DNA from: Methanolobus vulcani
GTDB taxonomy: Archaea; Halobacteriota; Methanosarcinia; Methanosarcinales; Methanosarcinaceae
Direction: 5' to 3'
Assembly: GCF_900100715.1 (NCBI RefSeq)
Contig: NZ_FNCA01000001.1
Location: forward strand, 372,001 to 436,000
Length of the DNA: 64,000 bases
Each line of letters begins with the position of its first letter. Position 1 is the stretch's first letter. The notes beneath the pieces were generated by a model. That model ran no database searches, was not told the origin of the DNA, and saw only the letters and a program-made list of their open reading frames with translations. Below, one piece after another: positions 1-64,000 of this stretch. Made by a program: the position numbers and the translations under genes.

Positions 1-61
1 CCTTGCCAAGAGAGAATACGAACTTGGGGTCATCCCCATTACTGTTAAAAGAGATGCATAA
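1..61 (+). CDS. rpoK: RNA polymerase subunit K, C-terminal end (partial)
   Basis: The window opens inside a reading frame that encodes 19 residues and stops at 59-61. The tail ELGVIPITVKRDA matches the end of archaeal RpoK (the RPB6/omega counterpart), which typically ends in GVIPITVKR. It lies 27 bases upstream of rps2, as in other Methanosarcinales where the rpoN-rpoK block precedes rps2. Only the C-terminus is visible, so the call rests on this short motif and the gene order. Confidence 0.75.
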   Translation, partial: LAKREYELGVIPITVKRDA

Positions 62-88
62 TTTTTAAAACTATTTTAAGGTGATTTT

Positions 89-745
89 ATGGATTCAATT
101 GAAGAAACTACAACTAATGAAGTTACTACCGAAACAACAACAACCGAGACAGGAGAAGAAGCAAAAACAACTTCACTTGTACCTATAGACGAGTACCTTG
201 CAGCAGGTGTGCACATCGGTACCCAGCAGAAGACCGAGAACATGATGAAATTCGTTTATCGTGTCAGAACAGATGGTCTTTACGTACTTGACATCCAGGC
301 AACCGATGAAAGAATTAAGCTCGCAGCTGCATTCCTTGCAAACTACGACCCACAGAGAATTCTTGTGGTTTCCGCAAGACAGTACGGCCAGTTCCCTGCA
401 AAGATGTTCGCAAAGGCAATCGGTGCAAAATCAATGGTAGGAAGGTTCATTCCTGGAACCCTCACAAACCCAAAGGTAGAGTACTTCTACGAGCCTGATG
501 TGGTAATTGTAACCGACCCAACCGGTGATGCACAGGTAATCAAGGAAACCGTGAATGTGGGTATCCCTGTTGTTGCACTCTGTGATACTAACAACATGAC
601 GTCAAACGTTGACCTTGTTATCCCAACCAACAACAAAGGTAGAAAAGCACTTTCCCTTGTCTACTGGCTGCTGGCAAGAGAGATCGCAAAGGCCAATGAC
701 TCAATGTTCACTTATGAACTTGAAGACTTTGAAGCTGGAGTCTGA
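89..745 (+). CDS. rps2: 30S ribosomal protein S2 (S2p/SA)
   Basis: This is the small-subunit protein S2p, which sits at the head-body junction of the 30S subunit. The S2 core begins near residue 33 ([15 protein letters not shown]) and continues with the family segments [29 protein letters not shown] and [11 protein letters not shown]. The length of 218 residues is normal for archaea. Residues 1-30 form a low-complexity Thr/Glu-rich acidic extension ahead of the core. A Shine-Dalgarno AAGGTG precedes the ATG. The gene follows rpoK directly and is probably cotranscribed with it. Confidence 0.97.
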
Positions 746-817
746 ACTGACAACTTGTTAAAAGCATACTACATATATCCAGAAACCCTTATAGAATGAT
801 ATAGGGTGATCAGTAGT

Positions 818-1615
818 ATGAGACAAACAACCGTTGCCGGTCAATTCTACCCGCAAAATCCGAAAAGTCTGAAAAAGGAACTTAGCAGGTGCTTTAAGGA
901 TGTGGCTATCTCAGAGGAGCCTATTCTTGGTGCTGTCGTGCCTCATGCAGGATACGTATATTCCGGAGAGGTGGCAGCACATGCATATGCCCGGCTTCCG
1001 AAAGCAGACACATACGTCCTGTTTGGCCCAAACCATACAGGATATGGCTCTGCAGTAGCTCTTTCCCAGGATAGTTGGACAACTCCTCTCGGGGTTGTTG
1101 AAACAGACAGAGAGATCGGAAAGCAGCTAGCCGGATCTATTATAGACTTTGATGAGCTTGCGCATCATTTTGAGCATTCCATTGAAGTGCAGATACCATT
1201 TTTGCAGCATCGTTTCGACAGTGACTTTACAATACTTCCAATATGCATGGGACTTCAGGATGAAGAAACAGCCATGGAAGTAGGATCAGAGGTAGCCAGA
1301 GCAGTTAAGACCACAGGGAAGAAAGCGGTCTTTATCGCATCCAGTGACTTTACGCATTATCAGCCGGATGCTGTTGCAAGGGATCAGGATAGCTACCTGA
1401 TAGAAGCTATACTGGATATGGACATTCCTGAGTTTTACAGGCGCAGGGAAGAAAGAAATATCTCTGCATGTGGATTTGGACCTATCGCGGCCATGCTCGC
1501 AGCTTCAAAAGAATTTGGAGCAAGCACTGCCTCATTGATAAAATATGCAACAAGCGGTGATGTTAGCGGGGATATATCAGGAGTTGTCGGATACGCGGCA
1601 ATCACTATTGAATAA
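818..1615 (+). CDS. amrB: MEMO1-like protein (AmmeMemoRadiSam system protein B)
   Basis: This is a member of the MEMO family, related to class III extradiol dioxygenases. In archaea it usually sits beside ribosomal or mevalonate genes, and its reaction is not firmly established. Visible motifs are RQTTVAGQFYP at the N-terminus, VVPHAGYVYSGEVAAHAY near residue 40, FGPNHTGYG near 70, a Glu-His segment FEHSIEVQIPFLQ near 115, and ASSDFTHYQP near 175. The His residues in PHAGY, PNHTG and DFTHY correspond to the family's putative metal site. I chose the ATG at 818 because a GGTGAT ribosome-binding site lies just upstream and MRQTTVAGQFYP is the usual start. The frame also has an upstream GTG at 806. 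Confidence 0.93.
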   Translation: MRQTTVAGQFYPQNPKSLKKELSRCFKDVAISEEPILGAVVPHAGYVYSGEVAAHAYARLPKADTYVLFGPNHTGYGSAVALSQDSWTTPLGVVETDREIGKQLAGSIIDFDELAHHFEHSIEVQIPFLQHRFDSDFTILPICMGLQDEETAMEVGSEVARAVKTTGKKAVFIASSDFTHYQPDAVARDQDSYLIEAILDMDIPEFYRRREERNISACGFGPIAAMLAASKEFGASTASLIKYATSGDVSGDISGVVGYAAITIE

Positions 1616-1675
1616 GGTCAGTAAGACCTGTATTCACAAAACAGATCATAATATCACATAAGGATAAGAAAATCT

Positions 1676-2593
1676 ATGATCACATGCTCCGCACCCGGAA
1701 AAGTTTACCTTTTTGGTGAACATGCAGTTGTATATGGAGAAAGCGCTATCTGCTGTGCTATTGAACTTCGCACGAAAGTAAGTGTGGAAAAATCCGATGA
1801 AATAATCATCGAATCTGTTCTGGGACGCACCGGGCTGGACCATGATAACCATCCTTATGTATCATATGTCATTGAAAAGATGCGTCAATTTACTGACATA
1901 CAAGGTGTACATATAGTCATAGAATCCCAACTTCCGGTGGGTTCAGGACTTGGGTCATCAGCTGCAGTTACAGTTGCAAGCATTCAGGCATTGAATCATC
2001 TTTACGAATGTGAACTTTCCCTGGAAGACATAGCAAAGACCGGGCATGAGATCGAAAGAATGGTTCAGGGCAATGCAAGCCCAACTGATACATACGTCAG
2101 CACCATGGGTGGTGTCGTTATGATTCCGCAGAGGAAGAAACTTGACCTTATCAATTGTCCTATTGTGGTCGGCAATACTCACAAATTCTCTTCTACAAAA
2201 GAACTTGTAGGCAATGTTGCAAAACTGAGAAGCGATTTTCCATCTGTGGTTGAGCCAATACTTTCCAACATCGGACAAATGTCCATTCTGGCAGAAAGAC
2301 TGGTTGCTGAAGGTGACTACGAAACCATCGGGAAACTCATGAACATTAATCAAGGGCTACTGGATGCCATTGGTGTTGGTAGTGCAGAGCTTTCATCCCT
2401 GGTATATGCTGCCCGTGGCAGTGGTGCCATTAGCGCCAAGATCACAGGCGCAGGTGGCGGAGGTTGTATGGTTGCACTTGCCCGGGAAAATAATGCACAG
2501 GACATTGCAAAAGCAATAGAGGATACTGGCGGAGAAGCCATAATTACAAAGAATACGGCAGAAGGCGTGCGATTGGAGTCATTGCATGGATAA
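1676..2593 (+). CDS. mvk: Mevalonate kinase
   Basis: This GHMP-superfamily kinase phosphorylates mevalonate with ATP in the archaeal mevalonate pathway. The signatures are clear: APGKVYLFGEHAVVYGE at residues 5-21 for substrate binding, PVGSGLGSSAAVTVAS around 86-101 for the ATP phosphate loop, and KITGAGGGGCMVAL near 258 for motif 3. The length of 305 residues is typical. Its stop lies 8 bases inside ipk, so the two are translationally linked. It heads an isoprenoid operon that continues to idsA. Confidence 0.97.
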   Translation: MITCSAPGKVYLFGEHAVVYGESAICCAIELRTKVSVEKSDEIIIESVLGRTGLDHDNHPYVSYVIEKMRQFTDIQGVHIVIESQLPVGSGLGSSAAVTVASIQALNHLYECELSLEDIAKTGHEIERMVQGNASPTDTYVSTMGGVVMIPQRKKLDLINCPIVVGNTHKFSSTKELVGNVAKLRSDFPSVVEPILSNIGQMSILAERLVAEGDYETIGKLMNINQGLLDAIGVGSAELSSLVYAARGSGAISAKITGAGGGGCMVALARENNAQDIAKAIEDTGGEAIITKNTAEGVRLESLHG

Positions 2594-3362
2594 CACTAAT
2601 ATTACTATCCTGAAGATTGGCGGTAGTGTCATCACAGACAAGAGTGCTGATGACGGTGCTGCAAGAATAAATCAGATCGAAAGAATAGCATCTGAGATTG
2701 CAGGTTTTGAAGGAAAACTTATCATTGTACATGGAGCAGGGTCATTTGGACACCCACAGGTCAAACGTTTCGGACTTACCGGGAAATTCGACCATGAAGG
2801 TTCCGTAATTACGCACATGTCAGTAAGGAAACTCAACACCATGGTTGTTGAAGCCTTAAACTCTGCAGGAGTTAACGCATTGCCAGTACACCCAATGGCA
2901 TGCACAGTATCAAACAACAGCCGCATAAAAAACATGTTCCTTGATCAGATCGAAGAAATGCTTGCAAATGGATTTGTGCCTGTTCTTCATGGTGACATGG
3001 TAATGGACATCGAACTTGGAACCTCGGTACTTTCAGGCGACCAGATAGTCCCATATCTGGCAATACAGATGAAAGCATCAAGAATAGGAATTGGAAGTGC
3101 AGAAGAAGGCGTTCTTGACGACAGGGGAGAAGTCATACCCATCATCAACAATGGAAATTTCGATAAGATAAAGGCGTATCTTGGTGGTTCTGCCAACACA
3201 GATGTCACCGGCGGCATGCTGGGAAAAGTACTTGAGCTTTTAGAACTAAGTGAGCAATCAAACAGCACTTCTTATATATTTAATGCAGGCAATACAGGAA
3301 ATATATCTGAGTTCCTTAACGGTAAGAATATTGGTACAGCAATTGGTACCAGGACAATTTAA
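2586..3362 (+). CDS. ipk: Isopentenyl phosphate kinase
   Basis: This amino-acid-kinase-fold enzyme converts isopentenyl phosphate to isopentenyl diphosphate, a step specific to the archaeal mevalonate route. It shows the N-terminal KIGGSVITDK loop, HGAGSFGHPQVKRFGL near residue 47 (with the His that contacts the phosphate), VPVLHGDMVMD near 130, LSGDQIVPYLA near 148 and DVTGGMLGKV near 203. The length of 258 residues is normal. The start overlaps the mvk stop by 8 bases, and fni follows after 39 bases. Confidence 0.97.
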   Translation: MDNTNITILKIGGSVITDKSADDGAARINQIERIASEIAGFEGKLIIVHGAGSFGHPQVKRFGLTGKFDHEGSVITHMSVRKLNTMVVEALNSAGVNALPVHPMACTVSNNSRIKNMFLDQIEEMLANGFVPVLHGDMVMDIELGTSVLSGDQIVPYLAIQMKASRIGIGSAEEGVLDDRGEVIPIINNGNFDKIKAYLGGSANTDVTGGMLGKVLELLELSEQSNSTSYIFNAGNTGNISEFLNGKNIGTAIGTRTI

Positions 3363-3401
3363 CAAACATATTTTGTAAAGATATTAATAAGGGTATTAAT
3401 C

Positions 3402-4505
3402 ATGAGCACATCCAGAAGAAAGATCGAACATCTAGAACTATGCGCTGCAAGTCCGGTAGAATCAAGGAAAACAGGAGCAGGGTTTGATGATGTGATGCTC
3501 GTTCACAGGGCACTGCCTGAGATGAACATGGATGAGATCGATACATCGGTCAGTTTTCTGGAAAAGGAAATGAATGCACCTTTCATGATAGCTTCCATCA
3601 CAGGAGGACACCCCGAAACAACTGCAGTCAATGCTGCCCTTGCTGAAGCAGTTGAAGAACTTGGACTGGGAATCGGTGTTGGCAGTCAGCGTGCTGCCAT
3701 TGAGGACCCATCGCAGGAAGAATCATTTCGCGTTGTAAGGGATAAAGCACCCAATGCATTTGTTTATGGCAACATCGGTGCAGCCCAGATCAGAGAATAC
3801 GGCGTGGAAGGCGTTGAGAAGATCATAGAAATGATAGATGCAGATGCTATTGCAGTTCATCTGAATTTCCTTCAGGAAGCCATTCAGCCAGAAGGAGACA
3901 GGGACGCATCTGGCGTTCTTGAAGTAATCAAGGATATTTGTTCACTGGCAGTACCGGTGATCATTAAAGAAACCGGTGCGGGCATATCAGATGAGGATGC
4001 ATTCATATTTAAAGAGGCAGGAGTTGCTGCTATTGATGTTGGCGGTGTCGGAGGCACAAGCTGGTCAGGAGTAGAGGTTTACCGTGCCAGAGAAAGAAAG
4101 GACACCGAATCTGAGATGCTAGGAGAATTATTCTGGGACTTTGGAATACCCACTGTTCCAAGCATAGTGGAATGCAGTGTATCGCTTCCTGTAATAGCCA
4201 CAGGAGGATTGAGGACCGGACTTGATATTGCAAAATCAATTGCTCTTGGGGCTTCAGTTGCAAGTGCAGCCCTTCCTTTTGTCGGACCGGCCCTTCAAGG
4301 AAAAGATGCGGTAGTAAAAAGCATAGAGCACATGCTAAAAGAAATGGAAGTTGCAATGTTCCTTTGCGGATGTAAAGACCTTAAGGATCTGCATCTTGCG
4401 CCGGCAGTTATCAGTGGCTGGACACGTGAGTATCTGGAACTGCGCGGGTTTAATGTAAAGGATTTTGCCCTGCGTTCAAAGAACAAGGACTTCCAGAGAG
4501 TATAA
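3402..4505 (+). CDS. fni: Type 2 isopentenyl-diphosphate delta-isomerase
   Basis: This FMN-dependent TIM-barrel enzyme interconverts IPP and DMAPP. The N-terminus carries SRRKIEHLELC and GFDDVMLVHRALPE. Further family signatures are ASITGGHPETTAVNAALAEA, GVGSQRAAIEDP, the substrate loop HLNFLQEAIQPEGDRD, DVGGVGGTSWSGVE and the flavin-phosphate segment ATGGLRTGLDIAKSIALGAS. At 367 residues it is full length. Its position between ipk and the RNase J-like gene matches the isoprenoid cluster of other methanogens. Confidence 0.97.
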   Translation: MSTSRRKIEHLELCAASPVESRKTGAGFDDVMLVHRALPEMNMDEIDTSVSFLEKEMNAPFMIASITGGHPETTAVNAALAEAVEELGLGIGVGSQRAAIEDPSQEESFRVVRDKAPNAFVYGNIGAAQIREYGVEGVEKIIEMIDADAIAVHLNFLQEAIQPEGDRDASGVLEVIKDICSLAVPVIIKETGAGISDEDAFIFKEAGVAAIDVGGVGGTSWSGVEVYRARERKDTESEMLGELFWDFGIPTVPSIVECSVSLPVIATGGLRTGLDIAKSIALGASVASAALPFVGPALQGKDAVVKSIEHMLKEMEVAMFLCGCKDLKDLHLAPAVISGWTREYLELRGFNVKDFALRSKNKDFQRV

Positions 4506-4564
4506 CATTCATCTATTAATGGGAACTTAAATAAAATAATTTTAATAATTAGAGGTAAATATAT

Positions 4565-5911
4565 ATGACAGAAATAGGAATTATTGCAGTCGGCGGATAC
4601 AATGAAATGGGCCGCAATATGACTGCCATCAGGATTGACGAGGATATCATCATCGTCGATATGGGTCTTCGTCTGGACAGAGTCCAGATTCACGAAGACG
4701 TGGAAATAGATAAAATGCATTCACTTGAACTCATTGAAATGGGAGCCATTCCAGATGACACCATAATGAAGGAAGTGAATGGAAATGTACGTGCAATTGT
4801 CTGTACACATGGTCACCTTGATCATATCGGTGCGATCTCAAAGCTGGCACACAGGTACACTGCACCAATTATCGGAACCCCATACACAACAACCCTCATC
4901 AAACACCAGATAGAATCTGAGAGGAAATTCGGGGTAAAGAACAACATTGTATCCTTAAATGCAGGTGATTCACTGGAGATAACAAAAGAGATTTCCATTG
5001 AATTCGTTAACACCCAGCACAGCATAATCGACACTGTTTTTCTTGTTATCCACACAGTAAGCGGATCAATTGTCTATGCATGTGACTTTAAGCTTGACAG
5101 GACCCCAACCCTTGGAGAAGCTCCTGACTTTAACAGGCTCAAGGAACTTGGTGAAGAAGGCGTCATAGCCCTTATCACAGAAAGTACAAATGCAGGACGA
5201 AACGGTAAAGCACCTTCCGAAAGGATTGCTCATTCCATGCTAAGGGATGTGCTTATCGAGACAGAAGAGTCAGATGTTGGTATGATCGTTACCACATTTG
5301 CATCACACGTTGCACGTGTGAACTCTATTGTTAAATTCGCCCAGGAAATGGGAAGAATTCCAGTCCTCATGGGAAGCTCCATGGAGAGGTACATCGCAAC
5401 AGCTCACCAGATGGAATACATCGAACTTCCGGAAACTGTCGAGATCTACGGCAACCGCAGAGAGATCGACAAAGCTCTTGCAAAGATCATGGAGAAAGGT
5501 AAAAATAAATACCTGCCAGTGGTCACAGGACACCAGGGCGAGCCAGGTGCTGTACTTGGAAGGATAGCAAATGGTGAAACACCTTTCAAGATTGACAGAG
5601 GAGACCGTATAATATTCTCCGCAAATATCATTCCAAATCCAATGACACAGGCAAACCGCTATGCACTTGAGACAAAATTGAAGATGCGCGGAGCCAGGAT
5701 CTATGATAATGTCCATGTTTCAGGACACGCATACCGCGAGGACCACTGGGAACTTCTCAGGATGCTCAAACCGGAACACGTGATCCCTGCACATGGAACC
5801 ATACAGATGCACAGCGAGTACATTCAGATGGCAGAAGATGCTGGATACGTACTTGGTGACACTCTTCACCTTCTGAGGAACGGAGAAGAGCTCTACATAG
5901 ATGAAGAGTAA
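4565..5911 (+). CDS. Beta-CASP metallo-beta-lactamase ribonuclease (archaeal RNase J type)
   Basis: This is a zinc-dependent beta-CASP ribonuclease of the archaeal RNase J group, which degrade RNA 5'-3' and are cytoplasmic. Motif 2 is CTHGHLDHIGA near residue 80, and an acidic motif occurs in ACDFKLDRTP. The beta-CASP segment includes TTFASHVARV near 242 and GSSMERYI. The C-terminal VSGHAYREDHWELLRMLKPEHVIPAHGT supplies beta-CASP motifs B and C. The length of 448 residues fits the archaeal form without the bacterial C-terminal domain. It is embedded in the isoprenoid operon, a linkage common in methanogens, where the functional reason is unclear. Confidence 0.93.
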   Translation: MTEIGIIAVGGYNEMGRNMTAIRIDEDIIIVDMGLRLDRVQIHEDVEIDKMHSLELIEMGAIPDDTIMKEVNGNVRAIVCTHGHLDHIGAISKLAHRYTAPIIGTPYTTTLIKHQIESERKFGVKNNIVSLNAGDSLEITKEISIEFVNTQHSIIDTVFLVIHTVSGSIVYACDFKLDRTPTLGEAPDFNRLKELGEEGVIALITESTNAGRNGKAPSERIAHSMLRDVLIETEESDVGMIVTTFASHVARVNSIVKFAQEMGRIPVLMGSSMERYIATAHQMEYIELPETVEIYGNRREIDKALAKIMEKGKNKYLPVVTGHQGEPGAVLGRIANGETPFKIDRGDRIIFSANIIPNPMTQANRYALETKLKMRGARIYDNVHVSGHAYREDHWELLRMLKPEHVIPAHGTIQMHSEYIQMAEDAGYVLGDTLHLLRNGEELYIDEE

Positions 5912-5931
5912 ACTAAAGAATAGGGATGTTT

Positions 5932-6897
5932 ATGGATCTTATCGAAGAGATTAAAAAACGTTCATCACACGTCGATAAAGGAATAGAGGAATACTTACCC
6001 ATTGACAAGCCGTATGAACTTTACAAGGCAGCAAGATACCTCCCTGATGCAGGCGGCAAAAGACTGAGACCGGCAACAGTGATACTTGCAGCAGAAGCTG
6101 TTGGTTCTGACCTTGAAACTGTCCTTCCTGCAGCGGTAGCAGTGGAACTGGTCCACAACTTCACACTTGTCCATGATGATATCATGGACAGGGATGATAT
6201 TCGCCGTGGAATGCCTGCTGTTCATGTAAAATGGGGAGAAGCAGGAGCAATCCTTGCAGGAGATACCCTTTATTCAAAGGCTTTCGAGATACTCACACAT
6301 GCATCAGGAGAACCAGAACGTATTCTTAAATGTATAGACATTCTTTCCAAGGCATGCAGGGATATCTGCGAAGGCCAGTGGATGGATGTTGAATTTGAAG
6401 ACCGCAATGATGTCACAAAGGAAGAATACCTTGAGATGATCGAGAAGAAGACCGGAGTACTCTATGCAGCTTCAATGCAGATCGGTGCAATTCTCGGTGG
6501 ATCATCTGAAGAAGTATCAGATGCGTTCTATGAATTCGGAAGACTCATAGGTATTGCATTCCAGATCTACGATGATGTCATTGACATGACAACACCTGAG
6601 GAGATCCTCGGTAAGGTAAGGGGTAGCGACCTCATGGAAGGAAAGAAGACCCTTATTGCCATACACGCACTCAACAAAGGTGTCGAGCTCAGGATATTCG
6701 GAAAGGGAGAAGCCACAACCGAAGAGATCAATGAGGCAGTTCAGCAACTTGAAGATGCAGGTTCGATCGGTTATGTCAGAGACCTTGCGCTGAACTACAT
6801 TGCAAAAGGTAAAGAGCTTCTCAATATTGTTGACGATTCTGAATCAAAGACAATTCTTCTTGCAGTTGCAGATTATATGATCACAAGATCATATTGA
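5932..6897 (+). CDS. idsA: Bifunctional short-chain prenyl diphosphate synthase (FPP/GGPP)
   Basis: This enzyme condenses IPP with allylic diphosphates to farnesyl and geranylgeranyl diphosphate for archaeal ether lipids. The FARM motif is in HNFTLVHDDIMDRDDIRRG near residue 80 and the second Asp-rich motif is in FQIYDDVIDM near 208, with GGKRLRP near 42. It closes the mvk-ipk-fni run. I prefer the ATG at 5932, which has GGGAT upstream. Another ATG at 5926 would add two residues. T-rich tracts after the stop (6905-6930) probably end the transcript opposite ppdK. Confidence 0.95.
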   Translation: MDLIEEIKKRSSHVDKGIEEYLPIDKPYELYKAARYLPDAGGKRLRPATVILAAEAVGSDLETVLPAAVAVELVHNFTLVHDDIMDRDDIRRGMPAVHVKWGEAGAILAGDTLYSKAFEILTHASGEPERILKCIDILSKACRDICEGQWMDVEFEDRNDVTKEEYLEMIEKKTGVLYAASMQIGAILGGSSEEVSDAFYEFGRLIGIAFQIYDDVIDMTTPEEILGKVRGSDLMEGKKTLIAIHALNKGVELRIFGKGEATTEEINEAVQQLEDAGSIGYVRDLALNYIAKGKELLNIVDDSESKTILLAVADYMITRSY

Positions 6898-7063
6898 TCT
6901 GCCAATTCTTCTTTTTTCTTTTGGATTTAACTTGTGTTTATAGTAATTCTCATTGGGTAGCTATGCTTTTGAAAAATCCCGAGTTTGCCAATGCTCAAAG
7001 CTAAACAAACAAATCAAATTAAATGGAACAAAAAAGAATAAAAAAAGAGAATTGAAATCAGGA
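6898..7063. other. Convergent intergenic region idsA/ppdK
   Basis: This short gap lies between two converging genes. It holds T-runs on the + strand near 6905-6925 and A-runs near 7025-7050 that read as T-runs on the - strand. Both fit intrinsic archaeal U-tract termination, and nothing else is visible. Confidence 0.5.
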
Positions 7064-9721
7064 TTAGTTATCCTGCTTTTCAATTACTGCCTGTGCTGCT
7101 GCAAGTCTTGCAATTGGCACACGGAAAGGTGAACAGCTTACGTAGTTTAGTCCGACATTGTATCCGAACTTAACAGAACTTGGTTCTCCACCATGTTCAC
7201 CACAGATTCCTATTTTAATATCAGGTCTTGTTGAACGCCCTTTCTCAATACCTATCTTGACAAGCTCACCAACACCTTCCTGATCAAGGACTGCAAATGG
7301 GTCGCTTGGGAGAATGGAGTTCTCGATATAGAATGGAAGGAACTTGCCTGCATCATCCCTGCTGAAACCGAATGTTGTCTGAGTAAGGTCATTGGTTCCA
7401 AATGAGAAGAATTCTGCTTCCTTGGCGATCTTGTCTGCTGTGAGTGCTGCCCTTGGAAGTTCGATCATGGTACCCACCATGTAATCAAGTTTGCAGCCTT
7501 TTTCAGCCATGACAGATTCTGCAACTTCAACAAGGTCTTTCTTTGTTGAGCTGAGTTCGTTCACATGTGAAACAAGTGGTATCATGATCTCAGGAACTAT
7601 GTCCATTCCGCCTGCCTTAAGCTCACATGCTGCCTCAATGATAGCTTTTACCTGCATTGCATAAATTTCAGGGTATGTGATTCCAAGACGGCATCCACGG
7701 TGTCCAAGCATCGGGTTTGTCTCTTCCATGGAGTCAACACGTTCAAGGATCTTGTGAATACGCTCGATCTCTGATGCACTTGCACCTTCTGTTTCAAGAG
7801 ATGCAAGTCTCTCTGCGATCTCGTCGTGTTTTGGAAGGAACTCATGAAGTGGCGGATCAAGAAGACGGATTGTGACCGGGAAACCTTCCATGACCTTAAA
7901 GATTCCAATAAAGTCCTCTTTCTGCATTGGAAGGAGCTTTTCAAGAGCTGCTTTCCTGGTTTCAGTATCCTCAGCAAGGATCATTTCCCTTACTGCAGGA
8001 ATACGGTCATCACCGAAAAACATGTGCTCTGTCCTGCAAAGTCCGATACCTTCAGCACCGAAGTCTCTTGCAACCTGAGCATCATGAGGTGTGTCTGCAT
8101 TTGTCCTGACACCCATTTCCCTTATCTCGTCTGCCCAGGAAAGAAGTGTGTCAAGTTCTCCGCTTACACCTGGTGTTACAAGCTCGACTTCACCAAGAAT
8201 GAGATTACCTGTGCTTCCGTCAATGGTTACATAATCTCCTTCACTGATGGTAACATCACAAACAGAGAATGAACAGCTTGTCATATCTATGCTTACTGAA
8301 CCACATCCGGCAACACATGGCTTGCCCATACCTCTTGCAACTACTGCTGCATGTGAGGTCATTCCACCTCTTACGGTAAGGATTCCCTGTGCTGCATCCA
8401 TGCCACCGATATCTTCAGGTGACGTTTCAGTACGTACGAGAATTACCTTTTCATTGGACTTTGCCATCTGTTCGGCATGCTCTGCGGTGAAAACAACTTT
8501 ACCCACGGCAGCGCCGGGGGATGCTGGAAGACCGGTTGCAACAACTTCATATTCGGCCTGAGAATCAATGGTAGGATGTAAAAGACGATCGATCTGTTCG
8601 GGGGAAACTCTTGTGACTGCTGTTCGTTTATCAATGAGACCTTCATTGACCATATCAACAGCAATTTTTAACGCCGCCGCCGCAGTTCGTTTACCAGTAC
8701 GGGTCTGCAGCATGTATAATCTGCCTTCCTCAATGGTAAACTCGATATCCTGCATATCCGTAAAGTGATCTTCCAGTTTCTTGTAGATAGCCTCAAGTTG
8801 AGCGTATGCTTCAGGCATGTTATCTTTAAGAGTGGATATAGGCTCTGGTGTCCTAATACCTGCTACAACATCCTCACCCTGTGCGTTCATGAGGTATTCT
8901 CCGAAGAAACGCTTTTCTCCGGTTGCAGGGTCTCTTGTGAATGCCACACCGGTTCCTGATGTCTCACCCATGTTGCCGTAAACCATAGACTGCACGTTAA
9001 CGGCTGTACCCCATTCGCCTGGAATGTTGTTAAGACGCCTGTAAGTTATGGCACGCTGATTGTTCCATGAATTGAAAACCGCATCTATTGCCATCTGGAG
9101 CTGCTCACGTGGATCCTGTGGGAAATCATTGCCGGTTTCCTTTCTAATGATACCCTTGAACTCTTCTGCAAGTTCTTTAAGTGCATCTGCATTCAGATCA
9201 GTGTCAAGTTCAACACCAAGGTTCTTTTTCTTAGCGCTGAGAGCAGATTCGAACTTTTCATGTTCAATGTCTAGTACGACATCACCGAACATGGTGAGGA
9301 ACCTGCGGTAACTGTCATAGGCAAACCTTTCGTTACCTGTCTTATTAGACAGAGCTGTGACAGTATCATCATTTAAACCAAGGTTCAGAACAGTGTCCAT
9401 CATTCCTGGCATGGATACTCTTGCACCGGATCTGACAGATAGAAGTAAAGGATTCCCGTTGTCCCCAAATTTCTTGCCAGTTGCCTTTTCGAGCTTTATT
9501 ATTGTGTTGTTTATCTGGTCTATAACCTCTTCAGGATAAGCCCCTTTTTCAAGATAAAGTAAACAAACTTCTGTTGTTATAGTAAATCCTGGTGGAACAG
9601 GGATTCCCAGATTGGCCATCTCTGCCAGGTTGGCTCCTTTGCCACCCAGCAGATCTTTCATACTATTTTTACCTTCAGTTTCTTCGTTTCCGAAAAAATA
9701 TACGAATTTGTTATCTGCCAC
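7064..9721 (-). CDS. ppdK: Pyruvate, phosphate dikinase
   Basis: PPDK interconverts pyruvate, ATP and phosphate with PEP, AMP and PPi, and so feeds gluconeogenesis in methanogens. The N-terminal nucleotide-grasp part shows KDLLGGKGANLAEM and SVRSGARVSMPGMMDT. The swivelling domain has the phosphohistidine loop GGMTSHAAVVARGMGKPC. The C-terminal PEP barrel ends with TNDLTQTTFGFSRDDA and GICGEHGGEPSS. I place the start at the GTG at 9721, because GGAGG lies seven bases before it and ADNKFVYFFG is the usual N-terminus. An upstream ATG at 9757 would add 12 residues of no evident family character. Confidence 0.96.
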   Translation of the reverse strand: MADNKFVYFFGNEETEGKNSMKDLLGGKGANLAEMANLGIPVPPGFTITTEVCLLYLEKGAYPEEVIDQINNTIIKLEKATGKKFGDNGNPLLLSVRSGARVSMPGMMDTVLNLGLNDDTVTALSNKTGNERFAYDSYRRFLTMFGDVVLDIEHEKFESALSAKKKNLGVELDTDLNADALKELAEEFKGIIRKETGNDFPQDPREQLQMAIDAVFNSWNNQRAITYRRLNNIPGEWGTAVNVQSMVYGNMGETSGTGVAFTRDPATGEKRFFGEYLMNAQGEDVVAGIRTPEPISTLKDNMPEAYAQLEAIYKKLEDHFTDMQDIEFTIEEGRLYMLQTRTGKRTAAAALKIAVDMVNEGLIDKRTAVTRVSPEQIDRLLHPTIDSQAEYEVVATGLPASPGAAVGKVVFTAEHAEQMAKSNEKVILVRTETSPEDIGGMDAAQGILTVRGGMTSHAAVVARGMGKPCVAGCGSVSIDMTSCSFSVCDVTISEGDYVTIDGSTGNLILGEVELVTPGVSGELDTLLSWADEIREMGVRTNADTPHDAQVARDFGAEGIGLCRTEHMFFGDDRIPAVREMILAEDTETRKAALEKLLPMQKEDFIGIFKVMEGFPVTIRLLDPPLHEFLPKHDEIAERLASLETEGASASEIERIHKILERVDSMEETNPMLGHRGCRLGITYPEIYAMQVKAIIEAACELKAGGMDIVPEIMIPLVSHVNELSSTKKDLVEVAESVMAEKGCKLDYMVGTMIELPRAALTADKIAKEAEFFSFGTNDLTQTTFGFSRDDAGKFLPFYIENSILPSDPFAVLDQEGVGELVKIGIEKGRSTRPDIKIGICGEHGGEPSSVKFGYNVGLNYVSCSPFRVPIARLAAAQAVIEKQDN

Positions 9722-10088
9722 CGAATTTCCTCCATGCATAGAACATATGATGGACATTCAATTAGTATTAAGTCGTGCCACAATTGTTCTTTTATAACTT
9801 TAAGGTTGTGGTCTGTGATTGAGTAGCATAGTCCCTACATATTTATTGGAAAATGAACATAAAAACAAGATTGGGGTCATTAAATCTAAACTATAATAAA
9901 ATGAGCAAACAAACAGACCACAATCAAAATAGCACGGTATCATATAGTGACACAATTCAGGCATGGTCTGGAAGATTATAGATATGTTTTTGTACTGAAA
10001 AAAACTAATATTAAAATGCTTACGATATATTTATATACTATGAATGGAACATATAGTACAAAAACCTAAATACAATAAACGAAAGCAT
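9722..10088. promoter_or_regulatory. Divergent promoter region ppdK/gar1
   Basis: An AT-rich gap separates divergent ppdK and gar1. A clear TATA element, TTTATATAC at 10030-10038, lies about 50-60 bases before the preferred gar1 ATG. That predicts a transcript start near 10060 and makes the earlier in-frame ATG at 10044 unlikely. I recognise no operator or RNA gene here. Confidence 0.5.
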
Positions 10089-10349
10089 ATGAAACGATTA
10101 GGTCAGATCCTGCACATTTCTAAGCAGAATGAAATCGTCGTCAGAGGCGATGAAAAACAGTTTTCCGGGTCAATGAGGGACTTGCCGCGAATAAACTCTT
10201 TTGTTCTTGACAAATCCATAAAACCCATCGGAAAGGTTTCCGGCATATTTGGTCCAGTGGATCAGCCTTATTTTACTCTGAAGCCTGACAAGCGAGTTAT
10301 AGCTTCCGGATTGGAACGACTTGTGAATGAACGAGTTTACGTTCAATGA
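10089..10349 (+). CDS. gar1: H/ACA RNP component Gar1
   Basis: Gar1 is a small beta-barrel subunit of the archaeal H/ACA ribonucleoprotein that guides pseudouridylation of rRNA. The sequence MKRLGQILHISKQNEIVVRG followed by FVLDKSIKPIGKVSGIFGPVDQPYFTLKP near residues 38-66 is the family core. The start at 10089 gives 86 residues and fits the TATA at 10030. The upstream ATG at 10044 would add a basic stretch that probably lies before or at the transcript start. Gar1 beside tfb is a common methanogen order. Confidence 0.92.
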   Translation: MKRLGQILHISKQNEIVVRGDEKQFSGSMRDLPRINSFVLDKSIKPIGKVSGIFGPVDQPYFTLKPDKRVIASGLERLVNERVYVQ

Positions 10350-10453
10350 AGGATTGCAGGTTATATGATATATTACTTATGCTGTGAGCTGTGAATGATT
10401 GAGGATACACATATCAAATATATTTTCATGAGAGATTCTTTAAAGGTGATAGA

Positions 10454-11467
10454 ATGGTCGAAGTAGAAAGGGTACGATATTCCGATACTTCCGAAAGGGA
10501 GAAGATACGTGCAATGATCAAGGCACGTAAAGAGAAAGATAAGAGCGCTGAAGTCGAAAAAGCAAAAGTCCAGTGTCCAGAGTGTGGCAGCCGCAACCTT
10601 GTACAGGACTACGAGAGAGCTGAGCTCGTATGTTCTGACTGTGGACTTGTGGTTGACGCAGAATTTGTTGATGAAGGACCAGAGTGGCGTGCTTTCGATC
10701 ATGACCAGAGGATGAAGCGTTCCCGTGTGGGTGCGCCAATGACCTACACGATCCACGATAAAGGTCTGTCCACAATGATCGACTGGAGGAACCGTGACTC
10801 TTACGGTAAATCCATTTCATCAAAGAACAGGGCACAGCTTTACAGGTTGAGAAAATGGCAACGTAGGATAAGAGTAAGTAACGCTACGGAAAGGAACCTT
10901 GCGTTCGCTCTGTCCGAACTTGACCGTATGGCATCAGCTCTTGGTCTGCCAAGAACTGTACGTGAAACCGCTGCTGTAGTTTACAGAAAAGCAGTTGACA
11001 AGAACCTCATCCGTGGAAGAAGTATTGAAGGTGTTGCAGCAGCAGCATTGTATGCAGCATGCCGCCAGTGCAGTGTTCCAAGAACACTTGACGAGATAGG
11101 AGAAGTATCAAGAGTAAGCAGGAAAGAGATTGGCAGGACATACCGTTTCATCTCAAGAGAGCTTTCACTGAAACTTATGCCAACCTCACCAATCGACTAC
11201 GTACCAAGGTTCTGTTCAGGACTCAACCTTAAAGGTGAAGTGCAGTCCAGAGGTGTGGAGATTCTCAGGCAGGCTTCCGAGAAGGAACTCACAAGTGGCC
11301 GTGGTCCAACAGGTGTAGCAGCAGCAGCAATCTATATTGCTTCAATCCTTTGTGGAGAGCGCCGTACACAGCGTGAGGTCGCCGATGTTGCAGGTGTAAC
11401 AGAAGTTACTATCCGTAACAGGTACAAAGAGCTTGCAGAAGAGCTTGACATTGAGATCATTCTCTAA
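10454..11467 (+). CDS. tfb: Transcription initiation factor IIB
   Basis: TFB recruits RNA polymerase to TATA-bound TBP at archaeal promoters. The N-terminal zinc ribbon is at residues 36-60 (CPECGSRN...CSDCG), followed by the B-finger region [21 protein letters not shown]. Two cyclin-like repeats follow, each containing a YAACR or YIASI type helix (residues about 130-235 and 236-335), with [15 protein letters not shown] and [15 protein letters not shown]. The length of 337 residues is normal. A strong hairpin terminator follows at 11494. Confidence 0.98.
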
Positions 11468-11493
11468 GCACACTATAAATTAAATAATGATAG

Positions 11494-11545
11494 ACAAAGG
11501 AAGTCTCGTACCACCACTTCCTTTGTTACATATACTTTTTTACAA
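11494..11545 (+). terminator. Terminator after tfb
   Basis: A perfect 11-bp stem, ACAAAGGAAGT with ACTTCCTTTGT, encloses a 12-base loop (11494-11526). It is followed by a T-rich tract at 11535-11542. The placement just after tfb fits intrinsic termination. Confidence 0.7.
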
Positions 11546-11583
11546 ATCATTTTTAACATTTAACTGACTAAGCAGTGTAGACT

Positions 11584-12195
11584 ATGTTCGAGCTACTGGA
11601 GATGCTGACAATCGGATTTGTTCTGGGACTTACAGGTGCACTTGTACCCGGACCTATGCTTTTTGTGACAATAGACACATCCCTGAAAAAAGGATGGAAG
11701 GCAGGTCCCGAAATTTTTGTCGGTCATGCAATACTGGAGTTTATGGTGTGCGTACTGATAATCTACGGTATTACAGCAGTCAGTGACAGCACTGTTATGG
11801 CAATATCCATTCTTGGAGGAGCTACCCTTGTGATATTTGGTCTTATGACAATGAAAAGTGCAAAAGGTGCAGCAGAATCCATGCATGAACATAATAAAAG
11901 TACTTCCAGACCGGTGCTTGCAGGAATTCTCACCTCTGCCTCAAATCCTTATTTCTGGATATGGTGGCTGGCAGCAGGAAGTGCACTTGTGCTCCGGGGA
12001 ATGGAGATAGGTATAATTGCAGCCGTGATGTTTATGATAGGACACTGGCTTGCCGACCTTGGATATTTCACTGTTGTTTCCACATCTTTTAGCAAAGGAA
12101 AGAAACTCATGTCCCCAAAGGTTTATGAAAGAGTGTTACTTTCTTGTGGTCTGTTCCTTGTTCTGTTTGGATCATGGTTTATCATAGGTACGTAG
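11584..12195 (+). CDS. LysE/RhtB-family exporter
   Basis: This is an integral membrane protein of the LysE translocator family, whose members export amino acids or other small metabolites. The N-terminal helix with GLTGALVPGPMLFVTI is the family signature. About six hydrophobic helices are spread over 203 residues, including SNPYFWIWWLAAGSALVL near residue 120. The substrate cannot be deduced. The stop lies three bases before the trm5 start, so the two probably share a transcript. Confidence 0.9.
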   Translation: MFELLEMLTIGFVLGLTGALVPGPMLFVTIDTSLKKGWKAGPEIFVGHAILEFMVCVLIIYGITAVSDSTVMAISILGGATLVIFGLMTMKSAKGAAESMHEHNKSTSRPVLAGILTSASNPYFWIWWLAAGSALVLRGMEIGIIAAVMFMIGHWLADLGYFTVVSTSFSKGKKLMSPKVYERVLLSCGLFLVLFGSWFIIGT

Positions 12196-12197
12196 AC

Positions 12198-13199
12198 ATG
12201 AATAAAAGTTGCATCAAGGTTTTGAAGAAAAAGGGTGAGCCAATACGCAGATTACTGCTGGAAATGGACCTGCTGGATAATTCCGCACGAATTGCTTCGC
12301 TGGGAGATTATCTTCTGCTGCCACTCACAAGGAAACCAGAGGAAGCAGAACTTAGAGAACTGCCCGGAGAGTTTGAGCTTACCGAGTATGAGTTTGAGGA
12401 GCAGAAAGGACAGCTTAAACTTGAAGACCTTCTGGAAGTCGTACCCCACTTTGAAATCGTCGGAGATATCGCACTTATCGAGGACGACGTTGCTGAACCT
12501 GAGAAGATGGCAGATGCCATCATGAAAGTGAAGAAGAACGTCAAGACTGTACTTGCAGCCCAGAGTCCTGTTGAGGGAGAGTTTAGAACCCGCAGGTTCA
12601 GGACTATTGCAGGAGAGGACAGAACATCCACAATACACCGGGAATATGGTTCGAGATTCTACATCGACCTTGAAAGAGCTTATTTTACACCACGTCTTGC
12701 AACCGAACGTTCACGCATACTTGAACAGGTGACTGAAGGCCAGACAGTTGTAGATATGTTCGCAGGTGTTGGCCCATATAGCATTATGTTCGCCAGGAAA
12801 AGCCCGGACATCCGTGTGATTGCAATAGACAAAAACCCGGATGCTGTTGAGTTCCTTCGTCGCAATGTCGAACTCAATTCAGTTCCAAACGTGGAAGCTA
12901 TAGAAGGCGATGCTAACCTTGAAGCTGAAAAGTATGCCGGTATCGCAGATCATGTGATTATGAACCTGCCTCACAATGCAAATGAGTTCCTTGACGCTGC
13001 TGTGAAGGTTTGTGCTCCAAGCGGCATTATTCACTATTATGATATTACTCCTGAGGACGATCTTTTCGATAGTTCCCTGAAACTTATCGATGAGGCTGCA
13101 AAAAGAGCAGGAAGAACTACTGAACTTGTAGAGTCACGAGTTGTTCGTTCCTATGCACCGCACCAGTTCAATGTCTGCATTGAAGTGAGAGTGCTCTAG
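12198..13199 (+). CDS. trm5: tRNA (guanine-37-N1)-methyltransferase Trm5
   Basis: Trm5 methylates G37 next to the tRNA anticodon using S-adenosylmethionine and prevents frameshifting. The class I methyltransferase core shows YGSRFYIDLERAYFTPRL, the SAM loop VDMFAGVGPYSIMFA near residue 183, VIAIDKNPDAVEFL, and the catalytic NLPHNANEFLDAA near 253. I start at the ATG at 12198 (333 residues). The open frame extends upstream to 12144, but that part overlaps lysE and is not family-like. Confidence 0.93.
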   Translation: MNKSCIKVLKKKGEPIRRLLLEMDLLDNSARIASLGDYLLLPLTRKPEEAELRELPGEFELTEYEFEEQKGQLKLEDLLEVVPHFEIVGDIALIEDDVAEPEKMADAIMKVKKNVKTVLAAQSPVEGEFRTRRFRTIAGEDRTSTIHREYGSRFYIDLERAYFTPRLATERSRILEQVTEGQTVVDMFAGVGPYSIMFARKSPDIRVIAIDKNPDAVEFLRRNVELNSVPNVEAIEGDANLEAEKYAGIADHVIMNLPHNANEFLDAAVKVCAPSGIIHYYDITPEDDLFDSSLKLIDEAAKRAGRTTELVESRVVRSYAPHQFNVCIEVRVL

Positions 13200-13235
13200 C
13201 TGATATTAATATAACTAAGCGCAATTATTAAATCA

Positions 13236-13243
13236 TTATATAG
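13236..13243 (+). promoter_or_regulatory. TATA box of the tRNA-Thr gene
   Basis: TTATATAG lies about 26 bases upstream of 13262-13266, the expected archaeal TATA-to-start distance for the tRNA gene. Confidence 0.55.
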
Positions 13244-13265
13244 AATTATAGTGTCGTTCAGTTTT

Positions 13266-13337
13266 GCCTCTGTGGCTTAGGGGTATAGCGGCTGATTCGT
13301 AATCAGCAGGTCGGGGGTTCAAATCCCCCCGGGGGCT
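13266..13337 (+). tRNA. tRNA-Thr (anticodon CGT)
   Basis: The 72-base gene folds as a cloverleaf. The acceptor GCCTCTG pairs with CGGGGGC (with G-U pairs). The anticodon stem CTGAT/ATCAG carries loop TCGTA centred on CGT, and the T-arm is GGGGG TTCAAAT CCCCC. CGT reads ACG (Thr), and the discriminator T at 13337 fits archaeal tRNA-Thr. No intron is seen and CCA is not encoded. A run of T follows and probably ends transcription. Confidence 0.95.
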
Positions 13338-13439
13338 TTTTTTATGCATTTTTGTGAATATGAAAATATATAGGTTAATTGAATTAGCTTTGCGTATGAA
13401 AATCCCAAAAATATTAGGAAATAACATGAAATTAAATAT

Positions 13440-13964
13440 TTACCAGTTTTTGAGTAACATATCACCAATGTAAATTCCCACAAACAAGACACCTAATATA
13501 AAAGAATAATAAGCAGCTTGGATGTATTTTGATAAATGGGTATTCAATTCCATATTTTTACTAATGCCGCTGTAATACTCATGTATCAGATAATCTAATA
13601 ACCCATCTTTTTCAGCCGAAAGTTCACATCCAATCATAAAGTAATTTAGGTCATAGCCTTCGCTCCATTCCCTCATTTTGAGAACTGACAAGCTAGCAAT
13701 AATAGTTAATATGAAGAAAAAAAAACTAATCAAAAGAAGTATTATCCCTCTTTGACTATTTTGATCAATATTCGGAAAAGTAGCTGCACTTATCGTAAAA
13801 ATAAGACCAACAAATCCAATCAAGCTTGCTGCTTTTCTTTCGATATTCAGTTTATTACTCCAGTGGAAATTGAACATGTCTTTTACTGCTTCATGAATGC
13901 AACATTTTCTAGAGATTTCACTATCTAAATTAATCTTTCCCACGCATAATAATATGCAAACCAA
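13440..13964 (-). CDS. Three-helix membrane protein of unknown function
   Basis: I do not recognise a named family. The protein has an amphipathic N-terminal region (HEAVKDMFNFHWSNKLNIERKAAS), a helix around residues 44-62 (IGFVGLIFTISAATF), a second at 74-95 (ILLLISFFFFILTIIASLSVL), a soluble loop of about 55 residues, and a C-terminal helix (AAYYSFILGVLFVGIYIG). This two-helix, loop, one-helix plan resembles small membrane proteins sometimes paired with sensors or defence genes, but no partner is adjacent. The exact start is uncertain. An internal Met at 13877 is an alternative. Confidence 0.7.
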   Translation of the reverse strand: MVCILLCVGKINLDSEISRKCCIHEAVKDMFNFHWSNKLNIERKAASLIGFVGLIFTISAATFPNIDQNSQRGIILLLISFFFFILTIIASLSVLKMREWSEGYDLNYFMIGCELSAEKDGLLDYLIHEYYSGISKNMELNTHLSKYIQAAYYSFILGVLFVGIYIGDMLLKNW

Positions 13965-14143
13965 TATATTTAATTATATTCAATTTGAGAGGAAATATAT
14001 TCAAGCAGAACTCCATATCAAAAGTAACCATCCATAGAAATAAGCTGGAAGATACAGAACAATCCAATTCTGTAAAACCAGAAACTTTTCATATGAATTC
14101 AGGAACGAGGCCATCAGGAAGGTTTATCCCAGAAACAAAACTC
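13965..14143. other. Intergenic region, no gene recognised
   Basis: This gap lies between two - strand membrane-protein genes. A 60-codon + strand frame at 13985-14167 has no ribosome-binding site or family character and overlaps the channel gene, so I regard it as chance. No clear terminator is visible. Confidence 0.4.
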
Positions 14144-14584
14144 CTATCGACCACTATTATCCTCTAGATCATCCTTAATATTCTCCAGGATATCCTTTTC
14201 CATCTCTTCAAGGGTATCACCGGAATCCCAGAGGAAATTAGGGATACCCTGGGTCATTCCTTCCACATGCTGTTTTCGGAAATACTCGCCAGCGGCAGTA
14301 ACAAAGCCCAGCAATATTCCAATTCCTGTGAAAACATACAGAATGGTGAACATCTTACCAAGGTCGGTTTGCGGGGCAAGATCACCGTAACCTATGGTTG
14401 TCAGGGTAATCACTGAGAAATACAGGGCATCAAGCCATTTCCATCCTTCTATTGAATGATATACAACCGTTCCAAAAGCCAGTGTAAATATAACAAGCAC
14501 AAAAAAACTTCTGAATTCCGGCTGTTTGAGCATTTTGTAGAGGGAACGCAGATATATGACGAATGTCAGAAAAAAAGGCATCAT
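14144..14584 (-). CDS. Two-helix potassium channel (Ion_trans_2)
   Basis: This is a pore-forming subunit of a minimal K+ channel. The first helix is at residues 27-46 (FFVLVIFTLAFGTVVYH), the pore helix and selectivity filter are FSVITLTTIGYGDLAPQ near 57-73, and the second helix is MFTILYVFTGIGILLGFVTAAG. The N-terminus lacks a voltage sensor. A C-terminal acidic tail of about 45 residues (DTLEEMEKDILENIKDDLED) could be cytosolic. It stands alone on the - strand, divergent from the ATPase-MscS pair. Confidence 0.92.
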   Translation of the reverse strand: MMPFFLTFVIYLRSLYKMLKQPEFRSFFVLVIFTLAFGTVVYHSIEGWKWLDALYFSVITLTTIGYGDLAPQTDLGKMFTILYVFTGIGILLGFVTAAGEYFRKQHVEGMTQGIPNFLWDSGDTLEEMEKDILENIKDDLEDNSGR

Positions 14585-14723
14585 GATTATTCTAGTACTA
14601 AATCTTTCTTCATAGACAAATACTATTCGCTATGTTCAATGATACAAACTAAAAATGACAATCATGAACTATTTATAATTTTACAGCTTACTTTCTCTGG
14701 GAGTTACAATCACTTCTCTGCAA

Positions 14724-15818
14724 GTGATTGTTGAAAAGAACATTTACCATACGTATAAGGCTTTAGAACATATGTCATCGTCTTATGATAACTATTTAGG
14801 GGGAAAGTTGCATTATGGTTTTGATAAAGCAGTCGAAACTATCAATAAAACCATAGATGATACCGACCCTGCAAAAAAACTCAATGTTGCTATTCTGTCT
14901 TTACCCTACGGAGGAAAATCGCAACTTTTAGAAGATATAATTTACACACATCCAAGCCATACAGTAAGGACAAACTTTTCATCGGTACTAAAAAAAAGAT
15001 CCGACATTCCTCTTCCTGAAAAAAAAGAAAAGATAATGATATTTGATAACTGCCATTATCTGTATACAAGGAAGATTGGCGGCTTTGATATTATCGAAGA
15101 TTTCCTCAACAGAATGCTATTACAGGATAACAGAATCTGTATCACCACATGGAACATCCATTCATGGAACTATCTTGATCAGGTACTTAACATCAGCAAA
15201 TATTTCTCTCTTCAGATTGCGATTCCTTCACTTGAAAAAGATGAAATGAAAGATTTTCTGATCTCTGATAATAGTGATATCGAATTTATAAATGACACTC
15301 AAAAAGAGGAGAAAAAGATCATTGAAATATCAAAAAGACCAGTGCTTGAGAAAATAACAAAAAGCAAATTTCATTTTTATAGTATACATGTCGACTATTC
15401 CCATTTGTTCTCTTTGCTAAAGAGGAATAAAGATGAAAGTCCGGAATCGATAATACTTAGAGAGATTACAAAATTGTCTTATGGCAATCCCGGACTTGCA
15501 AAGAAAATATGGGTAAAGTGGCTTGACAACAATAAGATAAAGGTTAGTACCACTTCAAATGCCTATGTGAATATTGATCTTGATGATACGGGACAGTTCA
15601 TACTGGCCCAGATAATGTCATACGGGCATATCACAAAAGATGAGATCTCAGACATAATAAGCTGGGATTGCAGTGACAATTCCACGGAAATAGACAAAGT
15701 CCTTTTCCAGTTATCAGATATGGATTTTATTGTCAGAGATGATGATAATTACAGTATAAAGCCTGAGAAAATGTATTCTGTAATTACTTATTTGAAAAAT
15801 ATAAGACAGGTGTGGTGA
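14724..15818 (+). CDS. P-loop ATPase-like protein with C-terminal winged-helix region
   Basis: I infer a STAND/AAA-like ATPase. A degenerate Walker A, SLPYGGKSQ, lies near residue 58, a Walker B-like MIFDNCHYLY follows near 104, and ICITTWN near 135 could be sensor 1. Residues about 285-360 (GQFILAQIMSYGHITKDEISDII...VLFQLSDMDFIV) look like a winged helix. The GTG at 14724 is a weak start, and an ATG at 14772 (MSSSYDNYLGG) is an alternative. The stop overlaps the ATG of the MscS gene (TGATG), so the two are translationally coupled. The family is not known to me. Confidence 0.75.
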   Translation: MIVEKNIYHTYKALEHMSSSYDNYLGGKLHYGFDKAVETINKTIDDTDPAKKLNVAILSLPYGGKSQLLEDIIYTHPSHTVRTNFSSVLKKRSDIPLPEKKEKIMIFDNCHYLYTRKIGGFDIIEDFLNRMLLQDNRICITTWNIHSWNYLDQVLNISKYFSLQIAIPSLEKDEMKDFLISDNSDIEFINDTQKEEKKIIEISKRPVLEKITKSKFHFYSIHVDYSHLFSLLKRNKDESPESIILREITKLSYGNPGLAKKIWVKWLDNNKIKVSTTSNAYVNIDLDDTGQFILAQIMSYGHITKDEISDIISWDCSDNSTEIDKVLFQLSDMDFIVRDDDNYSIKPEKMYSVITYLKNIRQVW

Positions 15819-16696
15819 TGGCAGAATCCAACATACAGTTATTAATTGACAATTTTCAGGGAATTGGTATTACTTCTATATTGCTTTCCATTGTCATATT
15901 TATCATTGCCTTTCTAATTGCAAGGATAATTGCATTCATACTTACTTATACTTCAGAAAAAATATGGAGACACAGACTTCACTTAAAAACCATAATCCCT
16001 GTAATTAAAGTTTTCATTTATCTATTCGCCATTTATTACATTCTGACAGCAGTCTTTGCATTCTCGATCAATCAGGTAATGATACTGATGGCATTGCTTG
16101 GTGCTGCAATAGGTTTAGGACTGAGGAATCTATTTGAGGATCTTGCCGCTGGTTTTGTGATAGTGATTGAAAAACCATATCAGGTAGGGGACAGAATTGA
16201 AATGGGAGAATATTATGGTGAAGTAACAGACATAGGTTTAAGGTCCACAAAACTCGTAACACCCTATGACAATACTGTCTCAGCCCCTAACAATCTGATA
16301 TTTACAGAATGCGTAGCAAGTGGAAATTCCGGCAGTTCTGAAATGATGGCTGAACTTGATGTTTATATTAATAGCAATGCTGATGCTGATTTGGCTATTA
16401 AGATATTAAGGGAAGCAGTTGTAACCTCTCGATTTGTTTATATTTCATCGTCAAGACCTGTAATAATACTTCTTAATGACTATCCGTTTTATAAAGCTAT
16501 CAAGGCAAAAGCTTATGTAAACGACCTGAGGGATGAATTTGTATACAGATCAGATGTGACAAGAAGAGCATGGAATGAATTCCATAAAGCTGGCATCAAG
16601 CCTCCTGAGTTAAGTATATTAGGATATGGAAATGAATATTCAAGATCAAATAATAGGAAAGTCATTATAGACAATAATAGAAGTAATAGCTATTGA
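15818..16696 (+). CDS. MscS-family mechanosensitive channel
   Basis: This small-conductance mechanosensitive channel releases solutes on hypo-osmotic shock. It has three hydrophobic segments in the first about 110 residues. The pore helix and beta-domain signature is ALLGAAIGLGLRNLFEDLAAGFVIVIEKPYQVGDRIEM, followed by GEVTDIGLRSTKLVTPYDNTVSAPNN. The length of about 292 residues matches the family minimum. I use the ATG at 15818, which overlaps the upstream stop, although two in-frame GTG codons precede it. Coupling to an ATPase-like gene is unusual. Confidence 0.93.
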   Translation: MAESNIQLLIDNFQGIGITSILLSIVIFIIAFLIARIIAFILTYTSEKIWRHRLHLKTIIPVIKVFIYLFAIYYILTAVFAFSINQVMILMALLGAAIGLGLRNLFEDLAAGFVIVIEKPYQVGDRIEMGEYYGEVTDIGLRSTKLVTPYDNTVSAPNNLIFTECVASGNSGSSEMMAELDVYINSNADADLAIKILREAVVTSRFVYISSSRPVIILLNDYPFYKAIKAKAYVNDLRDEFVYRSDVTRRAWNEFHKAGIKPPELSILGYGNEYSRSNNRKVIIDNNRSNSY

Positions 16697-16709
16697 CCTG
16701 ACACATTAA

Positions 16710-17120
16710 TCACACAATAATCCTGAAACGACACTCATCATCTCCAGAAAGCACAGTTTTCTCCATCTGAATATCCACATCCCTGTCAAATCCGAGCCTG
16801 AATTTCTTTTTCAGATTTCCCATGGTGCAATAGCAGAGTGTCTTTGAAGCACCTTCAATATTCTCATTGACAAGCGGACAATAGCATTTATCAAAGACCA
16901 CATAGACATTTCCGTTTTCAATTTTTACACGCCACTGTCGGGAGAGTTTTTCCAGGAGATCGGATTCATTCTCAGATGAGTTTTTGATCTCCAGGAGTTT
17001 GTCATCTTGAAGGTGGGTGAAAGGACATTCTTCTCCGCAAGCTTCCATAATTTTGATCTTTGTTGATTCATCCAGATTATCATCCAGAGTTACAAGCAAA
17101 TTCTTAATCCAACTGTTCAT
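16710..17120 (-). CDS. Cys-rich protein of unknown function
   Basis: This 136-residue soluble protein has no named family that I recognise. Cysteines lie in ACGEECPF near residue 28, CYCPLV near 81 and LCYCTMGNLKKKF near 94, with a final DECRFRIIV. The last part resembles the C-terminal half of the V4R-like small-molecule-binding domains that methanogens use in sensors, so metal or ligand binding is plausible but unproven. It converges on the MscS gene with a 13-base gap. Confidence 0.75.
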   Translation of the reverse strand: MNSWIKNLLVTLDDNLDESTKIKIMEACGEECPFTHLQDDKLLEIKNSSENESDLLEKLSRQWRVKIENGNVYVVFDKCYCPLVNENIEGASKTLCYCTMGNLKKKFRLGFDRDVDIQMEKTVLSGDDECRFRIIV

Positions 17121-17244
17121 TGAGATTCACGCTGCATGTTGTTAACACCTAGGTAAGCAATCTGTAAATTTTAACTCTATTTTAATTAAAGTTTACATAT
17201 CAAAAAGAATTATATGTTTTGTGCTTATTTTTGAGATTGGTGGT

Positions 17245-17337
17245 ATGAATTCTAATACAAAGATAGCAGTAGCCATTTCCTTATATCTCTTAATGATGCT
17301 TACTGTTGCTATTTTAACCGGGATTAGTACAATGTGA
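17245..17337 (+). CDS. 30-residue single-helix membrane peptide
   Basis: This small frame starts with ATG at 17245 and ends with TGA at 17335. It has a polar start (MNSNTKIA) and one hydrophobic helix (ISLYLLMMLTVAILTGI). GGTGG stands just upstream. It resembles the 35-residue protein at 37746: both have an N-rich polar head, a Lys, then a LY(L/I)LM...A(I/V)...(A/T)G helix. Function unknown. Confidence 0.55.
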   Translation: MNSNTKIAVAISLYLLMMLTVAILTGISTM

Positions 17338-17902
17338 CATCTAAACCCGCAATAGCAGCTTCAAATGATTTTATCTGACATCGCAAATATCCGTAGTTAC
17401 TTGGAGAATCAATAAATGTGCTTATTTATTGAGCCAATTGCTCTCATTTTAGATTAGACCGGATCTATCATTTTTCATTGAATCACTACCTATGACTGTG
17501 TACTTTACAATTTGAGACACATTATGATATGTTCAATAAAAACACAAAATAGATATTAATAATATTGGTTCAGAAAATAACATCTTTATAAAAAATATAC
17601 ATAACCATACCAATGAAATCAATATCTAGTGAATAAAATCAGCAAATTAATATAATAGAGTATTCCAATATAATAATTGAGAGAAACATCCGGTAGAGAA
17701 ATTAAACTCTATGAATTGTTGAAATAGTGTAATAATTGATCAGTTTATTAATTGTGGGTTAATTGTGGGTTGGAAATCTGTAAAGAACAGAATAATATTA
17801 ATAAGACTGAGTGCCACTTCCTTGAATCCTGAAACTGATTTTGCAGACACATGAAATAGGAATAGTTGAAAACGTTAACAACCGTAAACAGTAGGCAATA
17901 TC
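17338..17902. other. Long AT-rich leader region before the giant kinase
   Basis: This stretch of 565 bases has no supported gene. The only structure I see is a tandem pair of TTAATTGTGGG at 17748-17769. It may hold the kinase promoter, but I cannot single out one TATA box because the region is uniformly AT-rich. Confidence 0.4.
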
Positions 17903-20900
17903 ATGCAAAGGGATTCGGCGGAATACAGAACATTATTTGAAAAAAACCACACTCCTATGCTGTTGGTTGATCCTGATAAACTGGATATCATTGACGCCAA
18001 TAGTACTGCCTGCAAATATTATGAATCATACCATGAAGAACTGACCCGGATGAAAATATTTGATATCATCACACATCCTGAAGAAGAATGTAGGCAATGT
18101 GTCAGCAGAGCACTTAATGGACAACAGGATCAGTTCATCTGTACTTCTCAGTTTCCGGACAAAGAAAAACATGATGTTGAAATTTCTACAATACCAATTA
18201 AAATAGAAGATAAATACATACTCTGCTTCAGTATTATTGATATAACCAGAATAAAAGAAGCAGAAAAAGAACTTCATACAACGGAAAAAAGGTTAAAGAG
18301 CCTTGTAGAGATCCTGCAATCAAAACATGAATCCATTCATGAAGCACTGGACTATGCACTTGAGGAAGCTATCCGTTTAACAGAAAGCAATGTGGGTTAC
18401 ATTTTCTATTATAGTGAAAAAGAAAAACTATTCACTTTGAACTCATGGTCCAGAAATGCAATGAAAGAATGCAATGTCATAGATATACAAACAGTTTACA
18501 AACTTGAAGAGACAGGAGTCTGGGGGGAACCTGTAAGACAACGCAAACCAATTATTGTAAATGACTTCCATGCACCAAACTCCCTGGTCAAAGGATATCC
18601 AGAAGGACATGTCAAAATTGATAAGTTCCTGGGCGTACCCATTTTCAGAAATGGAAAAATTGTTGCTGTCATAGGTGTTGCCAACAAAGAATTGGATTAT
18701 ACTGATAACGATGCCTTTCAGCTAACTCTTCTCATGGATTCAGTATGGAAAGCTATAGGCCAGATAGGTGCAGAAGAAGCTCTCCGGGAAAGTGAAAAGA
18801 AATACCGTGGTCTTTTTGAGAATAGCATCAGTGGAGTAGTGATCGCTGAGATACTTAGAGATGAAAATGGAACTCCAATCGATTTTGTTTTCCAGGAAGT
18901 AAATGAGTTTTTTGAAAATAATACCGGACTTAAAGCCGAAGACATAATAGGAAAACGTGTAACTGAAGTTTATCCCGGTATGGAAAAAAAGGAGAACACA
19001 ATTCTTGGCCTGCATCTGAAAGTAGCAAACAATGGAAAGCCTATTAGTACTGAGATATATTCTGAAGAATTAAACAAGTACTTCAACATTAACGTTTATC
19101 TGATCGAAAAGAACGTTGTGACCAGTATTTACCGAGACATTACAAGGCGCAAGGAGATGGAGATAGAACTTGGAGAAAGCCGGGAAATATACCAGATGCT
19201 CTCTGATCTGACGTTTGAAGGGATCACTATTCATGACAACGGTGTCATCCTTGAGGTAAACGAAGCTGTGTATCGCATGACGGGATACACAAAAGAAGAA
19301 CTTTTGGGCAGGAACATTCTGGAAGTACTTGCACATCCTGATGACGTTGCCAACATCCGTCAACAGATCAAAAATGATACTGCAAAGCCCTATGAGATTC
19401 GCGTTATAAGAAAAGATGGTACTGTATACCCTGCAGAAATAGAATCACATACTTTTATGTATAAAGGAAAGAAGGTTCGCGTAGCTGCAGCAAGAGATAT
19501 TACAGAGCGTAAAAAAGCCGAGCAGGAACGCAGGGAAAATGAAGAGAGATTCAAAACACTCCACAGCGCATCTTTTAGTGGAATTTTTATTCATAAGGAC
19601 AACATCATAATTGACTGCAACCAGGGACTTGCAGAGATGACTGGCTACACGGTTGATGAACTGATCGGAATGGATGGACTGCTACTTACAGATAAAGATT
19701 ACAGAGATGAAGTAGTAAGCAAGATCGGAGTAGATTATCAAAAACCATATGAGGTAATGGGAGTTCGAAAAGATGGAACCAAGTATCCACTTGAAGCACA
19801 TGGAAAAGATATCCCATATAATGGTGAAAAGGTCAGAGTTGTTGAGTTCAGGGACAGAACAGAACAGAAAGAAGCTGAAGAAGAATTGAAACTGACAAGT
19901 GACAGACTTAAGCTGGCAACACGGGCTGGAGGAGTGGGGATATGGGATCTGGATCTGCTAAACAATGATCTTGTATGGGATGAACAAATGCTCAATCTAT
20001 ATGGTATCACAAAAAATGATTTCAGTGGTACCCTTGAAGACTGGCAGAAACTTGTTCATCCTGAAGATTTTGAAAAAGGTGATGAAGAAGCCAGGATGGC
20101 ACTTCGGGGAGAGAAAGAATACGATACTGAATTCCGCATTATCCGACCTGATGGAAATATCCGCACCATCCGATCTCTTGCCCTTGTCCTGCGAGATGGA
20201 AAAGATAATCCTGTACGCATGATCGGTATGAATTGGGACATAACAGCTCAGAAAGAAGCTGAAAAAGCCCTCAAAGAAAGTGAGGAAAAACTAAGGCTGT
20301 TCATAGAACATGCACCAGTATCAATAGCGATGCTGGACCGCGATATGAGACACATTGCAGTAAGTCGCAGATGGCTTGAAGATACAAAACTTACTGGACA
20401 AGACATCATCGGACTAACACATTATGAAGTATACCCGGATCTTAGTGAGGAAGTTAAAGAAGCACATCATCGAGCGCTGAAAGGAGAAATTGTTCGCAAA
20501 GAAGAAGATAATACCACGCTACCTGATGGAAATATGGTATGGAATCGTTGGGAAGTCAGACCATGGAAAGCAGCTGATGGTACAGTTGGTGGAATAATCA
20601 TTTTCTCTGAAAATATCACGGAAAGAAAAAAAGCTGAAATTGCGCTCAAGGAAAGTGAGTCTCTTCTGAAAGAGGTAGGAAATATCGCTAATGTCGGAGG
20701 ATGGGAGTCTGATGTAGCAAGTGGAATCACTAAATGGACGCCTGAAGTATACAATATCTTTGAGACTGATCCTGATTTTGATACTAGTTCTCAAAATACA
20801 TTGGATTATTATCCCCCGGGTTCAAGAGAGATCATTGAAGAAGCATTCAACAATGCCATTGAGAAAGCTGAGCCTTATGATCTTGAATTGGAATTTGTCT

Positions 20901-23900
20901 CTGCAAAAGGCAATCATAAATGGATAAGAACAATTGGAAGCCCCACAATAGAAAATGGAAAAGTGTTAAAGGTAACCGGAACATTTCAGGATATAACTGA
21001 ACGCAAGGATGCTGAGAAAAAACTGCGTGATAGTGAGAAAAAACTAAGGTTGTTCATAGAGCAGGCTCCAGCATCAATAATGATGTTAGACCGCAATATG
21101 CGACACATAGCCATAAGTCATAGATGGCTTGAAAATATTAACCGTCCTGATCAGAATGTTATCGGACTATCACATTACGAATTATACCCAGATCTTAGTG
21201 ACGAAACTAAAGAAGCGCATCAGCGCGCTTTAAAAGGGGAAGTTATCCGAAAAGACGAAGATATGGTCACACTACCTGACGGTAGAAAAATATGGTCTCG
21301 TTGGGAAGCAAGACCATGGAAAGCAGCCGATGGTACTATTGGTGGAATTACGATTTTTGCAGAAGATATCACAGAAAGAAAACAAGCACAAGATAAACTT
21401 CGTGAAAGTGAAGCTTTTCTGAGTGAAGTTGGAAGGATCGGCAAAATTGGCGGATGGGAACTTGATGTAATATCAAATGAGATTACATTTACGCCAGAAG
21501 TTGCAAGGATCCATGAAACTGAAGAGATCAACACTTATGATAAAGCAATAGAACGTTTTGCTCCGGAGTCACGAACCATAATCGAAAAAGCAATGAAAAT
21601 TGCAATCGAAAAAGGTGAACCTATTGATCGCGAACTCAAGATCATTACTGAAAATAGAAAACATAAATGGGTAAGGGCAAGTGCTCGTCCTAAAATAATT
21701 GATGGAAAAGTCCTAAAAATAACCGGTACACTGCAGGATATTACAGAACGTAAGGATATGGAACAGGAACTCAGGGAAAGCCATGAAAAATACCAGATGC
21801 TTTCTGATGCTACCATGGAAGGTATTGTCTTCCATGATAATGGCATTGTTCTTGATGTAAATCAAGCCGTGATCCGTGGTACTGGGTATTCAAAAAAAGA
21901 GTTATTGGGAAAGAATATTCTTAAAATGGTTATCCATCCTGACGACATAGACATAGCCTTCCAGAAGATGAAAAATAAGGTTTCAAAACCTTATGAAGCT
22001 CGTTGTATCAGGAAAGAGGGATCCGAATTCCCAATTGAAATTGAATCCTATCGCATAACCTACAAGGGAAAAAATGTCCGTGTTGCAGCAATAAGAGACA
22101 TCACTGAACGTAAGAAAGCCGAACGGGAACTCAAAGAAAGTGAAGAAAGGTTCAAAGCACTACACAATGCATCTTTTGGTGGGATTACCATTCATGATAA
22201 AGGACTGATCCTTGATTGTAATCAGGGTCTTTCTGAAATAACAGGATACTCGCATGATGAATTAATTGGAATGGATGGACTGCTGCTGATAGCCGAAACT
22301 AACAGGGATCTGGTAATGTCCAATATCCTTGAAGGATATGAGAAACCATATGAAGCAATAGGATGTCGCAAAGATGGAACTGAATATCCCCTCAGGCTTG
22401 AAGCAAAGAATATACCATACAAAGGAAAACAGACAAGAGTTGTCGAGTTCAGGGACATAACAGAACAAAAGCAGGTTGAAAATGCTTTGCGTGAGAAGAC
22501 CGAAGAACTTGAGCGTTATTTTACATCCAGTCTTGACATGCTATGTATTGCTAACACCGAAGGCGAATTTATTCGCTTGAACCCGGAATGGGAAAACGTG
22601 CTTGGATACACTGTCAGTGAGCTGGAAAAACATAACTTTATGGACTTTGTACATCCGGATGACAAAAAAGCTACCATTGAAGCTATTGCAACACTTGCCA
22701 ACCAGAACGAGGTCCGAAACTTCGTAAATCGTTATCGTGCCAAGAATGGAATTTATCACTGGCTTGAGTGGCGTTCTGTTCCAATAGGAAAACTTATCTA
22801 TTCAGTAGCAAGGGACATCACAAAACGCAAGGAATACGAAGAAAAGTTGCTTGAAAGAGAATCTCTTCTTACAGAAATGGGAGATATTGCAAAGATTGGC
22901 GGATGGGAACTTGATCTGCTGACCAACAAAGCTGCATGGACTCCTGAAGTTGCAAAGATACATGAACTGGATTATGATGAGGCGGCAAATATTGAGATGG
23001 GACTAACATATTACCCTTCCGGATCCAGAGAAATACTTGAAAAATCAATTAATGAACTCATAGAAAAAGGTACATCCTATGAACTCGAACTTGAATTCAT
23101 AACAGCTAAAGGAAAACATAAATGGGTCAGAACAAGTGGTTATCCTAAGATAGTAAATGGAAAGATCATAAAAGTAACAGGCACACTTCAGGACATTACA
23201 GAACGTAAGAGTGCAGAGGAAAAGCTGCTGGAATATGCGGAGGAACTGGAAGATAAAAATGTCGAACTTGACAAAGCTCTGATCATAGCAGAGGAAGCTA
23301 CCAGAGCAAAAAGTGATTTCTTGGCCAACATGTCACATGAGATCCGCACTCCAATGAATGGTGTAATAGGAATGACAAACCTTCTCTTCACTACACAGCT
23401 AAATGAAGAGCAGAAACACTACGTAGATACTGTAAAAAAAAGCGGGGAAACTCTGCTTGAACTTATCAATGATATTCTTGATATCTCCAAGATAGAAGCA
23501 GGAAAGCTGGAAATTGATGAAACGGACATAAACCTTCAGGAACTACTGGAGGAACTGGCAACCCTTCTGTCTGTAAAAGCACATGAAAAAGGACTTGAGT
23601 TTATATGTATAGCTGATCCTGAAGTACCGTTGAATATCAAGGCAGACCCTGCAAGGCTTAAACAGATACTTATCAATCTCGGCGGTAATGCAGTAAAATT
23701 CACACATGAAGGTGAAGTTGTTATAAGAGTAACCCTTGAATCAGAAACTGATTCTGAAGCTACACTACGTTTCTCTGTAAATGATACAGGTATTGGAATT
23801 CCTGCAGAGAAAAAGAACTTACTTTTCCAGAAATTCAGTCAGGTTGACACTTCAACAACACGTTACTACGGTGGAACAGGACTTGGACTCGCAATTTCAA

Positions 23901-25231
23901 AGGAACTTGTTGAACTGATGAACGGTGAGATAGACTTTGAAAGCAAGGAAGGAAAAGGTTCAGAGTTCTGGTTCAAACTGAACTTTGAGAAGTGCCCCGG
24001 AAAAGATTATTCTGATAAACACCACCCGGAGGTTGAAGGTATTCACATACTTGTGGTGGATGATAATGAAAATAACCGTGAAGTACTGGTGAAGCTTCTT
24101 GGTTCATGGAATATGAAAGTAGAGGAAGCAAAAGACGGACCTTCAGCAATCCAGAAGCTTTTCAAAGCACATGAGGAAGGAGAACCATTCCAGATAGCTA
24201 TTCTGGATATGCAAATGCCAGGAATGGACGGTGCTCTGCTGGGGCGTATCATAAAATCTGACAAGGATTTGAGCGCGATCTCATTGATAATGCTAAGTTC
24301 TGCAGAACTGATGACTGAAAGCTGGAACCAGAATAAAAACAACTTTGCAGCCAGCCTTTCAAAACCCATCAAATCCTCCATACTATTCGCTAAATTATTA
24401 TCACTGCTTTCCGATGCTTCAAAAGCTGAAAGAAAAAAGACTTATGAAGAAGAGAACAAAGTATCCGGCATAGATCACGATGGACGGATACTACTTGTAG
24501 AAGATAATGTTGTCAACCAGCATGTTGCCCAGAGTATGCTCCAAAAGCTTGGTATTACTGCAGATGTTGCAAATAATGGACTGGAAGCCATTGAAGCCCT
24601 GGAAACAATACCTTATGACCTTGTATTTATGGACATCCAGATGCCTGAGATGGATGGGATGGAAGCAAGCAAACACATACGCAATAAACAATCTTCGGTC
24701 ATCAACCATGATGTTCCTATTATTGCTATGACTGCACATGCAATGAAAGGGGACGAAGAAAAATGTATAGAAGCAGGCATGAACGACTACATGTCAAAAC
24801 CCATTAGTCTGAAATTGCTTGCCGGCAAAATAGACAAATGGCTGAAGCATGATGCAAAAAAGAGTTATACAAACAATTATCAGGATAAGAATGTCAAAGA
24901 ACCTCTGATATTTGATTATGAACAATTTATGGAAAATATCATGGATGATATTGACATGGCAAGGGAGATCATTGAGATATTCTATAAAAATGCACCTCGT
25001 CAGCTTGAAGAGCTAAAGGAAGCTATTGACAAAAAGGAAATAGAGAATATCATAAATAGTGCACATTCATTAAAAGGCGCTTCGGCAAGTGTTGGTGGAA
25101 TGGCATTGAGTGATATTTCTGCCAGTATTCAAAATCAAGCAAGTTCCGGACAGATAGATAAGGTTATGGAGATTCTGCCTGAACTGGAAAAGAATTATAA
25201 TCTCCTTGTCAAAGAATTAGATAAAATATAA
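17903..25231 (+). CDS. Giant hybrid histidine kinase: 13 PAS, GAF, HisKA-HATPase, two receivers, Hpt
   Basis: This soluble 2442-residue phosphorelay protein has no transmembrane segment. It begins with a PAS unit (1-125), a GAF domain (about 135-295) and then twelve more PAS units ending near 1775, each closed by a D(I)TERK-type linker. HisKA follows with its His at residue 1812 (NMSHEIRTPMNG), then HATPase to about 2035 with NDTGIGIP and GGTGLGLAIS. Receiver 1 has Asp 2102 (LDMQMPGMDG), receiver 2 has Asp 2244 (MDIQMPEMDG), and the Hpt His is 2388 (AHSLKGASASVGG). Blocks of two PAS units are duplicated. The ligands are unknown. It could relay to the neighbouring signalling genes, but no separate output regulator is adjacent. 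Confidence 0.95.
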   Translation: MQRDSAEYRTLFEKNHTPMLLVDPDKLDIIDANSTACKYYESYHEELTRMKIFDIITHPEEECRQCVSRALNGQQDQFICTSQFPDKEKHDVEISTIPIKIEDKYILCFSIIDITRIKEAEKELHTTEKRLKSLVEILQSKHESIHEALDYALEEAIRLTESNVGYIFYYSEKEKLFTLNSWSRNAMKECNVIDIQTVYKLEETGVWGEPVRQRKPIIVNDFHAPNSLVKGYPEGHVKIDKFLGVPIFRNGKIVAVIGVANKELDYTDNDAFQLTLLMDSVWKAIGQIGAEEALRESEKKYRGLFENSISGVVIAEILRDENGTPIDFVFQEVNEFFENNTGLKAEDIIGKRVTEVYPGMEKKENTILGLHLKVANNGKPISTEIYSEELNKYFNINVYLIEKNVVTSIYRDITRRKEMEIELGESREIYQMLSDLTFEGITIHDNGVILEVNEAVYRMTGYTKEELLGRNILEVLAHPDDVANIRQQIKNDTAKPYEIRVIRKDGTVYPAEIESHTFMYKGKKVRVAAARDITERKKAEQERRENEERFKTLHSASFSGIFIHKDNIIIDCNQGLAEMTGYTVDELIGMDGLLLTDKDYRDEVVSKIGVDYQKPYEVMGVRKDGTKYPLEAHGKDIPYNGEKVRVVEFRDRTEQKEAEEELKLTSDRLKLATRAGGVGIWDLDLLNNDLVWDEQMLNLYGITKNDFSGTLEDWQKLVHPEDFEKGDEEARMALRGEKEYDTEFRIIRPDGNIRTIRSLALVLRDGKDNPVRMIGMNWDITAQKEAEKALKESEEKLRLFIEHAPVSIAMLDRDMRHIAVSRRWLEDTKLTGQDIIGLTHYEVYPDLSEEVKEAHHRALKGEIVRKEEDNTTLPDGNMVWNRWEVRPWKAADGTVGGIIIFSENITERKKAEIALKESESLLKEVGNIANVGGWESDVASGITKWTPEVYNIFETDPDFDTSSQNTLDYYPPGSREIIEEAFNNAIEKAEPYDLELEFVSAKGNHKWIRTIGSPTIENGKVLKVTGTFQDITERKDAEKKLRDSEKKLRLFIEQAPASIMMLDRNMRHIAISHRWLENINRPDQNVIGLSHYELYPDLSDETKEAHQRALKGEVIRKDEDMVTLPDGRKIWSRWEARPWKAADGTIGGITIFAEDITERKQAQDKLRESEAFLSEVGRIGKIGGWELDVISNEITFTPEVARIHETEEINTYDKAIERFAPESRTIIEKAMKIAIEKGEPIDRELKIITENRKHKWVRASARPKIIDGKVLKITGTLQDITERKDMEQELRESHEKYQMLSDATMEGIVFHDNGIVLDVNQAVIRGTGYSKKELLGKNILKMVIHPDDIDIAFQKMKNKVSKPYEARCIRKEGSEFPIEIESYRITYKGKNVRVAAIRDITERKKAERELKESEERFKALHNASFGGITIHDKGLILDCNQGLSEITGYSHDELIGMDGLLLIAETNRDLVMSNILEGYEKPYEAIGCRKDGTEYPLRLEAKNIPYKGKQTRVVEFRDITEQKQVENALREKTEELERYFTSSLDMLCIANTEGEFIRLNPEWENVLGYTVSELEKHNFMDFVHPDDKKATIEAIATLANQNEVRNFVNRYRAKNGIYHWLEWRSVPIGKLIYSVARDITKRKEYEEKLLERESLLTEMGDIAKIGGWELDLLTNKAAWTPEVAKIHELDYDEAANIEMGLTYYPSGSREILEKSINELIEKGTSYELELEFITAKGKHKWVRTSGYPKIVNGKIIKVTGTLQDITERKSAEEKLLEYAEELEDKNVELDKALIIAEEATRAKSDFLANMSHEIRTPMNGVIGMTNLLFTTQLNEEQKHYVDTVKKSGETLLELINDILDISKIEAGKLEIDETDINLQELLEELATLLSVKAHEKGLEFICIADPEVPLNIKADPARLKQILINLGGNAVKFTHEGEVVIRVTLESETDSEATLRFSVNDTGIGIPAEKKNLLFQKFSQVDTSTTRYYGGTGLGLAISKELVELMNGEIDFESKEGKGSEFWFKLNFEKCPGKDYSDKHHPEVEGIHILVVDDNENNREVLVKLLGSWNMKVEEAKDGPSAIQKLFKAHEEGEPFQIAILDMQMPGMDGALLGRIIKSDKDLSAISLIMLSSAELMTESWNQNKNNFAASLSKPIKSSILFAKLLSLLSDASKAERKKTYEEENKVSGIDHDGRILLVEDNVVNQHVAQSMLQKLGITADVANNGLEAIEALETIPYDLVFMDIQMPEMDGMEASKHIRNKQSSVINHDVPIIAMTAHAMKGDEEKCIEAGMNDYMSKPISLKLLAGKIDKWLKHDAKKSYTNNYQDKNVKEPLIFDYEQFMENIMDDIDMAREIIEIFYKNAPRQLEELKEAIDKKEIENIINSAHSLKGASASVGGMALSDISASIQNQASSGQIDKVMEILPELEKNYNLLVKELDKI

Positions 25232-25285
25232 AGACGATATATCTTTTTTACAATTCGTCTTATTAAAAAAGAGATTTACAAACAA

Positions 25286-25318
25286 CAGCTCAACCAGAGC
25301 TGCCGTTTGTTTTGTTTG
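25286..25318 (+). terminator. Hairpin with T-rich tail after the giant kinase
   Basis: CAGCTC pairs with GAGCTG around loop AACCA at 25286-25302, followed by a T-rich stretch to 25318. A looser AAGACGA/TCGTCTT stem lies just upstream, directly after the stop. Both sit between converging genes. Confidence 0.5.
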
Positions 25319-25341
25319 TGTTGTTTCTATTCTTTCTCAGA

Positions 25342-28300
25342 TCAGACAAATGCATTTTCCGGGAAAGAGGAAAACATATCATTTACCTGCGAAGAATCGT
25401 CGATATCCAGATCCTCATTTTTTGCTGATGATGTATTGATGCATAACTTATCTATACGGAACTTGGCAACCACAGACTGCATTCCAGAGGCAACCTCTGC
25501 AAGTTCTTCGGCAGCTCTGGCAAGCTCATGCATAGAAGCTGTCTGTTCCTGAACAGAAGCGGAAGCCTGTTCTGCTCCTGCAGCAGACTCTTCAGAAATT
25601 GCAGATACTTCCTCAACAGAACTTGTAACCTGCTCAATGGATGCAGACTGTTCCTCTGCTGCTGCAGCTATCTCCTGAACCATCCTCACAATTACATTTC
25701 CTGCTTCAACAACTTCACCAATTGCAGCAACTGAGTGTTCCAGGGACTCTGCTCCGGTATCAACTTCCTCTGCACCCTTCTTCATGGATGAAACAGCTTC
25801 ATGAGTTCCACTTTGCATCTGACCTATCAGTTCTGCTATCTGCTTGGCAGCATTACCTGAATCTTCAGCAAGCTTTCTAACTTCATCTGCTACTACTGCA
25901 AATCCACGACCATGTTCTCCTGCTCTTGCAGCCTCAATGGCAGCATTCAGAGCAAGCAGGTTTGTCTGGTCTGCAATGTTCGTTATCAGGTTAACAATTT
26001 CCCCTATCTGCTTGGATTTCTCATCAAGTTCGTTGATCACATTTGAAGAATCCCCTACAGCAGACTTTATGCCTGCCATTTTGAACTTAAGATCCTCAGA
26101 CATCTGACCAAGGTTCTGTATCAGGGTATTTGACTGAACTGCACTATCGGCAGCGCTGCTTGAATTGGAAGCAACTTCCTGGACCGTGCGGCTCATATCA
26201 CCCATTGCATGGGATACCTCCTCAGCTTTCTGAGACTGGACCTGTGTTCCCTTGGAGATCTCAGTTACTGTTGTTGTTAGCTGTTCGGCAGTAGCTGATA
26301 ACTCTTCACTGGATGAGGACATCTGCTGTGCAGTAGCCGCAATACTCTCTGCATTATCAGTTACAAGAGCAACGATCTCATTCAATGAAACCCTGCAGTT
26401 CTCTACACCATCGGTCAGCTGTACAAAGTCTCCTACACCACGTACATTAATTTTTCTTGTCAGGTCCCTGGCTGAGATAGACTCCAGAACTTCACATGAA
26501 TCAGTGATAATAGCTTGCAGACTGTCACCGAATCCATCAAGTGTATCGCTTAACTGTTTGAAATCACCCTTCGCATCAATGCTTACCCTTGTATTAAGAT
26601 CACCATCAGCATAAGCATTAATTACTCTGGCTGTCTCATTGATCGGGCCAACGACCGCATCCAGACAATTATTGACGCCTTCAACAATAGCACGATAGTC
26701 ACCACGGTGTACCGACACATCGGCACGGGTACTTAGTTCACCATTAACTCCTGCCTCTGCAAGCATATTGGCATCAGAAACCAGAGCATTGATGGCATCG
26801 ATACATTGGTTAAGGTTGTTCTTGATGGTGTTGAAATCACCGTTGTACTCATCAGTGATCTTATCCGGAATAGCACCGCTGGATATGAAATCAACATAAT
26901 CTGCAGCAACATTCAGAGGACCGATAACAGCATCAAGAGTGTTGTTAACACCTTCGACAATGGCACGATAATCACCCTGATGTCTGGAAGCATCAGCACG
27001 GGTGCTGAGTTTACCTTCAACTGCAGCTTCTGAAAGCATATTAGCATCGGAGATAAGTGCATTAATAGCATCGATACACTGGTTAAGGTTATTCTTGATG
27101 GTGTTGAAATCACCGTTGTACTCATCAGTGATCTTTTCTGGAATATCACCATCAGAGATGCGAGCAACATAATCAGCTGCTACATTCAGAGGACCAATTA
27201 CAGCATCAAGAGTGTCATTGACACCTTCAACAATAGCACGATAGTCACCCTGATGTTTGGTTGCATCGGCACGAGTATCGAGCTGACCTTCAACAGCAGC
27301 TCTTGAAAGCATGTTAGCATCGAAAACAAGTGCGTTGACTGCATCAATGCACTGGTTAAGGTTGTCCTTGATCTCATTGAAATCACCACGATAATCATCA
27401 GTGATATGGTCAGGAACATCTCCTTTTGAAATGCGGTCAACATATTCTGCAGCAACATTAAGAGGACCTATTACTGAATCAAGAGTATTGTTCACACCTT
27501 CAACGATAGCACGGAAATCACCTTGATGCCTTGTTTCATCAGCACGTGTATCAAGTCTTCCTTCTACAGCTGCTTGTGACAGCATATTAGCATCAGCTAT
27601 CATAGCATTGATGGCATCGATACATTGGTTAAGGTTGTCCTTGATCTCATTGAAGTCACCATAGTATTCATCGGTGATTTTTTCAGGAATATCACCCTTA
27701 GAGATACGATCGATGTATTCAGCAGAAACGTTGAGAGGACCAATAACAGCATCAAGAGTATCATTAACACCTTCAACAATAGCACGATAGTCACCTAAAT
27801 GCCTGTTTGCATCGGCACGGGTGGCAAGTTTACCCTCAACAGCAGCCCTTGAAAGCATGTTGGCATCAACAACAAGTGCATTTATAGCATCGATACACTG
27901 ATTAAGATTATTCTTGATGGTGTTGAAATCACCATTGTATTCATCTGTGATGTGTTCAGGAATGTTACCACTTGAAATGCGGTCAACATAATCAGCTGCA
28001 ACATTAAGAGGGCCAATGACAGCATCAAGGGTATCATTGACGCCTTCAACGATGGCACGGTAATCACCCTGGTGTTTTGAAGCGTCGGCACGGGTGTCGA
28101 GCTTTCCTTCAACGGCTGCTTTTGATAACATGTTGGCATCTGAAACCAGTGCATTGATGGCATCGATACACTGGTTAAGGTTGTTCTTGATCTCGTTGAA
28201 ATCACCATAGTATTCATCGGTGATATGATCAGGTACTTCACCCTTGGAAATGCGGTCAACATATTCTGCAGCCACATTGAGTGGACCTATAACGGCATCA

Positions 28301-29958
28301 AGAGTGTTATTTACACCATCGATGATACGTCTGTAGTCTCCGAAATGCTTAGTTGCATCGGCACGAACATCAAGCTTTCCTTCAACAGCTGCATCTGCCA
28401 GCATATTAGCATCAGTTATCAGTTCATTGATGGCATCGATACACTGGTTAAGGTTGTCTTTGATCTCGTTGAAATCACCTTTATATTCATCAGTGATCTT
28501 TTGAGGAATATCTCCCTTGGAGATACGGTCAATATATTCGGCGGAAACATTGAGAGGACCGATGACAGCATCAAGAGTGTCATTGACACCGTCAATAATA
28601 GCTTTGAAATCTCCCTGGTGTCTTGAAGCGTCGGCACGGGTGTCGAGCTGACCTTCAACAGCGGCAGCAGAAAGCATATTGGCATCTTCAACAAGTGCAT
28701 TAACTGAATCTATACACATGTTCAGGTTATTCTTGATCTCGTTGAAATCACCTTTATATTCATCAGTAATCGGGGCAGGAACATCACCTTTAGAGATCCT
28801 GTCGATATATTCGGCAGCAACATTAAGAGGACCAATTACTGCATCAAGAACCTGATTGAAGCCCTTTGGAATATCTATGAAATCAATTCCGACATTTGTG
28901 CTTGCCCTCTTGTCAAGTTTACCATCAAGAGTGTCCTTGGTCAGTTGTTTGAAATCATCTACAATGTCATTGATGGATTTTGATATTAGCTTAGAGATCA
29001 GGAATGACATCACAATACCTAGTATTACTGCTAGAATCAGAACAGCTGTCAGTGTAGTAATGGCAGTGTCCATTCCAGCTTGCATCTTTTCTTTCTGGTC
29101 GGCACGTGCCTCTTCGGTTATGGTCTGTACTGAAGTAGCACTCTGCTGCATAGTTTCTTTTGCAGTTATCTGCTTTTCTGAATAAGAAACATAAGAATTA
29201 AAGTCTGCCTTGTAGGCTGTTGCTGCAGTAACTATAGCCTGTGCATTGGCTTTGTCATCCGGATGCTGGAAACGTGAATCAAGAGTTTGTGAAATCGTTA
29301 TAATCTTATCCATAATGTCATTGACATTGTCTGCATATTGCTGATCAACATGTATCATAAAACGCAATCTTTCACCACGTGATTCGAGATTCAATTGCAA
29401 AAGCTGGTTTGCATAATCAACATTCTCAATTTCACTTTTTATGACAGAGTTTTCTGCATTCTGTGCAATTGCGTTGGACAGGTCATTTGACTGTGTTGAA
29501 AGTATTTGATTGATTAGTTCATCAAGAACAAGACCACGGTCTACAAGAGCATCTTCAGCTGTTTGCTTTTGTTTTTCAAGTTCTGCATAGTTATTGAATG
29601 CAGCATTATAATTAAGAGCAGCCGTCTGGACATCATCCATCTGCTGATCATTGGCCGGATCAGTGAAAATGGCTTTTGATGACTCGGTCTGAGCTACTAT
29701 ATCATCTATAATACTGTTTACCTGAGTTGCATATATCTCATCCTGTGTTAATTGATAGTTATCTTCTGCTATGCGGGCATCTTTCATGTATTTTACAAGG
29801 CGGTTCATGTCATCTGCTTTTACCACCCTATCATCAATATTGATAATCCCACTATAACCACCATATCCTACGACAGCGGTTAATAGTAATAATACTGCAA
29901 AACTCCCTATAAGGATATTTTTAATTTTCATATTCTCAAACATTTTATACCTCACCAA
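25342..29958 (-). CDS. Methyl-accepting chemotaxis-type transducer with poly-HAMP repeat array
   Basis: This 1538-residue membrane transducer has a first helix at about 13-35, an extracytoplasmic coiled-coil sensor to about 300, and a second helix at 302-325 ([19 protein letters not shown]). A HAMP follows, then eight near-identical 91-residue units from residue 372 to 1099. Each begins D(A/S)VIGPLNV and contains ITDEYxGDFN, NLNQCIDA(I/V)N, and VEG(K/Q)LDTRAD. A ninth diverged unit precedes the methyl-accepting domain, whose hairpin tip is [22 protein letters not shown]. Such proteins signal to CheA/CheW, and none is adjacent. It may serve taxis or another phosphorelay. No ligand can be inferred. 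Confidence 0.95.
26662..28845 (-). repeat. Eight in-frame 273-bp tandem repeats inside the transducer gene
   Basis: Eight direct repeats of exactly 91 codons span residues 372-1099 without gaps (8 x 273 = 2184 bases). The copies are highly similar in protein and visibly similar in DNA, with alternating subtypes (AAEY/AADY, KGD/SGN, NEIK/NTIK). Such an array is prone to slippage, so the copy number may vary between strains or assemblies. Confidence 0.93.
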
Positions 29959-30884
29959 ATACCAATCAGTTTGTAATTTTGTTACTCATCAAATACAGAT
30001 CGTTATATTGTGAATGTAATGCCACCATAATTAAGCAACAGTTCAACTAGTACAAATAATATCTAAATAATTATATATAAATTCCATGGTATTAAAAAAA
30101 TACTCCTTGCATGATACTGTTTTCTTACAAATACAGCTGATATACAAAACAATACGTATATACACAAAAGTGTAAGTGTTCAACTACACCATGAGGAAAT
30201 AATATTTTAAATAAAATACACAGTAAAATAGAAGCAAATAATTGGTTGTGTTTATTCTTACATCAAACAGGATCAAATTATAAAAACAGGTGCAACAAAG
30301 CTGTAATATGATTAAAAAAAATAAGAATAGCTTATAAAAAAAAGAATAATAGAATAATTAGAATAATTAGATGCTCAAATTAATTAAATGAAATCATGTA
30401 GTAAAGGTTAGAAGTATATACAACTGTGCAGTTGTAACTTAGAAAATAATATCTGAATTAAGACATAGATAAATAATATTCATCCACTCTAAAGTAGATA
30501 AGGAAGCAATGTTTTGAATTTAAACCGCATATAAATTTTTTGCCACCATACTCAATTATAGTTTCAAAAGCACTAATAGATCATATTCAATTGTTGCAAT
30601 TCAAAACCAGACTGCCGGACTTACTCAAAAAATTAATAGTTGACAATAACACATCAGTAAAAATATATACTACCCTGACCAATCTTTTATTGGGGATCTG
30701 AATACCATAATAAAAAAATTAAGTGCTATCAAGTAAGGCAAAGTGTGGTTGGTTTGTAGGTACAAATATCTTCAAATGATGAGAAGAAAACGTTGATAAA
30801 TGTATTTCATCATTTGTATATCAATAAAATGCTTCTTATCACACAAAAAATTAGATTTACTTAATTGCACAGGTGTGATAAATA
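29959..30884. promoter_or_regulatory. 926-base AT-rich divergent promoter region
   Basis: This is the gap between the transducer (-) and the second kinase (+). I find no coding frame with family character. An 18-bp perfect palindrome with 8-bp arms, TACAACTG-TG-CAGTTGTA, lies at 30419-30436 and could be an operator or short hairpin. Many TATA-like strings are present and cannot be told apart by eye. Confidence 0.45.
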
Positions 30885-33800
30885 GTGGATGCAGATGAAA
30901 TGGGAATTCCTGAACATATAACAGAGGGGAGTCCTGGCTTTTTTAGATCATTATTCATTAACAACGATGCGATCATGTTACTGATAGATCCTGAAAATGG
31001 AGATATTATCGATGCAAACAATGCAGCTTGTAGATATTACGAATGGTCCCATGAAGATCTTATCCACAAAAAGATATGCAATCTGAATACTTTACCACAG
31101 AAAGAAGTCGTTGCTGAAATGACAAAAGCAAAGAATGAGACCTGGAATCATTTTTTCTTTAAACATCAAAAATCCAGTGGTGACATTCGTGATGTTGAAG
31201 TCTTCAGCGCTCCTGTTACAATAAAAGATAAAAAGTTACTCTGGTCAATAATTCATGACATAACTGAAGCAAAAGCCGCGCAAACCGAGTTAGCAAATAA
31301 TGAAAGAAAGTACCGGAAGCTTTTTGAAAACGATATCAGCGCTATTGCAATTCATAGAATAATCCTAGATCAAAAAGGTAAACCCTGTGATTATGTTTTT
31401 CTGGAAGCGAACGAAGCCTTTGAAAAACATACAGGACTTAAAGCAAAGGACATTATAGGAAAAAGACTAACAGACGTAATTCCGGAAACTGAGAATGAAA
31501 CTTTTTTCGATATTTTTGGTAAAGTCGCTCTCACCGGAATCCCTGTAATGTTTGAACAGTACAGTAAACAACTAAAAAGATACTATATTATTAGTGCATA
31601 CCAGATCAAAGATCAGATTTTTGCAACCATTTTCCAGGATATAACTGAAAATAAACTGGTAGAAATAAAACTGCGTGAGAAAACAAAAGAACTTGAAACC
31701 TATTTTGAATCCAGTCGGGATCTACTGGGCATTGCTAACAAAAAGGGAAAATTCATTCGTATGAACCAGGAATGGGAAAGAGTTTTTGGATATTCGATCA
31801 AAGAGCTTCAAAATCATTCGTTCCTTGACTTTGTACATCCTGATGACATTGAATCTACTCTAGAAGCTATTGATTCTCTTGACTCCCAGAAAACAGTCCT
31901 GAACTTAGTGAACCGTCATGTCTGCAAGGATGGTTCCTGCCGCTGGATAGAATGGCGTTCGAGACTTGAAGGTGACTTGATCCATACAGTGGCAAGGGAC
32001 ATTACAGAACGCAAACAGGCAGAAGAAGAAAGACTGCAATACGAAATAGAACTTGAAAAAAGCCGTGAGCAGTTCATGTTAGCTGTGAGTGGTTCCAATG
32101 ATGGTATATGGGATTGGAACATCCGTGAGAAAAAAGGATACATGTCCCCCAGACTAAAAGAGATTATCGGTTTTGAGGACGAAGAGTTTCCAAATAAATA
32201 TACAGCATTTGAGGAACATATTCATCCTGATGATCAGAAGATAGTCAAAACATCCATGGAAGAATACCTATCTGGAAAAAAACCTAATCATAGTGTCGAA
32301 TTCCGCCTTCGCCATAAAGATGGCAGTTATATCTGGGTACTATCTAAAGGTAAAGCTCTGATTGATGAAAAAGGCAAACCTTACAGAATAGCAGGATCTC
32401 TGACAGATATCACTGAACGTAAACGGTCAGAAGAAAAACTACGCCATTATACAATGAAACTTGAAAGAAGCCGGGAACAGTTTATGCTGGCAGTTAGAGG
32501 TTCAAAGGATGGTATATGGGACTGGGATCTACGTAATAAAAGCCTATATCTTTCAGAAAGATGGAAAGAAATTATCGGTTACAAAGATTCTGAACTGCCA
32601 AATGAACTATCTACATTTGACGGCCGTCTTCATCCCGATGATAAAGACCGTGTTCTAAATTATATTGAAGAATACCTGAATGGTGGAATACCAAAATATC
32701 AGATGGAATTTCGTCTGAGACATAAAGATGGTACTTACAGGTGGATACTGGCAAAGGGTGAAGCTTTACGTGATGAAAAAGGAGTTCCTTACAGGATGGC
32801 GGGCTCCCATACGGATGTAACCGAACGCAAGCATGCGGAAGATAAATTAAAGGAGAACAGGGAGCTTCTTCAGTCTATAATAAATATTCTTCCGGGAGTT
32901 CTTACAGTAGTGGATACGGACTACAATATTATTACTCTAAATGAATCGGATAGCAGACTAAAAAGAGTCGGATTCACTTATGCCAGTGAACTTGAAGGAA
33001 AAAAATGCTATAAGGTATTTCAGGAAATGGATTCACCCTGCCCGTGGTGTAAAATAAATGAAGTGATTGACACAGGTGAAAATGCGTATGATGAAACCGG
33101 TCCTGATGATATACGTGAAAAGAAAACAGGTAGAGCTTACAGCTACACTGTTTGTCCTATAAAGGACAAATCAGGAAATATAATAAGTGTCGTGGAATAC
33201 GGAGCTGATGTTACAGAACTCAGGAACTCAAAACTTGAAGCCGAAAATGCAAACAGGGCTAAGTCCGAATTCCTGGCAAATATGTCACATGAGATACGTA
33301 CACCAATGAACGGTGTCATAGGCATGACAGGATTACTTCTTGATACCGAATTGGATGCAGTGCAAAGAAACTATGTGGAAATGATCAGGAAAAGTGGTGA
33401 AACATTAATTGAGGTCATCAATGATATCCTTGACATATCCAAGATCGAAGCAGGTAAATTAGAATTGGAGAATGTGGATTTCAGCCTGTATGACCTCCTG
33501 GAAGAGCTGTCATCACTATTTTCTATTAAAGCTTACGAAAAAGGACTTGAGCTCACATGCCTGATCGAGAATAATGTACCGGACCATATTAGAGGAGATC
33601 CATTTAAACTAAAACAGGTCCTTACAAATCTTACCGGCAATGCGTTGAAATTTACAAATGAGGGAAGGGTCACGATACATGTCAACCGTGAATCAGGCAC
33701 TGATAAAAGTGCCACATTATGTTTCTCTGTAAAGGATACTGGCATTGGCATTCCTGAGGACAAAAAATATCTTTTGTTTGAAACATTCAGCCAGGTGGAC

Positions 33801-34817
33801 GCCTCCACAACACGCAAATACGGAGGAACCGGACTTGGGCTTGCAATAACCAAGCATCTTGTTGAAATGATGAACGGGGAAATAAACGTAAGGACATTAG
33901 AAGAAAAAGGGTCTGATTTCTGGTTCAGGATACCTATAGAGATATCAGGGGAGCTATCAGGAAAACATGTTAAACCTTATGACCTGCCATATAAGAAAGA
34001 ACAAGAGCTTATTCACCACAAAAATAAAGATCTGTACGGGCATGGAAATACAGATGACATTAGAATTCTGATAGTTGAGGATAATCAGATAAACCAGAGG
34101 CTTGCCCAGGCATTGCTTCAAAAACTGGGATATGATCCTGATGTTGTGACCAACGGTAATGAGGCATTAAAGCTTCTCGAAACACAACCTTATGACCTTG
34201 TTTTTATGGATGTGCAAATGCCTTTAATGGATGGACTGGAAACCACACAGCATATCCGCAACCCTGATTCCACAGTTATTGACCATGACATCCCTGTTAT
34301 TGCTATGACAGCTCATGCCATGAAAGGCGACAAAGAGCAATGCCTCGATGCTGGCATGAATGATTATATGTCAAAACCTATCTCTGCAGAGCAACTTTTT
34401 ATCCTGATGGAAAAATGGTCATCGATCATACTGAAAAGAAATACGGAAACCAATATCCGGAAGAATTCACCGATATCAGGAAACACGCTTCAGATATTTG
34501 TTAAAGAGAAATTTATGGAAAGAATGGCAGGAGATTACAATCTCGCCAATGAGATCACATCGATGTTCCTGAACAATATACCCGTAATTATTGCGAACAT
34601 GAAAAAAGCTGCAGACATTGATAATATGGAAGAGGTGAGCAGTTATGCTCATTCTATAAAAGGTTCTTCTGCAAACATAGGGGGAGAAGTTTTGAGTGAC
34701 ATTGCTGCAAAGATCGAAAAACTTGGAAGATCCGGAAAAATCACAGAAGTTCAGGCTTTGATACCTGAACTTGAAAGACAATTCGAATTACTGACAGAAG
34801 AATTTAAGAATATATAA
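30885..34817 (+). CDS. Hybrid histidine kinase with six PAS domains, receiver and Hpt
   Basis: This soluble 1310-residue sensor kinase is related to the giant kinase upstream. Six PAS units fill residues 1 to about 785. Units 4 and 5 are a recent tandem copy (REQFMLAVxGSxDGIWDW twice), and unit 6 contains CPWC near residue 717, which could bind a metal or sense redox state. The HisKA His is residue 802, the ATPase segment shows KDTGIGIP and GGTGLGLAIT, the receiver Asp is 1109 (MDVQMPLMDG) and the Hpt His is 1256 (AHSIKGSSANIGG). The start is a GTG at 30885 with a GGTG site upstream. One receiver fewer than the giant kinase. Confidence 0.94.
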   Translation: MDADEMGIPEHITEGSPGFFRSLFINNDAIMLLIDPENGDIIDANNAACRYYEWSHEDLIHKKICNLNTLPQKEVVAEMTKAKNETWNHFFFKHQKSSGDIRDVEVFSAPVTIKDKKLLWSIIHDITEAKAAQTELANNERKYRKLFENDISAIAIHRIILDQKGKPCDYVFLEANEAFEKHTGLKAKDIIGKRLTDVIPETENETFFDIFGKVALTGIPVMFEQYSKQLKRYYIISAYQIKDQIFATIFQDITENKLVEIKLREKTKELETYFESSRDLLGIANKKGKFIRMNQEWERVFGYSIKELQNHSFLDFVHPDDIESTLEAIDSLDSQKTVLNLVNRHVCKDGSCRWIEWRSRLEGDLIHTVARDITERKQAEEERLQYEIELEKSREQFMLAVSGSNDGIWDWNIREKKGYMSPRLKEIIGFEDEEFPNKYTAFEEHIHPDDQKIVKTSMEEYLSGKKPNHSVEFRLRHKDGSYIWVLSKGKALIDEKGKPYRIAGSLTDITERKRSEEKLRHYTMKLERSREQFMLAVRGSKDGIWDWDLRNKSLYLSERWKEIIGYKDSELPNELSTFDGRLHPDDKDRVLNYIEEYLNGGIPKYQMEFRLRHKDGTYRWILAKGEALRDEKGVPYRMAGSHTDVTERKHAEDKLKENRELLQSIINILPGVLTVVDTDYNIITLNESDSRLKRVGFTYASELEGKKCYKVFQEMDSPCPWCKINEVIDTGENAYDETGPDDIREKKTGRAYSYTVCPIKDKSGNIISVVEYGADVTELRNSKLEAENANRAKSEFLANMSHEIRTPMNGVIGMTGLLLDTELDAVQRNYVEMIRKSGETLIEVINDILDISKIEAGKLELENVDFSLYDLLEELSSLFSIKAYEKGLELTCLIENNVPDHIRGDPFKLKQVLTNLTGNALKFTNEGRVTIHVNRESGTDKSATLCFSVKDTGIGIPEDKKYLLFETFSQVDASTTRKYGGTGLGLAITKHLVEMMNGEINVRTLEEKGSDFWFRIPIEISGELSGKHVKPYDLPYKKEQELIHHKNKDLYGHGNTDDIRILIVEDNQINQRLAQALLQKLGYDPDVVTNGNEALKLLETQPYDLVFMDVQMPLMDGLETTQHIRNPDSTVIDHDIPVIAMTAHAMKGDKEQCLDAGMNDYMSKPISAEQLFILMEKWSSIILKRNTETNIRKNSPISGNTLQIFVKEKFMERMAGDYNLANEITSMFLNNIPVIIANMKKAADIDNMEEVSSYAHSIKGSSANIGGEVLSDIAAKIEKLGRSGKITEVQALIPELERQFELLTEEFKNI

Positions 34818-34924
34818 ACAAATAATGTACCCAGAGCCTAATGTAAATATAGATGGCTTTTAGAACTATTGCAATATCTTCATCATATTTTGAACTTACA
34901 TATTCTAAAACAAAGAATGCAAAT

Positions 34925-34959
34925 AAAAAGGACTGGAACTGATATTTGTTATCAGTTCC
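34925..34959 (-). terminator. Terminator of the rubrerythrin gene
   Basis: A perfect 10-bp stem, GGAACTGATA with TATCAGTTCC, closes a five-base loop at 34935-34959. Read on the - strand it follows the rubrerythrin stop and is succeeded by a T-run (34925-34930), as in an intrinsic terminator. Confidence 0.7.
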
Positions 34960-34982
34960 CTGAAATCCGTTAAAAATGAATA

Positions 34983-35474
34983 TTAATCGATCTTATCGAA
35001 CCTGAATGCAGGTGCACCGCAGACAGGACAGTTATCTTCAGGTTTACCTTCATGTGTATGCCCGCAGACACTGCAAACGTAATAATCCGTTTCTTCGTTG
35101 CTGCCAAGTTCCTTAAGTGCTTTTTCATAAAGAGCTGCATGGGTTTTTTCCACTTCATTTGCAACCTTGAAACTCCAGAGAGCCTTGTCATTACCTTCTT
35201 TTTCTGCTTCTTCGATGAAGGCAGGGTACATGCTCTCAAACTCATAAGTTTCACCATTGATAGCCTCTTTCAGGTTATCCTCGGTTGAACCGACGCCATC
35301 CATGCGTTTAAGGTGATTCAGTGCATGGATCGTTTCAGCAGCTGCTGCAGCCCTGAAAAGTTTAGCTACCTGAGTATATCCTTCTGAATCTGCTTTTGCT
35401 GCAAAGGCCAAGTATGTCCTGTTCGCCATTGATTCACCGGTGAATGCTGCTTTTAGGTTATCTTTGGAACTCAT
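34983..35474 (-). CDS. Rubrerythrin
   Basis: Rubrerythrin is a cytoplasmic non-heme di-iron peroxidase that reduces H2O2 in anaerobes. The four-helix ferritin-like part begins NLKAAFTGESMANRTYLAFA and supplies Glu/His ligands (ExxH in AAAAETIHALNHL, and EVEKTHAALY). The C-terminal rubredoxin-like knuckles are CSVCGHTHEG and CPVCGAPAF. I take the ATG at 35474, which has AGGAG upstream. The frame is open 15 codons further. It belongs to the oxidative-stress part of the window. Confidence 0.96.
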   Translation of the reverse strand: MSSKDNLKAAFTGESMANRTYLAFAAKADSEGYTQVAKLFRAAAAAETIHALNHLKRMDGVGSTEDNLKEAINGETYEFESMYPAFIEEAEKEGNDKALWSFKVANEVEKTHAALYEKALKELGSNEETDYYVCSVCGHTHEGKPEDNCPVCGAPAFRFDKID

Positions 35475-35577
35475 AATTATCTCCTTTAATCTTTTCAGCC
35501 TGATTACGTGTTCCTGCATATATCACATTAACGCTGCAAGAATAATAAAAATGAAAGAATATGAATGAGGAGAGATA

Positions 35578-36516
35578 TCACTCCACAATAACCTCATTCT
35601 CCTCTGCCCATGCAGGCTGGTCTATTGCAAAGAACTCAAGATCTGTATCCCCTGTATTTTCAGTACTTTGCACTGCATTGGCAGGTATTACAACAAGGTC
35701 ACCTGCTTTTACATCAAAAGGAACATTATCAATATAAAGCACTCCTTCCCCCGAGATCACATAATGGGTTTCCGGGTTCTTCATAATGTGGGCCTCAATG
35801 GAAGAACCGGATTTAATGATCACATGTGCAATACTGTAATCAATTCCAAGGTCCCGGCCAACTTTTGCAGGATGAAGCAGATTTCCAAGGGAAACGGTAT
35901 CAAAGCGTGTGAAATATTCTATGTCATCAAGACTATTGGTATAAACATAGTTGTTAACATAGAACCCGGATGTAACCAGATATTCCTGCTCACCTATTGA
36001 AGCTTTCTTTACGAAGGTATATTTCATTGAAGGAACTGTTTCTCCTGGTTTTGTCCACTGATAAGTTACCCAGCCCTCACCTTCATTACTTGTGGCGGTA
36101 TCTATAAAGTACTGGCCAAGAGGAGCACCGTCGTAATCTGTCATACCTGAAGCATCCTCACCTTCACTACTTACGTTTGGAGCGTAGACTGTTCGGATAC
36201 CATCTATGGTCCATATACTGAGATAAGTATCATCATGGAACCATTTGCTGTCTGCCTGCCTGAATTCATCAAAGGCATCTGTACCCTGTTCATCCATAAG
36301 GGCAATTGCATCATTGACAAGTGACTCTGTGCTGATCATTGCAGACTGCAGACTGTCCTGTCCCGAAGTGTTAATATCCGTTCCCTGTTCTCCGACTGAT
36401 GAAGCGTTCCCATTCTGGTCGTTTATACCTGAACCATCAGTTTGTACACAACCAGCGACCATAAGTAAAAGGATAGATAAAGAAATTGCAAATATTATTT
36501 TTCTTATAGAAATCAT
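35578..36516 (-). CDS. Lipoprotein with Cache-like sensor domain fused to a cupin
   Basis: This is a predicted surface lipoprotein: a hydrophobic signal is followed by a VAGC lipobox near residue 23. Residues about 60-205 look like a single Cache-type domain (DDTYLSIWTIDGIRTVYAPN, YTFVKKASIGEQEYLVTSGFYV), found in extracellular ligand sensors. Residues about 225-300 are a cupin barrel (HIMKNPETHYVISGEGVLYI, KAGDLVVIPANAVQS). There is no membrane output domain. I start at the ATG at 36516, preceded by AGGTG. The ligand is unknown. The cupin suggests small-molecule binding or turnover outside the cell. Confidence 0.8.
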   Translation of the reverse strand: MISIRKIIFAISLSILLLMVAGCVQTDGSGINDQNGNASSVGEQGTDINTSGQDSLQSAMISTESLVNDAIALMDEQGTDAFDEFRQADSKWFHDDTYLSIWTIDGIRTVYAPNVSSEGEDASGMTDYDGAPLGQYFIDTATSNEGEGWVTYQWTKPGETVPSMKYTFVKKASIGEQEYLVTSGFYVNNYVYTNSLDDIEYFTRFDTVSLGNLLHPAKVGRDLGIDYSIAHVIIKSGSSIEAHIMKNPETHYVISGEGVLYIDNVPFDVKAGDLVVIPANAVQSTENTGDTDLEFFAIDQPAWAEENEVIVE

Positions 36517-36525
36517 TTTTAGCAC

Positions 36526-36781
36526 CTGTTCTTTGAATTGATGGACAGAAAAAACTTAAAGGAATGTCTTGATCGACCATCATCTTATTACAAATCAAAT
36601 TGGAGATTACTTGTTAAAAATATAAATAGATTCATGTTAAGGAGAGTGACAATATTCCTACATGCTGAATTGATTCTAAAATCACTACTCGCATTGTAAA
36701 TAATATTATACATATGGCATGTAATTTTGCAAAGTTTTATATGAATTGCCTGCCATTAAATGTTAGGAATGGGATAAAAAT
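36526..36781. promoter_or_regulatory. Divergent promoter region, lipoprotein/membrane protein
   Basis: This AT-rich gap lies between divergent genes. A candidate TATA, TTTTATATG at 36735-36743, lies about 40 bases before the ATG at 36782. I see no palindrome of note. Confidence 0.4.
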
Positions 36782-37108
36782 ATGAAATTCAATGAAAAAG
36801 CTATCAATTCAATAATGAAATGGATAATCCTGGCACTAGTTGTACTGATAATAATTCCTGTTACATTTCATATCGGCCAATTGCTTTGGGGAATAATAAT
36901 TCTGTTCTTTACATTCTGGATGACGATGCTGGTTGATTGCCTGCAGAGAAATGAAAATGATTTTCCTTCAAAAGGACAGAATGAAAAACTTATCTGGTCG
37001 ATGGTCCTTATCTTTCTTAATTTGATAGGAGCATTTCTCTATTTTGTGCTCGTGTTCACAAAATACAATGAAGTTACTGACCTTCAGGTCAGCAAAAATA
37101 TGAATTGA
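36782..37108 (+). CDS. Small membrane protein of unknown function
   Basis: This 108-residue protein has three hydrophobic helices: WIILALVVLIIIPVTF near residue 16, LLWGIIILFFTFWMTMLVD near 37, and WSMVLIFLNLIGAFLYFVLVF near 72. A short charged loop (QRNENDFPSKGQNEK) lies before the last helix. The organisation resembles PLD-nuclease N-terminal-like or DUF membrane anchors (a phospholipase D leader fold), but I cannot name the family with confidence. It stops one base before the end of the convergent gene at 37110. Confidence 0.75.
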   Translation: MKFNEKAINSIMKWIILALVVLIIIPVTFHIGQLLWGIIILFFTFWMTMLVDCLQRNENDFPSKGQNEKLIWSMVLIFLNLIGAFLYFVLVFTKYNEVTDLQVSKNMN

Positions 37109-37109
37109 A

Positions 37110-37355
37110 TTACGCGAAGAAATATGATTTGATAGTCCACATAACTCCGATAAGTACCATAAAAATTCCAGTCAGCCCTACATTAAAAAAGATCGAAGGC
37201 AATGTATGAGGACTTCCGGTTGGATTACCTGCTGCATCACATGCACTTTCAGTAAGATTGATTCCGGCTATGTTGCATATTGACAGGACACTTGCTACAA
37301 GAAAAATAATAACAAGTCCGCCTGCTACCATATACATTGGCGTTTTTAAATTCAT
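37110..37355 (-). CDS. Two-helix membrane protein of unknown function
   Basis: The protein has two hydrophobic helices, MYMVAGGLVIIFLVASVLSI and FFNVGLTGIFMVLIGVMWTI, separated by a loop containing CDAAGNPTGSP. I prefer the ATG at 37355 (81 residues). A TATA-like GTTATATCG (37378-37386) lies about 25 bases before it, which fits a leaderless transcript. The upstream ATG at 37376 would add seven residues. Confidence 0.7.
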   Translation of the reverse strand: MNLKTPMYMVAGGLVIIFLVASVLSICNIAGINLTESACDAAGNPTGSPHTLPSIFFNVGLTGIFMVLIGVMWTIKSYFFA

Positions 37356-37470
37356 CTGTCCCGTAATGGCATTCAAACGATATAACTTTTTACAAATTCA
37401 TCCGTAAGTCGATCGATCTCAGCTAACACATTAATTCCAAATCAAAAACGAAGAAAAAGATGCATCGTTT

Positions 37471-37589
37471 GTGGGGGTGTATGCTGTTATGATCCTTATC
37501 TCACCTTCCTATTTATTCAAGCAGGAAGGCAGACCACCTGTTCTGGCTAATGCCTATTGAGATGGTCTGCCTGGTGAGACCACCCCCAC
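37471..37589 (-). ncRNA. Candidate structured RNA with compact three-way junction
   Basis: Four perfectly paired helices nest without gaps. P1 is 37471-37479 with 37581-37589 (GTGGGGGTG). P2 is 37499-37505 with 37573-37579. P3 is 37506-37510 with 37523-37527. P4 is 37528-37536 with 37563-37571. P2, P3 and P4 abut as a three-way junction. On the - strand a TATA-like TTATATTA (37626-37619) predicts a transcript start near 37596, and T-runs follow at 37465-37443. The + strand lacks both signals, so I favour the - strand. No known RNA family is recognised. Confidence 0.55.
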
Positions 37590-37745
37590 GTCTGATAGAA
37601 TCATTTCAGTAAACAATGTAATATAAGCTTTGTGAAATTGACCGGGATAAACAAGGTATTCAGGAAATTATCCAGTTAATTGTAGATATTTTATAACAAA
37701 TAATCATTATATACATTAAAAACATATAATAACGCGAGGTAAATA

Positions 37746-37853
37746 ATGAATAACAATGCAATCATCAGCGCCAAGAAGGTAGGACTGATGTTCTTCCTTT
37801 ATATCCTTATGCTGATGGCAATTGTCGTAATAGCAGGACTTGTTAATACCTGA
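37746..37853 (+). CDS. 35-residue single-helix membrane peptide
   Basis: ATG at 37746 follows GAGGT with a five-base gap, a good ribosome-binding site. The 35 residues have a polar head (MNNNAIISAKK) and one helix (GLMFFLYILMLMAIVVIAGL). The peptide resembles the 30-residue one at 17245. Methanosarcinales carry many such unannotated peptides, and the function is unknown. Confidence 0.65.
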   Translation: MNNNAIISAKKVGLMFFLYILMLMAIVVIAGLVNT

Positions 37854-37937
37854 TAGATTACGACATCACCAAACTAAAGTATACACACCAATTTACTGGT
37901 GCTTATTACATTATTTCTATATTTGCATTATTTATGT

Positions 37938-38187
37938 TCAGGCAGTTGGAACTACGTAAGGGATTTCCTCATAAGGTTGAATAACCACAAATCCTTCTCC
38001 CTTAAAAGCCATCTGTATGCTTTCGCCACTCGATCTTCCGACTAATGTCTTCAGGGAAATATCGGTCTTTATATCAGGTTGCAGATTTCCTGACCATGCA
38101 ACTGTTGCATTTGGATCTGTAAATACCGGCCTGTCAGAAGACACCATAAGTGTGAGCGGATCGTAGTGTGTAGTAATAGAAACTCAA
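37938..38187 (-). pseudogene. Truncated copy of the AIM24-like gene
   Basis: The last about 80 codons of the AIM24-like gene at 41237 are repeated here: [18 protein letters not shown], [11 protein letters not shown] and [17 protein letters not shown] are shared. Similarity continues upstream of the ATG at 38147 ([15 protein letters not shown]), then meets an in-frame TGA near 38190. The first about 150 residues are missing, and AT-rich foreign-looking DNA starts where the homology ends. Many silent differences show an old duplication, so this is a decayed paralogue and not a fresh target duplication. Confidence 0.75.
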
Positions 38188-38233
38188 CAGGATTAGGTAT
38201 GGTTGCAAAATATATCGGCATCATTAGACATCC

Positions 38234-38267
38234 ATGCCACATTGCAAATAACATTAGATTGTGGCAT
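38234..38267. repeat. Inverted repeat at the left edge of the AT-rich cassette
   Basis: ATGCCACA at 38234-38241 pairs with TGTGGCAT at 38260-38267 around an 18-base loop. It lies between the broken AIM24 copy and the first cassette gene. It could be a terminator, an operator or an element end. Confidence 0.35.
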
Positions 38268-38290
38268 ATGGAATAAAAGATTTTCTTTGA

Positions 38291-39250
38291 TTGATAAGGA
38301 AAAATAGAAATGTTTTTATTCAAGTAATAAGTCAAACTGGTAAAGATTTTTATGTGACAAACATGCAATGCCAAACGCCATTTATATTTGACCTTGATTC
38401 TGATTCGTCTGATGTTGATTACTCTAAAGCCCTTTCGATTACTAGATATGTGACAAATTATCCATTTGACGTAGATGAAATTAATAACAAGATGAGTGAT
38501 AAAAAAATCAAAATTAGTGATGATTTTGGTTGTTTGAATATAAAGAAAAATTCCGATTCCGTTCACACATTGTTTGTAAAAACTGGTTATAAATCATTAC
38601 TAGGACTTAACTATGAATCAGATTCCGTTTATTTAGAAAAATACAAGGTAAGCAACGTGGTAGTTGCAACAATGCATATTGACCATTTTCCTGATGAAGA
38701 TAATAATTTAAATCTGCTTGTTTTTGGTGGAGGTCAAATCTCACAAGATATGTGGGTTAATTATTATAAAAAAACACTAGGGATACACAATTTTAATATT
38801 GTTAAGTTCAATGAATCACAAATAAGAGAAATGTGTTTCAAAAAATATAGTGATGTAATATATGAAATGATATTTGACCCTGCATCTGTGGATAAATTTG
38901 GAAAAGTTGACATTGCTCAATATAAAACAAATAAAAGTAAAATAGATATAGATGCAGAAAATATCAAAGAAATAGTTGACAATGAAGAGATAAAAATAAT
39001 CAAATTTAAATCAGAATATATTTCTACATGCAAGTATTTAGACAAAAGTTATCCCATAAAATTCACTATAAACACAAGCGGAAAAATGAAACTAGACTTC
39101 CCTTCACTTTCTTTTACCAATGTGGAGAATGCATATGATGTAGAAAATTTATTTTACTCATTTGCTCGGAAAGTATACAATGAAATAATATCTGATGAAT
39201 TATATGAATCAGTTGAACAAAAACAACAGACTTTATTTGAATTTATGTGA
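38291..39250 (+). CDS. Cassette protein A, unknown function
   Basis: This soluble protein of about 319 residues has no family I recognise. The composition is rich in Asp, Lys, Asn and Ile, and the DNA is visibly AT-richer than its neighbours, which suggests transfer. It has no signal, membrane helix or obvious catalytic motif. It reads like an alpha/beta protein with segments such as NLLVFGGGQISQDMWVNYY near residue 142, and it ends with a possible interaction tail, QKQQTLFEFM. The first usable start is a TTG at 38291, and an ATG at 38363 is an alternative. Its stop overlaps the ATG of the next gene, so the two are coupled. Confidence 0.7.
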   Translation: MIRKNRNVFIQVISQTGKDFYVTNMQCQTPFIFDLDSDSSDVDYSKALSITRYVTNYPFDVDEINNKMSDKKIKISDDFGCLNIKKNSDSVHTLFVKTGYKSLLGLNYESDSVYLEKYKVSNVVVATMHIDHFPDEDNNLNLLVFGGGQISQDMWVNYYKKTLGIHNFNIVKFNESQIREMCFKKYSDVIYEMIFDPASVDKFGKVDIAQYKTNKSKIDIDAENIKEIVDNEEIKIIKFKSEYISTCKYLDKSYPIKFTINTSGKMKLDFPSLSFTNVENAYDVENLFYSFARKVYNEIISDELYESVEQKQQTLFEFM

Positions 39251-40638
39251 TGAATATGGTTCAAGTAGCTACAAGAGATATTTTTCAAAAGCTAACCGAA
39301 ATGGCATTCAATGACGATACAGTATCAAAAAACCTATCTGGTATTGATGGTTTTGTAAATAACAATTCTAATGACGCTACTGTTCTAAAAGAGATACTAG
39401 ACTCTATGCTTGAATGTGGAAAAACAAATGTAGAATCATACATCAGATTTTACAACTACTCAATGAAACACTCTTTGTTTTGTTTGAACCATTTGTTTTT
39501 AAAATCATCTATTGTTCTTTTACACGATTTCCAGAAAACTAATAAATTAGATACCAACACAACTCAAATAACATTGTTATCAAAAATAATAGCTACTATT
39601 TTAAAATATGAGATTTGTGATTATATTGATATTACTGACTCATTTGAAACTATTTACTTTGGTAAAGATGTACGTTTTCCAGTATCTTTTTCCGATATTA
39701 AAAAATACGAACTAGAGGTACTATGCTTGCTCCGAAGTAAATATACACAGTATATAATTGATAGTGACCAAGTACTTGATACACCTGAATTGATACGTTT
39801 TATAGGAAAATTAAATAAAATACACAATCTATTGGCATTGAAAAAATATACTTCTCAATTAGACGATATAGTATATTCTGATAAATCAAAAGAAAATTTA
39901 TTCAAAACTGACGATATAAGTCCTAATGACTACGATAAAGCTGTTTATGATAATTATGACATTCTGCTTTTCCCCATGATAAACGATGATATTAGATTAA
40001 AAAACAATAAAATATCTTTTCTCAATGAAGGTTTTGGAAATATCGAATATGGAACTTTCTCTATTTCATCAGAAGATAATATTCATTTTAAACAAACTTT
40101 TTCTCTCGAACATAGTGATGAATTTGAAGATTACTTATCAAATGAAACAAAAAACAAAATACTATCTATAGATGATTCAGTGAATATGCAATTTGTTTTC
40201 GATTTTTCTAAATTTGGAAATGATTATAAATTTATTTTTTCTAAGAAAGCAGGCAAGGTCAAAGAAATGATGAACAACAATGAACAAAATAATGGTATTA
40301 ACGTCACTTTCAATGGCAATCCATCTTTTGAAAATTCTCCTCTCATGATTGGGAATAATCAAAAAATGAAATTTAATATAGTACCATTAAAAGATATGTA
40401 TGAAAATTTGGCAAACGAGCTTGATAAAACTTCAATGAACGATAACGAAAAGTCATCATTACAAGATGATATAAATGATACCATAAAAGAACTTAAATCT
40501 GAAAATATAAATGTATCTAAAGTAAAAGAATATACAAATAAAATCAAGACCACTATTACAGGTTTGTCAGGATGTGCGCATCTATTAACTCATGTTGAAA
40601 AGATACAATCATTTTTGTCATCGATAGGGGGTAATTGA
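39250..40638 (+). CDS. Cassette protein B, unknown function
   Basis: This 462-residue soluble protein is of no known family. It starts at the ATG at 39250, overlapping the stop of cassette gene A by one base (TGATG). A GTG at 39247 is also in frame. The N-terminal half is helical, the middle (about 220-350) mixes beta and acidic segments, and residues about 385-460 form a likely helical hairpin (NDNEKSSLQDDINDTIKELKS, VKEYTNKIKTTITG). This kind of C-terminal helical bundle occurs in several uncharacterised mobile or defence proteins, but no catalytic motif is visible. Confidence 0.72.
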   Translation: MNMVQVATRDIFQKLTEMAFNDDTVSKNLSGIDGFVNNNSNDATVLKEILDSMLECGKTNVESYIRFYNYSMKHSLFCLNHLFLKSSIVLLHDFQKTNKLDTNTTQITLLSKIIATILKYEICDYIDITDSFETIYFGKDVRFPVSFSDIKKYELEVLCLLRSKYTQYIIDSDQVLDTPELIRFIGKLNKIHNLLALKKYTSQLDDIVYSDKSKENLFKTDDISPNDYDKAVYDNYDILLFPMINDDIRLKNNKISFLNEGFGNIEYGTFSISSEDNIHFKQTFSLEHSDEFEDYLSNETKNKILSIDDSVNMQFVFDFSKFGNDYKFIFSKKAGKVKEMMNNNEQNNGINVTFNGNPSFENSPLMIGNNQKMKFNIVPLKDMYENLANELDKTSMNDNEKSSLQDDINDTIKELKSENINVSKVKEYTNKIKTTITGLSGCAHLLTHVEKIQSFLSSIGGN

Positions 40639-40805
40639 TTATCTTCCAAACCCTCTAGTTTTGTTAAACCTTTACTCTCGCTTAATTATGTTTTAATCCA
40701 CCAATAAATTGTATTACCATTTTTCTTTCAAATTAAAAATCATCAAATATATCTATAGTTCATATAGGATATTTTGATATTCAAGTAGATTTTATTTATT
40801 TTTGT

Positions 40806-41066
40806 ATGGGTAAAAAGAATAACTTGTTGTGGGATTTATTTTTAGAACTTTATGGCTTTAGAATAACTATATACCTAGTACTTGCAATTTTTACTGGTTT
40901 TCAAATTGCTGCTTGGATTTCAGGCTTTTTTCCACTTGAATATCAAAGTCGTGCATATCTTTCAATTGTATCCATTAGTGCAATCACAATAGCTATTCTA
41001 TTGCATGTAATTATGGAAACCCCATCTTTTATTATGAGTTTCGTAAGGGGAAGGTATCGAAGATGA
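40806..41066 (+). CDS. Small two-helix membrane protein
   Basis: The 86-residue protein has two hydrophobic helices, ITIYLVLAIFTGFQIAAWISGFF and YLSIVSISAITIAILLHVIM, and a basic C-terminus (RGRYRR). I recognise no family. It sits 167 bases after the AT-rich cassette and shares its AT-rich codon use, so it may belong to the same insert. No clear ribosome-binding site is visible, and the start at 40806 is the first ATG. Confidence 0.6.
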   Translation: MGKKNNLLWDLFLELYGFRITIYLVLAIFTGFQIAAWISGFFPLEYQSRAYLSIVSISAITIAILLHVIMETPSFIMSFVRGRYRR

Positions 41067-41184
41067 TATGATAAATTGAAAAATATATGAAAGAAATGAT
41101 GTGAAAAAGATTCTATAATCATTTATTTGTTTTTGGAAATAAAACCAGCCAGTGTGCATAAAGTGACAAAACTACTAAAAGAGG

Positions 41185-41230
41185 TAAAAAGCACTAAAAA
41201 GCACTAAAAAGAATGCTGTTAAAGCATTCT
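41185..41230 (-). terminator. Terminator of the AIM24-like gene
   Basis: AGAATGCT at 41210-41217 and AGCATTCT at 41223-41230 form an 8-bp stem with a five-base loop. On the - strand it is followed by two CTTTTTAGTG tracts, fitting termination seven bases after the AIM24-like stop. The tracts are a short tandem repeat of AAAAAGCACT on the + strand. Confidence 0.6.
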
Positions 41231-41236
41231 CAAGTA

Positions 41237-41932
41237 TTATGCTGTAGGTGTTACGTAAGGTATTTCCTCGTAAGGTTGTATCACGACAAAGCCTTCACCC
41301 TTGAATGCCATTTGAATACTTTCTCCGCTTGAACGACCTACAAAAGTCTTCAGGGAAATATCTGTTTTAATATCAGGATTCAGGTTTCCAGACCATGCAA
41401 CAGTTGCGTTAGGGTCAGTGTAAACTGGTCGGTCATTTGTGACTTTTAGGGTAAGGGGGTCAAAAAATGTGGTAATAGCAACCATACCGGTTCCTTCAAG
41501 TTTCACATTGAAAAGTCCGCCAGCCATCATACCAGCTACCTTTTTCATCATTTTTATGTCCCAGTTAATGCTTTCTTCAAAGGCCAGAAGGTCATTTCCA
41601 TTGACATAGATTGACTCATTTTTGAGATTGAGTACGGATATTTTCTTGCCACTATCAGCAAGGTAAACTTTTCCTGCGCCCTCAGCTTTTGTAAGAGAAA
41701 CACCTTCACCGGTAACTGCTTTTTTCATCATCTTTCCAAGGCCATGTTCCATCACACCTTCTCTTGTGAATTTAACGTCACCAAGATATGCAACCATTGA
41801 GCCTCTTTTGATCCATACACGACCATTCAGGTTCACCTCAAGCATGCGGTCCCTTTCCAGTTCAAACTTGCCCTGGCCAAGGTCTTTCTGACCTGTATTT
41901 TTTACAAACTCATCTAAAGAGTATTTTGAAAT
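41237..41932 (-). CDS. AIM24 / TIGR00266-family protein with apparent AUU start
   Basis: This is an AIM24-like beta-sandwich protein, a widespread family of unknown role. It has [14 protein letters not shown], the pair [14 protein letters not shown], and [20 protein letters not shown] near the end. The first in-frame ATG (41845) misses about 29 conserved residues: the frame upstream reads [25 protein letters not shown], the expected N-terminus. No ATG, GTG or TTG precedes it before a stop. GGAGG lies seven bases before an ATT at 41930-41932, so initiation at AUU is my inference. Loss of the start by mutation is the alternative. Confidence 0.8.
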
Positions 41933-42108
41933 ATCAATCCCTCCATCATTGTAAATATTGATTATTTATAATATACTTTTTCAAAAGGAAAAACATAGTT
42001 TTAAACGCTTACAGGAAGTTAACAGTGATAATTAACTTTTTACAGTCATTAATTTGATATACTCTCCTAACTAATAGAATAATGACCAATACAAGGAGTG
42101 TGGAAAAT

Positions 42109-42357
42109 ATGGTAAAGGTTATTTTAGTCCATTCGGAATGGTGTCATTTTTGTCCTACTGCCAAGAAAATATGGCGAGAATTGAAAGAACAGTGCGATTT
42201 TGAGTACGAGGAAGTAGAACTGGACACTCCTGAGGGAAAAGAACTCGCAAAGAAGTTCAAGATCCGTTCAATACCTACAACAATTATTGACGATAAGGTC
42301 GCCTTTGTAGGAGTTCCTGACAAAGCCCAGGCAAGTAATGTTTGTGATGCAAACTGA
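42109..42357 (+). CDS. Glutaredoxin-like thioredoxin-fold protein (CHFC)
   Basis: This small dithiol oxidoreductase of 82 residues has the active site SEWCHFCPTAKKIW near residue 12 and the cis-Pro loop FKIRSIPTTII near 51. It probably takes electrons from the thioredoxin reductase encoded six bases downstream and reduces protein disulfides in the cytoplasm. The ATG at 42109 has AAGGAG ten bases upstream. An ATG at 42082 precedes that site and is unlikely. Four residues of the CxxC site and the short length favour the archaeal glutaredoxin-like group. Confidence 0.92.
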   Translation: MVKVILVHSEWCHFCPTAKKIWRELKEQCDFEYEEVELDTPEGKELAKKFKIRSIPTTIIDDKVAFVGVPDKAQASNVCDAN

Positions 42358-42362
42358 TTAAC

Positions 42363-43277
42363 ATGTATGATCTAGTAATTATTGGCGGAGGACCTGCGGG
42401 AATGACGGCAGGTATCTATGCTGTACGTTACGGACTTGATACTCTTGTGCTTGAAAAGAACGTAGTCCCCGGCCAGATAGCAACTGCTGACAGGGTAGAG
42501 AATTACCCCGGGTTCTCTTCCATTTCCGGAATGGAACTCATGAACAAGTTCAGGGAGCATGCAGAACACGCTGGTGTCAGTATCCGGAATGCTGACGTCA
42601 AAACCGTAAAAGATGAAGGTGATAAAAAGGTCATCATCACTGATGACGGTGATCTTGAAGCTCTGGCTGTGATAGTTGCCACTGGTGCCAATCCAAGAAG
42701 ACTGGGAGTTCCCGGTGAAGATGAATTCCTGACAAAAGGTGTATCCTACTGTGCCACATGTGATGGTCCCTTCTACTCCGGACTGAATGTCATCGTGGTA
42801 GGCGGAGGAGAATCTGCGGTTACCGATGCACTCATACTTTCCGATATTGCCGAAAAGGTCTATGTAGTGCACAGGCGTGATGAACTGAGAGCCTGTTCTC
42901 TTCTTCAGAAAAGAGCTTTTGATAAAGAGAATATCACATTCATCTGGGACACAGTTGTTCAGGAGATACAAGGGGAGGAGCTTGTAGAGAGAGTTGTTCT
43001 CAGGAACACAAAGACCGATGAACTGACTGAAATGGAAATTGACGGTATTTTCATCTATGTTGGTATCAACCCCAATACATCCATGGTGGACGTTGAAAAG
43101 AAAGGTGCAGGATTCATTGTTACCGATGAAAAGATGGAATGTTCCGTACCCGGCATATTTGCAGCAGGCGACTGTCGCAGAACTTCCATGTGGCAGGTAG
43201 TCACAGCCGTTTCAGATGGTGCGGTTGCAGCCATATCGGCTCATGAATATATTACATCTGTGAAATATGATAACTAA
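42363..43277 (+). CDS. trxB: Thioredoxin reductase
   Basis: This FAD-dependent disulfide reductase recharges thioredoxin or glutaredoxin partners. It has the N-terminal FAD loop IIGGGPAGMTAGIYA, the redox pair YCATCDGPFYSG near residue 133, a second dinucleotide loop VVGGGESAVTDALIL near 147, and the C-terminal FAD motif GIFAAGDCRR near 259. At 304 residues it is full length. The second site lacks a typical NADPH-specific HRRxxxR (it reads VVHRRDELRAC, close to it), so NADPH or another donor remains open. It is cotranscribed with the CHFC redoxin. Confidence 0.95.
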   Translation: MYDLVIIGGGPAGMTAGIYAVRYGLDTLVLEKNVVPGQIATADRVENYPGFSSISGMELMNKFREHAEHAGVSIRNADVKTVKDEGDKKVIITDDGDLEALAVIVATGANPRRLGVPGEDEFLTKGVSYCATCDGPFYSGLNVIVVGGGESAVTDALILSDIAEKVYVVHRRDELRACSLLQKRAFDKENITFIWDTVVQEIQGEELVERVVLRNTKTDELTEMEIDGIFIYVGINPNTSMVDVEKKGAGFIVTDEKMECSVPGIFAAGDCRRTSMWQVVTAVSDGAVAAISAHEYITSVKYDN

Positions 43278-43307
43278 ATCCTTTGCATAATAATAGAAGG
43301 TGAGTAA

Positions 43308-43727
43308 ATGACATGCGATAAAAAAGTAGATGGTACGTTTTGCCTGAACATATGCTCAGATTCCACGGCTGATGATCTGGAACCCATAGCAACTGCCGTA
43401 CATGCTCTGATAGGAATCCCAACAACTATTCGCAGTCTTAATTGCAAGGGCATCCGTATGGAAAGAGGTATGATCATTGACAGGAACTACACGGGCCCGG
43501 TCCTTGAAGAGGTCATGAGGACGAACCAAAGTATCAGGACAGTACCAAAAGAAGGAGTCTATAAGGGCAAGTCAGTCATGGTAGCTCCTATAAGGACAAC
43601 CAGCGGGGAAGTTATTGGTGCAATCGGTGTTGTTGATCTTGTTGCAGCCCTTGATATCCTGGTGATGTTCAGAGAATATCCAGGTATAATTGACGAAGTG
43701 GAAGAATCAAGAAAAAGAATTCAGTGA
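43308..43727 (+). CDS. DUF2111-type methanogen protein
   Basis: This 139-residue protein resembles the DUF2111 family, which is largely confined to methanogens and has no assigned function. The core reads ICSDSTADDLEPIATAVHALIGIPTTIRSLNCKG, then GPVLEEVMRTNQSIRTVPKEGVYKG and APIRTTSGEVIGAIGVVDLVAALD. The last part resembles a PAS/Cache-like or roadblock-like beta sheet. GGTGA precedes the ATG. It lies 30 bases after trxB and is probably in the same operon. Confidence 0.85.
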   Translation: MTCDKKVDGTFCLNICSDSTADDLEPIATAVHALIGIPTTIRSLNCKGIRMERGMIIDRNYTGPVLEEVMRTNQSIRTVPKEGVYKGKSVMVAPIRTTSGEVIGAIGVVDLVAALDILVMFREYPGIIDEVEESRKRIQ

Positions 43728-43840
43728 ATAAATGCATAACCATGTACCACTGAACTCGTTTTTGCCTTTTTTAAAAACATAATTCTATTTTTTATGCAAG
43801 GTAAAATTGAAGTATTGCCTTTAGGGATTAAACCGGAAGC

Positions 43841-44668
43841 TTAGCTCCAGTTTATATTCGGAGGATTCCTGCCAGGAATATTGTGAATTTCGTATTCAGG
43901 ACAACCAAACATCATTGCATGCTGCAGAACATGTCCTGGCGGTAAATTCAGCTCATCAATAAGTGGCTGATAAGAACTTGCTGCAACCTTTACAAAGCCT
44001 GCCCAGCATGAACCCATTCCAAAGGATGGTGCTGCAAGCTCGAACCATGAAAGAGCAACGACACAGTCTGTATATATCATAGGATCATCAACTTCACCAT
44101 ATGCTATTGCAAGATGGGGAGCTCCGCGACAAACAGGGTCATCACCTGACTCATACGCAGAAATAATAGAGGGAAATACTGGTTTTAACGGATGATCTAC
44201 AGTTGATTCAGCTATTTCACGCAACCAGTCAATTGTAAGTGAGATAATCTTTTGCATCTTTTCAGGGCTGTGAATTATCAACCAGTTCACCGGTTGCTTA
44301 TTCATTCCGGATGGAGCATATCTGACAATGTCCAATAGGTCTTCGATTTTTTTCTGGTCCACGGGTTCATTTCTGTAATTACGTATAGAACGGCGCCTGC
44401 GCATGTAAAGACCTAGTTGTTCGAATTCGGTCTCAGGAGATGTTGTCTCAGATAATTGTGAATATTGTGTGCTGAACTGCGGAGAAATTGCATTTTCAGG
44501 ACAGAAAGCCTCACAGTTTCCACATTTCATACAAACATTATCCATTTCATCTGGCATGAAAGGTGTACTGTTATTATAATTGTTGTCAGATATCAAATTA
44601 AGAGGACATATGTCGATGCAGATTCCACAGTTTATACATGATTCGGGATTGAAGGATATCATTGCCAT
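43841..44668 (-). CDS. Nitroreductase with N-terminal two-cluster ferredoxin domain
   Basis: An N-terminal bacterial-type ferredoxin with two 4Fe-4S motifs (CINCGICIDICP and CMKCGNCEAFCP) is fused to an FMN nitroreductase fold starting near residue 85 (RRRRSIRNYRNEPVDQKKI). The ferredoxin part probably feeds electrons to FMN for reduction of a small aromatic or other acceptor. The active-site loop PSGMNKQPVNWLII and GMGSCWAGFV are present. Several ATGs (44692, 44668, 44662) could start it. I choose 44668, with GTGAG upstream. It faces the trx genes. Confidence 0.93.
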   Translation of the reverse strand: MAMISFNPESCINCGICIDICPLNLISDNNYNNSTPFMPDEMDNVCMKCGNCEAFCPENAISPQFSTQYSQLSETTSPETEFEQLGLYMRRRRSIRNYRNEPVDQKKIEDLLDIVRYAPSGMNKQPVNWLIIHSPEKMQKIISLTIDWLREIAESTVDHPLKPVFPSIISAYESGDDPVCRGAPHLAIAYGEVDDPMIYTDCVVALSWFELAAPSFGMGSCWAGFVKVAASSYQPLIDELNLPPGHVLQHAMMFGCPEYEIHNIPGRNPPNINWS

Positions 44669-44932
44669 GTTACCAAACTCACTATTTACCATAAAATGAT
44701 GAATGATAAATAATTATGTTCCTCACCTTGGATTGCTGTACACTTTTTCAGTTCAATTAACTACAAATTCTATGTAAAGTACAAGTTTAGATTACGACCG
44801 CCTACGGCAATATGAGCATTACCTTAAAAGAAAGAATAAAAACAGATGTTCGATATGTTTCTTTAATCTTATAGTGCAGCATGTATGCTACTCAAAAATA
44901 GATTGAAATTGTTTGCAATTTCTATCAGTTGC
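44669..44932. other. Intergenic region, no gene recognised
   Basis: This AT-rich gap upstream of the nitroreductase holds no frame with coding character. It contains a TATA-like string near 44705-44715 on the - strand (AATTATTTATC) that may drive the nitroreductase gene. Confidence 0.35.
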
Positions 44933-45142
44933 TTAAAACTTTTTGAGATTCTGGAACTTTATCGCCCTGCTTACTACAAAAGCTACGATAGAAATCGCAA
45001 TTGCAAGTATTACAACCATCAACACGTTTCCGTTTTCCGCTGCCTTCATCAGACTATAGAAAAGGAACGCACTCAAAACCATACCAACAACCAGCAACAC
45101 TGCTGGCGGAATACTATATATTTTACCAAGTGGTCCTTCCAT
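44933..45142 (-). CDS. Small two-helix membrane protein
   Basis: The 69-residue protein has two helices, IPPAVLLVVGMVLSAFLFYSLM and GNVLMVVILAIAISIVAFVVS, and a basic end (IKFQNLKKF). I recognise no family and see no partner gene. The coding character is good (hydrophobic, periodic), and it lies between the nitroreductase and the permease promoter. Confidence 0.6.
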   Translation of the reverse strand: MEGPLGKIYSIPPAVLLVVGMVLSAFLFYSLMKAAENGNVLMVVILAIAISIVAFVVSRAIKFQNLKKF

Positions 45143-45273
45143 AGTTGGAACATCATTTTATCCATATTATAGTTTTCTATTCATATCGAGTTCAAGTTAA
45201 CAATGATTGTGAACATATTTACATGTTAAATTTTGCAATAAGATATTTATACCAATAATTAAAATTCAAACTA

Positions 45274-45291
45274 AAAATGACTATTCAGTCA
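45274..45291. promoter_or_regulatory. Putative TetR operator before the MacB-like permease
   Basis: AAAATGACTATTCAGTCA matches the inner part and right arm of the shared palindrome TGAnTGAnTAnTCAnTCA, and contains TGACT-N4-AGTCA at 45278-45291. It lies about 30 bases after a TATA box (TATTTATACC, 45244-45253) and 29 bases before the ATG. Confidence 0.6.
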
Positions 45292-45319
45292 AAACTGAAT
45301 GAAGTAGGAAGAAAAAGCA

Positions 45320-46555
45320 ATGAGAAAAAGGACCTACCTTAAACTTGCCACAAATATCTTAGTCCATAGCAAAATAAGAAGTTGGCTCACCATAATAGGC
45401 ATCGTCATAGGTGTCGGATCGGTTGTTACCATTATGGCACTTAGCGACAGTATGGAAGCGGATATGCAAGAAAGGTTAGCTGATCTGGACCTTACCCTCA
45501 TAACAGTGACCCCGGGTTACACACAGGCAATGTCAGGCTTTAGAGGGGGAGGTGGCTTTGGCGGTGGCACCTCATCTTCGGATGCAGAACTGACAGATAA
45601 AGATATAATGGCAATAAAACTTGTAGAGAATATCGATTATATCTATGGCCAGATATCAGGCAGTAATCTGAAAGTCTACTTCATGGGTGAGACTGCAGGT
45701 CTCTCTGTTACCGGTGTCGATCCGCAGGTGTGGCAGTACACTGTGACATACAAACTGGAATCCGGCAGATTACTTGAGGCCACTGACAAAAATGTAGTAG
45801 TTATTGGTTATAGGGTAGCTCATGAAATGTATGACCAGGAGATCGGCATTAACCGCATAATTACCATTGAAGGTAGATCCTACAGAGTAGTTGGCATACT
45901 GGCAGAAGGTGAAAGTGACAGTGCTATAATCATGCCAATTGATTCTGCAGTAGATGTTATTGATGATGCAAAACCGGATGTATATGATAGTATCATTGTA
46001 AAAGCAGATGATGTAGATAACGTAGAAACGGTTGTAGCTGACATCGAAGAGAAGCTCATGATCTCAAGGCATGTCATGAATGACGATGATCGTGATTTCA
46101 CAGTTTCAGATTCATTATCAATGGCGGAATCATTCAGTGAGATGATGGCATCATTCACAATATTCCTAGGAGCAATAGCAGGTGTATCACTTGTGGTGGG
46201 TTCTGTAGGTATCGCAAATACAATGTTCACATCGGTATTGGAAAGGACAAAGGAGATTGGTACTATGAAGGCTATTGGAGCCAAAAATAGTGATATTCTT
46301 ATGATATTCCTTTTTAACTCAGCTCTTGTGGGTTTTGTAGGAGGAGTACTCGGCATATTGCTGAGTCTGGTGCTTACTTCTTTCTTCCCATATCTTGGAC
46401 TTCCAATGGTACGTTCGTCTACAGGACTGGCAGTTGCTCCTGATTTAATGTTACTTGGTATCGGAATAGCAATGTTTATAGGAGTTATTTCTGGACTGAT
46501 ACCCGCATACAATGCATCAAAAATGAAACCAGTGGACGCATTGAGATACGAGTGA
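45320..46555 (+). CDS. MacB/FtsX-type ABC transporter permease
   Basis: This is a membrane subunit of the MacB-like exporter or lipoprotein-release family. One N-terminal helix (SWLTIIGIVIGVGSVVTIM) is followed by a large extracytoplasmic MacB_PCD domain (about 45-270) containing a Gly-rich stretch (FRGGGGFGGGTSSS), then three C-terminal helices with the FtsX signature RTKEIGTMKAIGAKNSDIL. The length of 411 residues is typical. No ATPase gene lies beside it, so it must use one encoded elsewhere. A putative TetR operator precedes it. Confidence 0.93.
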   Translation: MRKRTYLKLATNILVHSKIRSWLTIIGIVIGVGSVVTIMALSDSMEADMQERLADLDLTLITVTPGYTQAMSGFRGGGGFGGGTSSSDAELTDKDIMAIKLVENIDYIYGQISGSNLKVYFMGETAGLSVTGVDPQVWQYTVTYKLESGRLLEATDKNVVVIGYRVAHEMYDQEIGINRIITIEGRSYRVVGILAEGESDSAIIMPIDSAVDVIDDAKPDVYDSIIVKADDVDNVETVVADIEEKLMISRHVMNDDDRDFTVSDSLSMAESFSEMMASFTIFLGAIAGVSLVVGSVGIANTMFTSVLERTKEIGTMKAIGAKNSDILMIFLFNSALVGFVGGVLGILLSLVLTSFFPYLGLPMVRSSTGLAVAPDLMLLGIGIAMFIGVISGLIPAYNASKMKPVDALRYE

Positions 46556-46616
46556 ACTAAATAGAACTCGATAACTAATTAAAAAAAGAGAGTTAGCCAG
46601 CGAATTGAATATTATA

Positions 46617-46832
46617 TCAAATTGCATCATCATCCATGCCTAGAGTTCTCACAAGTTCCAGCATGGAATTGAGAAGATGATAACCTGTAAAAGTGATCTG
46701 ATATTCACCTCTTTCTTCACGTTGGCGTATCAATCCTTTGTCCTGTAATTTGTCCAGATGGAAAAGAAGATTACCTGCACGTAGTTTTATGAGCTTGGAA
46801 AGTTCGGTAAACGATTTTTCAGCATCTCGATC
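46617..46832 (-). pseudogene. 5'-truncated winged-helix regulator remnant
   Basis: The - strand frame encodes about 70 residues of an ArsR-like winged helix: SFTELSKLIKLRAGNLLFHLDKLQDKGLI, then the wing EERGEYQITFTGYHLL and an acidic tail. It ends with TGA at 46617-46619. A stop at 46833-46835 blocks the frame before any start codon, and the expected first helix is absent. It is therefore the 3' part of a lost regulator gene between the permease and MATE genes. Confidence 0.75.
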
Positions 46833-46934
46833 TGATCAAAGTACAATTCTACGTGTTTAAAGTATTGTGAATATTGGTTCAGTTTGGTTAATTCCAGTAT
46901 TCTTTTGCTCTTATTTGTTCACCGTACTGCAGAA

Positions 46935-48359
46935 TTACATAATTCCCTCTTCTACAATGGATTCCTCCTTGATCTGTTCACTAATCCTGACATCCTCTGT
47001 GACCCTGTGATCTTTCCAGTTGCCTTTCATGAAATATGCAATAGAAATGAATGCACCAATGATATTGGTTACAGGAAAAGCCCACCATATACCCTGTTCT
47101 GCAAGAACAGTATCCTGCGAAAGGACATAGGCAAGCGGGAACTGTAGTACCCATAGTGAAACAATCGCCAGAATCATTGCAATAAGGGTATCCCCTGCTC
47201 CTCTGAAGGCACCTGTCAGTACCTGTTGTATGCCCATGAATCCGAATGAAAGAGCCATTATCTTAATGAACAATGCACTTGAGCTGATAGCCTCGGTCTC
47301 CCCGGGAATGAAGAAAGCAGATAGTGGCTCTGCAAGGAAATATATAATGATTCCCACCAGTGTCAGTGAAATAAAACCAATCCAGCCACTCACCTTTGCA
47401 ACCTCCTCTGCCCTGTTCACCTTTCCTGCACCTATATTCTGTCCAACCAGTGTAGAAGTAGCCATAGACAGGCCAAGAGCTGGAATGATCACAAAACTCA
47501 ATATTCTGCTGCCAATACCATATGCAGCAACTATCACCGTACCAAAGCTCGCAACAAGAAGTGTAAGTACTGTCAGTCCCAAAGCACGTGTTGATTGTTC
47601 GATGGAAGCGGGAAAGCCCAGTCTAATCATTCTGTTGATCAGATTGATATCCGGCTTCATATCTTTTAGAGAGAGCTTAATACCGTATTTACCGCTGAAT
47701 AATATATATATGCCCACAACTGCAGCTATTCCCTGGGTCCCTACAGTTGCCAGAGCCGCACCACTTACCCCATAACCAGGTATCGGCCCATATCCGAATA
47801 TGAATAGAGGATCAAAAACAAGATTCAATAGCACGGTTACAAACACAAGGTACATGGGCGTTTTAACATCGCCTACTCCCCTCATGAGAGATTGGAATAC
47901 AAAGTAGGCGAACATAAATATAAGTCCGAGAAAGGATATCCTCAAATACGAAACAGCGCCCAGGAACACATCAGGTTCTGCTCCCATCAATCTCATAAGA
48001 CCAGGTGACGCATAATAACCAATAATAGTCAGAAAAACAGAGATGACAAGTAACATCAGCATTGTCTGTGCTGAAACATAGTTAACATTTCTCTTATCCC
48101 CTTTCCCTTCATACTGTGATACAAGTATCGTGCCAGCTATAGCAAGTCCACCTCCAAAAGAGATAAGAAGAAATATCACAGGAAAACTTATGGACACTGC
48201 AGCTACTGCTTCCTGTCCAAGACGTCCAACCCAGAATGTATCAATAAGCTGGTAGGCTGACTGAAGTATATTCGCAAATATTATCGGCACAGCCAGTGTT
48301 ATCAGGGATTTGAAGATGGGACCTTCTGTTAAATCACCTGATGATTTTATATCATCCAT
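46935..48359 (-). CDS. MATE-family multidrug efflux transporter
   Basis: This is a cation-coupled exporter of the multidrug and toxic compound extrusion family, with 12 membrane helices in two halves over about 474 residues. It begins with GPIFKSLITLAVPIIFANILQS and shows QLIDTFWVGRLGQEAVAAVSISFP, a typical first-half signature, and FPASIEQSTRALGLTVL at the start of the second half. I start at ATG 48359. The TTTTATAAC box about 25 bases upstream fits a leaderless transcript. The gene is divergent from the TetR gene, with the operator between them. Confidence 0.94.
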   Translation of the reverse strand: MDDIKSSGDLTEGPIFKSLITLAVPIIFANILQSAYQLIDTFWVGRLGQEAVAAVSISFPVIFLLISFGGGLAIAGTILVSQYEGKGDKRNVNYVSAQTMLMLLVISVFLTIIGYYASPGLMRLMGAEPDVFLGAVSYLRISFLGLIFMFAYFVFQSLMRGVGDVKTPMYLVFVTVLLNLVFDPLFIFGYGPIPGYGVSGAALATVGTQGIAAVVGIYILFSGKYGIKLSLKDMKPDINLINRMIRLGFPASIEQSTRALGLTVLTLLVASFGTVIVAAYGIGSRILSFVIIPALGLSMATSTLVGQNIGAGKVNRAEEVAKVSGWIGFISLTLVGIIIYFLAEPLSAFFIPGETEAISSSALFIKIMALSFGFMGIQQVLTGAFRGAGDTLIAMILAIVSLWVLQFPLAYVLSQDTVLAEQGIWWAFPVTNIIGAFISIAYFMKGNWKDHRVTEDVRISEQIKEESIVEEGIM

Positions 48360-48693
48360 GTTATAGATATAGAAAAACAACGTTATAAAAGGATATAGTA
48401 TATTTTTAAAGGAACTGATATTTTGGCTTTGTAGAAGTGTTCATGAAGACTGAATTGTTACATGAAAACCAGAACTAATTACCACGGAATCACATGACAA
48501 TCAGATCTCAAAATCAGGAATATGTTGATGCTGTGATCGATTAGATTTCCTATTTTTGATAAATTATGAATGAATGCACTTTACTACAGGTGAAACATGA
48601 CACTCTTTTTCCAGATGAATACAAAAAGTATATATAGAACAAATTATTTTTATTTACATAAAATGACTAAACAGTCAATCCCAGAGAAAATCC
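48360..48693. promoter_or_regulatory. Divergent region MATE/tetR
   Basis: The gap holds the MATE TATA (TTTTATAAC on the - strand near 48382-48390), the TetR TATA (GTATATATAG, 48629-48638) and one palindromic operator at 48664. No coding frame is visible in the rest. Confidence 0.5.
48664..48681. promoter_or_regulatory. Putative TetR autoregulatory operator
   Basis: TGACTAAACAGTCAATCC contains TGACT-N4-AGTCA and the right arm of the shared palindrome. It lies between the TATA box at 48629-48638 and the tetR ATG at 48694, where binding would block the start site. Confidence 0.65.
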
Positions 48694-49269
48694 ATGAAAA
48701 AACAGATCGAAGACAAAAAAGCAGCCCTTTTGGAAGCTGCCCTGAAGCTCTTTACTGAAAGGGGCTTCCATGGTACATCCACTGCCCAGATTTCAAAAGA
48801 GGCAGGTGTAGCCACAGGGACTTTATTTAATTATTTCCCTACAAAAGAAGATCTCATCAATGGCCTTTATTTCGAGGTAAAAGGAGAATTAAGCCGCAGG
48901 ATGGGAAAAGAAGTCCAGACACAGGAAACCTACAGAGAGAAATTAAGGAAAATGTGGTATAATCTGGTTGAATGGGGAATCGAGAACCAGGATCAATTCC
49001 TTTTTGTCGGACAGTTCTGTTCTTCTCCTTACATAACAAGCCATACACGTGAAGTAGTTATGGAAGAGTATGTTTTTTTCCATGATCTTGTAATGGAAGG
49101 ATTGGAAAATGGCGAGCTTGGAGACTATCCACCAGGAATGATAACTTCAATGTTCTATCAGTCAAGCAGGACAATAGTTGAGTATATTCTCTATTCAGAA
49201 CCGCAGGATCAGAATAAAGCTATAGAAGATGGGTTTCAGGTTGTATGGCAAGGAGTGGCCAAAAAATAA
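48694..49269 (+). CDS. TetR/AcrR-family transcriptional regulator
   Basis: This is a homodimeric repressor with an N-terminal helix-turn-helix: AALLEAALKLFTERGFHGTSTAQISKEAGVATGTLFNYFPTKEDLING (residues about 10-57) is the full TetR_N signature. The C-terminal ligand domain (60-191) is helical, with no identifiable ligand motif. The length of 191 residues is usual. An operator-like palindrome overlaps its own promoter, and closely similar palindromes precede at least five other promoters in the next 13 kb, so I infer that it is their repressor. Ligand-induced release is the family norm. Confidence 0.95.
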   Translation: MKKQIEDKKAALLEAALKLFTERGFHGTSTAQISKEAGVATGTLFNYFPTKEDLINGLYFEVKGELSRRMGKEVQTQETYREKLRKMWYNLVEWGIENQDQFLFVGQFCSSPYITSHTREVVMEEYVFFHDLVMEGLENGELGDYPPGMITSMFYQSSRTIVEYILYSEPQDQNKAIEDGFQVVWQGVAKK

Positions 49270-49288
49270 TATTTTTTTATAATACGGA

Positions 49289-49306
49289 TGAGTGACCGGT
49301 CACTCA
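49289..49306. promoter_or_regulatory. Perfect 18-bp palindrome before the DUF362 operon
   Basis: TGAGTGACCGGTCACTCA is a perfect palindrome and fits the shared pattern TGAnTGAn(CG)nTCAnTCA. It lies directly after a TATA-like TTTTTTATAATAC (49273-49285), so repression by blocking initiation is expected. Confidence 0.7.
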
Positions 49307-49383
49307 TAACACTGAAAGTACTCAGCCACTTTCACAATAAAAAAAATCAAGTAACCATATACCAAAAAAGGAGAACAAACGAA

Positions 49384-50433
49384 ATGAAAAAGCACAGTAC
49401 TATTTTGCTGGTTTCTATCCTGATGTTCTCTTTAATTGCAGGATGCATCACGGATGATAGCGCATCAGAAACAAATTCTGAAACACTGGAAATAGATAAC
49501 ATCCCGGGTGAGGATTCTCAGATGACAACAACTCCAGATAATACGATGAATGAAGTTCCTAAAGTATATATGACCACTGACATCAGTCCGGAAGGACTCA
49601 TAGCTGTTTACGAAGCACTGGGACGCAATGTTACAGGAAATGTTGCGGTCAAACTTCATAGCGGTGAACCTGGAGGAGAATACTATCTTTCACCTGTTCT
49701 GATAAAAGACCTTGTACAGTCTGTGAACGGAACAATCATTGAATGTAACACGGCTTATGGTGGAGGACGTGCTGAAACCGCCATGCATAAGCAAGTTTTA
49801 GAAGATCATGGTTTTACTGCCATAGCACCTGTTGATATTATGGATGAAGAGGGATCCATATCCCTGCCTGTTGAAAACGGTCAGCATCTCCAGGAAGATC
49901 TTGTAGGTTCCCATTTTGAGAACTATGATTCTTTCATCATACTTTCCCACTTCAAGGGACATGCCATGGGAGGTTTTGGCGGAGCTATCAAGAACATGGC
50001 TATAGGAATTGCATCTGCAGAAGGCAAAGCGTACATCCATAGCGGTGGAGAGAGTAAAGACTTGAGTGATATATGGAATATCTTTTCTAATACTGAACAG
50101 GATGTTTTCCTTGAGTCTATGGCTGAAGCAAGTGGCGCTGTCATGTACAATCTCGGAGACAATATTGTCTATATCAACGTGATGAACAATCTTTCAGTTG
50201 ATTGTGATTGTATGGCACATCCTGCTGAACCGACAATGGAAGACATCGGCGTTCTGGCATCTCTCGATCCTGTAGCACTTGATCAGGCATGTGTGGATCT
50301 TGTCTATGCAGCTCCTGACGGACAGGATGTGATCGAGCGTATAGAATCAAGGAACGGTGTACATACTCTTGACTATGCAGCAGAGATTGGTCTGGGCAGT
50401 CAGGAATATGAACTGGTGAACCTGGATGCTTGA
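49384..50433 (+). CDS. DUF362-domain lipoprotein
   Basis: This surface lipoprotein has the signal ILLVSILMFSLIAGC, with the lipobox Cys near residue 21, a linker, and a DUF362 domain from about residue 55. The domain shows GNVAVKLHSGEPGGEYYLSP, NTAYGGGRAETAMHKQVLEDHGF, and ILSHFKGHAMGGFGGAIKNMAIG. DUF362 is usually linked to 4Fe-4S ferredoxins, but this one has no cluster motif. Its role is unknown. The ATG at 49384 has AAGGAG upstream. Its last bases overlap the start of the next permease gene by eight, so the two form an operon under the palindrome at 49289. Confidence 0.88.
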   Translation: MKKHSTILLVSILMFSLIAGCITDDSASETNSETLEIDNIPGEDSQMTTTPDNTMNEVPKVYMTTDISPEGLIAVYEALGRNVTGNVAVKLHSGEPGGEYYLSPVLIKDLVQSVNGTIIECNTAYGGGRAETAMHKQVLEDHGFTAIAPVDIMDEEGSISLPVENGQHLQEDLVGSHFENYDSFIILSHFKGHAMGGFGGAIKNMAIGIASAEGKAYIHSGGESKDLSDIWNIFSNTEQDVFLESMAEASGAVMYNLGDNIVYINVMNNLSVDCDCMAHPAEPTMEDIGVLASLDPVALDQACVDLVYAAPDGQDVIERIESRNGVHTLDYAAEIGLGSQEYELVNLDA

Positions 50434-51328
50434 TATACTTCAGAGAGAGTTCATATATATCTGGTATTATTCCAGCGTCCTGTTCAACCAGATCGCAATA
50501 TACTGGGTATTTGGCATTTTTCTGGGCTCGGTAATATCCGTATTTGGAAAAGATAAGATCCACAGGCTCTTTGTCTCGATACAGAACAAACACCTTGGAA
50601 TATTCGGAGTGATTCCGGCAAGTCTGCTGGGAATCGCCTCCCCCCTTTGTATGTTTGGTACCATCCCCATCGCAGCTTCGTTCTCTCAAAAAGGAATGAG
50701 AGATGACTGGCTGGCTGCGTTCATGATGAGCTCTATTTTACTGAATCCACAATTACTTATTTACAGCGCTGCTCTTGGCAGAACAGTTTTTTCCATACGT
50801 TTGGTTTCATGTATCATTTGTGGGATACTGGCCGGTCTCTTCGTCAGGTTATTCTTCCGGGACAGGGGCTTTTTTAATTTTTCAACGCTTGTATTGCCAA
50901 AAAGCAGGGATACCGATCCCAATATGCTAATGCGCCTGCTAAAGAATATATGGAGAAACATCAAAGCTACAGGAGGCTATTTTCTCCTTGGTATCGTGCT
51001 TTCAGCACTTTTCCAGCGCTATGTATCTACCGATGTATTTGCCAGCCTTTTCGGAAGCCAGCAGGGGTTTGGTGTATTAATGGCGGCAACGATAGGTGTA
51101 CCCTTATACGTATGTGGCGGAGGAACCATACCTTTGCTGCTGGAATGGTTACAACATGGTATGAGTCTGGGTGCTGCTGCAGCGTTTATGGTAACCGGAC
51201 CTGCAACAAAAATAACAAATCTTGGTGCTGTGAAAATTGTTCTGGGTAAAAGACAGTTTAGCATATATCTGGCATATACGATCGTGTTTGCCATCATAAC
51301 AGGGCTTTTTATAGATATTTCCCTGTAA
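50426..51328 (+). CDS. ArsP_1/DUF318-type permease
   Basis: This is an integral membrane protein of the permease family that includes the organoarsenical exporter ArsP. About eight helices span 300 residues. The two family repeats are PLCMFGTIPIAASFSQKGM near residue 74 and YVCGGGTIPLLLEWLQHG near 230, followed by AAAFMVTGPATKITNLGAVK. Substrates of this subfamily vary and cannot be assigned here. The CGGG in the second repeat corresponds to the cysteine-bearing loop of ArsP. It overlaps the DUF362 gene and precedes the MBL gene. Confidence 0.88.
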   Translation: MLDILQREFIYIWYYSSVLFNQIAIYWVFGIFLGSVISVFGKDKIHRLFVSIQNKHLGIFGVIPASLLGIASPLCMFGTIPIAASFSQKGMRDDWLAAFMMSSILLNPQLLIYSAALGRTVFSIRLVSCIICGILAGLFVRLFFRDRGFFNFSTLVLPKSRDTDPNMLMRLLKNIWRNIKATGGYFLLGIVLSALFQRYVSTDVFASLFGSQQGFGVLMAATIGVPLYVCGGGTIPLLLEWLQHGMSLGAAAAFMVTGPATKITNLGAVKIVLGKRQFSIYLAYTIVFAIITGLFIDISL

Positions 51329-51356
51329 TAACTTATAGTGGAGTTATACAAGCAAA

Positions 51357-52526
51357 GTGTTTAGAAAAAATGGTGTTCTAGTGATTGAAAAAGCAAAAAA
51401 GATAAAACTTAGAAAGATAGCATTACATTCATTCTTACTTTTGGTCCTGTTTTGTGCAGGCCTTATATTATTTATGAATATAGACCCTGCTTTTGGCGGG
51501 GATCCGACATCAGAGCAAAAAGAGACATATGAAAGATTAAGTAATTATGTTGATGGACATTTTATAAATGAAGTGCCTACAAGTATGTTCGCTGATTCAT
51601 CAGAGATATCATCAACAAACGATTCTTATGCTTCCGAGGTCATTGACCGTGATCCTTCAGGTTCTATCCCTGTTTCCACTGTTAACTGGAAGCATGTCAA
51701 TAGTGAAAATGATAGTTTGACCTGGTTAGGACACTCTGCTTTTCTGCTTAGCATTGATAGCAAAAAACTATTACTTGATCCTATGCTGAGTCCTGTTGCC
51801 TCACCTGTTTCATTTGTAGGGATCAACAGATATGGATATAGTAAAGATATCATGCTTAATATCACTAATGAAATGCCGCCTATAGATGCAGTTCTCATCA
51901 CACATGACCATTATGACCATCTGGATTACAAATCCATTGTAAAGCTGAACAGTAAAGTATCACACTTCTTCGTTCCTCTTGGATGCGGTGCTCATCTGAT
52001 TCGATGGGGAATTCCCGAAGAGAAAATCACTGAACTTAACTGGTGGGAAGAAACTGAGTATCAGGGTTTGACTGTTGCTCTGGTACCATCCAGACATGGT
52101 TCCGGAAGGGATCCTTTCAGCATTGATACCACATTATGGGGTGGATGGGTCATTCTAGGAAGTAAAAATCGGGTATATACCAGCGGAGATGGTGGATACG
52201 GTCCGCACTTTGAGGGGATTGGAAACCAATACGGACCTTTCGATATCACCCTGATAGAAGGTGCCCAATATGACCGCAGATGGCCGGATATTCATATGGT
52301 GCCGGAACAAGCAGTACAGGCAAATCTGGATGTAAACGGTGAGACCATGATGCTGATGCACTGGGGAGCATTCACGCTGGCGAATCATGCCTGGAACGAA
52401 CCAATAGAAAGGGCACTTGAAGAAGCAAATGAGAGAGAAGTGAACATTATTGCTCCAATGATAGGTGAAACAGTACTGTTAGATTCAGACCTGCAAAAGT
52501 TTCCCACTTCGTGGTGGGATTTCTAA
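51357..52526 (+). CDS. Membrane-anchored metallo-beta-lactamase fold hydrolase (NAPE-PLD/UlaG-like)
   Basis: An N-terminal helix (HSFLLLVLFCAGLILFMNI) anchors an MBL-fold hydrolase. Visible motifs are LTWLGHSAFLLSIDSKKLLLDP near residue 121, the zinc motif ITHDHYDHLDYKS near 182, PSRHGSGRDPFS, YTSGDGGYGPHF and the last metal residue in LMHWGAFTLANHAW. The layout resembles N-acyl-phosphatidylethanolamine phospholipase D-like proteins, but the substrate is unknown. The first start is a GTG at 51357, and GTG 51381 is an alternative. It is the third gene of the DUF362 operon. Confidence 0.88.
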   Translation: MFRKNGVLVIEKAKKIKLRKIALHSFLLLVLFCAGLILFMNIDPAFGGDPTSEQKETYERLSNYVDGHFINEVPTSMFADSSEISSTNDSYASEVIDRDPSGSIPVSTVNWKHVNSENDSLTWLGHSAFLLSIDSKKLLLDPMLSPVASPVSFVGINRYGYSKDIMLNITNEMPPIDAVLITHDHYDHLDYKSIVKLNSKVSHFFVPLGCGAHLIRWGIPEEKITELNWWEETEYQGLTVALVPSRHGSGRDPFSIDTTLWGGWVILGSKNRVYTSGDGGYGPHFEGIGNQYGPFDITLIEGAQYDRRWPDIHMVPEQAVQANLDVNGETMMLMHWGAFTLANHAWNEPIERALEEANEREVNIIAPMIGETVLLDSDLQKFPTSWWDF

Positions 52527-52680
52527 TAAGGAAATGCAGGATTATCAGGATATATCGATAATGATAGCAACAAAATGTGTTGATTCATTCGTGAAAAAAT
52601 GAAGAAGCTCGATTAAGATACACAACCTATTATTCTCCAATTATACTCATCTTTATATACCAGTAAACATAACTAGTTGT

Positions 52681-52698
52681 TGACTGATTAGTCACTCG
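52681..52698. promoter_or_regulatory. Putative TetR operator 1 of the alcohol dehydrogenase operon
   Basis: TGACTGATTAGTCACTCG fits TGAnTGAnTAnTCAnTCA at 11 of 12 fixed positions. It lies 28 bases after a TATA box and is paired with a second site 56 bases on. Confidence 0.7.
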
Positions 52699-52736
52699 TC
52701 ACGCAAAGAATTTAAATGGCATTACACACCAACTAG

Positions 52737-52754
52737 TGACTGATTACTCAATCA
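52737..52754. promoter_or_regulatory. Putative TetR operator 2 of the alcohol dehydrogenase operon
   Basis: TGACTGATTACTCAATCA matches all fixed positions of the shared palindrome and is identical to the site at 55460. A second TATA-like box lies 26 bases upstream. Confidence 0.75.
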
Positions 52755-52848
52755 TGCGATTTGTTGAGTAAATAAGACTTTCAGAAAAGGCAAATTGGGA
52801 ATTCGAAGTGGAGTTAAAATCTAGAAATTAAATAAGAGGAGTTAAAAT

Positions 52849-53910
52849 ATGGCAGAAAATATTCAATCAAAGGGTTATGCTGGAAAAGATGATTCAGGAA
52901 AATTATCCCCCTGGTCTTTTGAAAGAAGACCTGTAGGCGATGATGACATACTGATTGACATTAAATACTGTGGAGTTTGTCATTCCGATATCCATCAGAT
53001 CAAAGGTCACTGGGGACCACAACAATATCCGCAGGTACCAGGTCATGAAATTGTAGGTATTGTTGCTGCTGTTGGAAAGAACGTAAAGAATTTCAAAGTA
53101 GGTGACCGTGCAGGAGTCGGGTGCATGGTTGACAGTTGTATGGACTGTGAAAGTTGCAACAATGGTGAAGAACATCACTGCGACAAAGGTGAAACTATAA
53201 TGACATATGGTTATCTGGAAGAATCATCACCAACAGGCATAAGTCAGGGAGGATATTCCAAAAACATCGTTGTCACCGAGCATTTTGCAATAAAGATACC
53301 GGATTCCATTGAGCTTCAGGAAGCTGCTCCGTTGCTGTGTGCCGGTATTACTACTTATTCACCTTTAATGAGAGCTAATTTCAAAAAAGGGGATAAAGTA
53401 GGAGTTGTAGGAATTGGCGGACTGGGACACGTAGCTATTAAATTAGCAGTATCAAAAGGTGCCGAAGTTTATGCCTTTACAACCACTGAAAGCAAAAAAG
53501 AAGACTGCCTTGCATTCGGAGCAAAAGAAGTTATTGTTGTAAACTCAACAGAAGACCTGCAGCCATTAAGAGGAAAACTGGATTACATGATATCCACAGT
53601 TCCATATGCATACGACATGTCATCATACATTGATTGTGTAAAACCATACGGATACTTCACCCAGGTAGGACAACCAATTGGCGGAGAACTTACAATTAAC
53701 AACTTCAATATGATCTTCAACAGAGTGAACTTCAATGGATCACTGATCGGAGGAATCCCGGAAACTCAGGAAGTTGTTGATTATTGTGCTGAAAACAAGA
53801 TCTATCCGGAAATTCAGATGATCAAACCTGAAATGATCAATGGGGTATGGGAAAAGGTCGTAAATAAGGAAGCACGCTATCGATATGTGATTGATATGTC
53901 ATCCTTATAA
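52849..53910 (+). CDS. Zinc-dependent alcohol dehydrogenase (cinnamyl-alcohol/YahK-like)
   Basis: This medium-chain dehydrogenase reduces aldehydes or oxidises alcohols with NAD(P)H. The catalytic zinc motif is CGVCHSDIHQIKGHWG near residue 39, with GHEIVGIV. The structural zinc cluster is CMDCESCNNGEEHHC near 101-115. The Rossmann loop is GVVGIGGLGHVAIKLA near 182. At 353 residues it is full length. GAGG precedes the ATG. It leads an operon with a carboxymuconolactone decarboxylase-type gene and an acetyltransferase, under two operators. Bacterial-type codons and family suggest transfer. Confidence 0.95.
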   Translation: MAENIQSKGYAGKDDSGKLSPWSFERRPVGDDDILIDIKYCGVCHSDIHQIKGHWGPQQYPQVPGHEIVGIVAAVGKNVKNFKVGDRAGVGCMVDSCMDCESCNNGEEHHCDKGETIMTYGYLEESSPTGISQGGYSKNIVVTEHFAIKIPDSIELQEAAPLLCAGITTYSPLMRANFKKGDKVGVVGIGGLGHVAIKLAVSKGAEVYAFTTTESKKEDCLAFGAKEVIVVNSTEDLQPLRGKLDYMISTVPYAYDMSSYIDCVKPYGYFTQVGQPIGGELTINNFNMIFNRVNFNGSLIGGIPETQEVVDYCAENKIYPEIQMIKPEMINGVWEKVVNKEARYRYVIDMSSL

Positions 53911-54008
53911 TAGGGCCTGATCAGGTCCTTACTTTTTTACTATAAAAGGATGATAATTTCAGTGTAAAGGTTTCCTGAATCATCCAGGAATGAAAGTGAG
54001 GTTTAATT

Positions 54009-54761
54009 ATGAGTATAAGTGAAACAGCAAAAAAGAATTGTGAAGAATTATTCCCTGATTATAGATCGGATTTGAATGTAACAGACCCGGAACTCATGGA
54101 AGTTTTCGATAATTTTGCTTTTGATGAAGTTATAGGCTATGGAAATTTAGATACAAAAACCAGGATGATGGTAATTCTGAGCTCCATGATAGCAAGCCAG
54201 ACCTTGAGTGAATATAAAGTAATGCTCGAAGGCGCACTTAACGTTGGTGTAACTCCAATAGAGGTTAAGGAGATTGTATATCAATCCATACCATATGTGG
54301 GATTTGCAAAAGCAGTTGACTTTATTTATGCCAGCAATGAAATACTGGAAAGCAGAGGAATTGAACTACCACTGGAAGGCCAGTCTACAACTTCACCTGA
54401 GACACGATTTGAAAAAGGATTGGAAGTGCAGAAGAAGATATTCGGTGATGTGATCGACCAAATGTACGAGGCAGCACCAGAAAACCAAATCCATATTCAG
54501 AAATATCTGTCTGGAAATTGTTTTGGTGACTATTACACCAGAAAAGGTCTGGATGTGAAAATGAGAGAACTCCTTACGTTTTCCATGATTCTGTCACTTG
54601 GAGGATGCGAGCCTCAGTTAAAAGGACATATTATGGGTAATCTGAATGTAGGAAATGATAAAGAAACACTGCTCAGCACAGTTACGCAGCTTTTGCCATA
54701 TATCGGATATCCAAGAACATTGAATGCTATTACAGCTCTGAACGAGCTGATACCGGAGTAA
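54009..54761 (+). CDS. Carboxymuconolactone decarboxylase-family protein (two domains)
   Basis: Two copies of the CMD fold make up the 250 residues, at about 30-115 (LDTKTRMMVILSSMIASQTLSEYKVMLEGAL) and about 160-245 (VKMRELLTFSMILSLGGCEPQLKGHIMG). The first copy lacks the usual CxxC pair, and only one Cys is near it in the second. CMD proteins include decarboxylases, AhpD-like disulfide reductases and unknowns. The linked alcohol dehydrogenase suggests a role in small-molecule redox. GAGG precedes the ATG. Confidence 0.9.
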   Translation: MSISETAKKNCEELFPDYRSDLNVTDPELMEVFDNFAFDEVIGYGNLDTKTRMMVILSSMIASQTLSEYKVMLEGALNVGVTPIEVKEIVYQSIPYVGFAKAVDFIYASNEILESRGIELPLEGQSTTSPETRFEKGLEVQKKIFGDVIDQMYEAAPENQIHIQKYLSGNCFGDYYTRKGLDVKMRELLTFSMILSLGGCEPQLKGHIMGNLNVGNDKETLLSTVTQLLPYIGYPRTLNAITALNELIPE

Positions 54762-54791
54762 ATTTGATGGTAAATTATGGAGAAAAGTTTA

Positions 54792-55367
54792 ATGGATGAA
54801 AAAAAGTTGCATAAAGACATTTTTGAACGTGACAGGTCTGGAGAAACAGTTTCTATAGATGACCCTGAATTTCCAAAATTGAAGGAAGTGATGCTTCGCA
54901 CTGCGGAACTTACAACCAGAATGAACACTTCATATCATGACGAGGATGAAGCTAGAAGTCTGATAAGTGAACTGATCGGTTCGAAGGTTGACGAATCAAC
55001 CAGAGTAACCCCTCCATTCTATACCGATTTCGGACGGAATATCAAGCTCGGCAAAAATGTGTTTATCAATCACGCATGCACCTTTATGGATAGAGGAGGT
55101 ATAACTATCGAGGACGACACCAAAATAGGGCCAAAAGCCAATCTCCTCACATCCAATCATCCATTGGATCCGGCCCATAGAAAAGAATTAGTATCCACTC
55201 CTATATGGTTCAAAAAGAATGTATGGATCGGTGCAGCTGCAACTATTTTACCAGGTGTGACAATCGGAGAGAACTCTGTAGTAGCAGCTGCAGCTGTAGT
55301 TACGCAGGACGTTCCACCGAACACAGTCGTGGCTGGCGTACCAGCAAAAATAATCAGGACATTGTAA
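54792..55367 (+). CDS. Sugar O-acetyltransferase-like hexapeptide protein
   Basis: This left-handed beta-helix acetyltransferase resembles maltose or galactoside O-acetyltransferases (CoA-dependent, trimeric). It has an N-terminal helical part (MRTAELTTRMNTSYHDEDEAR) and hexapeptide turns with PPFYTDFGRNIKLGKNVFIN, LTSNHPLDP (catalytic His region) and IGAAATILPGVTIGENSVVAA, GVPAKIIR. The ATG at 54792 has GGAG eight bases upstream. The frame opens at 54777. The substrate is uncertain. Confidence 0.9.
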   Translation: MDEKKLHKDIFERDRSGETVSIDDPEFPKLKEVMLRTAELTTRMNTSYHDEDEARSLISELIGSKVDESTRVTPPFYTDFGRNIKLGKNVFINHACTFMDRGGITIEDDTKIGPKANLLTSNHPLDPAHRKELVSTPIWFKKNVWIGAAATILPGVTIGENSVVAAAAVVTQDVPPNTVVAGVPAKIIRTL

Positions 55368-55404
55368 TGCTTAGTATTATATACTAGTATTGAATACATG
55401 CTTC

Positions 55405-55422
55405 TGACTGATTAGTCACTCT
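55405..55422. promoter_or_regulatory. Putative TetR operator 1 of the cupin-hydrolase gene
   Basis: TGACTGATTAGTCACTCT shares its first 17 bases with the site at 52681. TATTATATAC at 55375-55384 lies 21-30 bases upstream. Confidence 0.7.
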
Positions 55423-55459
55423 GAAGACAATTGATTAGTTTAACGTATGCTAAAAATCA

Positions 55460-55477
55460 TGACTGATTACTCAATCA
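55460..55477. promoter_or_regulatory. Putative TetR operator 2 of the cupin-hydrolase gene
   Basis: TGACTGATTACTCAATCA matches all fixed positions and is identical to the site at 52737. It starts 55 bases after the first site and ends 25 bases before the ATG. Confidence 0.75.
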
Positions 55478-55502
55478 CGCACAAATACAGAGAGATAATA
55501 AA

Positions 55503-57026
55503 ATGACAAAAAATACTAAAACCAGATTACTTATGCTGTGTTTTTCTTTGATGTTCATTTTTGCAACAGGATGTATTACTGATTCTGATAATGAACTCGA
55601 AGATGATACAATATTTCCAAGAGGAAATAGTGTTGCCGGAAGTCCACTTGAAGATACTTTTACAGGAGATGTTTGGGTCGAAATGCTTGTAACTGACAAC
55701 ACTTTCAATGCTCCATCTTATAACGTAATATTTTCAGAGGATGCAAGAACAAACTGGCATTCCCACCCAGGAGGACAGCTTCTGTTCATCACCAGTGGAG
55801 AAGGTTATTATCAGGAAGAAGGTGAGCCAGCAAGATCACTGAAAGCCGGTGATATTGTAGAAATACCACCAGATGTCGTACACTGGCATGGTGCAACAGC
55901 CGATAGTACATTTGAGCATGTTGGAGTTACTACCAATCCACAAGCAGGACCGGTAGAATGGTTTGGAGAAGTTACAGATGAACAATACAATAATTTAGTC
56001 ATAGAAACAGAAGAAAATTCAGAGGAAGATAATATGGTAGAAAATAACGAACAAGGAAGATATGATCCAGGAGATCTTACATTCGAATTAAGTGAAAACG
56101 TAATTTTAGAAGAAGTCAGATTCAAGAATAAATTTGGAGCTGAGGTTGCAGGCCACTTATACGTGCCAATAGACATAAACAGGTACGAAAAATATCCAGC
56201 AATCATTGTTGGAACACCTTACGGCGGAGTAAAAGAACAGGGAGCAGGACTCTATGCTCAGGAACTGGCACAGAGAGGTTTTGTTGCCATGGCATTCGAT
56301 GAATCCTACAATGGAGACAGTGGTGGAGAACCAAGACATATCTCATCTCCTGACCTGTTTGTTGAAGACTTTAGTGCAGCGGTTGATTTTATCGGCACAA
56401 GGGACTTTGTAGACAGAGAGAAGATTGGTGTAATTGGAATTTGTGGCAGTGGTGGATTTGCAATTACTGCAGCTCAGGTTGACCCACGTATTAAGGCAGT
56501 TGCTACTGCAAGTATGTATGATATAAGCAGCATGTTCAGAAATGGATTCGGATATTCATTGACCAATGAGCAGCGTGCTGCATCTTTAGCCCAGATGGCT
56601 GAGCAGAGATGGGTAGACTTCGAAAATGGAAGTCCATTAGTACCTGAAGGATTCCCTCGTGAACCAGCAACATCAATTCCAGAAGGTATGGACCCTGTTA
56701 CAAGTGAATTCTTTGAATACTATGCAATGGAAAGAGGATTCCATCCAAATGCGGGAGCATCATTTACTGCAACAAGCGGTATGTCCTTTATGAACTTCCC
56801 TCTGATGAACTACATTGAGACAATTTCCCCAAGACCAATTCTTTTCATCATGGGAGAGAATGCTCACTCCAGATATTATACTGAAGAAGCCTATGAAAAA
56901 GCGGCTGAACCAAAAGAACTGGTAATCATTCCAGGAGCAAGGCACATCGACCTGTACGATGGCGGAGACAATGACTATATTCCATTTGACAAACTGGAAT
57001 CTTTCTTCAAAGAAAATCTGAACTAA
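55503..57026 (+). CDS. Lipoprotein with cupin domain fused to an alpha/beta hydrolase
   Basis: This is a surface lipoprotein (signal LLMLCFSLMFIFATGC, lipobox Cys near residue 24). The cupin domain spans about residues 55-160 (NWHSHPGGQLLFITSGEGYYQ, KAGDIVEIPPDVVHWHGA), with metal-type His and Glu. A linker rich in Glu and Asn follows, then a dienelactone-hydrolase-like alpha/beta fold from about residue 205 to 507. It shows YPAIIVGTPYGGVKEQGAG, the nucleophile-elbow-like GICGSGGFAITAAQ near 317 (Cys-Gly-Ser-Gly-Gly), and the end ARHIDLYDGG supplying His. The acceptor is unknown, and the fusion is unusual. A terminator follows. Confidence 0.88.
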   Translation: MTKNTKTRLLMLCFSLMFIFATGCITDSDNELEDDTIFPRGNSVAGSPLEDTFTGDVWVEMLVTDNTFNAPSYNVIFSEDARTNWHSHPGGQLLFITSGEGYYQEEGEPARSLKAGDIVEIPPDVVHWHGATADSTFEHVGVTTNPQAGPVEWFGEVTDEQYNNLVIETEENSEEDNMVENNEQGRYDPGDLTFELSENVILEEVRFKNKFGAEVAGHLYVPIDINRYEKYPAIIVGTPYGGVKEQGAGLYAQELAQRGFVAMAFDESYNGDSGGEPRHISSPDLFVEDFSAAVDFIGTRDFVDREKIGVIGICGSGGFAITAAQVDPRIKAVATASMYDISSMFRNGFGYSLTNEQRAASLAQMAEQRWVDFENGSPLVPEGFPREPATSIPEGMDPVTSEFFEYYAMERGFHPNAGASFTATSGMSFMNFPLMNYIETISPRPILFIMGENAHSRYYTEEAYEKAAEPKELVIIPGARHIDLYDGGDNDYIPFDKLESFFKENLN

Positions 57027-57040
57027 AAGCATATGGCAAA

Positions 57041-57075
57041 ATAGAAAATCATTTTCTATTTTTCCAATTTTTATT
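57041..57075 (+). terminator. Terminator after the cupin-hydrolase gene
   Basis: AATAGAAAAT and ATTTTCTATT form a perfect 10-bp stem around one base at 57041-57061, followed by a T-rich tract. It lies 15 bases after the stop. Confidence 0.6.
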
Positions 57076-57107
57076 TTGTTATCATACTAACAAGTGAGGA
57101 TTCAGAT

Positions 57108-57485
57108 ATGGCAACTCGTAAAATTAAGAATGGAACAAAGATCAACATGCATTTTGGTAGCAAGATAATTCCTGGAATACTAAATGATAGTGAACCTGCC
57201 AGGGAACTCATCAGCAGACTACCTTATACGATCCATGCCAGCAGATATGAGTTTGATGTTTGTGGTGTAATGGATGAACCATTGTCATTTGCTGATGAAG
57301 ACCTGGTCCCTGGATGGAAAAATGGTGATATTGATTATACTACTCAGGGAGATTATTTTACTATTCTGTTTGATAATGAAGAAAATTGCTATGGTGAATT
57401 TGTAAATCTTGGTGTTATTGACTGTGACTCTTCCACAATGGACTCACTAAAAGGTAGCTTTGATATTTTGATAGAACTTGCCTGA
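57108..57485 (+). CDS. Cyclophilin-like-fold protein
   Basis: This 125-residue protein of the small cyclophilin-like family (Cyclophil_like, unknown function) reads KINMHFGSKIIPGILNDSEPARELISRLPYTI, followed by FADEDLVPGWKNGDIDYTTQGDYFTILFDNEE. The family shares the PPIase barrel but lacks the catalytic Arg set. GAGG precedes the ATG. A fragment of a second copy lies at 58031-58078, and a lipoprotein form lies at 62549. It sits between two cupin genes. Confidence 0.88.
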   Translation: MATRKIKNGTKINMHFGSKIIPGILNDSEPARELISRLPYTIHASRYEFDVCGVMDEPLSFADEDLVPGWKNGDIDYTTQGDYFTILFDNEENCYGEFVNLGVIDCDSSTMDSLKGSFDILIELA

Positions 57486-57581
57486 TATAATGGAGATTTC
57501 ATTTTCAACCATAGGTGTTTATTAGAAAGTTCAGTTTGATATAATAATTACTGCAATTAAAACAAAGTGAGGAGTAAAGCA

Positions 57582-58016
57582 ATGAAATACATGAATAAAG
57601 AAGAATTTGAAAAGGCAAATATGTTTGGAACCGGCGTGCCTAATGAGAAGTTTGCACAATATTTTATAGGAGATTCCTTCCTGAATCCTTTAACAAAACC
57701 CGGAGAAACTCCCGTGTTTTTAGCAAATGTAACCTTTGAACCCGGATGTCGCAATAACTGGCACATACACCATGCAGAGAGCGGTGGTGGGCAGATGCTT
57801 ATTTGCACTGCCGGAGAAGGCTGGTACCAGGAAGACGGAAAAAAGGCAGTTAGTCTGCATGAAGGTTCTGTAGTATATATTCCGGCAGGAGTGAAGCATT
57901 GGCATGGTGCAAAAGCTGACAGTTGGTTCTCCCATGTTGCTTTTGAACTACCTGGGGAAAATACCCAGAACGAATGGTTAGAGATTGTTAGTGATGAGGA
58001 ATACAATAAACTATAG
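57582..58016 (+). CDS. Single-domain cupin protein
   Basis: This cytoplasmic cupin has 144 residues. The barrel holds the metal motif GCRNNWHIHHAESGGGQMLICTAGEG (His-His and Glu region, near 50-75) and HEGSVVYIPAGVKHWHGAK near 97-115. It closely resembles the cupin half of the lipoprotein at 55503 and ends with the same DEEYNKL-type tail. I start at the ATG at 57582, which has GGAG upstream; the open frame begins 15 bases earlier. The substrate is unknown. Family members include carboxymuconolactone-associated and mannose-isomerase-like cupins. Confidence 0.9.
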   Translation: MKYMNKEEFEKANMFGTGVPNEKFAQYFIGDSFLNPLTKPGETPVFLANVTFEPGCRNNWHIHHAESGGGQMLICTAGEGWYQEDGKKAVSLHEGSVVYIPAGVKHWHGAKADSWFSHVAFELPGENTQNEWLEIVSDEEYNKL

Positions 58017-58030
58017 AGAGGAAATTCGAT

Positions 58031-58078
58031 ATAGCAACTCGTAAGATCAAGAATGGCACAAAAATTAAAATACATTAG
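58031..58078 (+). pseudogene. Remnant of a second cyclophilin-like gene
   Basis: The frame reads ATRKIKNGTKIKIH then TAG, where the intact gene at 57108 reads MATRKIKNGTKINMH. The ATG is changed to ATA and the remainder is gone. This is the first 15 codons of a decayed duplicate, 15 bases after the cupin gene. Confidence 0.8.
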
Positions 58079-58224
58079 ATGGTTAGTGACTGTGCCCCAT
58101 CCAAGATGGGGGCATTACATGCTTTATTTGATGTTTTAATTGGACTAGCCTGCTAAAATAAGGTTACTACAAAAGAAAAACGAAGTGTAATTATAATTTG
58201 TAATTTACCTATTGAGGGACCCGT
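58079..58224. other. Intergenic region with one hairpin
   Basis: The gap holds a short stem (TGCCCCATC...GATGGGGGCA, 58093-58114) with one bulge, which could end the cupin transcript. No T-run follows immediately. A SD-like GAGGG precedes the hxlB ATG. Confidence 0.4.
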
Positions 58225-58833
58225 ATGAAAGAAACCCATTTAACTGAATGTAAATACTTAACTTCTTCTATATTATTGATGGCAGAACATCTTGAAAATG
58301 TAGCAAATAAACTTGATAAGGATGCTGTCAGGCAGATGCTTGAAGATATTACGGGTGCCAGACGTATCTTTGTTATGGGTGCGGGACGTTCTGGTCTTGT
58401 AGGCAGGGCATTTGCCATGAGACTTATGCACCTTGGTCTTACATCACATGTCGTAGGAGAAGCCACGACTCCTGCTGTCAGCAAAGAAGATGTTGTTATA
58501 GCAATATCAGGTTCAGGCCAGACCCGTTCAATCGCAAATCTGGGAAGGGTCGCCAAAGAGATCGGTGCAAAACTTGTTACCATCACATCTAACAAAGAAT
58601 CAGCTCTCGGTGAGTTGTCTGACACAGTAATTGTTCTTTCGGGAAGAACAAAGGATGATGTAGGCGGCTATGACGAACGTCATATGCGTGGTGAATACAC
58701 TTATCTAACTCCACTTGGCACTTCTTTTGAAATATCTTCAAACGTGTTCCTTGATGCTGTCATTGCTGAGCTTATCTTCATAACAGGTGCTTCAGAAGAA
58801 GATCTCAAATCAAGACACACAAATATTGAATAA
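58225..58833 (+). CDS. hxlB: 6-phospho-3-hexuloisomerase
   Basis: This SIS-fold enzyme isomerises 3-hexulose-6-phosphate and fructose-6-phosphate, linked in methanogens to formaldehyde chemistry and ribulose-phosphate supply. The SIS motifs are MGAGRSGLVGRAFAMRLMHLG near residue 50 and SGSGQTRSIANLGRVAKEIG near 93. The length of 202 residues is usual. The partner synthase is not adjacent, although fused forms exist elsewhere. It is not obviously part of the TetR set. Confidence 0.93.
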   Translation: MKETHLTECKYLTSSILLMAEHLENVANKLDKDAVRQMLEDITGARRIFVMGAGRSGLVGRAFAMRLMHLGLTSHVVGEATTPAVSKEDVVIAISGSGQTRSIANLGRVAKEIGAKLVTITSNKESALGELSDTVIVLSGRTKDDVGGYDERHMRGEYTYLTPLGTSFEISSNVFLDAVIAELIFITGASEEDLKSRHTNIE

Positions 58834-59119
58834 AGTTCAAAATGATAAAATACCTGATCAGAAGTTCACATATAGGTTTTAGGGTATTGATCCCCCAGGA
58901 TTGTCTGAACTTCTTCAGGCATAAAATTTAACAAACTCTTTTACAAAGACAAGTCCAGGACTTGTACAGCATACCTTCTTTTTCCAGAAATATCCACATG
59001 TAAAAAAGGAATGAATATTCTTTTCTGCATTTCTGTTGAAATCTCAATATCGATGTCAGTAATTTCCTGATAAAGCAAAAAGGACATGTCTTTGCAGACA
59101 TGTCACTGAAACACTAACA
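58834..59119. other. Intergenic region with inverted repeats
   Basis: This 286-base gap lies between converging hxlB and MFS genes. It contains a long imperfect inverted repeat (58853-58868 with 58906-58919, arms GAAGTTCA/TGAACTTC), a 17-base palindrome (ACAAGTCC-A-GGACTTGT, 58949-58965) and the MFS terminator at 59076-59104. No gene is visible. Confidence 0.45.
59076..59104 (-). terminator. Terminator of the MFS transporter gene
   Basis: GACATGTCT and AGACATGTC form a perfect 9-bp stem around loop TTGC at 59083-59104. On the - strand a T-run follows (59082-59077), 15 bases after the MFS stop at 59120. Confidence 0.7.
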
Positions 59120-60937
59120 TTATTTCTCTATATCGTCAGGGATTGCATGCACAAAATGCTGGCCTTTCACTGCAGATTCTATCTCGTTATGGATCTCATG
59201 CACATAGTGCTGGCCTCTCATTGCAGACAGCAGAGCTGCAATAGCTGAAAGGAAAGCACCTATGAAGAAAGATACCCTGAGTGCTGGCATGAAAGCTTGT
59301 TGCAGAGTCTGGGGGAACCAGTAGTTGCTGGTCAATGTATCGACCACTGATTGTGGAATTGAGGCTACGATACTGCTGTCCATGACATTCAGAATAGTAC
59401 CCATCGGATTGTATCCAAGGAAAGCTGAGAATAATGCATTAGTTGGGGATATCTCTGATATCTGGGCTGCAAGATTCTGCATTACCGGGGCAGTCTGTGT
59501 CGATGCAAAACTTGAGAATGACTCATGTATTGCACTTGGGAACGTTCCCTGAAGTCCAACTATCACGATAGTGAAGAAAAGTGCCATGCTCATTGTCATA
59601 GCTGAGTTCATCAGGGTTGACATCATGCCTGAAGCAACTCCTCTGTCCTCGGCTGGTACCGAGTTCATTATGGATGAACTGTTTGGTGAACTGAACATGC
59701 CGTTACCTATTCCCATTAGGAAAATGAGAATACCAAGTTCCCAGTAGTCGAAATTGTAAGGCAGCATAGCAAGGCCCAAAAATACCACAGCCACAAGTAC
59801 CATTCCTGAAGTAGCTATCCATCTGGGTCCGTATTTATCCGAAAGCATTCCTGATATAGGGCCCATTATGATAAAGCCGACAGTCAACGGAAGCATATAA
59901 ATGCCAGCCCAGAGAGGCGTATCCTCAAAACTATAGCCGTGAAGTGGCAACCATATTCCCTGAAGCAACAATATCAGCATGAACATTATGCCTCCTCGTG
60001 CAATAGCCGCCATGAAATTTGCAAGGTTTGAAAAAGCAAAAGCCCTTATCTTGAAGAACTCGAAGCGGAACATTGGATTCTCTGCCCTGCGTTCTACGAA
60101 CGGGAATGCAAGAAGCATTATAATTCCGATTGCGGAAGTAATCCGGACAAGTGGACTGTTCCATCCCATTGCATCCATAATTCCATTGTGTTCGTAAGGC
60201 ATTAAGCCATAGGTTATGCCCACAAGAAGTGATGTCAGTCCGCCAATGAAGAAGACATTTCCAAGTATGTCTACACTGGTTTTCTTTGCCTTAAAAGAAA
60301 GCTCTTCCATTTTCCAGTACGCCCAAATAGTTCCGATCAGGGCAAATGGGATATTTACAAGGAAAACATAGCGCCAGTTATAGGTTACAAGTATACCTCC
60401 AAGCAGGAGTCCTATGAACTGGCCTGACATGAGAGCTACTGTATTGATACCAAGTGCTTTTCCCCTTTCACTGCTTGGGAAGACATCAGTGATTATAGCC
60501 GGACCATTAGCCATGGTCAGTGCACCGCCTACCGCCTGCACGAACCTGAAGAGGATAAGTTCTATCGCTCCGATACTGCCGGTTCCGGGCGTAAGATATA
60601 GCATGACCGAACCGATCATGAATATGAAAAATCCGAGTCTGAAAAGTCTTACTCTTCCGTAAATATCGGCAAGTCTTCCGATACTTAGAAGAATCGTAGC
60701 CGTTACAAGTCCGTATCCCATTAATATCCATAGCAGGTATTGGAACGCATCCGGTTGCATGGGATCTAGGTGAATTCCATTGAAAATTGCAGGAAGCGAA
60801 ATAAGTATAATACTACTATTGATAGTGGCCATAAATGATGCAAGTAGCACGGTAAGTAGTGCCGTCCACTTATATGGGATACCATGTCCCTTTCCATGAG
60901 AAATGTTCTCTGTTTTTACATTGTTTTTATTTTCCAA
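59120..60937 (-). CDS. DHA2-type MFS drug exporter (14 TM)
   Basis: This is a major-facilitator efflux protein of the QacA/EmrB group. The 605 residues hold about 14 helices. Motif A-like [16 protein letters not shown] lies near residue 87, motif C-like [37 protein letters not shown] follows, and the second half has [13 protein letters not shown]. The C-terminus carries two related units, GQHYVHEI and GQHFVHAI, an odd short duplication. It lies 99 bases after its likely PadR regulator and probably shares its promoter. Confidence 0.94.
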
Positions 60938-61036
60938 ACTATTACCTTCTGTAGATCAAAATATTATTCAGAAAATAGCTATCGTTATCATTCTGGATTA
61001 CTGTTCCTTATTTTTTAGAACAGGATATGACCCAGA

Positions 61037-61363
61037 TTATGTGTAGTCACCTTCTGTGATGTTATCGATAATCATGGATATTTCATTGAGAAGCTCATCT
61101 TTTCTCTGAGTCATCTCTTCTAAAGCTGCTAATCCTCCAGGCGTGATCGTGTAGACTTTCTTACGGTCTGTTTCCTCACTTTGAATGTATCCTTCAGATA
61201 CCAGATAGTCCAGTATTGGATAGATAGAACCTGTACTTGGTTTCCATTTACCTTTAGAACATGTTTCTATAGTCTTGATGATATCGTAGCCATAAGTGCT
61301 CTTCTTACTTATCACAGTCAAGACTATGTATTTGAGAAAAAGCCTTCTGATGTCGTTATCCAT
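61037..61363 (-). CDS. PadR-family transcriptional regulator
   Basis: This is a dimeric winged-helix repressor of the short PadR type. The 108 residues hold RRLFLKYIVLTVISKKSTYGYDIIKTIE, then KPSTGSIYPILDYLVSEGYIQSEE (recognition helix) and the wing VYTITPGGLAALEEM, with a C-terminal dimerisation helix. I choose the ATG at 61363, which has GGAGG five bases upstream; the ATG at 61375 overlaps that site. It probably controls itself and the downstream MFS exporter. An imperfect palindrome lies just upstream. Confidence 0.93.
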   Translation of the reverse strand: MDNDIRRLFLKYIVLTVISKKSTYGYDIIKTIETCSKGKWKPSTGSIYPILDYLVSEGYIQSEETDRKKVYTITPGGLAALEEMTQRKDELLNEISMIIDNITEGDYT

Positions 61364-61388
61364 ATAATCCTCCATTAATCCTGTATTA

Positions 61389-61416
61389 GTCGTCTGCCGA
61401 TGTATCGGTACACGAC
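61389..61416. promoter_or_regulatory. Putative PadR operator
   Basis: A 28-bp imperfect palindrome: outer arms GTCGT/ACGAC and inner arms CCGAT/ATCGG, symmetric around 61402-61403. It lies 25 bases upstream of the PadR start, the usual place for an autoregulated PadR site. Confidence 0.6.
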
Positions 61417-61463
61417 ATAAAGGCGGATGATATATAGATATAATTATAAGATATAAATGTTTC

Positions 61464-61481
61464 TGAGTGAGTAGTCAATCA
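61464..61481. promoter_or_regulatory. Putative TetR operator 1 of the DUF3737 gene
   Basis: TGAGTGAGTAGTCAATCA matches all fixed positions of the shared palindrome. A TATA-like GATATAAATG (61450-61459) precedes it. Confidence 0.7.
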
Positions 61482-61515
61482 TAACCTATAAATACAACAT
61501 TCGTCTATTGATAAT

Positions 61516-61533
61516 TGACTGTTCAGTCAGTCA
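61516..61533. promoter_or_regulatory. Putative TetR operator 2 of the DUF3737 gene
   Basis: TGACTGTTCAGTCAGTCA fits the palindrome with CA at the centre. A second TATA box (CCTATAAATAC, 61485-61495) lies about 30 bases upstream, so each operator has its own promoter. Confidence 0.7.
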
Positions 61534-61587
61534 CCTAATGTGATGTTCAAAATACTCTGATCAATGGCGGGAAAAAAAGGTAAAAAC

Positions 61588-62538
61588 ATGAGTCAAAAAA
61601 CTAATGAATTTAAGGACTTGATATTGGATGAAGAGCGTGCTCTGTATGCTATACAGAACGCTACAATCTCTCACTGTACCTTTGATGGTCCTGCAGATGG
61701 CGAGTCTGCTTTAAAGGAAAGCGCAGATATATATGTTTCAGATTGTGACTTCAGACTTCGCTACCCATTCTGGCATGTCAGGAACGCTCAGATCGAAAAT
61801 AGTCGTATGACAGATACATGTCGTGCTGCATTATGGTATAGCAACCAAGTGACAATAAAAGATAGTCAAATGGGAGGCATCAAAGCTGTACGGGAATGTA
61901 AGGACATAACTATTGAAAACTCAACTATTGTGTCACCAGAGTTTGGATGGTTATCACACGAACTTGTGATAAAGAATTCAGAACTTGAGTCTGAATATCC
62001 ATTCTTCTACAGCTCGAATATCTTGCTTGATAACTTTGTATTAAGCGGCAAATACTCTTTTCAGTATGTGGAAAATGTCGAGATCAGAAATTCCCGACTG
62101 GATACGAAAGATGCTTTCTGGCACAGCAAAAATGTCACCGTCTCAGACAGTATCGTAAAAGGCGAATATCTTGGTTGGTACTCTGAAAATCTCAAACTTG
62201 TCCGATGCAAAATAATAGGAACCCAGCCGCTTTGTTATGCAAAAGGTCTAATCCTGGAAGATTGTGAGATGATCGATTGTGATCTTTCATTTGAGTACAG
62301 CGACGTTCATGCTACAATTGCCGGTTCAATAACAAGTGTAAAAAACCCACGTAGTGGACATATCATTGCAGATTCGATTGGAGACATAATACAGGATGAT
62401 AATCAACTGACAGATGTTTCATGTATGATCGAAGTCCGGGAAGAACTGAACAAAGAAGAAATTCAAAAATCAGAGATCTATGATGAAAAGTATACCAAAC
62501 AATGCAGATGTGCCTGTGCAGGAAACATAACAAATTGA
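61588..62538 (+). CDS. DUF3737-family right-handed beta-helix-like protein
   Basis: This is a repetitive protein of about 316 residues whose turns (for example DIYVSDCDFRLRYPFWHVRNAQIENSR, VTIKDSQMGG, ITIENSTIVSPEFGW, VEIRNSRLDTKDAFWHSKNV) recur every about 20 residues, as in pectate-lyase-like parallel beta-helices. DUF3737 is common in anaerobic bacteria, and its role is unknown. The C-terminus has Cys-rich RCACAG. I choose the ATG at 61588, which has AAGGT upstream. The lipoprotein gene that follows is 11 bases downstream. Confidence 0.85.
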   Translation: MSQKTNEFKDLILDEERALYAIQNATISHCTFDGPADGESALKESADIYVSDCDFRLRYPFWHVRNAQIENSRMTDTCRAALWYSNQVTIKDSQMGGIKAVRECKDITIENSTIVSPEFGWLSHELVIKNSELESEYPFFYSSNILLDNFVLSGKYSFQYVENVEIRNSRLDTKDAFWHSKNVTVSDSIVKGEYLGWYSENLKLVRCKIIGTQPLCYAKGLILEDCEMIDCDLSFEYSDVHATIAGSITSVKNPRSGHIIADSIGDIIQDDNQLTDVSCMIEVREELNKEEIQKSEIYDEKYTKQCRCACAGNITN

Positions 62539-62548
62539 GGAATTATCT

Positions 62549-63070
62549 ATGAAAATTACTCCGAAACACAATGATGGTAAAAAATGGATGGTGATTTGTT
62601 TAGGAGTGTTTTTACTGATATTTTTAGCGACTGGATGTGTTGAACAAAATAACATGGACCAAAAAACCATCGATGATCGATTAGAAAATGGGCAGGGTGA
62701 AACCAGCCAGGAAGAGGAGGAAACAAAAATGATGATCAGTGTTCAAGCAAATGGAAATACAACAATCTTTGAGCTCAATGATGGGAATGCTGCAAAAGAA
62801 CTCTATGAGCAATTACCTTTAACGATAGATGTTGAAGATTTCAGTAATAATGAAAAAATATTCTATCCACCCAAAAAACTCGGTACAACTAACACACCTA
62901 TGGCAAATGCAAAAGCTGGAACGCTTGCATATTATGCTCCCTGGGGAGACGTGGTGATATTCTATGATAAATTCGGCTCTGCAGGTGGTCTGTACGAATT
63001 AGGTAATGTCGTATCAGGTGGCGAGTATATCAAAAATATGTCAGGCACGATACTAATTGATAAAGTGTAA
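62549..63070 (+). CDS. Cyclophilin-like-fold lipoprotein
   Basis: This secreted lipoprotein has 173 residues. The signal ICLGVFLLIFLATGC (lipobox Cys near residue 28) is followed by a Glu-rich linker and a cyclophilin-like domain: ISVQANGNTTIFELNDGNAAKELYEQLP, then AKAGTLAYYAPWGDVVIFYDKF and LYELGNVVSGGEYIKNM. It is the exported counterpart of the protein at 57108. GAGG precedes the ATG. It follows the DUF3737 gene closely and probably shares its operators. Confidence 0.9.
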   Translation: MKITPKHNDGKKWMVICLGVFLLIFLATGCVEQNNMDQKTIDDRLENGQGETSQEEEETKMMISVQANGNTTIFELNDGNAAKELYEQLPLTIDVEDFSNNEKIFYPPKKLGTTNTPMANAKAGTLAYYAPWGDVVIFYDKFGSAGGLYELGNVVSGGEYIKNMSGTILIDKV

Positions 63071-63121
63071 ATAAAGCACGAAATTTTAAAAATAATACAG
63101 TAAGCAGAGAGGACAACTTTA

Positions 63122-63253
63122 GTGACTACAAAAGAATGTACATGTTTCGATGAAAACGTAAAGAAAATTCGTATAGGTACTTTTTCGCATTCCAGTGAAA
63201 TGCGTGATATTGCCAGTCTGATCAATGAAAAGGTATTCAAGAAATATGAATAA
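63122..63253 (+). CDS. 43-residue protein of unknown function
   Basis: A GTG at 63122 follows AGAGAGG ten bases upstream. The 43 residues are charged, with two Cys in TKECTCFD near the start and IRIGTFSHSSEMRDIAS in the middle. I recognise no family. It could be a small regulator or the remnant of a longer gene. It sits between the lipoprotein and the aldo/keto reductase. Confidence 0.55.
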   Translation: MTTKECTCFDENVKKIRIGTFSHSSEMRDIASLINEKVFKKYE

Positions 63254-63275
63254 AAATTAATTCATTATGACATAG

Positions 63276-63295
63276 TGAGAGTTGTTGGTCAATCA
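63276..63295. promoter_or_regulatory. Weak operator-like site before the aldo/keto reductase
   Basis: The right half GTCAATCA matches the shared TetR palindrome, but the left half (AGAGTTG) is degenerate. It lies about 38 bases before the ATG at 63334. This could be a weak site or chance. Confidence 0.3.
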
Positions 63296-63333
63296 TAATA
63301 GAGATAAAAATTCACAATTCAGGAGAACTAAAG

Positions 63334-64000
63334 ATGCTATACAGAGAAATGCCAAAGAATGGAGACGAGCTTTCAATACTTGGTTTTGGAGCCATGCGTC
63401 TTGCCTCTAAAGAAGATGGCAGCATTGATGAAGAAAGAGCCACTAAACAGGTACGCTATGCAATTGACCACGGAGTGAATTATGTTGATACAGCCTGGCC
63501 ATATCACATGGGTGCAAGCGAGCCATTCCTAGGTCGTGCCCTTACTGACGGATACCGCGAGAAAGTGAAGCTTGCAACAAAACTTCCTTCATGGCTCATA
63601 GAAAAACGTGAAGATATGGATAAGTTCCTGGATGCTCAGCTTGAGAAACTGAACACCGACCATATTGATTACTATCTTATACACTCTCTGGTTGGTGATT
63701 TGTGGGACACTCTTGAAAAATTAGGTGTGGCTGATTTCCTTGACCATGCCAAAGCCGATGGTCGCATCATCAATGCAGGGTTCTCCTTCCACGGCGCATC
63801 AGAGGATTTTAACCGTATTGTAGATGCTTATGACTGGGACTTCTGCCAGATCCAGTACAACTATCTGGATGAAAAGAGTCAGGCAGGTAAAGCCGGATTG
63901 GAATATGCTGCATCAAAAGGTCTAGGTGTTATAATAATGGAACCTCTTCGTGGGGGAAGCCTTACAAAAACTGTACCAGAGGCTGTGGAAGAGATATGGA
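63334..64000 (+). CDS. Aldo/keto reductase (partial at window end)
   Basis: This NAD(P)H-dependent TIM-barrel oxidoreductase is cut by the window edge after 222 residues. The N-terminus LSILGFGAMRLASKEDG, the active-site DTAWPYHMGASEPFLGRAL (Asp, Tyr), KLATKLPSWL (Lys) and YYLIHSLVGDLWDTLEKL (His) are clear, as is IIMEPLRGGSL. This subfamily often ends in a C-terminal 4Fe-4S ferredoxin region, which would lie beyond the window. AGGAG precedes the ATG at 63334. It is probably part of the redox gene set. Confidence 0.94.
   Translation, partial: MLYREMPKNGDELSILGFGAMRLASKEDGSIDEERATKQVRYAIDHGVNYVDTAWPYHMGASEPFLGRALTDGYREKVKLATKLPSWLIEKREDMDKFLDAQLEKLNTDHIDYYLIHSLVGDLWDTLEKLGVADFLDHAKADGRIINAGFSFHGASEDFNRIVDAYDWDFCQIQYNYLDEKSQAGKAGLEYAASKGLGVIIMEPLRGGSLTKTVPEAVEEIW

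Follow-up and report, generated by a model that had tools for sequence, protein, structure and literature searches.

A predicted free-standing small RNA with a compact three-way junction in Methanolobus vulcani and its relatives

To our knowledge, few archaeal RNAs beyond rRNA, tRNA, SRP RNA, RNase P RNA, and the guide RNAs have a structure that is supported by covariation. Among the small RNAs (sRNAs) of methanogens, sRNA162 of Methanosarcina mazei acts on mRNAs both in cis and in trans (PMC3510493). The dRNA-seq survey of Methanolobus psychrophilus lists 195 intergenic sRNAs, nine of them cold-induced with a “cold box”, and places the BRE and TATA boxes ~19–22 nt from the transcription start site (TSS) (PMC5378194). 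The RNA described here is encoded in a 64-kb stretch of the Methanolobus vulcani genome, referred to as the window. Like sRNA162 and other methanoarchaeal sRNAs, it is, by prediction, a free-standing intergenic RNA gene of a related methanogen. It differs from the M. mazei sRNAs in that its covariance-model matches are confined to Methanolobus and one other genus of the family, a difference that concerns distribution and not the folds, which were not compared. With the sRNAs of M. psychrophilus it shares the genus, the intergenic position, and the BRE and TATA boxes (PMC5378194). The nine cold-box sRNAs, however, occupy several loci in one genome, whereas the present RNA is single-copy, and the two are set apart on the basis of that description. 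The archaeal H/ACA and C/D guides are also small, stable RNAs, and an ACA directly follows the basal helix in some copies of the present RNA.

The RNA core occupies 37464–37596 on the minus strand of the window and folds into a compact three-way junction (Table 1). It matches the covariance model with 139.5 bits (E 5e-33) and comprises four helices, P1 (9–10 bp), P2 (7 bp), P3 (12 bp), and P4 (5 bp). In the letters of the window, P1 is formed by GTGGGGGTG (37471–37479) and CACCCCCAC (37581–37589) over 9 bp, P2 by TCTCACC (37499–37505) and GGTGAGA (37573–37579) over 7 bp, and P4 by TTCCT (37506–37510) and AGGAA (37523–37527) over 5 bp, which one G-U pair can extend. P3 pairs GGCAGACCA (37528–37536) with TGGTCTGCC (37563–37571) in 9 perfect base pairs, and the covariance model extends it to 12 pairs. 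The original prediction, made from the M. vulcani sequence, had described helices of 9, 7, 5, and 9 perfect base pairs and gapless junction joins at 37505/37506 and 37527/37528; all of these helices are present where they had been placed, and both joins are real in the sequence.

Table 1. Features of the RNA locus in the M. vulcani window.
Feature	Coordinates	Strand	Evidence or remark
A-rich BRE-like stretch (TTTCACAAAGC) ahead of the TATA box, conserved	37627..37637	-	alignments; BRE role putative
TATA box TTATAT	37621..37626	-	TATA-like box at 29–31 nt in 11/11 sequences compared
RNA core, P1–P4 and short flanks, AUCAG (5′ side) to GAU (3′ side)	37464..37596	-	covariance-model match and compensatory changes
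P1, 5′ strand (GUGGGGGUG)	37581..37589	-	folding and compensatory analysis
P2, 5′ strand (UCUCACC)	37573..37579	-	folding and compensatory analysis
P3, 5′ strand	37560..37571	-	double-sided changes in 9/12 pairs
Apical part of P3, differing among copies in both sequence and length; mostly missing in L034	37540..37559	-	alignment
P3, 3′ strand	37528..37539	-	compensatory analysis
P4, 5′ strand	37522..37527	-	folding and compensatory analysis
P4 loop CUUGAAUAAA, consensus CUYGAAYAMA, proposed contact site	37512..37521	-	mean information 1.91 bits per column
P4, 3′ strand	37506..37511	-	folding and compensatory analysis
P2, 3′ strand (GGUGAGA)	37499..37505	-	folding and compensatory analysis; re-paired ACCGAC/GUCGGU in the other genus
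J2/1, 19-nt single strand; 3′ half (UAACARCAUA) conserved, proposed second contact site	37480..37498	-	information per column
P1, 3′ strand (CACCCCCAC)	37471..37479	-	folding and compensatory analysis; compensatory length change in the other genus
U-rich tract (UUUUUCUUCGUUUUU), probable site of transcription termination	37444..37458	-	U-runs in 11/12 intact copies
TATA box of the next gene downstream, for a small membrane protein	37380..37385	-	~25–30 nt before ATG (37355); conserved, and kept in G023

Covariation was scored for 35 pairs in two alignments, a plain MAFFT one with 11 sequences and a model-fitted one with 13. In the model-fitted alignment, 92.9% of the cells are paired and double-sided compensatory changes occur in 22 of the 35 pairs, a count reached by none of 500 shuffles. 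Because this alignment is biased toward the structure, the plain alignment is the stricter reference, and here both sides already change in 14/35 pairs. The covariation score of the model-fitted alignment is 0.414, as compared with 0.219 ± 0.017 for shuffles and 0.07–0.15 for slid partners. Compensatory change across species had been named in advance as the decisive check, and it came out in favor of the RNA.

The main carrier of the covariation is P3. P1 is nearly invariant across the Methanolobus copies; its support therefore consists mainly of sequence conservation and one compensatory length change in the copy from the other genus (G070), where one G/C pair is gone from both strands together. 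In the same copy, P2 is rebuilt with a different sequence. Across the alignment there are 37 G-U pairs versus 9 A-C mismatches, an excess that identifies the minus strand of the window as the RNA. By this comparative evidence, the predicted fold is maintained by selection via compensatory change. No conserved reading frame was found among the copies, whose cores measure 120–138 nt; a coding function was rejected because the length shifts are not multiples of three.

The minus strand of 37430–37640 folds with a predicted energy of −72 kcal/mol, as compared with −45.7 ± 4.7 for 200 dinucleotide shuffles (z −5.6), none of which is as stable. The plus strand is also stable (z −4.9), as expected from near-perfect helices, so the strand is not decided by folding alone. 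The minus-strand core by itself reaches −59.3 kcal/mol and lies below all 912 window tiles of 140 nt (minimum −47.8), a rough comparison since the tiles were placed without regard to features. For the 12 intact sequences, the RNAalifold energy is −47.3 versus −4.8 ± 2.3 for column shuffles. Elsewhere in the window, tiles of 140 nt around 9281 (+), 20201 (+), 34901 (−), 25241 (−), and 21181 (−) have a fold z below −5, based on only 12 shuffles each.

The TTATAT box (37626–37621, minus strand) begins 30 nt ahead of the A in AUCAG, and a TATA box lies 29–31 nt upstream of AUCAG in each of the 11 sequences of the first comparison. On the basis of the TATA-to-TSS spacing in M. psychrophilus (PMC5378194), the true start of the RNA may lie a few bases ahead of AUCAG. 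Beyond the 3′ end are two runs of five U (37458–37454 and 37448–37444), and runs of 4–5 U follow P1 within ~20 nt of the core end in 11/12 intact copies. Both a TATA-like box ahead of the minus-strand 5′ end and U-runs past the 3′ end had been part of the original prediction. As far as can be read from the sequence, the RNA has its own BRE/TATA promoter, the BRE role being putative, and it probably ends at the U-tract to give a predicted transcript of ~145–150 nt.

No known family had been recognized in the original prediction, and a search of Rfam 15 agrees. Over the whole window, the sole family above threshold is a distant tRNA; at E ≤ 10, the region 37300–37800 returns just three weak, unrelated chance matches, and the RNA region of 11 homologues returns none. 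Rfam families in general are founded on conserved structure and covariation, the same type of evidence as presented here for the M. vulcani RNA. Searches of the main texts of open-licence papers turned up methanogen sRNA surveys but no account of this RNA. An H/ACA guide was considered and rejected, as the ACA is not conserved (it is lost in L037, L039, L040, and L041) and P1 and P2 join without a two-sided guide pocket. A C/D box guide was likewise rejected: box C (TGATGA) is found in no copy and CTGA near the 3′ end in only one. With no Rfam match, no conserved guide boxes, and no description in that literature, the RNA is, by its predicted structure, a new family of a known broad kind, that of the free-standing archaeal small RNAs.

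Homologues were collected by blastn of 150 related genomes, which gave clear matches in several Methanolobus genomes. A first covariance model from 11 sequences added the divergent G070 copy and a decayed copy in G015, and a second model was made from all 13 sequences. The RNA is present in 12/27 Methanolobus genomes and in one genome of another genus of the same family, with one copy each; smaller, more sensitive searches within the genus left the carrier list unchanged. Run against the family, the class, and a phylum sample, the covariance model returned only the same 13 genomes, under strict filters that could miss distant copies. There is no covariance-model match in G026, which we take to be M. 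psychrophilus, and no convincing copy emerged when 10 rubrerythrin loci of non-carriers were searched without filters. A degenerate DNA pattern run against 85,000 genomes recovered four Methanolobus-type copies and 12 others, about the chance expectation and without convincing covariance-model support, while IMG/VR gave one match, also without covariance-model support.

In the rpoB tree, the Methanolobus carriers fall in one clade. G023, the sister of G005, has lost the RNA. Its locus lacks everything between a point ahead of the TATA box and a point beyond the U-run, while both flanks align, including the TATA box of the downstream gene; this is nearly a natural single-gene deletion. The G015 copy has decayed (fold z 0.4), and its sisters G002, G004, and G009 have no copy. 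The tree fits vertical descent with losses, and the G070 copy is either ancient or transferred. Because it is deleted or decayed in some species, the RNA is dispensable, and it is nonetheless kept over long times.

The genes downstream of the RNA vary among carriers. The next gene encodes an 88-aa membrane protein in G000, G005, G010, G020, and G001, a 208-aa protein with a CVNCH motif in G017, G025, and G015, rubrerythrin in G012, and a putative YggS-like protein (named from its sequence) in G070. In G019 and G021, a histidine kinase and a tRNA gene, respectively, are convergent with the RNA. The ~208-aa proteins (F30 family; L070 and L071) are small Methanolobus proteins that probably have a membrane anchor and carry a haem-c-like CVNCH motif. 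In G070 (L078, 8479–9173), an SRP RNA gene lies divergently ~250 nt upstream of the RNA, with a tRNA gene beyond it. At 34983–36525 (−) of the window, rubrerythrin adjoins a 315-aa lipoprotein joining Cache and cupin domains, and both genes are near the RNA in several species.

On the other side, a 35-codon hydrophobic ORF at 37746–37853 (+) (MNNNAIISAKKVGLMFFLYILMLMAIVVIAGLVNT) is probably a real microprotein gene; its upstream region is conserved, and it lies beside the RNA of several carriers and is kept in the RNA-less G023. Two overlapping genes of no known family follow at 38291–39250 and 39247–40638 (+). The latter has a match to PDC-M14B, a candidate anti-phage defence family (PADLOC, E 2e-7), and the former a weak one to a type II restriction enzyme (E 0.0026); together they are possibly a small defence module, to go by these matches. 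They are flanked by a direct repeat of 259 nt (37925–38183 and 41224–41482, 73% identical) that holds the 3′ end of an AIM24-family gene; the gene is full-length at one flank and reduced to a 69-codon remnant at the opposite one. In the related species G005, other genes occupy the corresponding position, and the site may be an insertion hot spot.

These surroundings bear on several explanations other than a free-standing gene. A 5′ leader, either riboswitch or attenuator, of the membrane-protein gene would account for the same 88-aa protein being the next same-strand gene in several species, but a constant downstream partner is not found: there are at least five different neighbours, two of them convergent. 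Moreover, the membrane-protein gene has its own TATA box ~25–30 nt before its ATG, retained together with the gene in G023 although the RNA is gone, and the RNA itself is closed by U-runs. A leader is thus very improbable, and the original view that this is a free RNA and no riboswitch leader stands. An antitoxin RNA of a type I toxin–antitoxin pair, with the 35-aa hydrophobic ORF as its partner, is scarcely credible. A tiny, conserved, hydrophobic ORF is indeed divergently upstream in many carriers, but it persists in G023, where the RNA is lost, and is not found next to the RNA in G012, G019, G021, and G070. Equally remote is a DNA element, such as a mobile-element end, a recombination site, or a small non-autonomous element, whose hairpin would matter as DNA. 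P1 could then be a terminal inverted repeat, and the stable hairpins on both strands and the clean absence in G023 would fit. Against it, every carrier has one copy, neither multiple copies nor target-site duplications were seen, the promoter is at a fixed distance, the rpoB tree fits descent with losses, and the excess of G-U over A-C places selection on the RNA of one strand. That the structure arose by chance in non-coding DNA has a negligible probability and is deemed already refuted. A few other window tiles fold with comparably low z in the 12-shuffle survey, but compensatory covariation at a level that 500 shuffles did not reach, in 13 homologues found by structure and sequence, speaks against chance. 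With its own promoter and end signals and its changing neighbours, the RNA is almost certainly a real free-standing gene, to judge from comparative evidence.

In the proposed arrangement, P1 and P2 would be stacked end to end, the 19-nt J2/1 forming a loop on their 3′ side, and P2 would meet P3 and P4 in a tight three-way junction. The P1, P2, and P3 scaffold would thereby expose the P4 loop and the 3′ half of J2/1 to a partner, such that the CUYGAAYAMA and UAACARCAUA strands may pair with an mRNA, as is preferred, or bind a protein. The P4 loop, the most conserved long unpaired stretch, and the J2/1 3′ half carry 1.91 and 1.68 bits per column, respectively; the P3 tip has 0.81 and the J2/1 5′ half 0.95. 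Conservation of the former two while the P3 tip varies suggests a trans-acting RNA that presents these strands, and trans action is further suggested by the exclusion of cis roles. An mRNA partner is slightly favored over a protein because of the precedent of sRNA162 (PMC3510493). When duplexes were sought with the start regions of neighbouring genes, no target family recurred. A pseudoknot in which GCU and AGC would pair the P4 loop with J2/1 was dropped, since by eye some sequences fit it and others do not.

The conserved loops may instead bind protein and not mRNA, making the RNA a structural or decoy component of an RNP, in the manner of 6S RNA or CsrB-like sponges. The long, rigid, and stable fold, a P4 loop as conserved as the helices, and a core promoter upstream of which the alignments show no conserved operator would suit such a role. 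However, there is no conserved box C/D or ACA motif, and the patchy, dispensable distribution disfavors a core RNP; this explanation is possible but on the whole doubtful. Somewhat less likely again is a rigid junction in which the P4 loop and J2/1 form a protein-binding or catalytic site (RNP, decoy, or ribozyme), unlike known archaeal sRNAs. A base-pairing trans regulator is favored at about even chances or slightly better. The reading as a whole, namely an expressed, free-standing non-coding RNA gene of a new family that would act in trans via its P4 loop and J2/1, is considered reasonably probable.

The locus is a previously uncatalogued RNA gene of restricted lineage, present in one Methanolobus clade and, beyond that genus, in a single species of the family. 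The RNA is compact and single-copy, it occurs in cultured Methanolobus species including M. bombayensis, and the states of presence, decay, and clean deletion all occur naturally among close relatives. This combination makes it a practical entry point to lineage-specific structured RNAs in methanogens.
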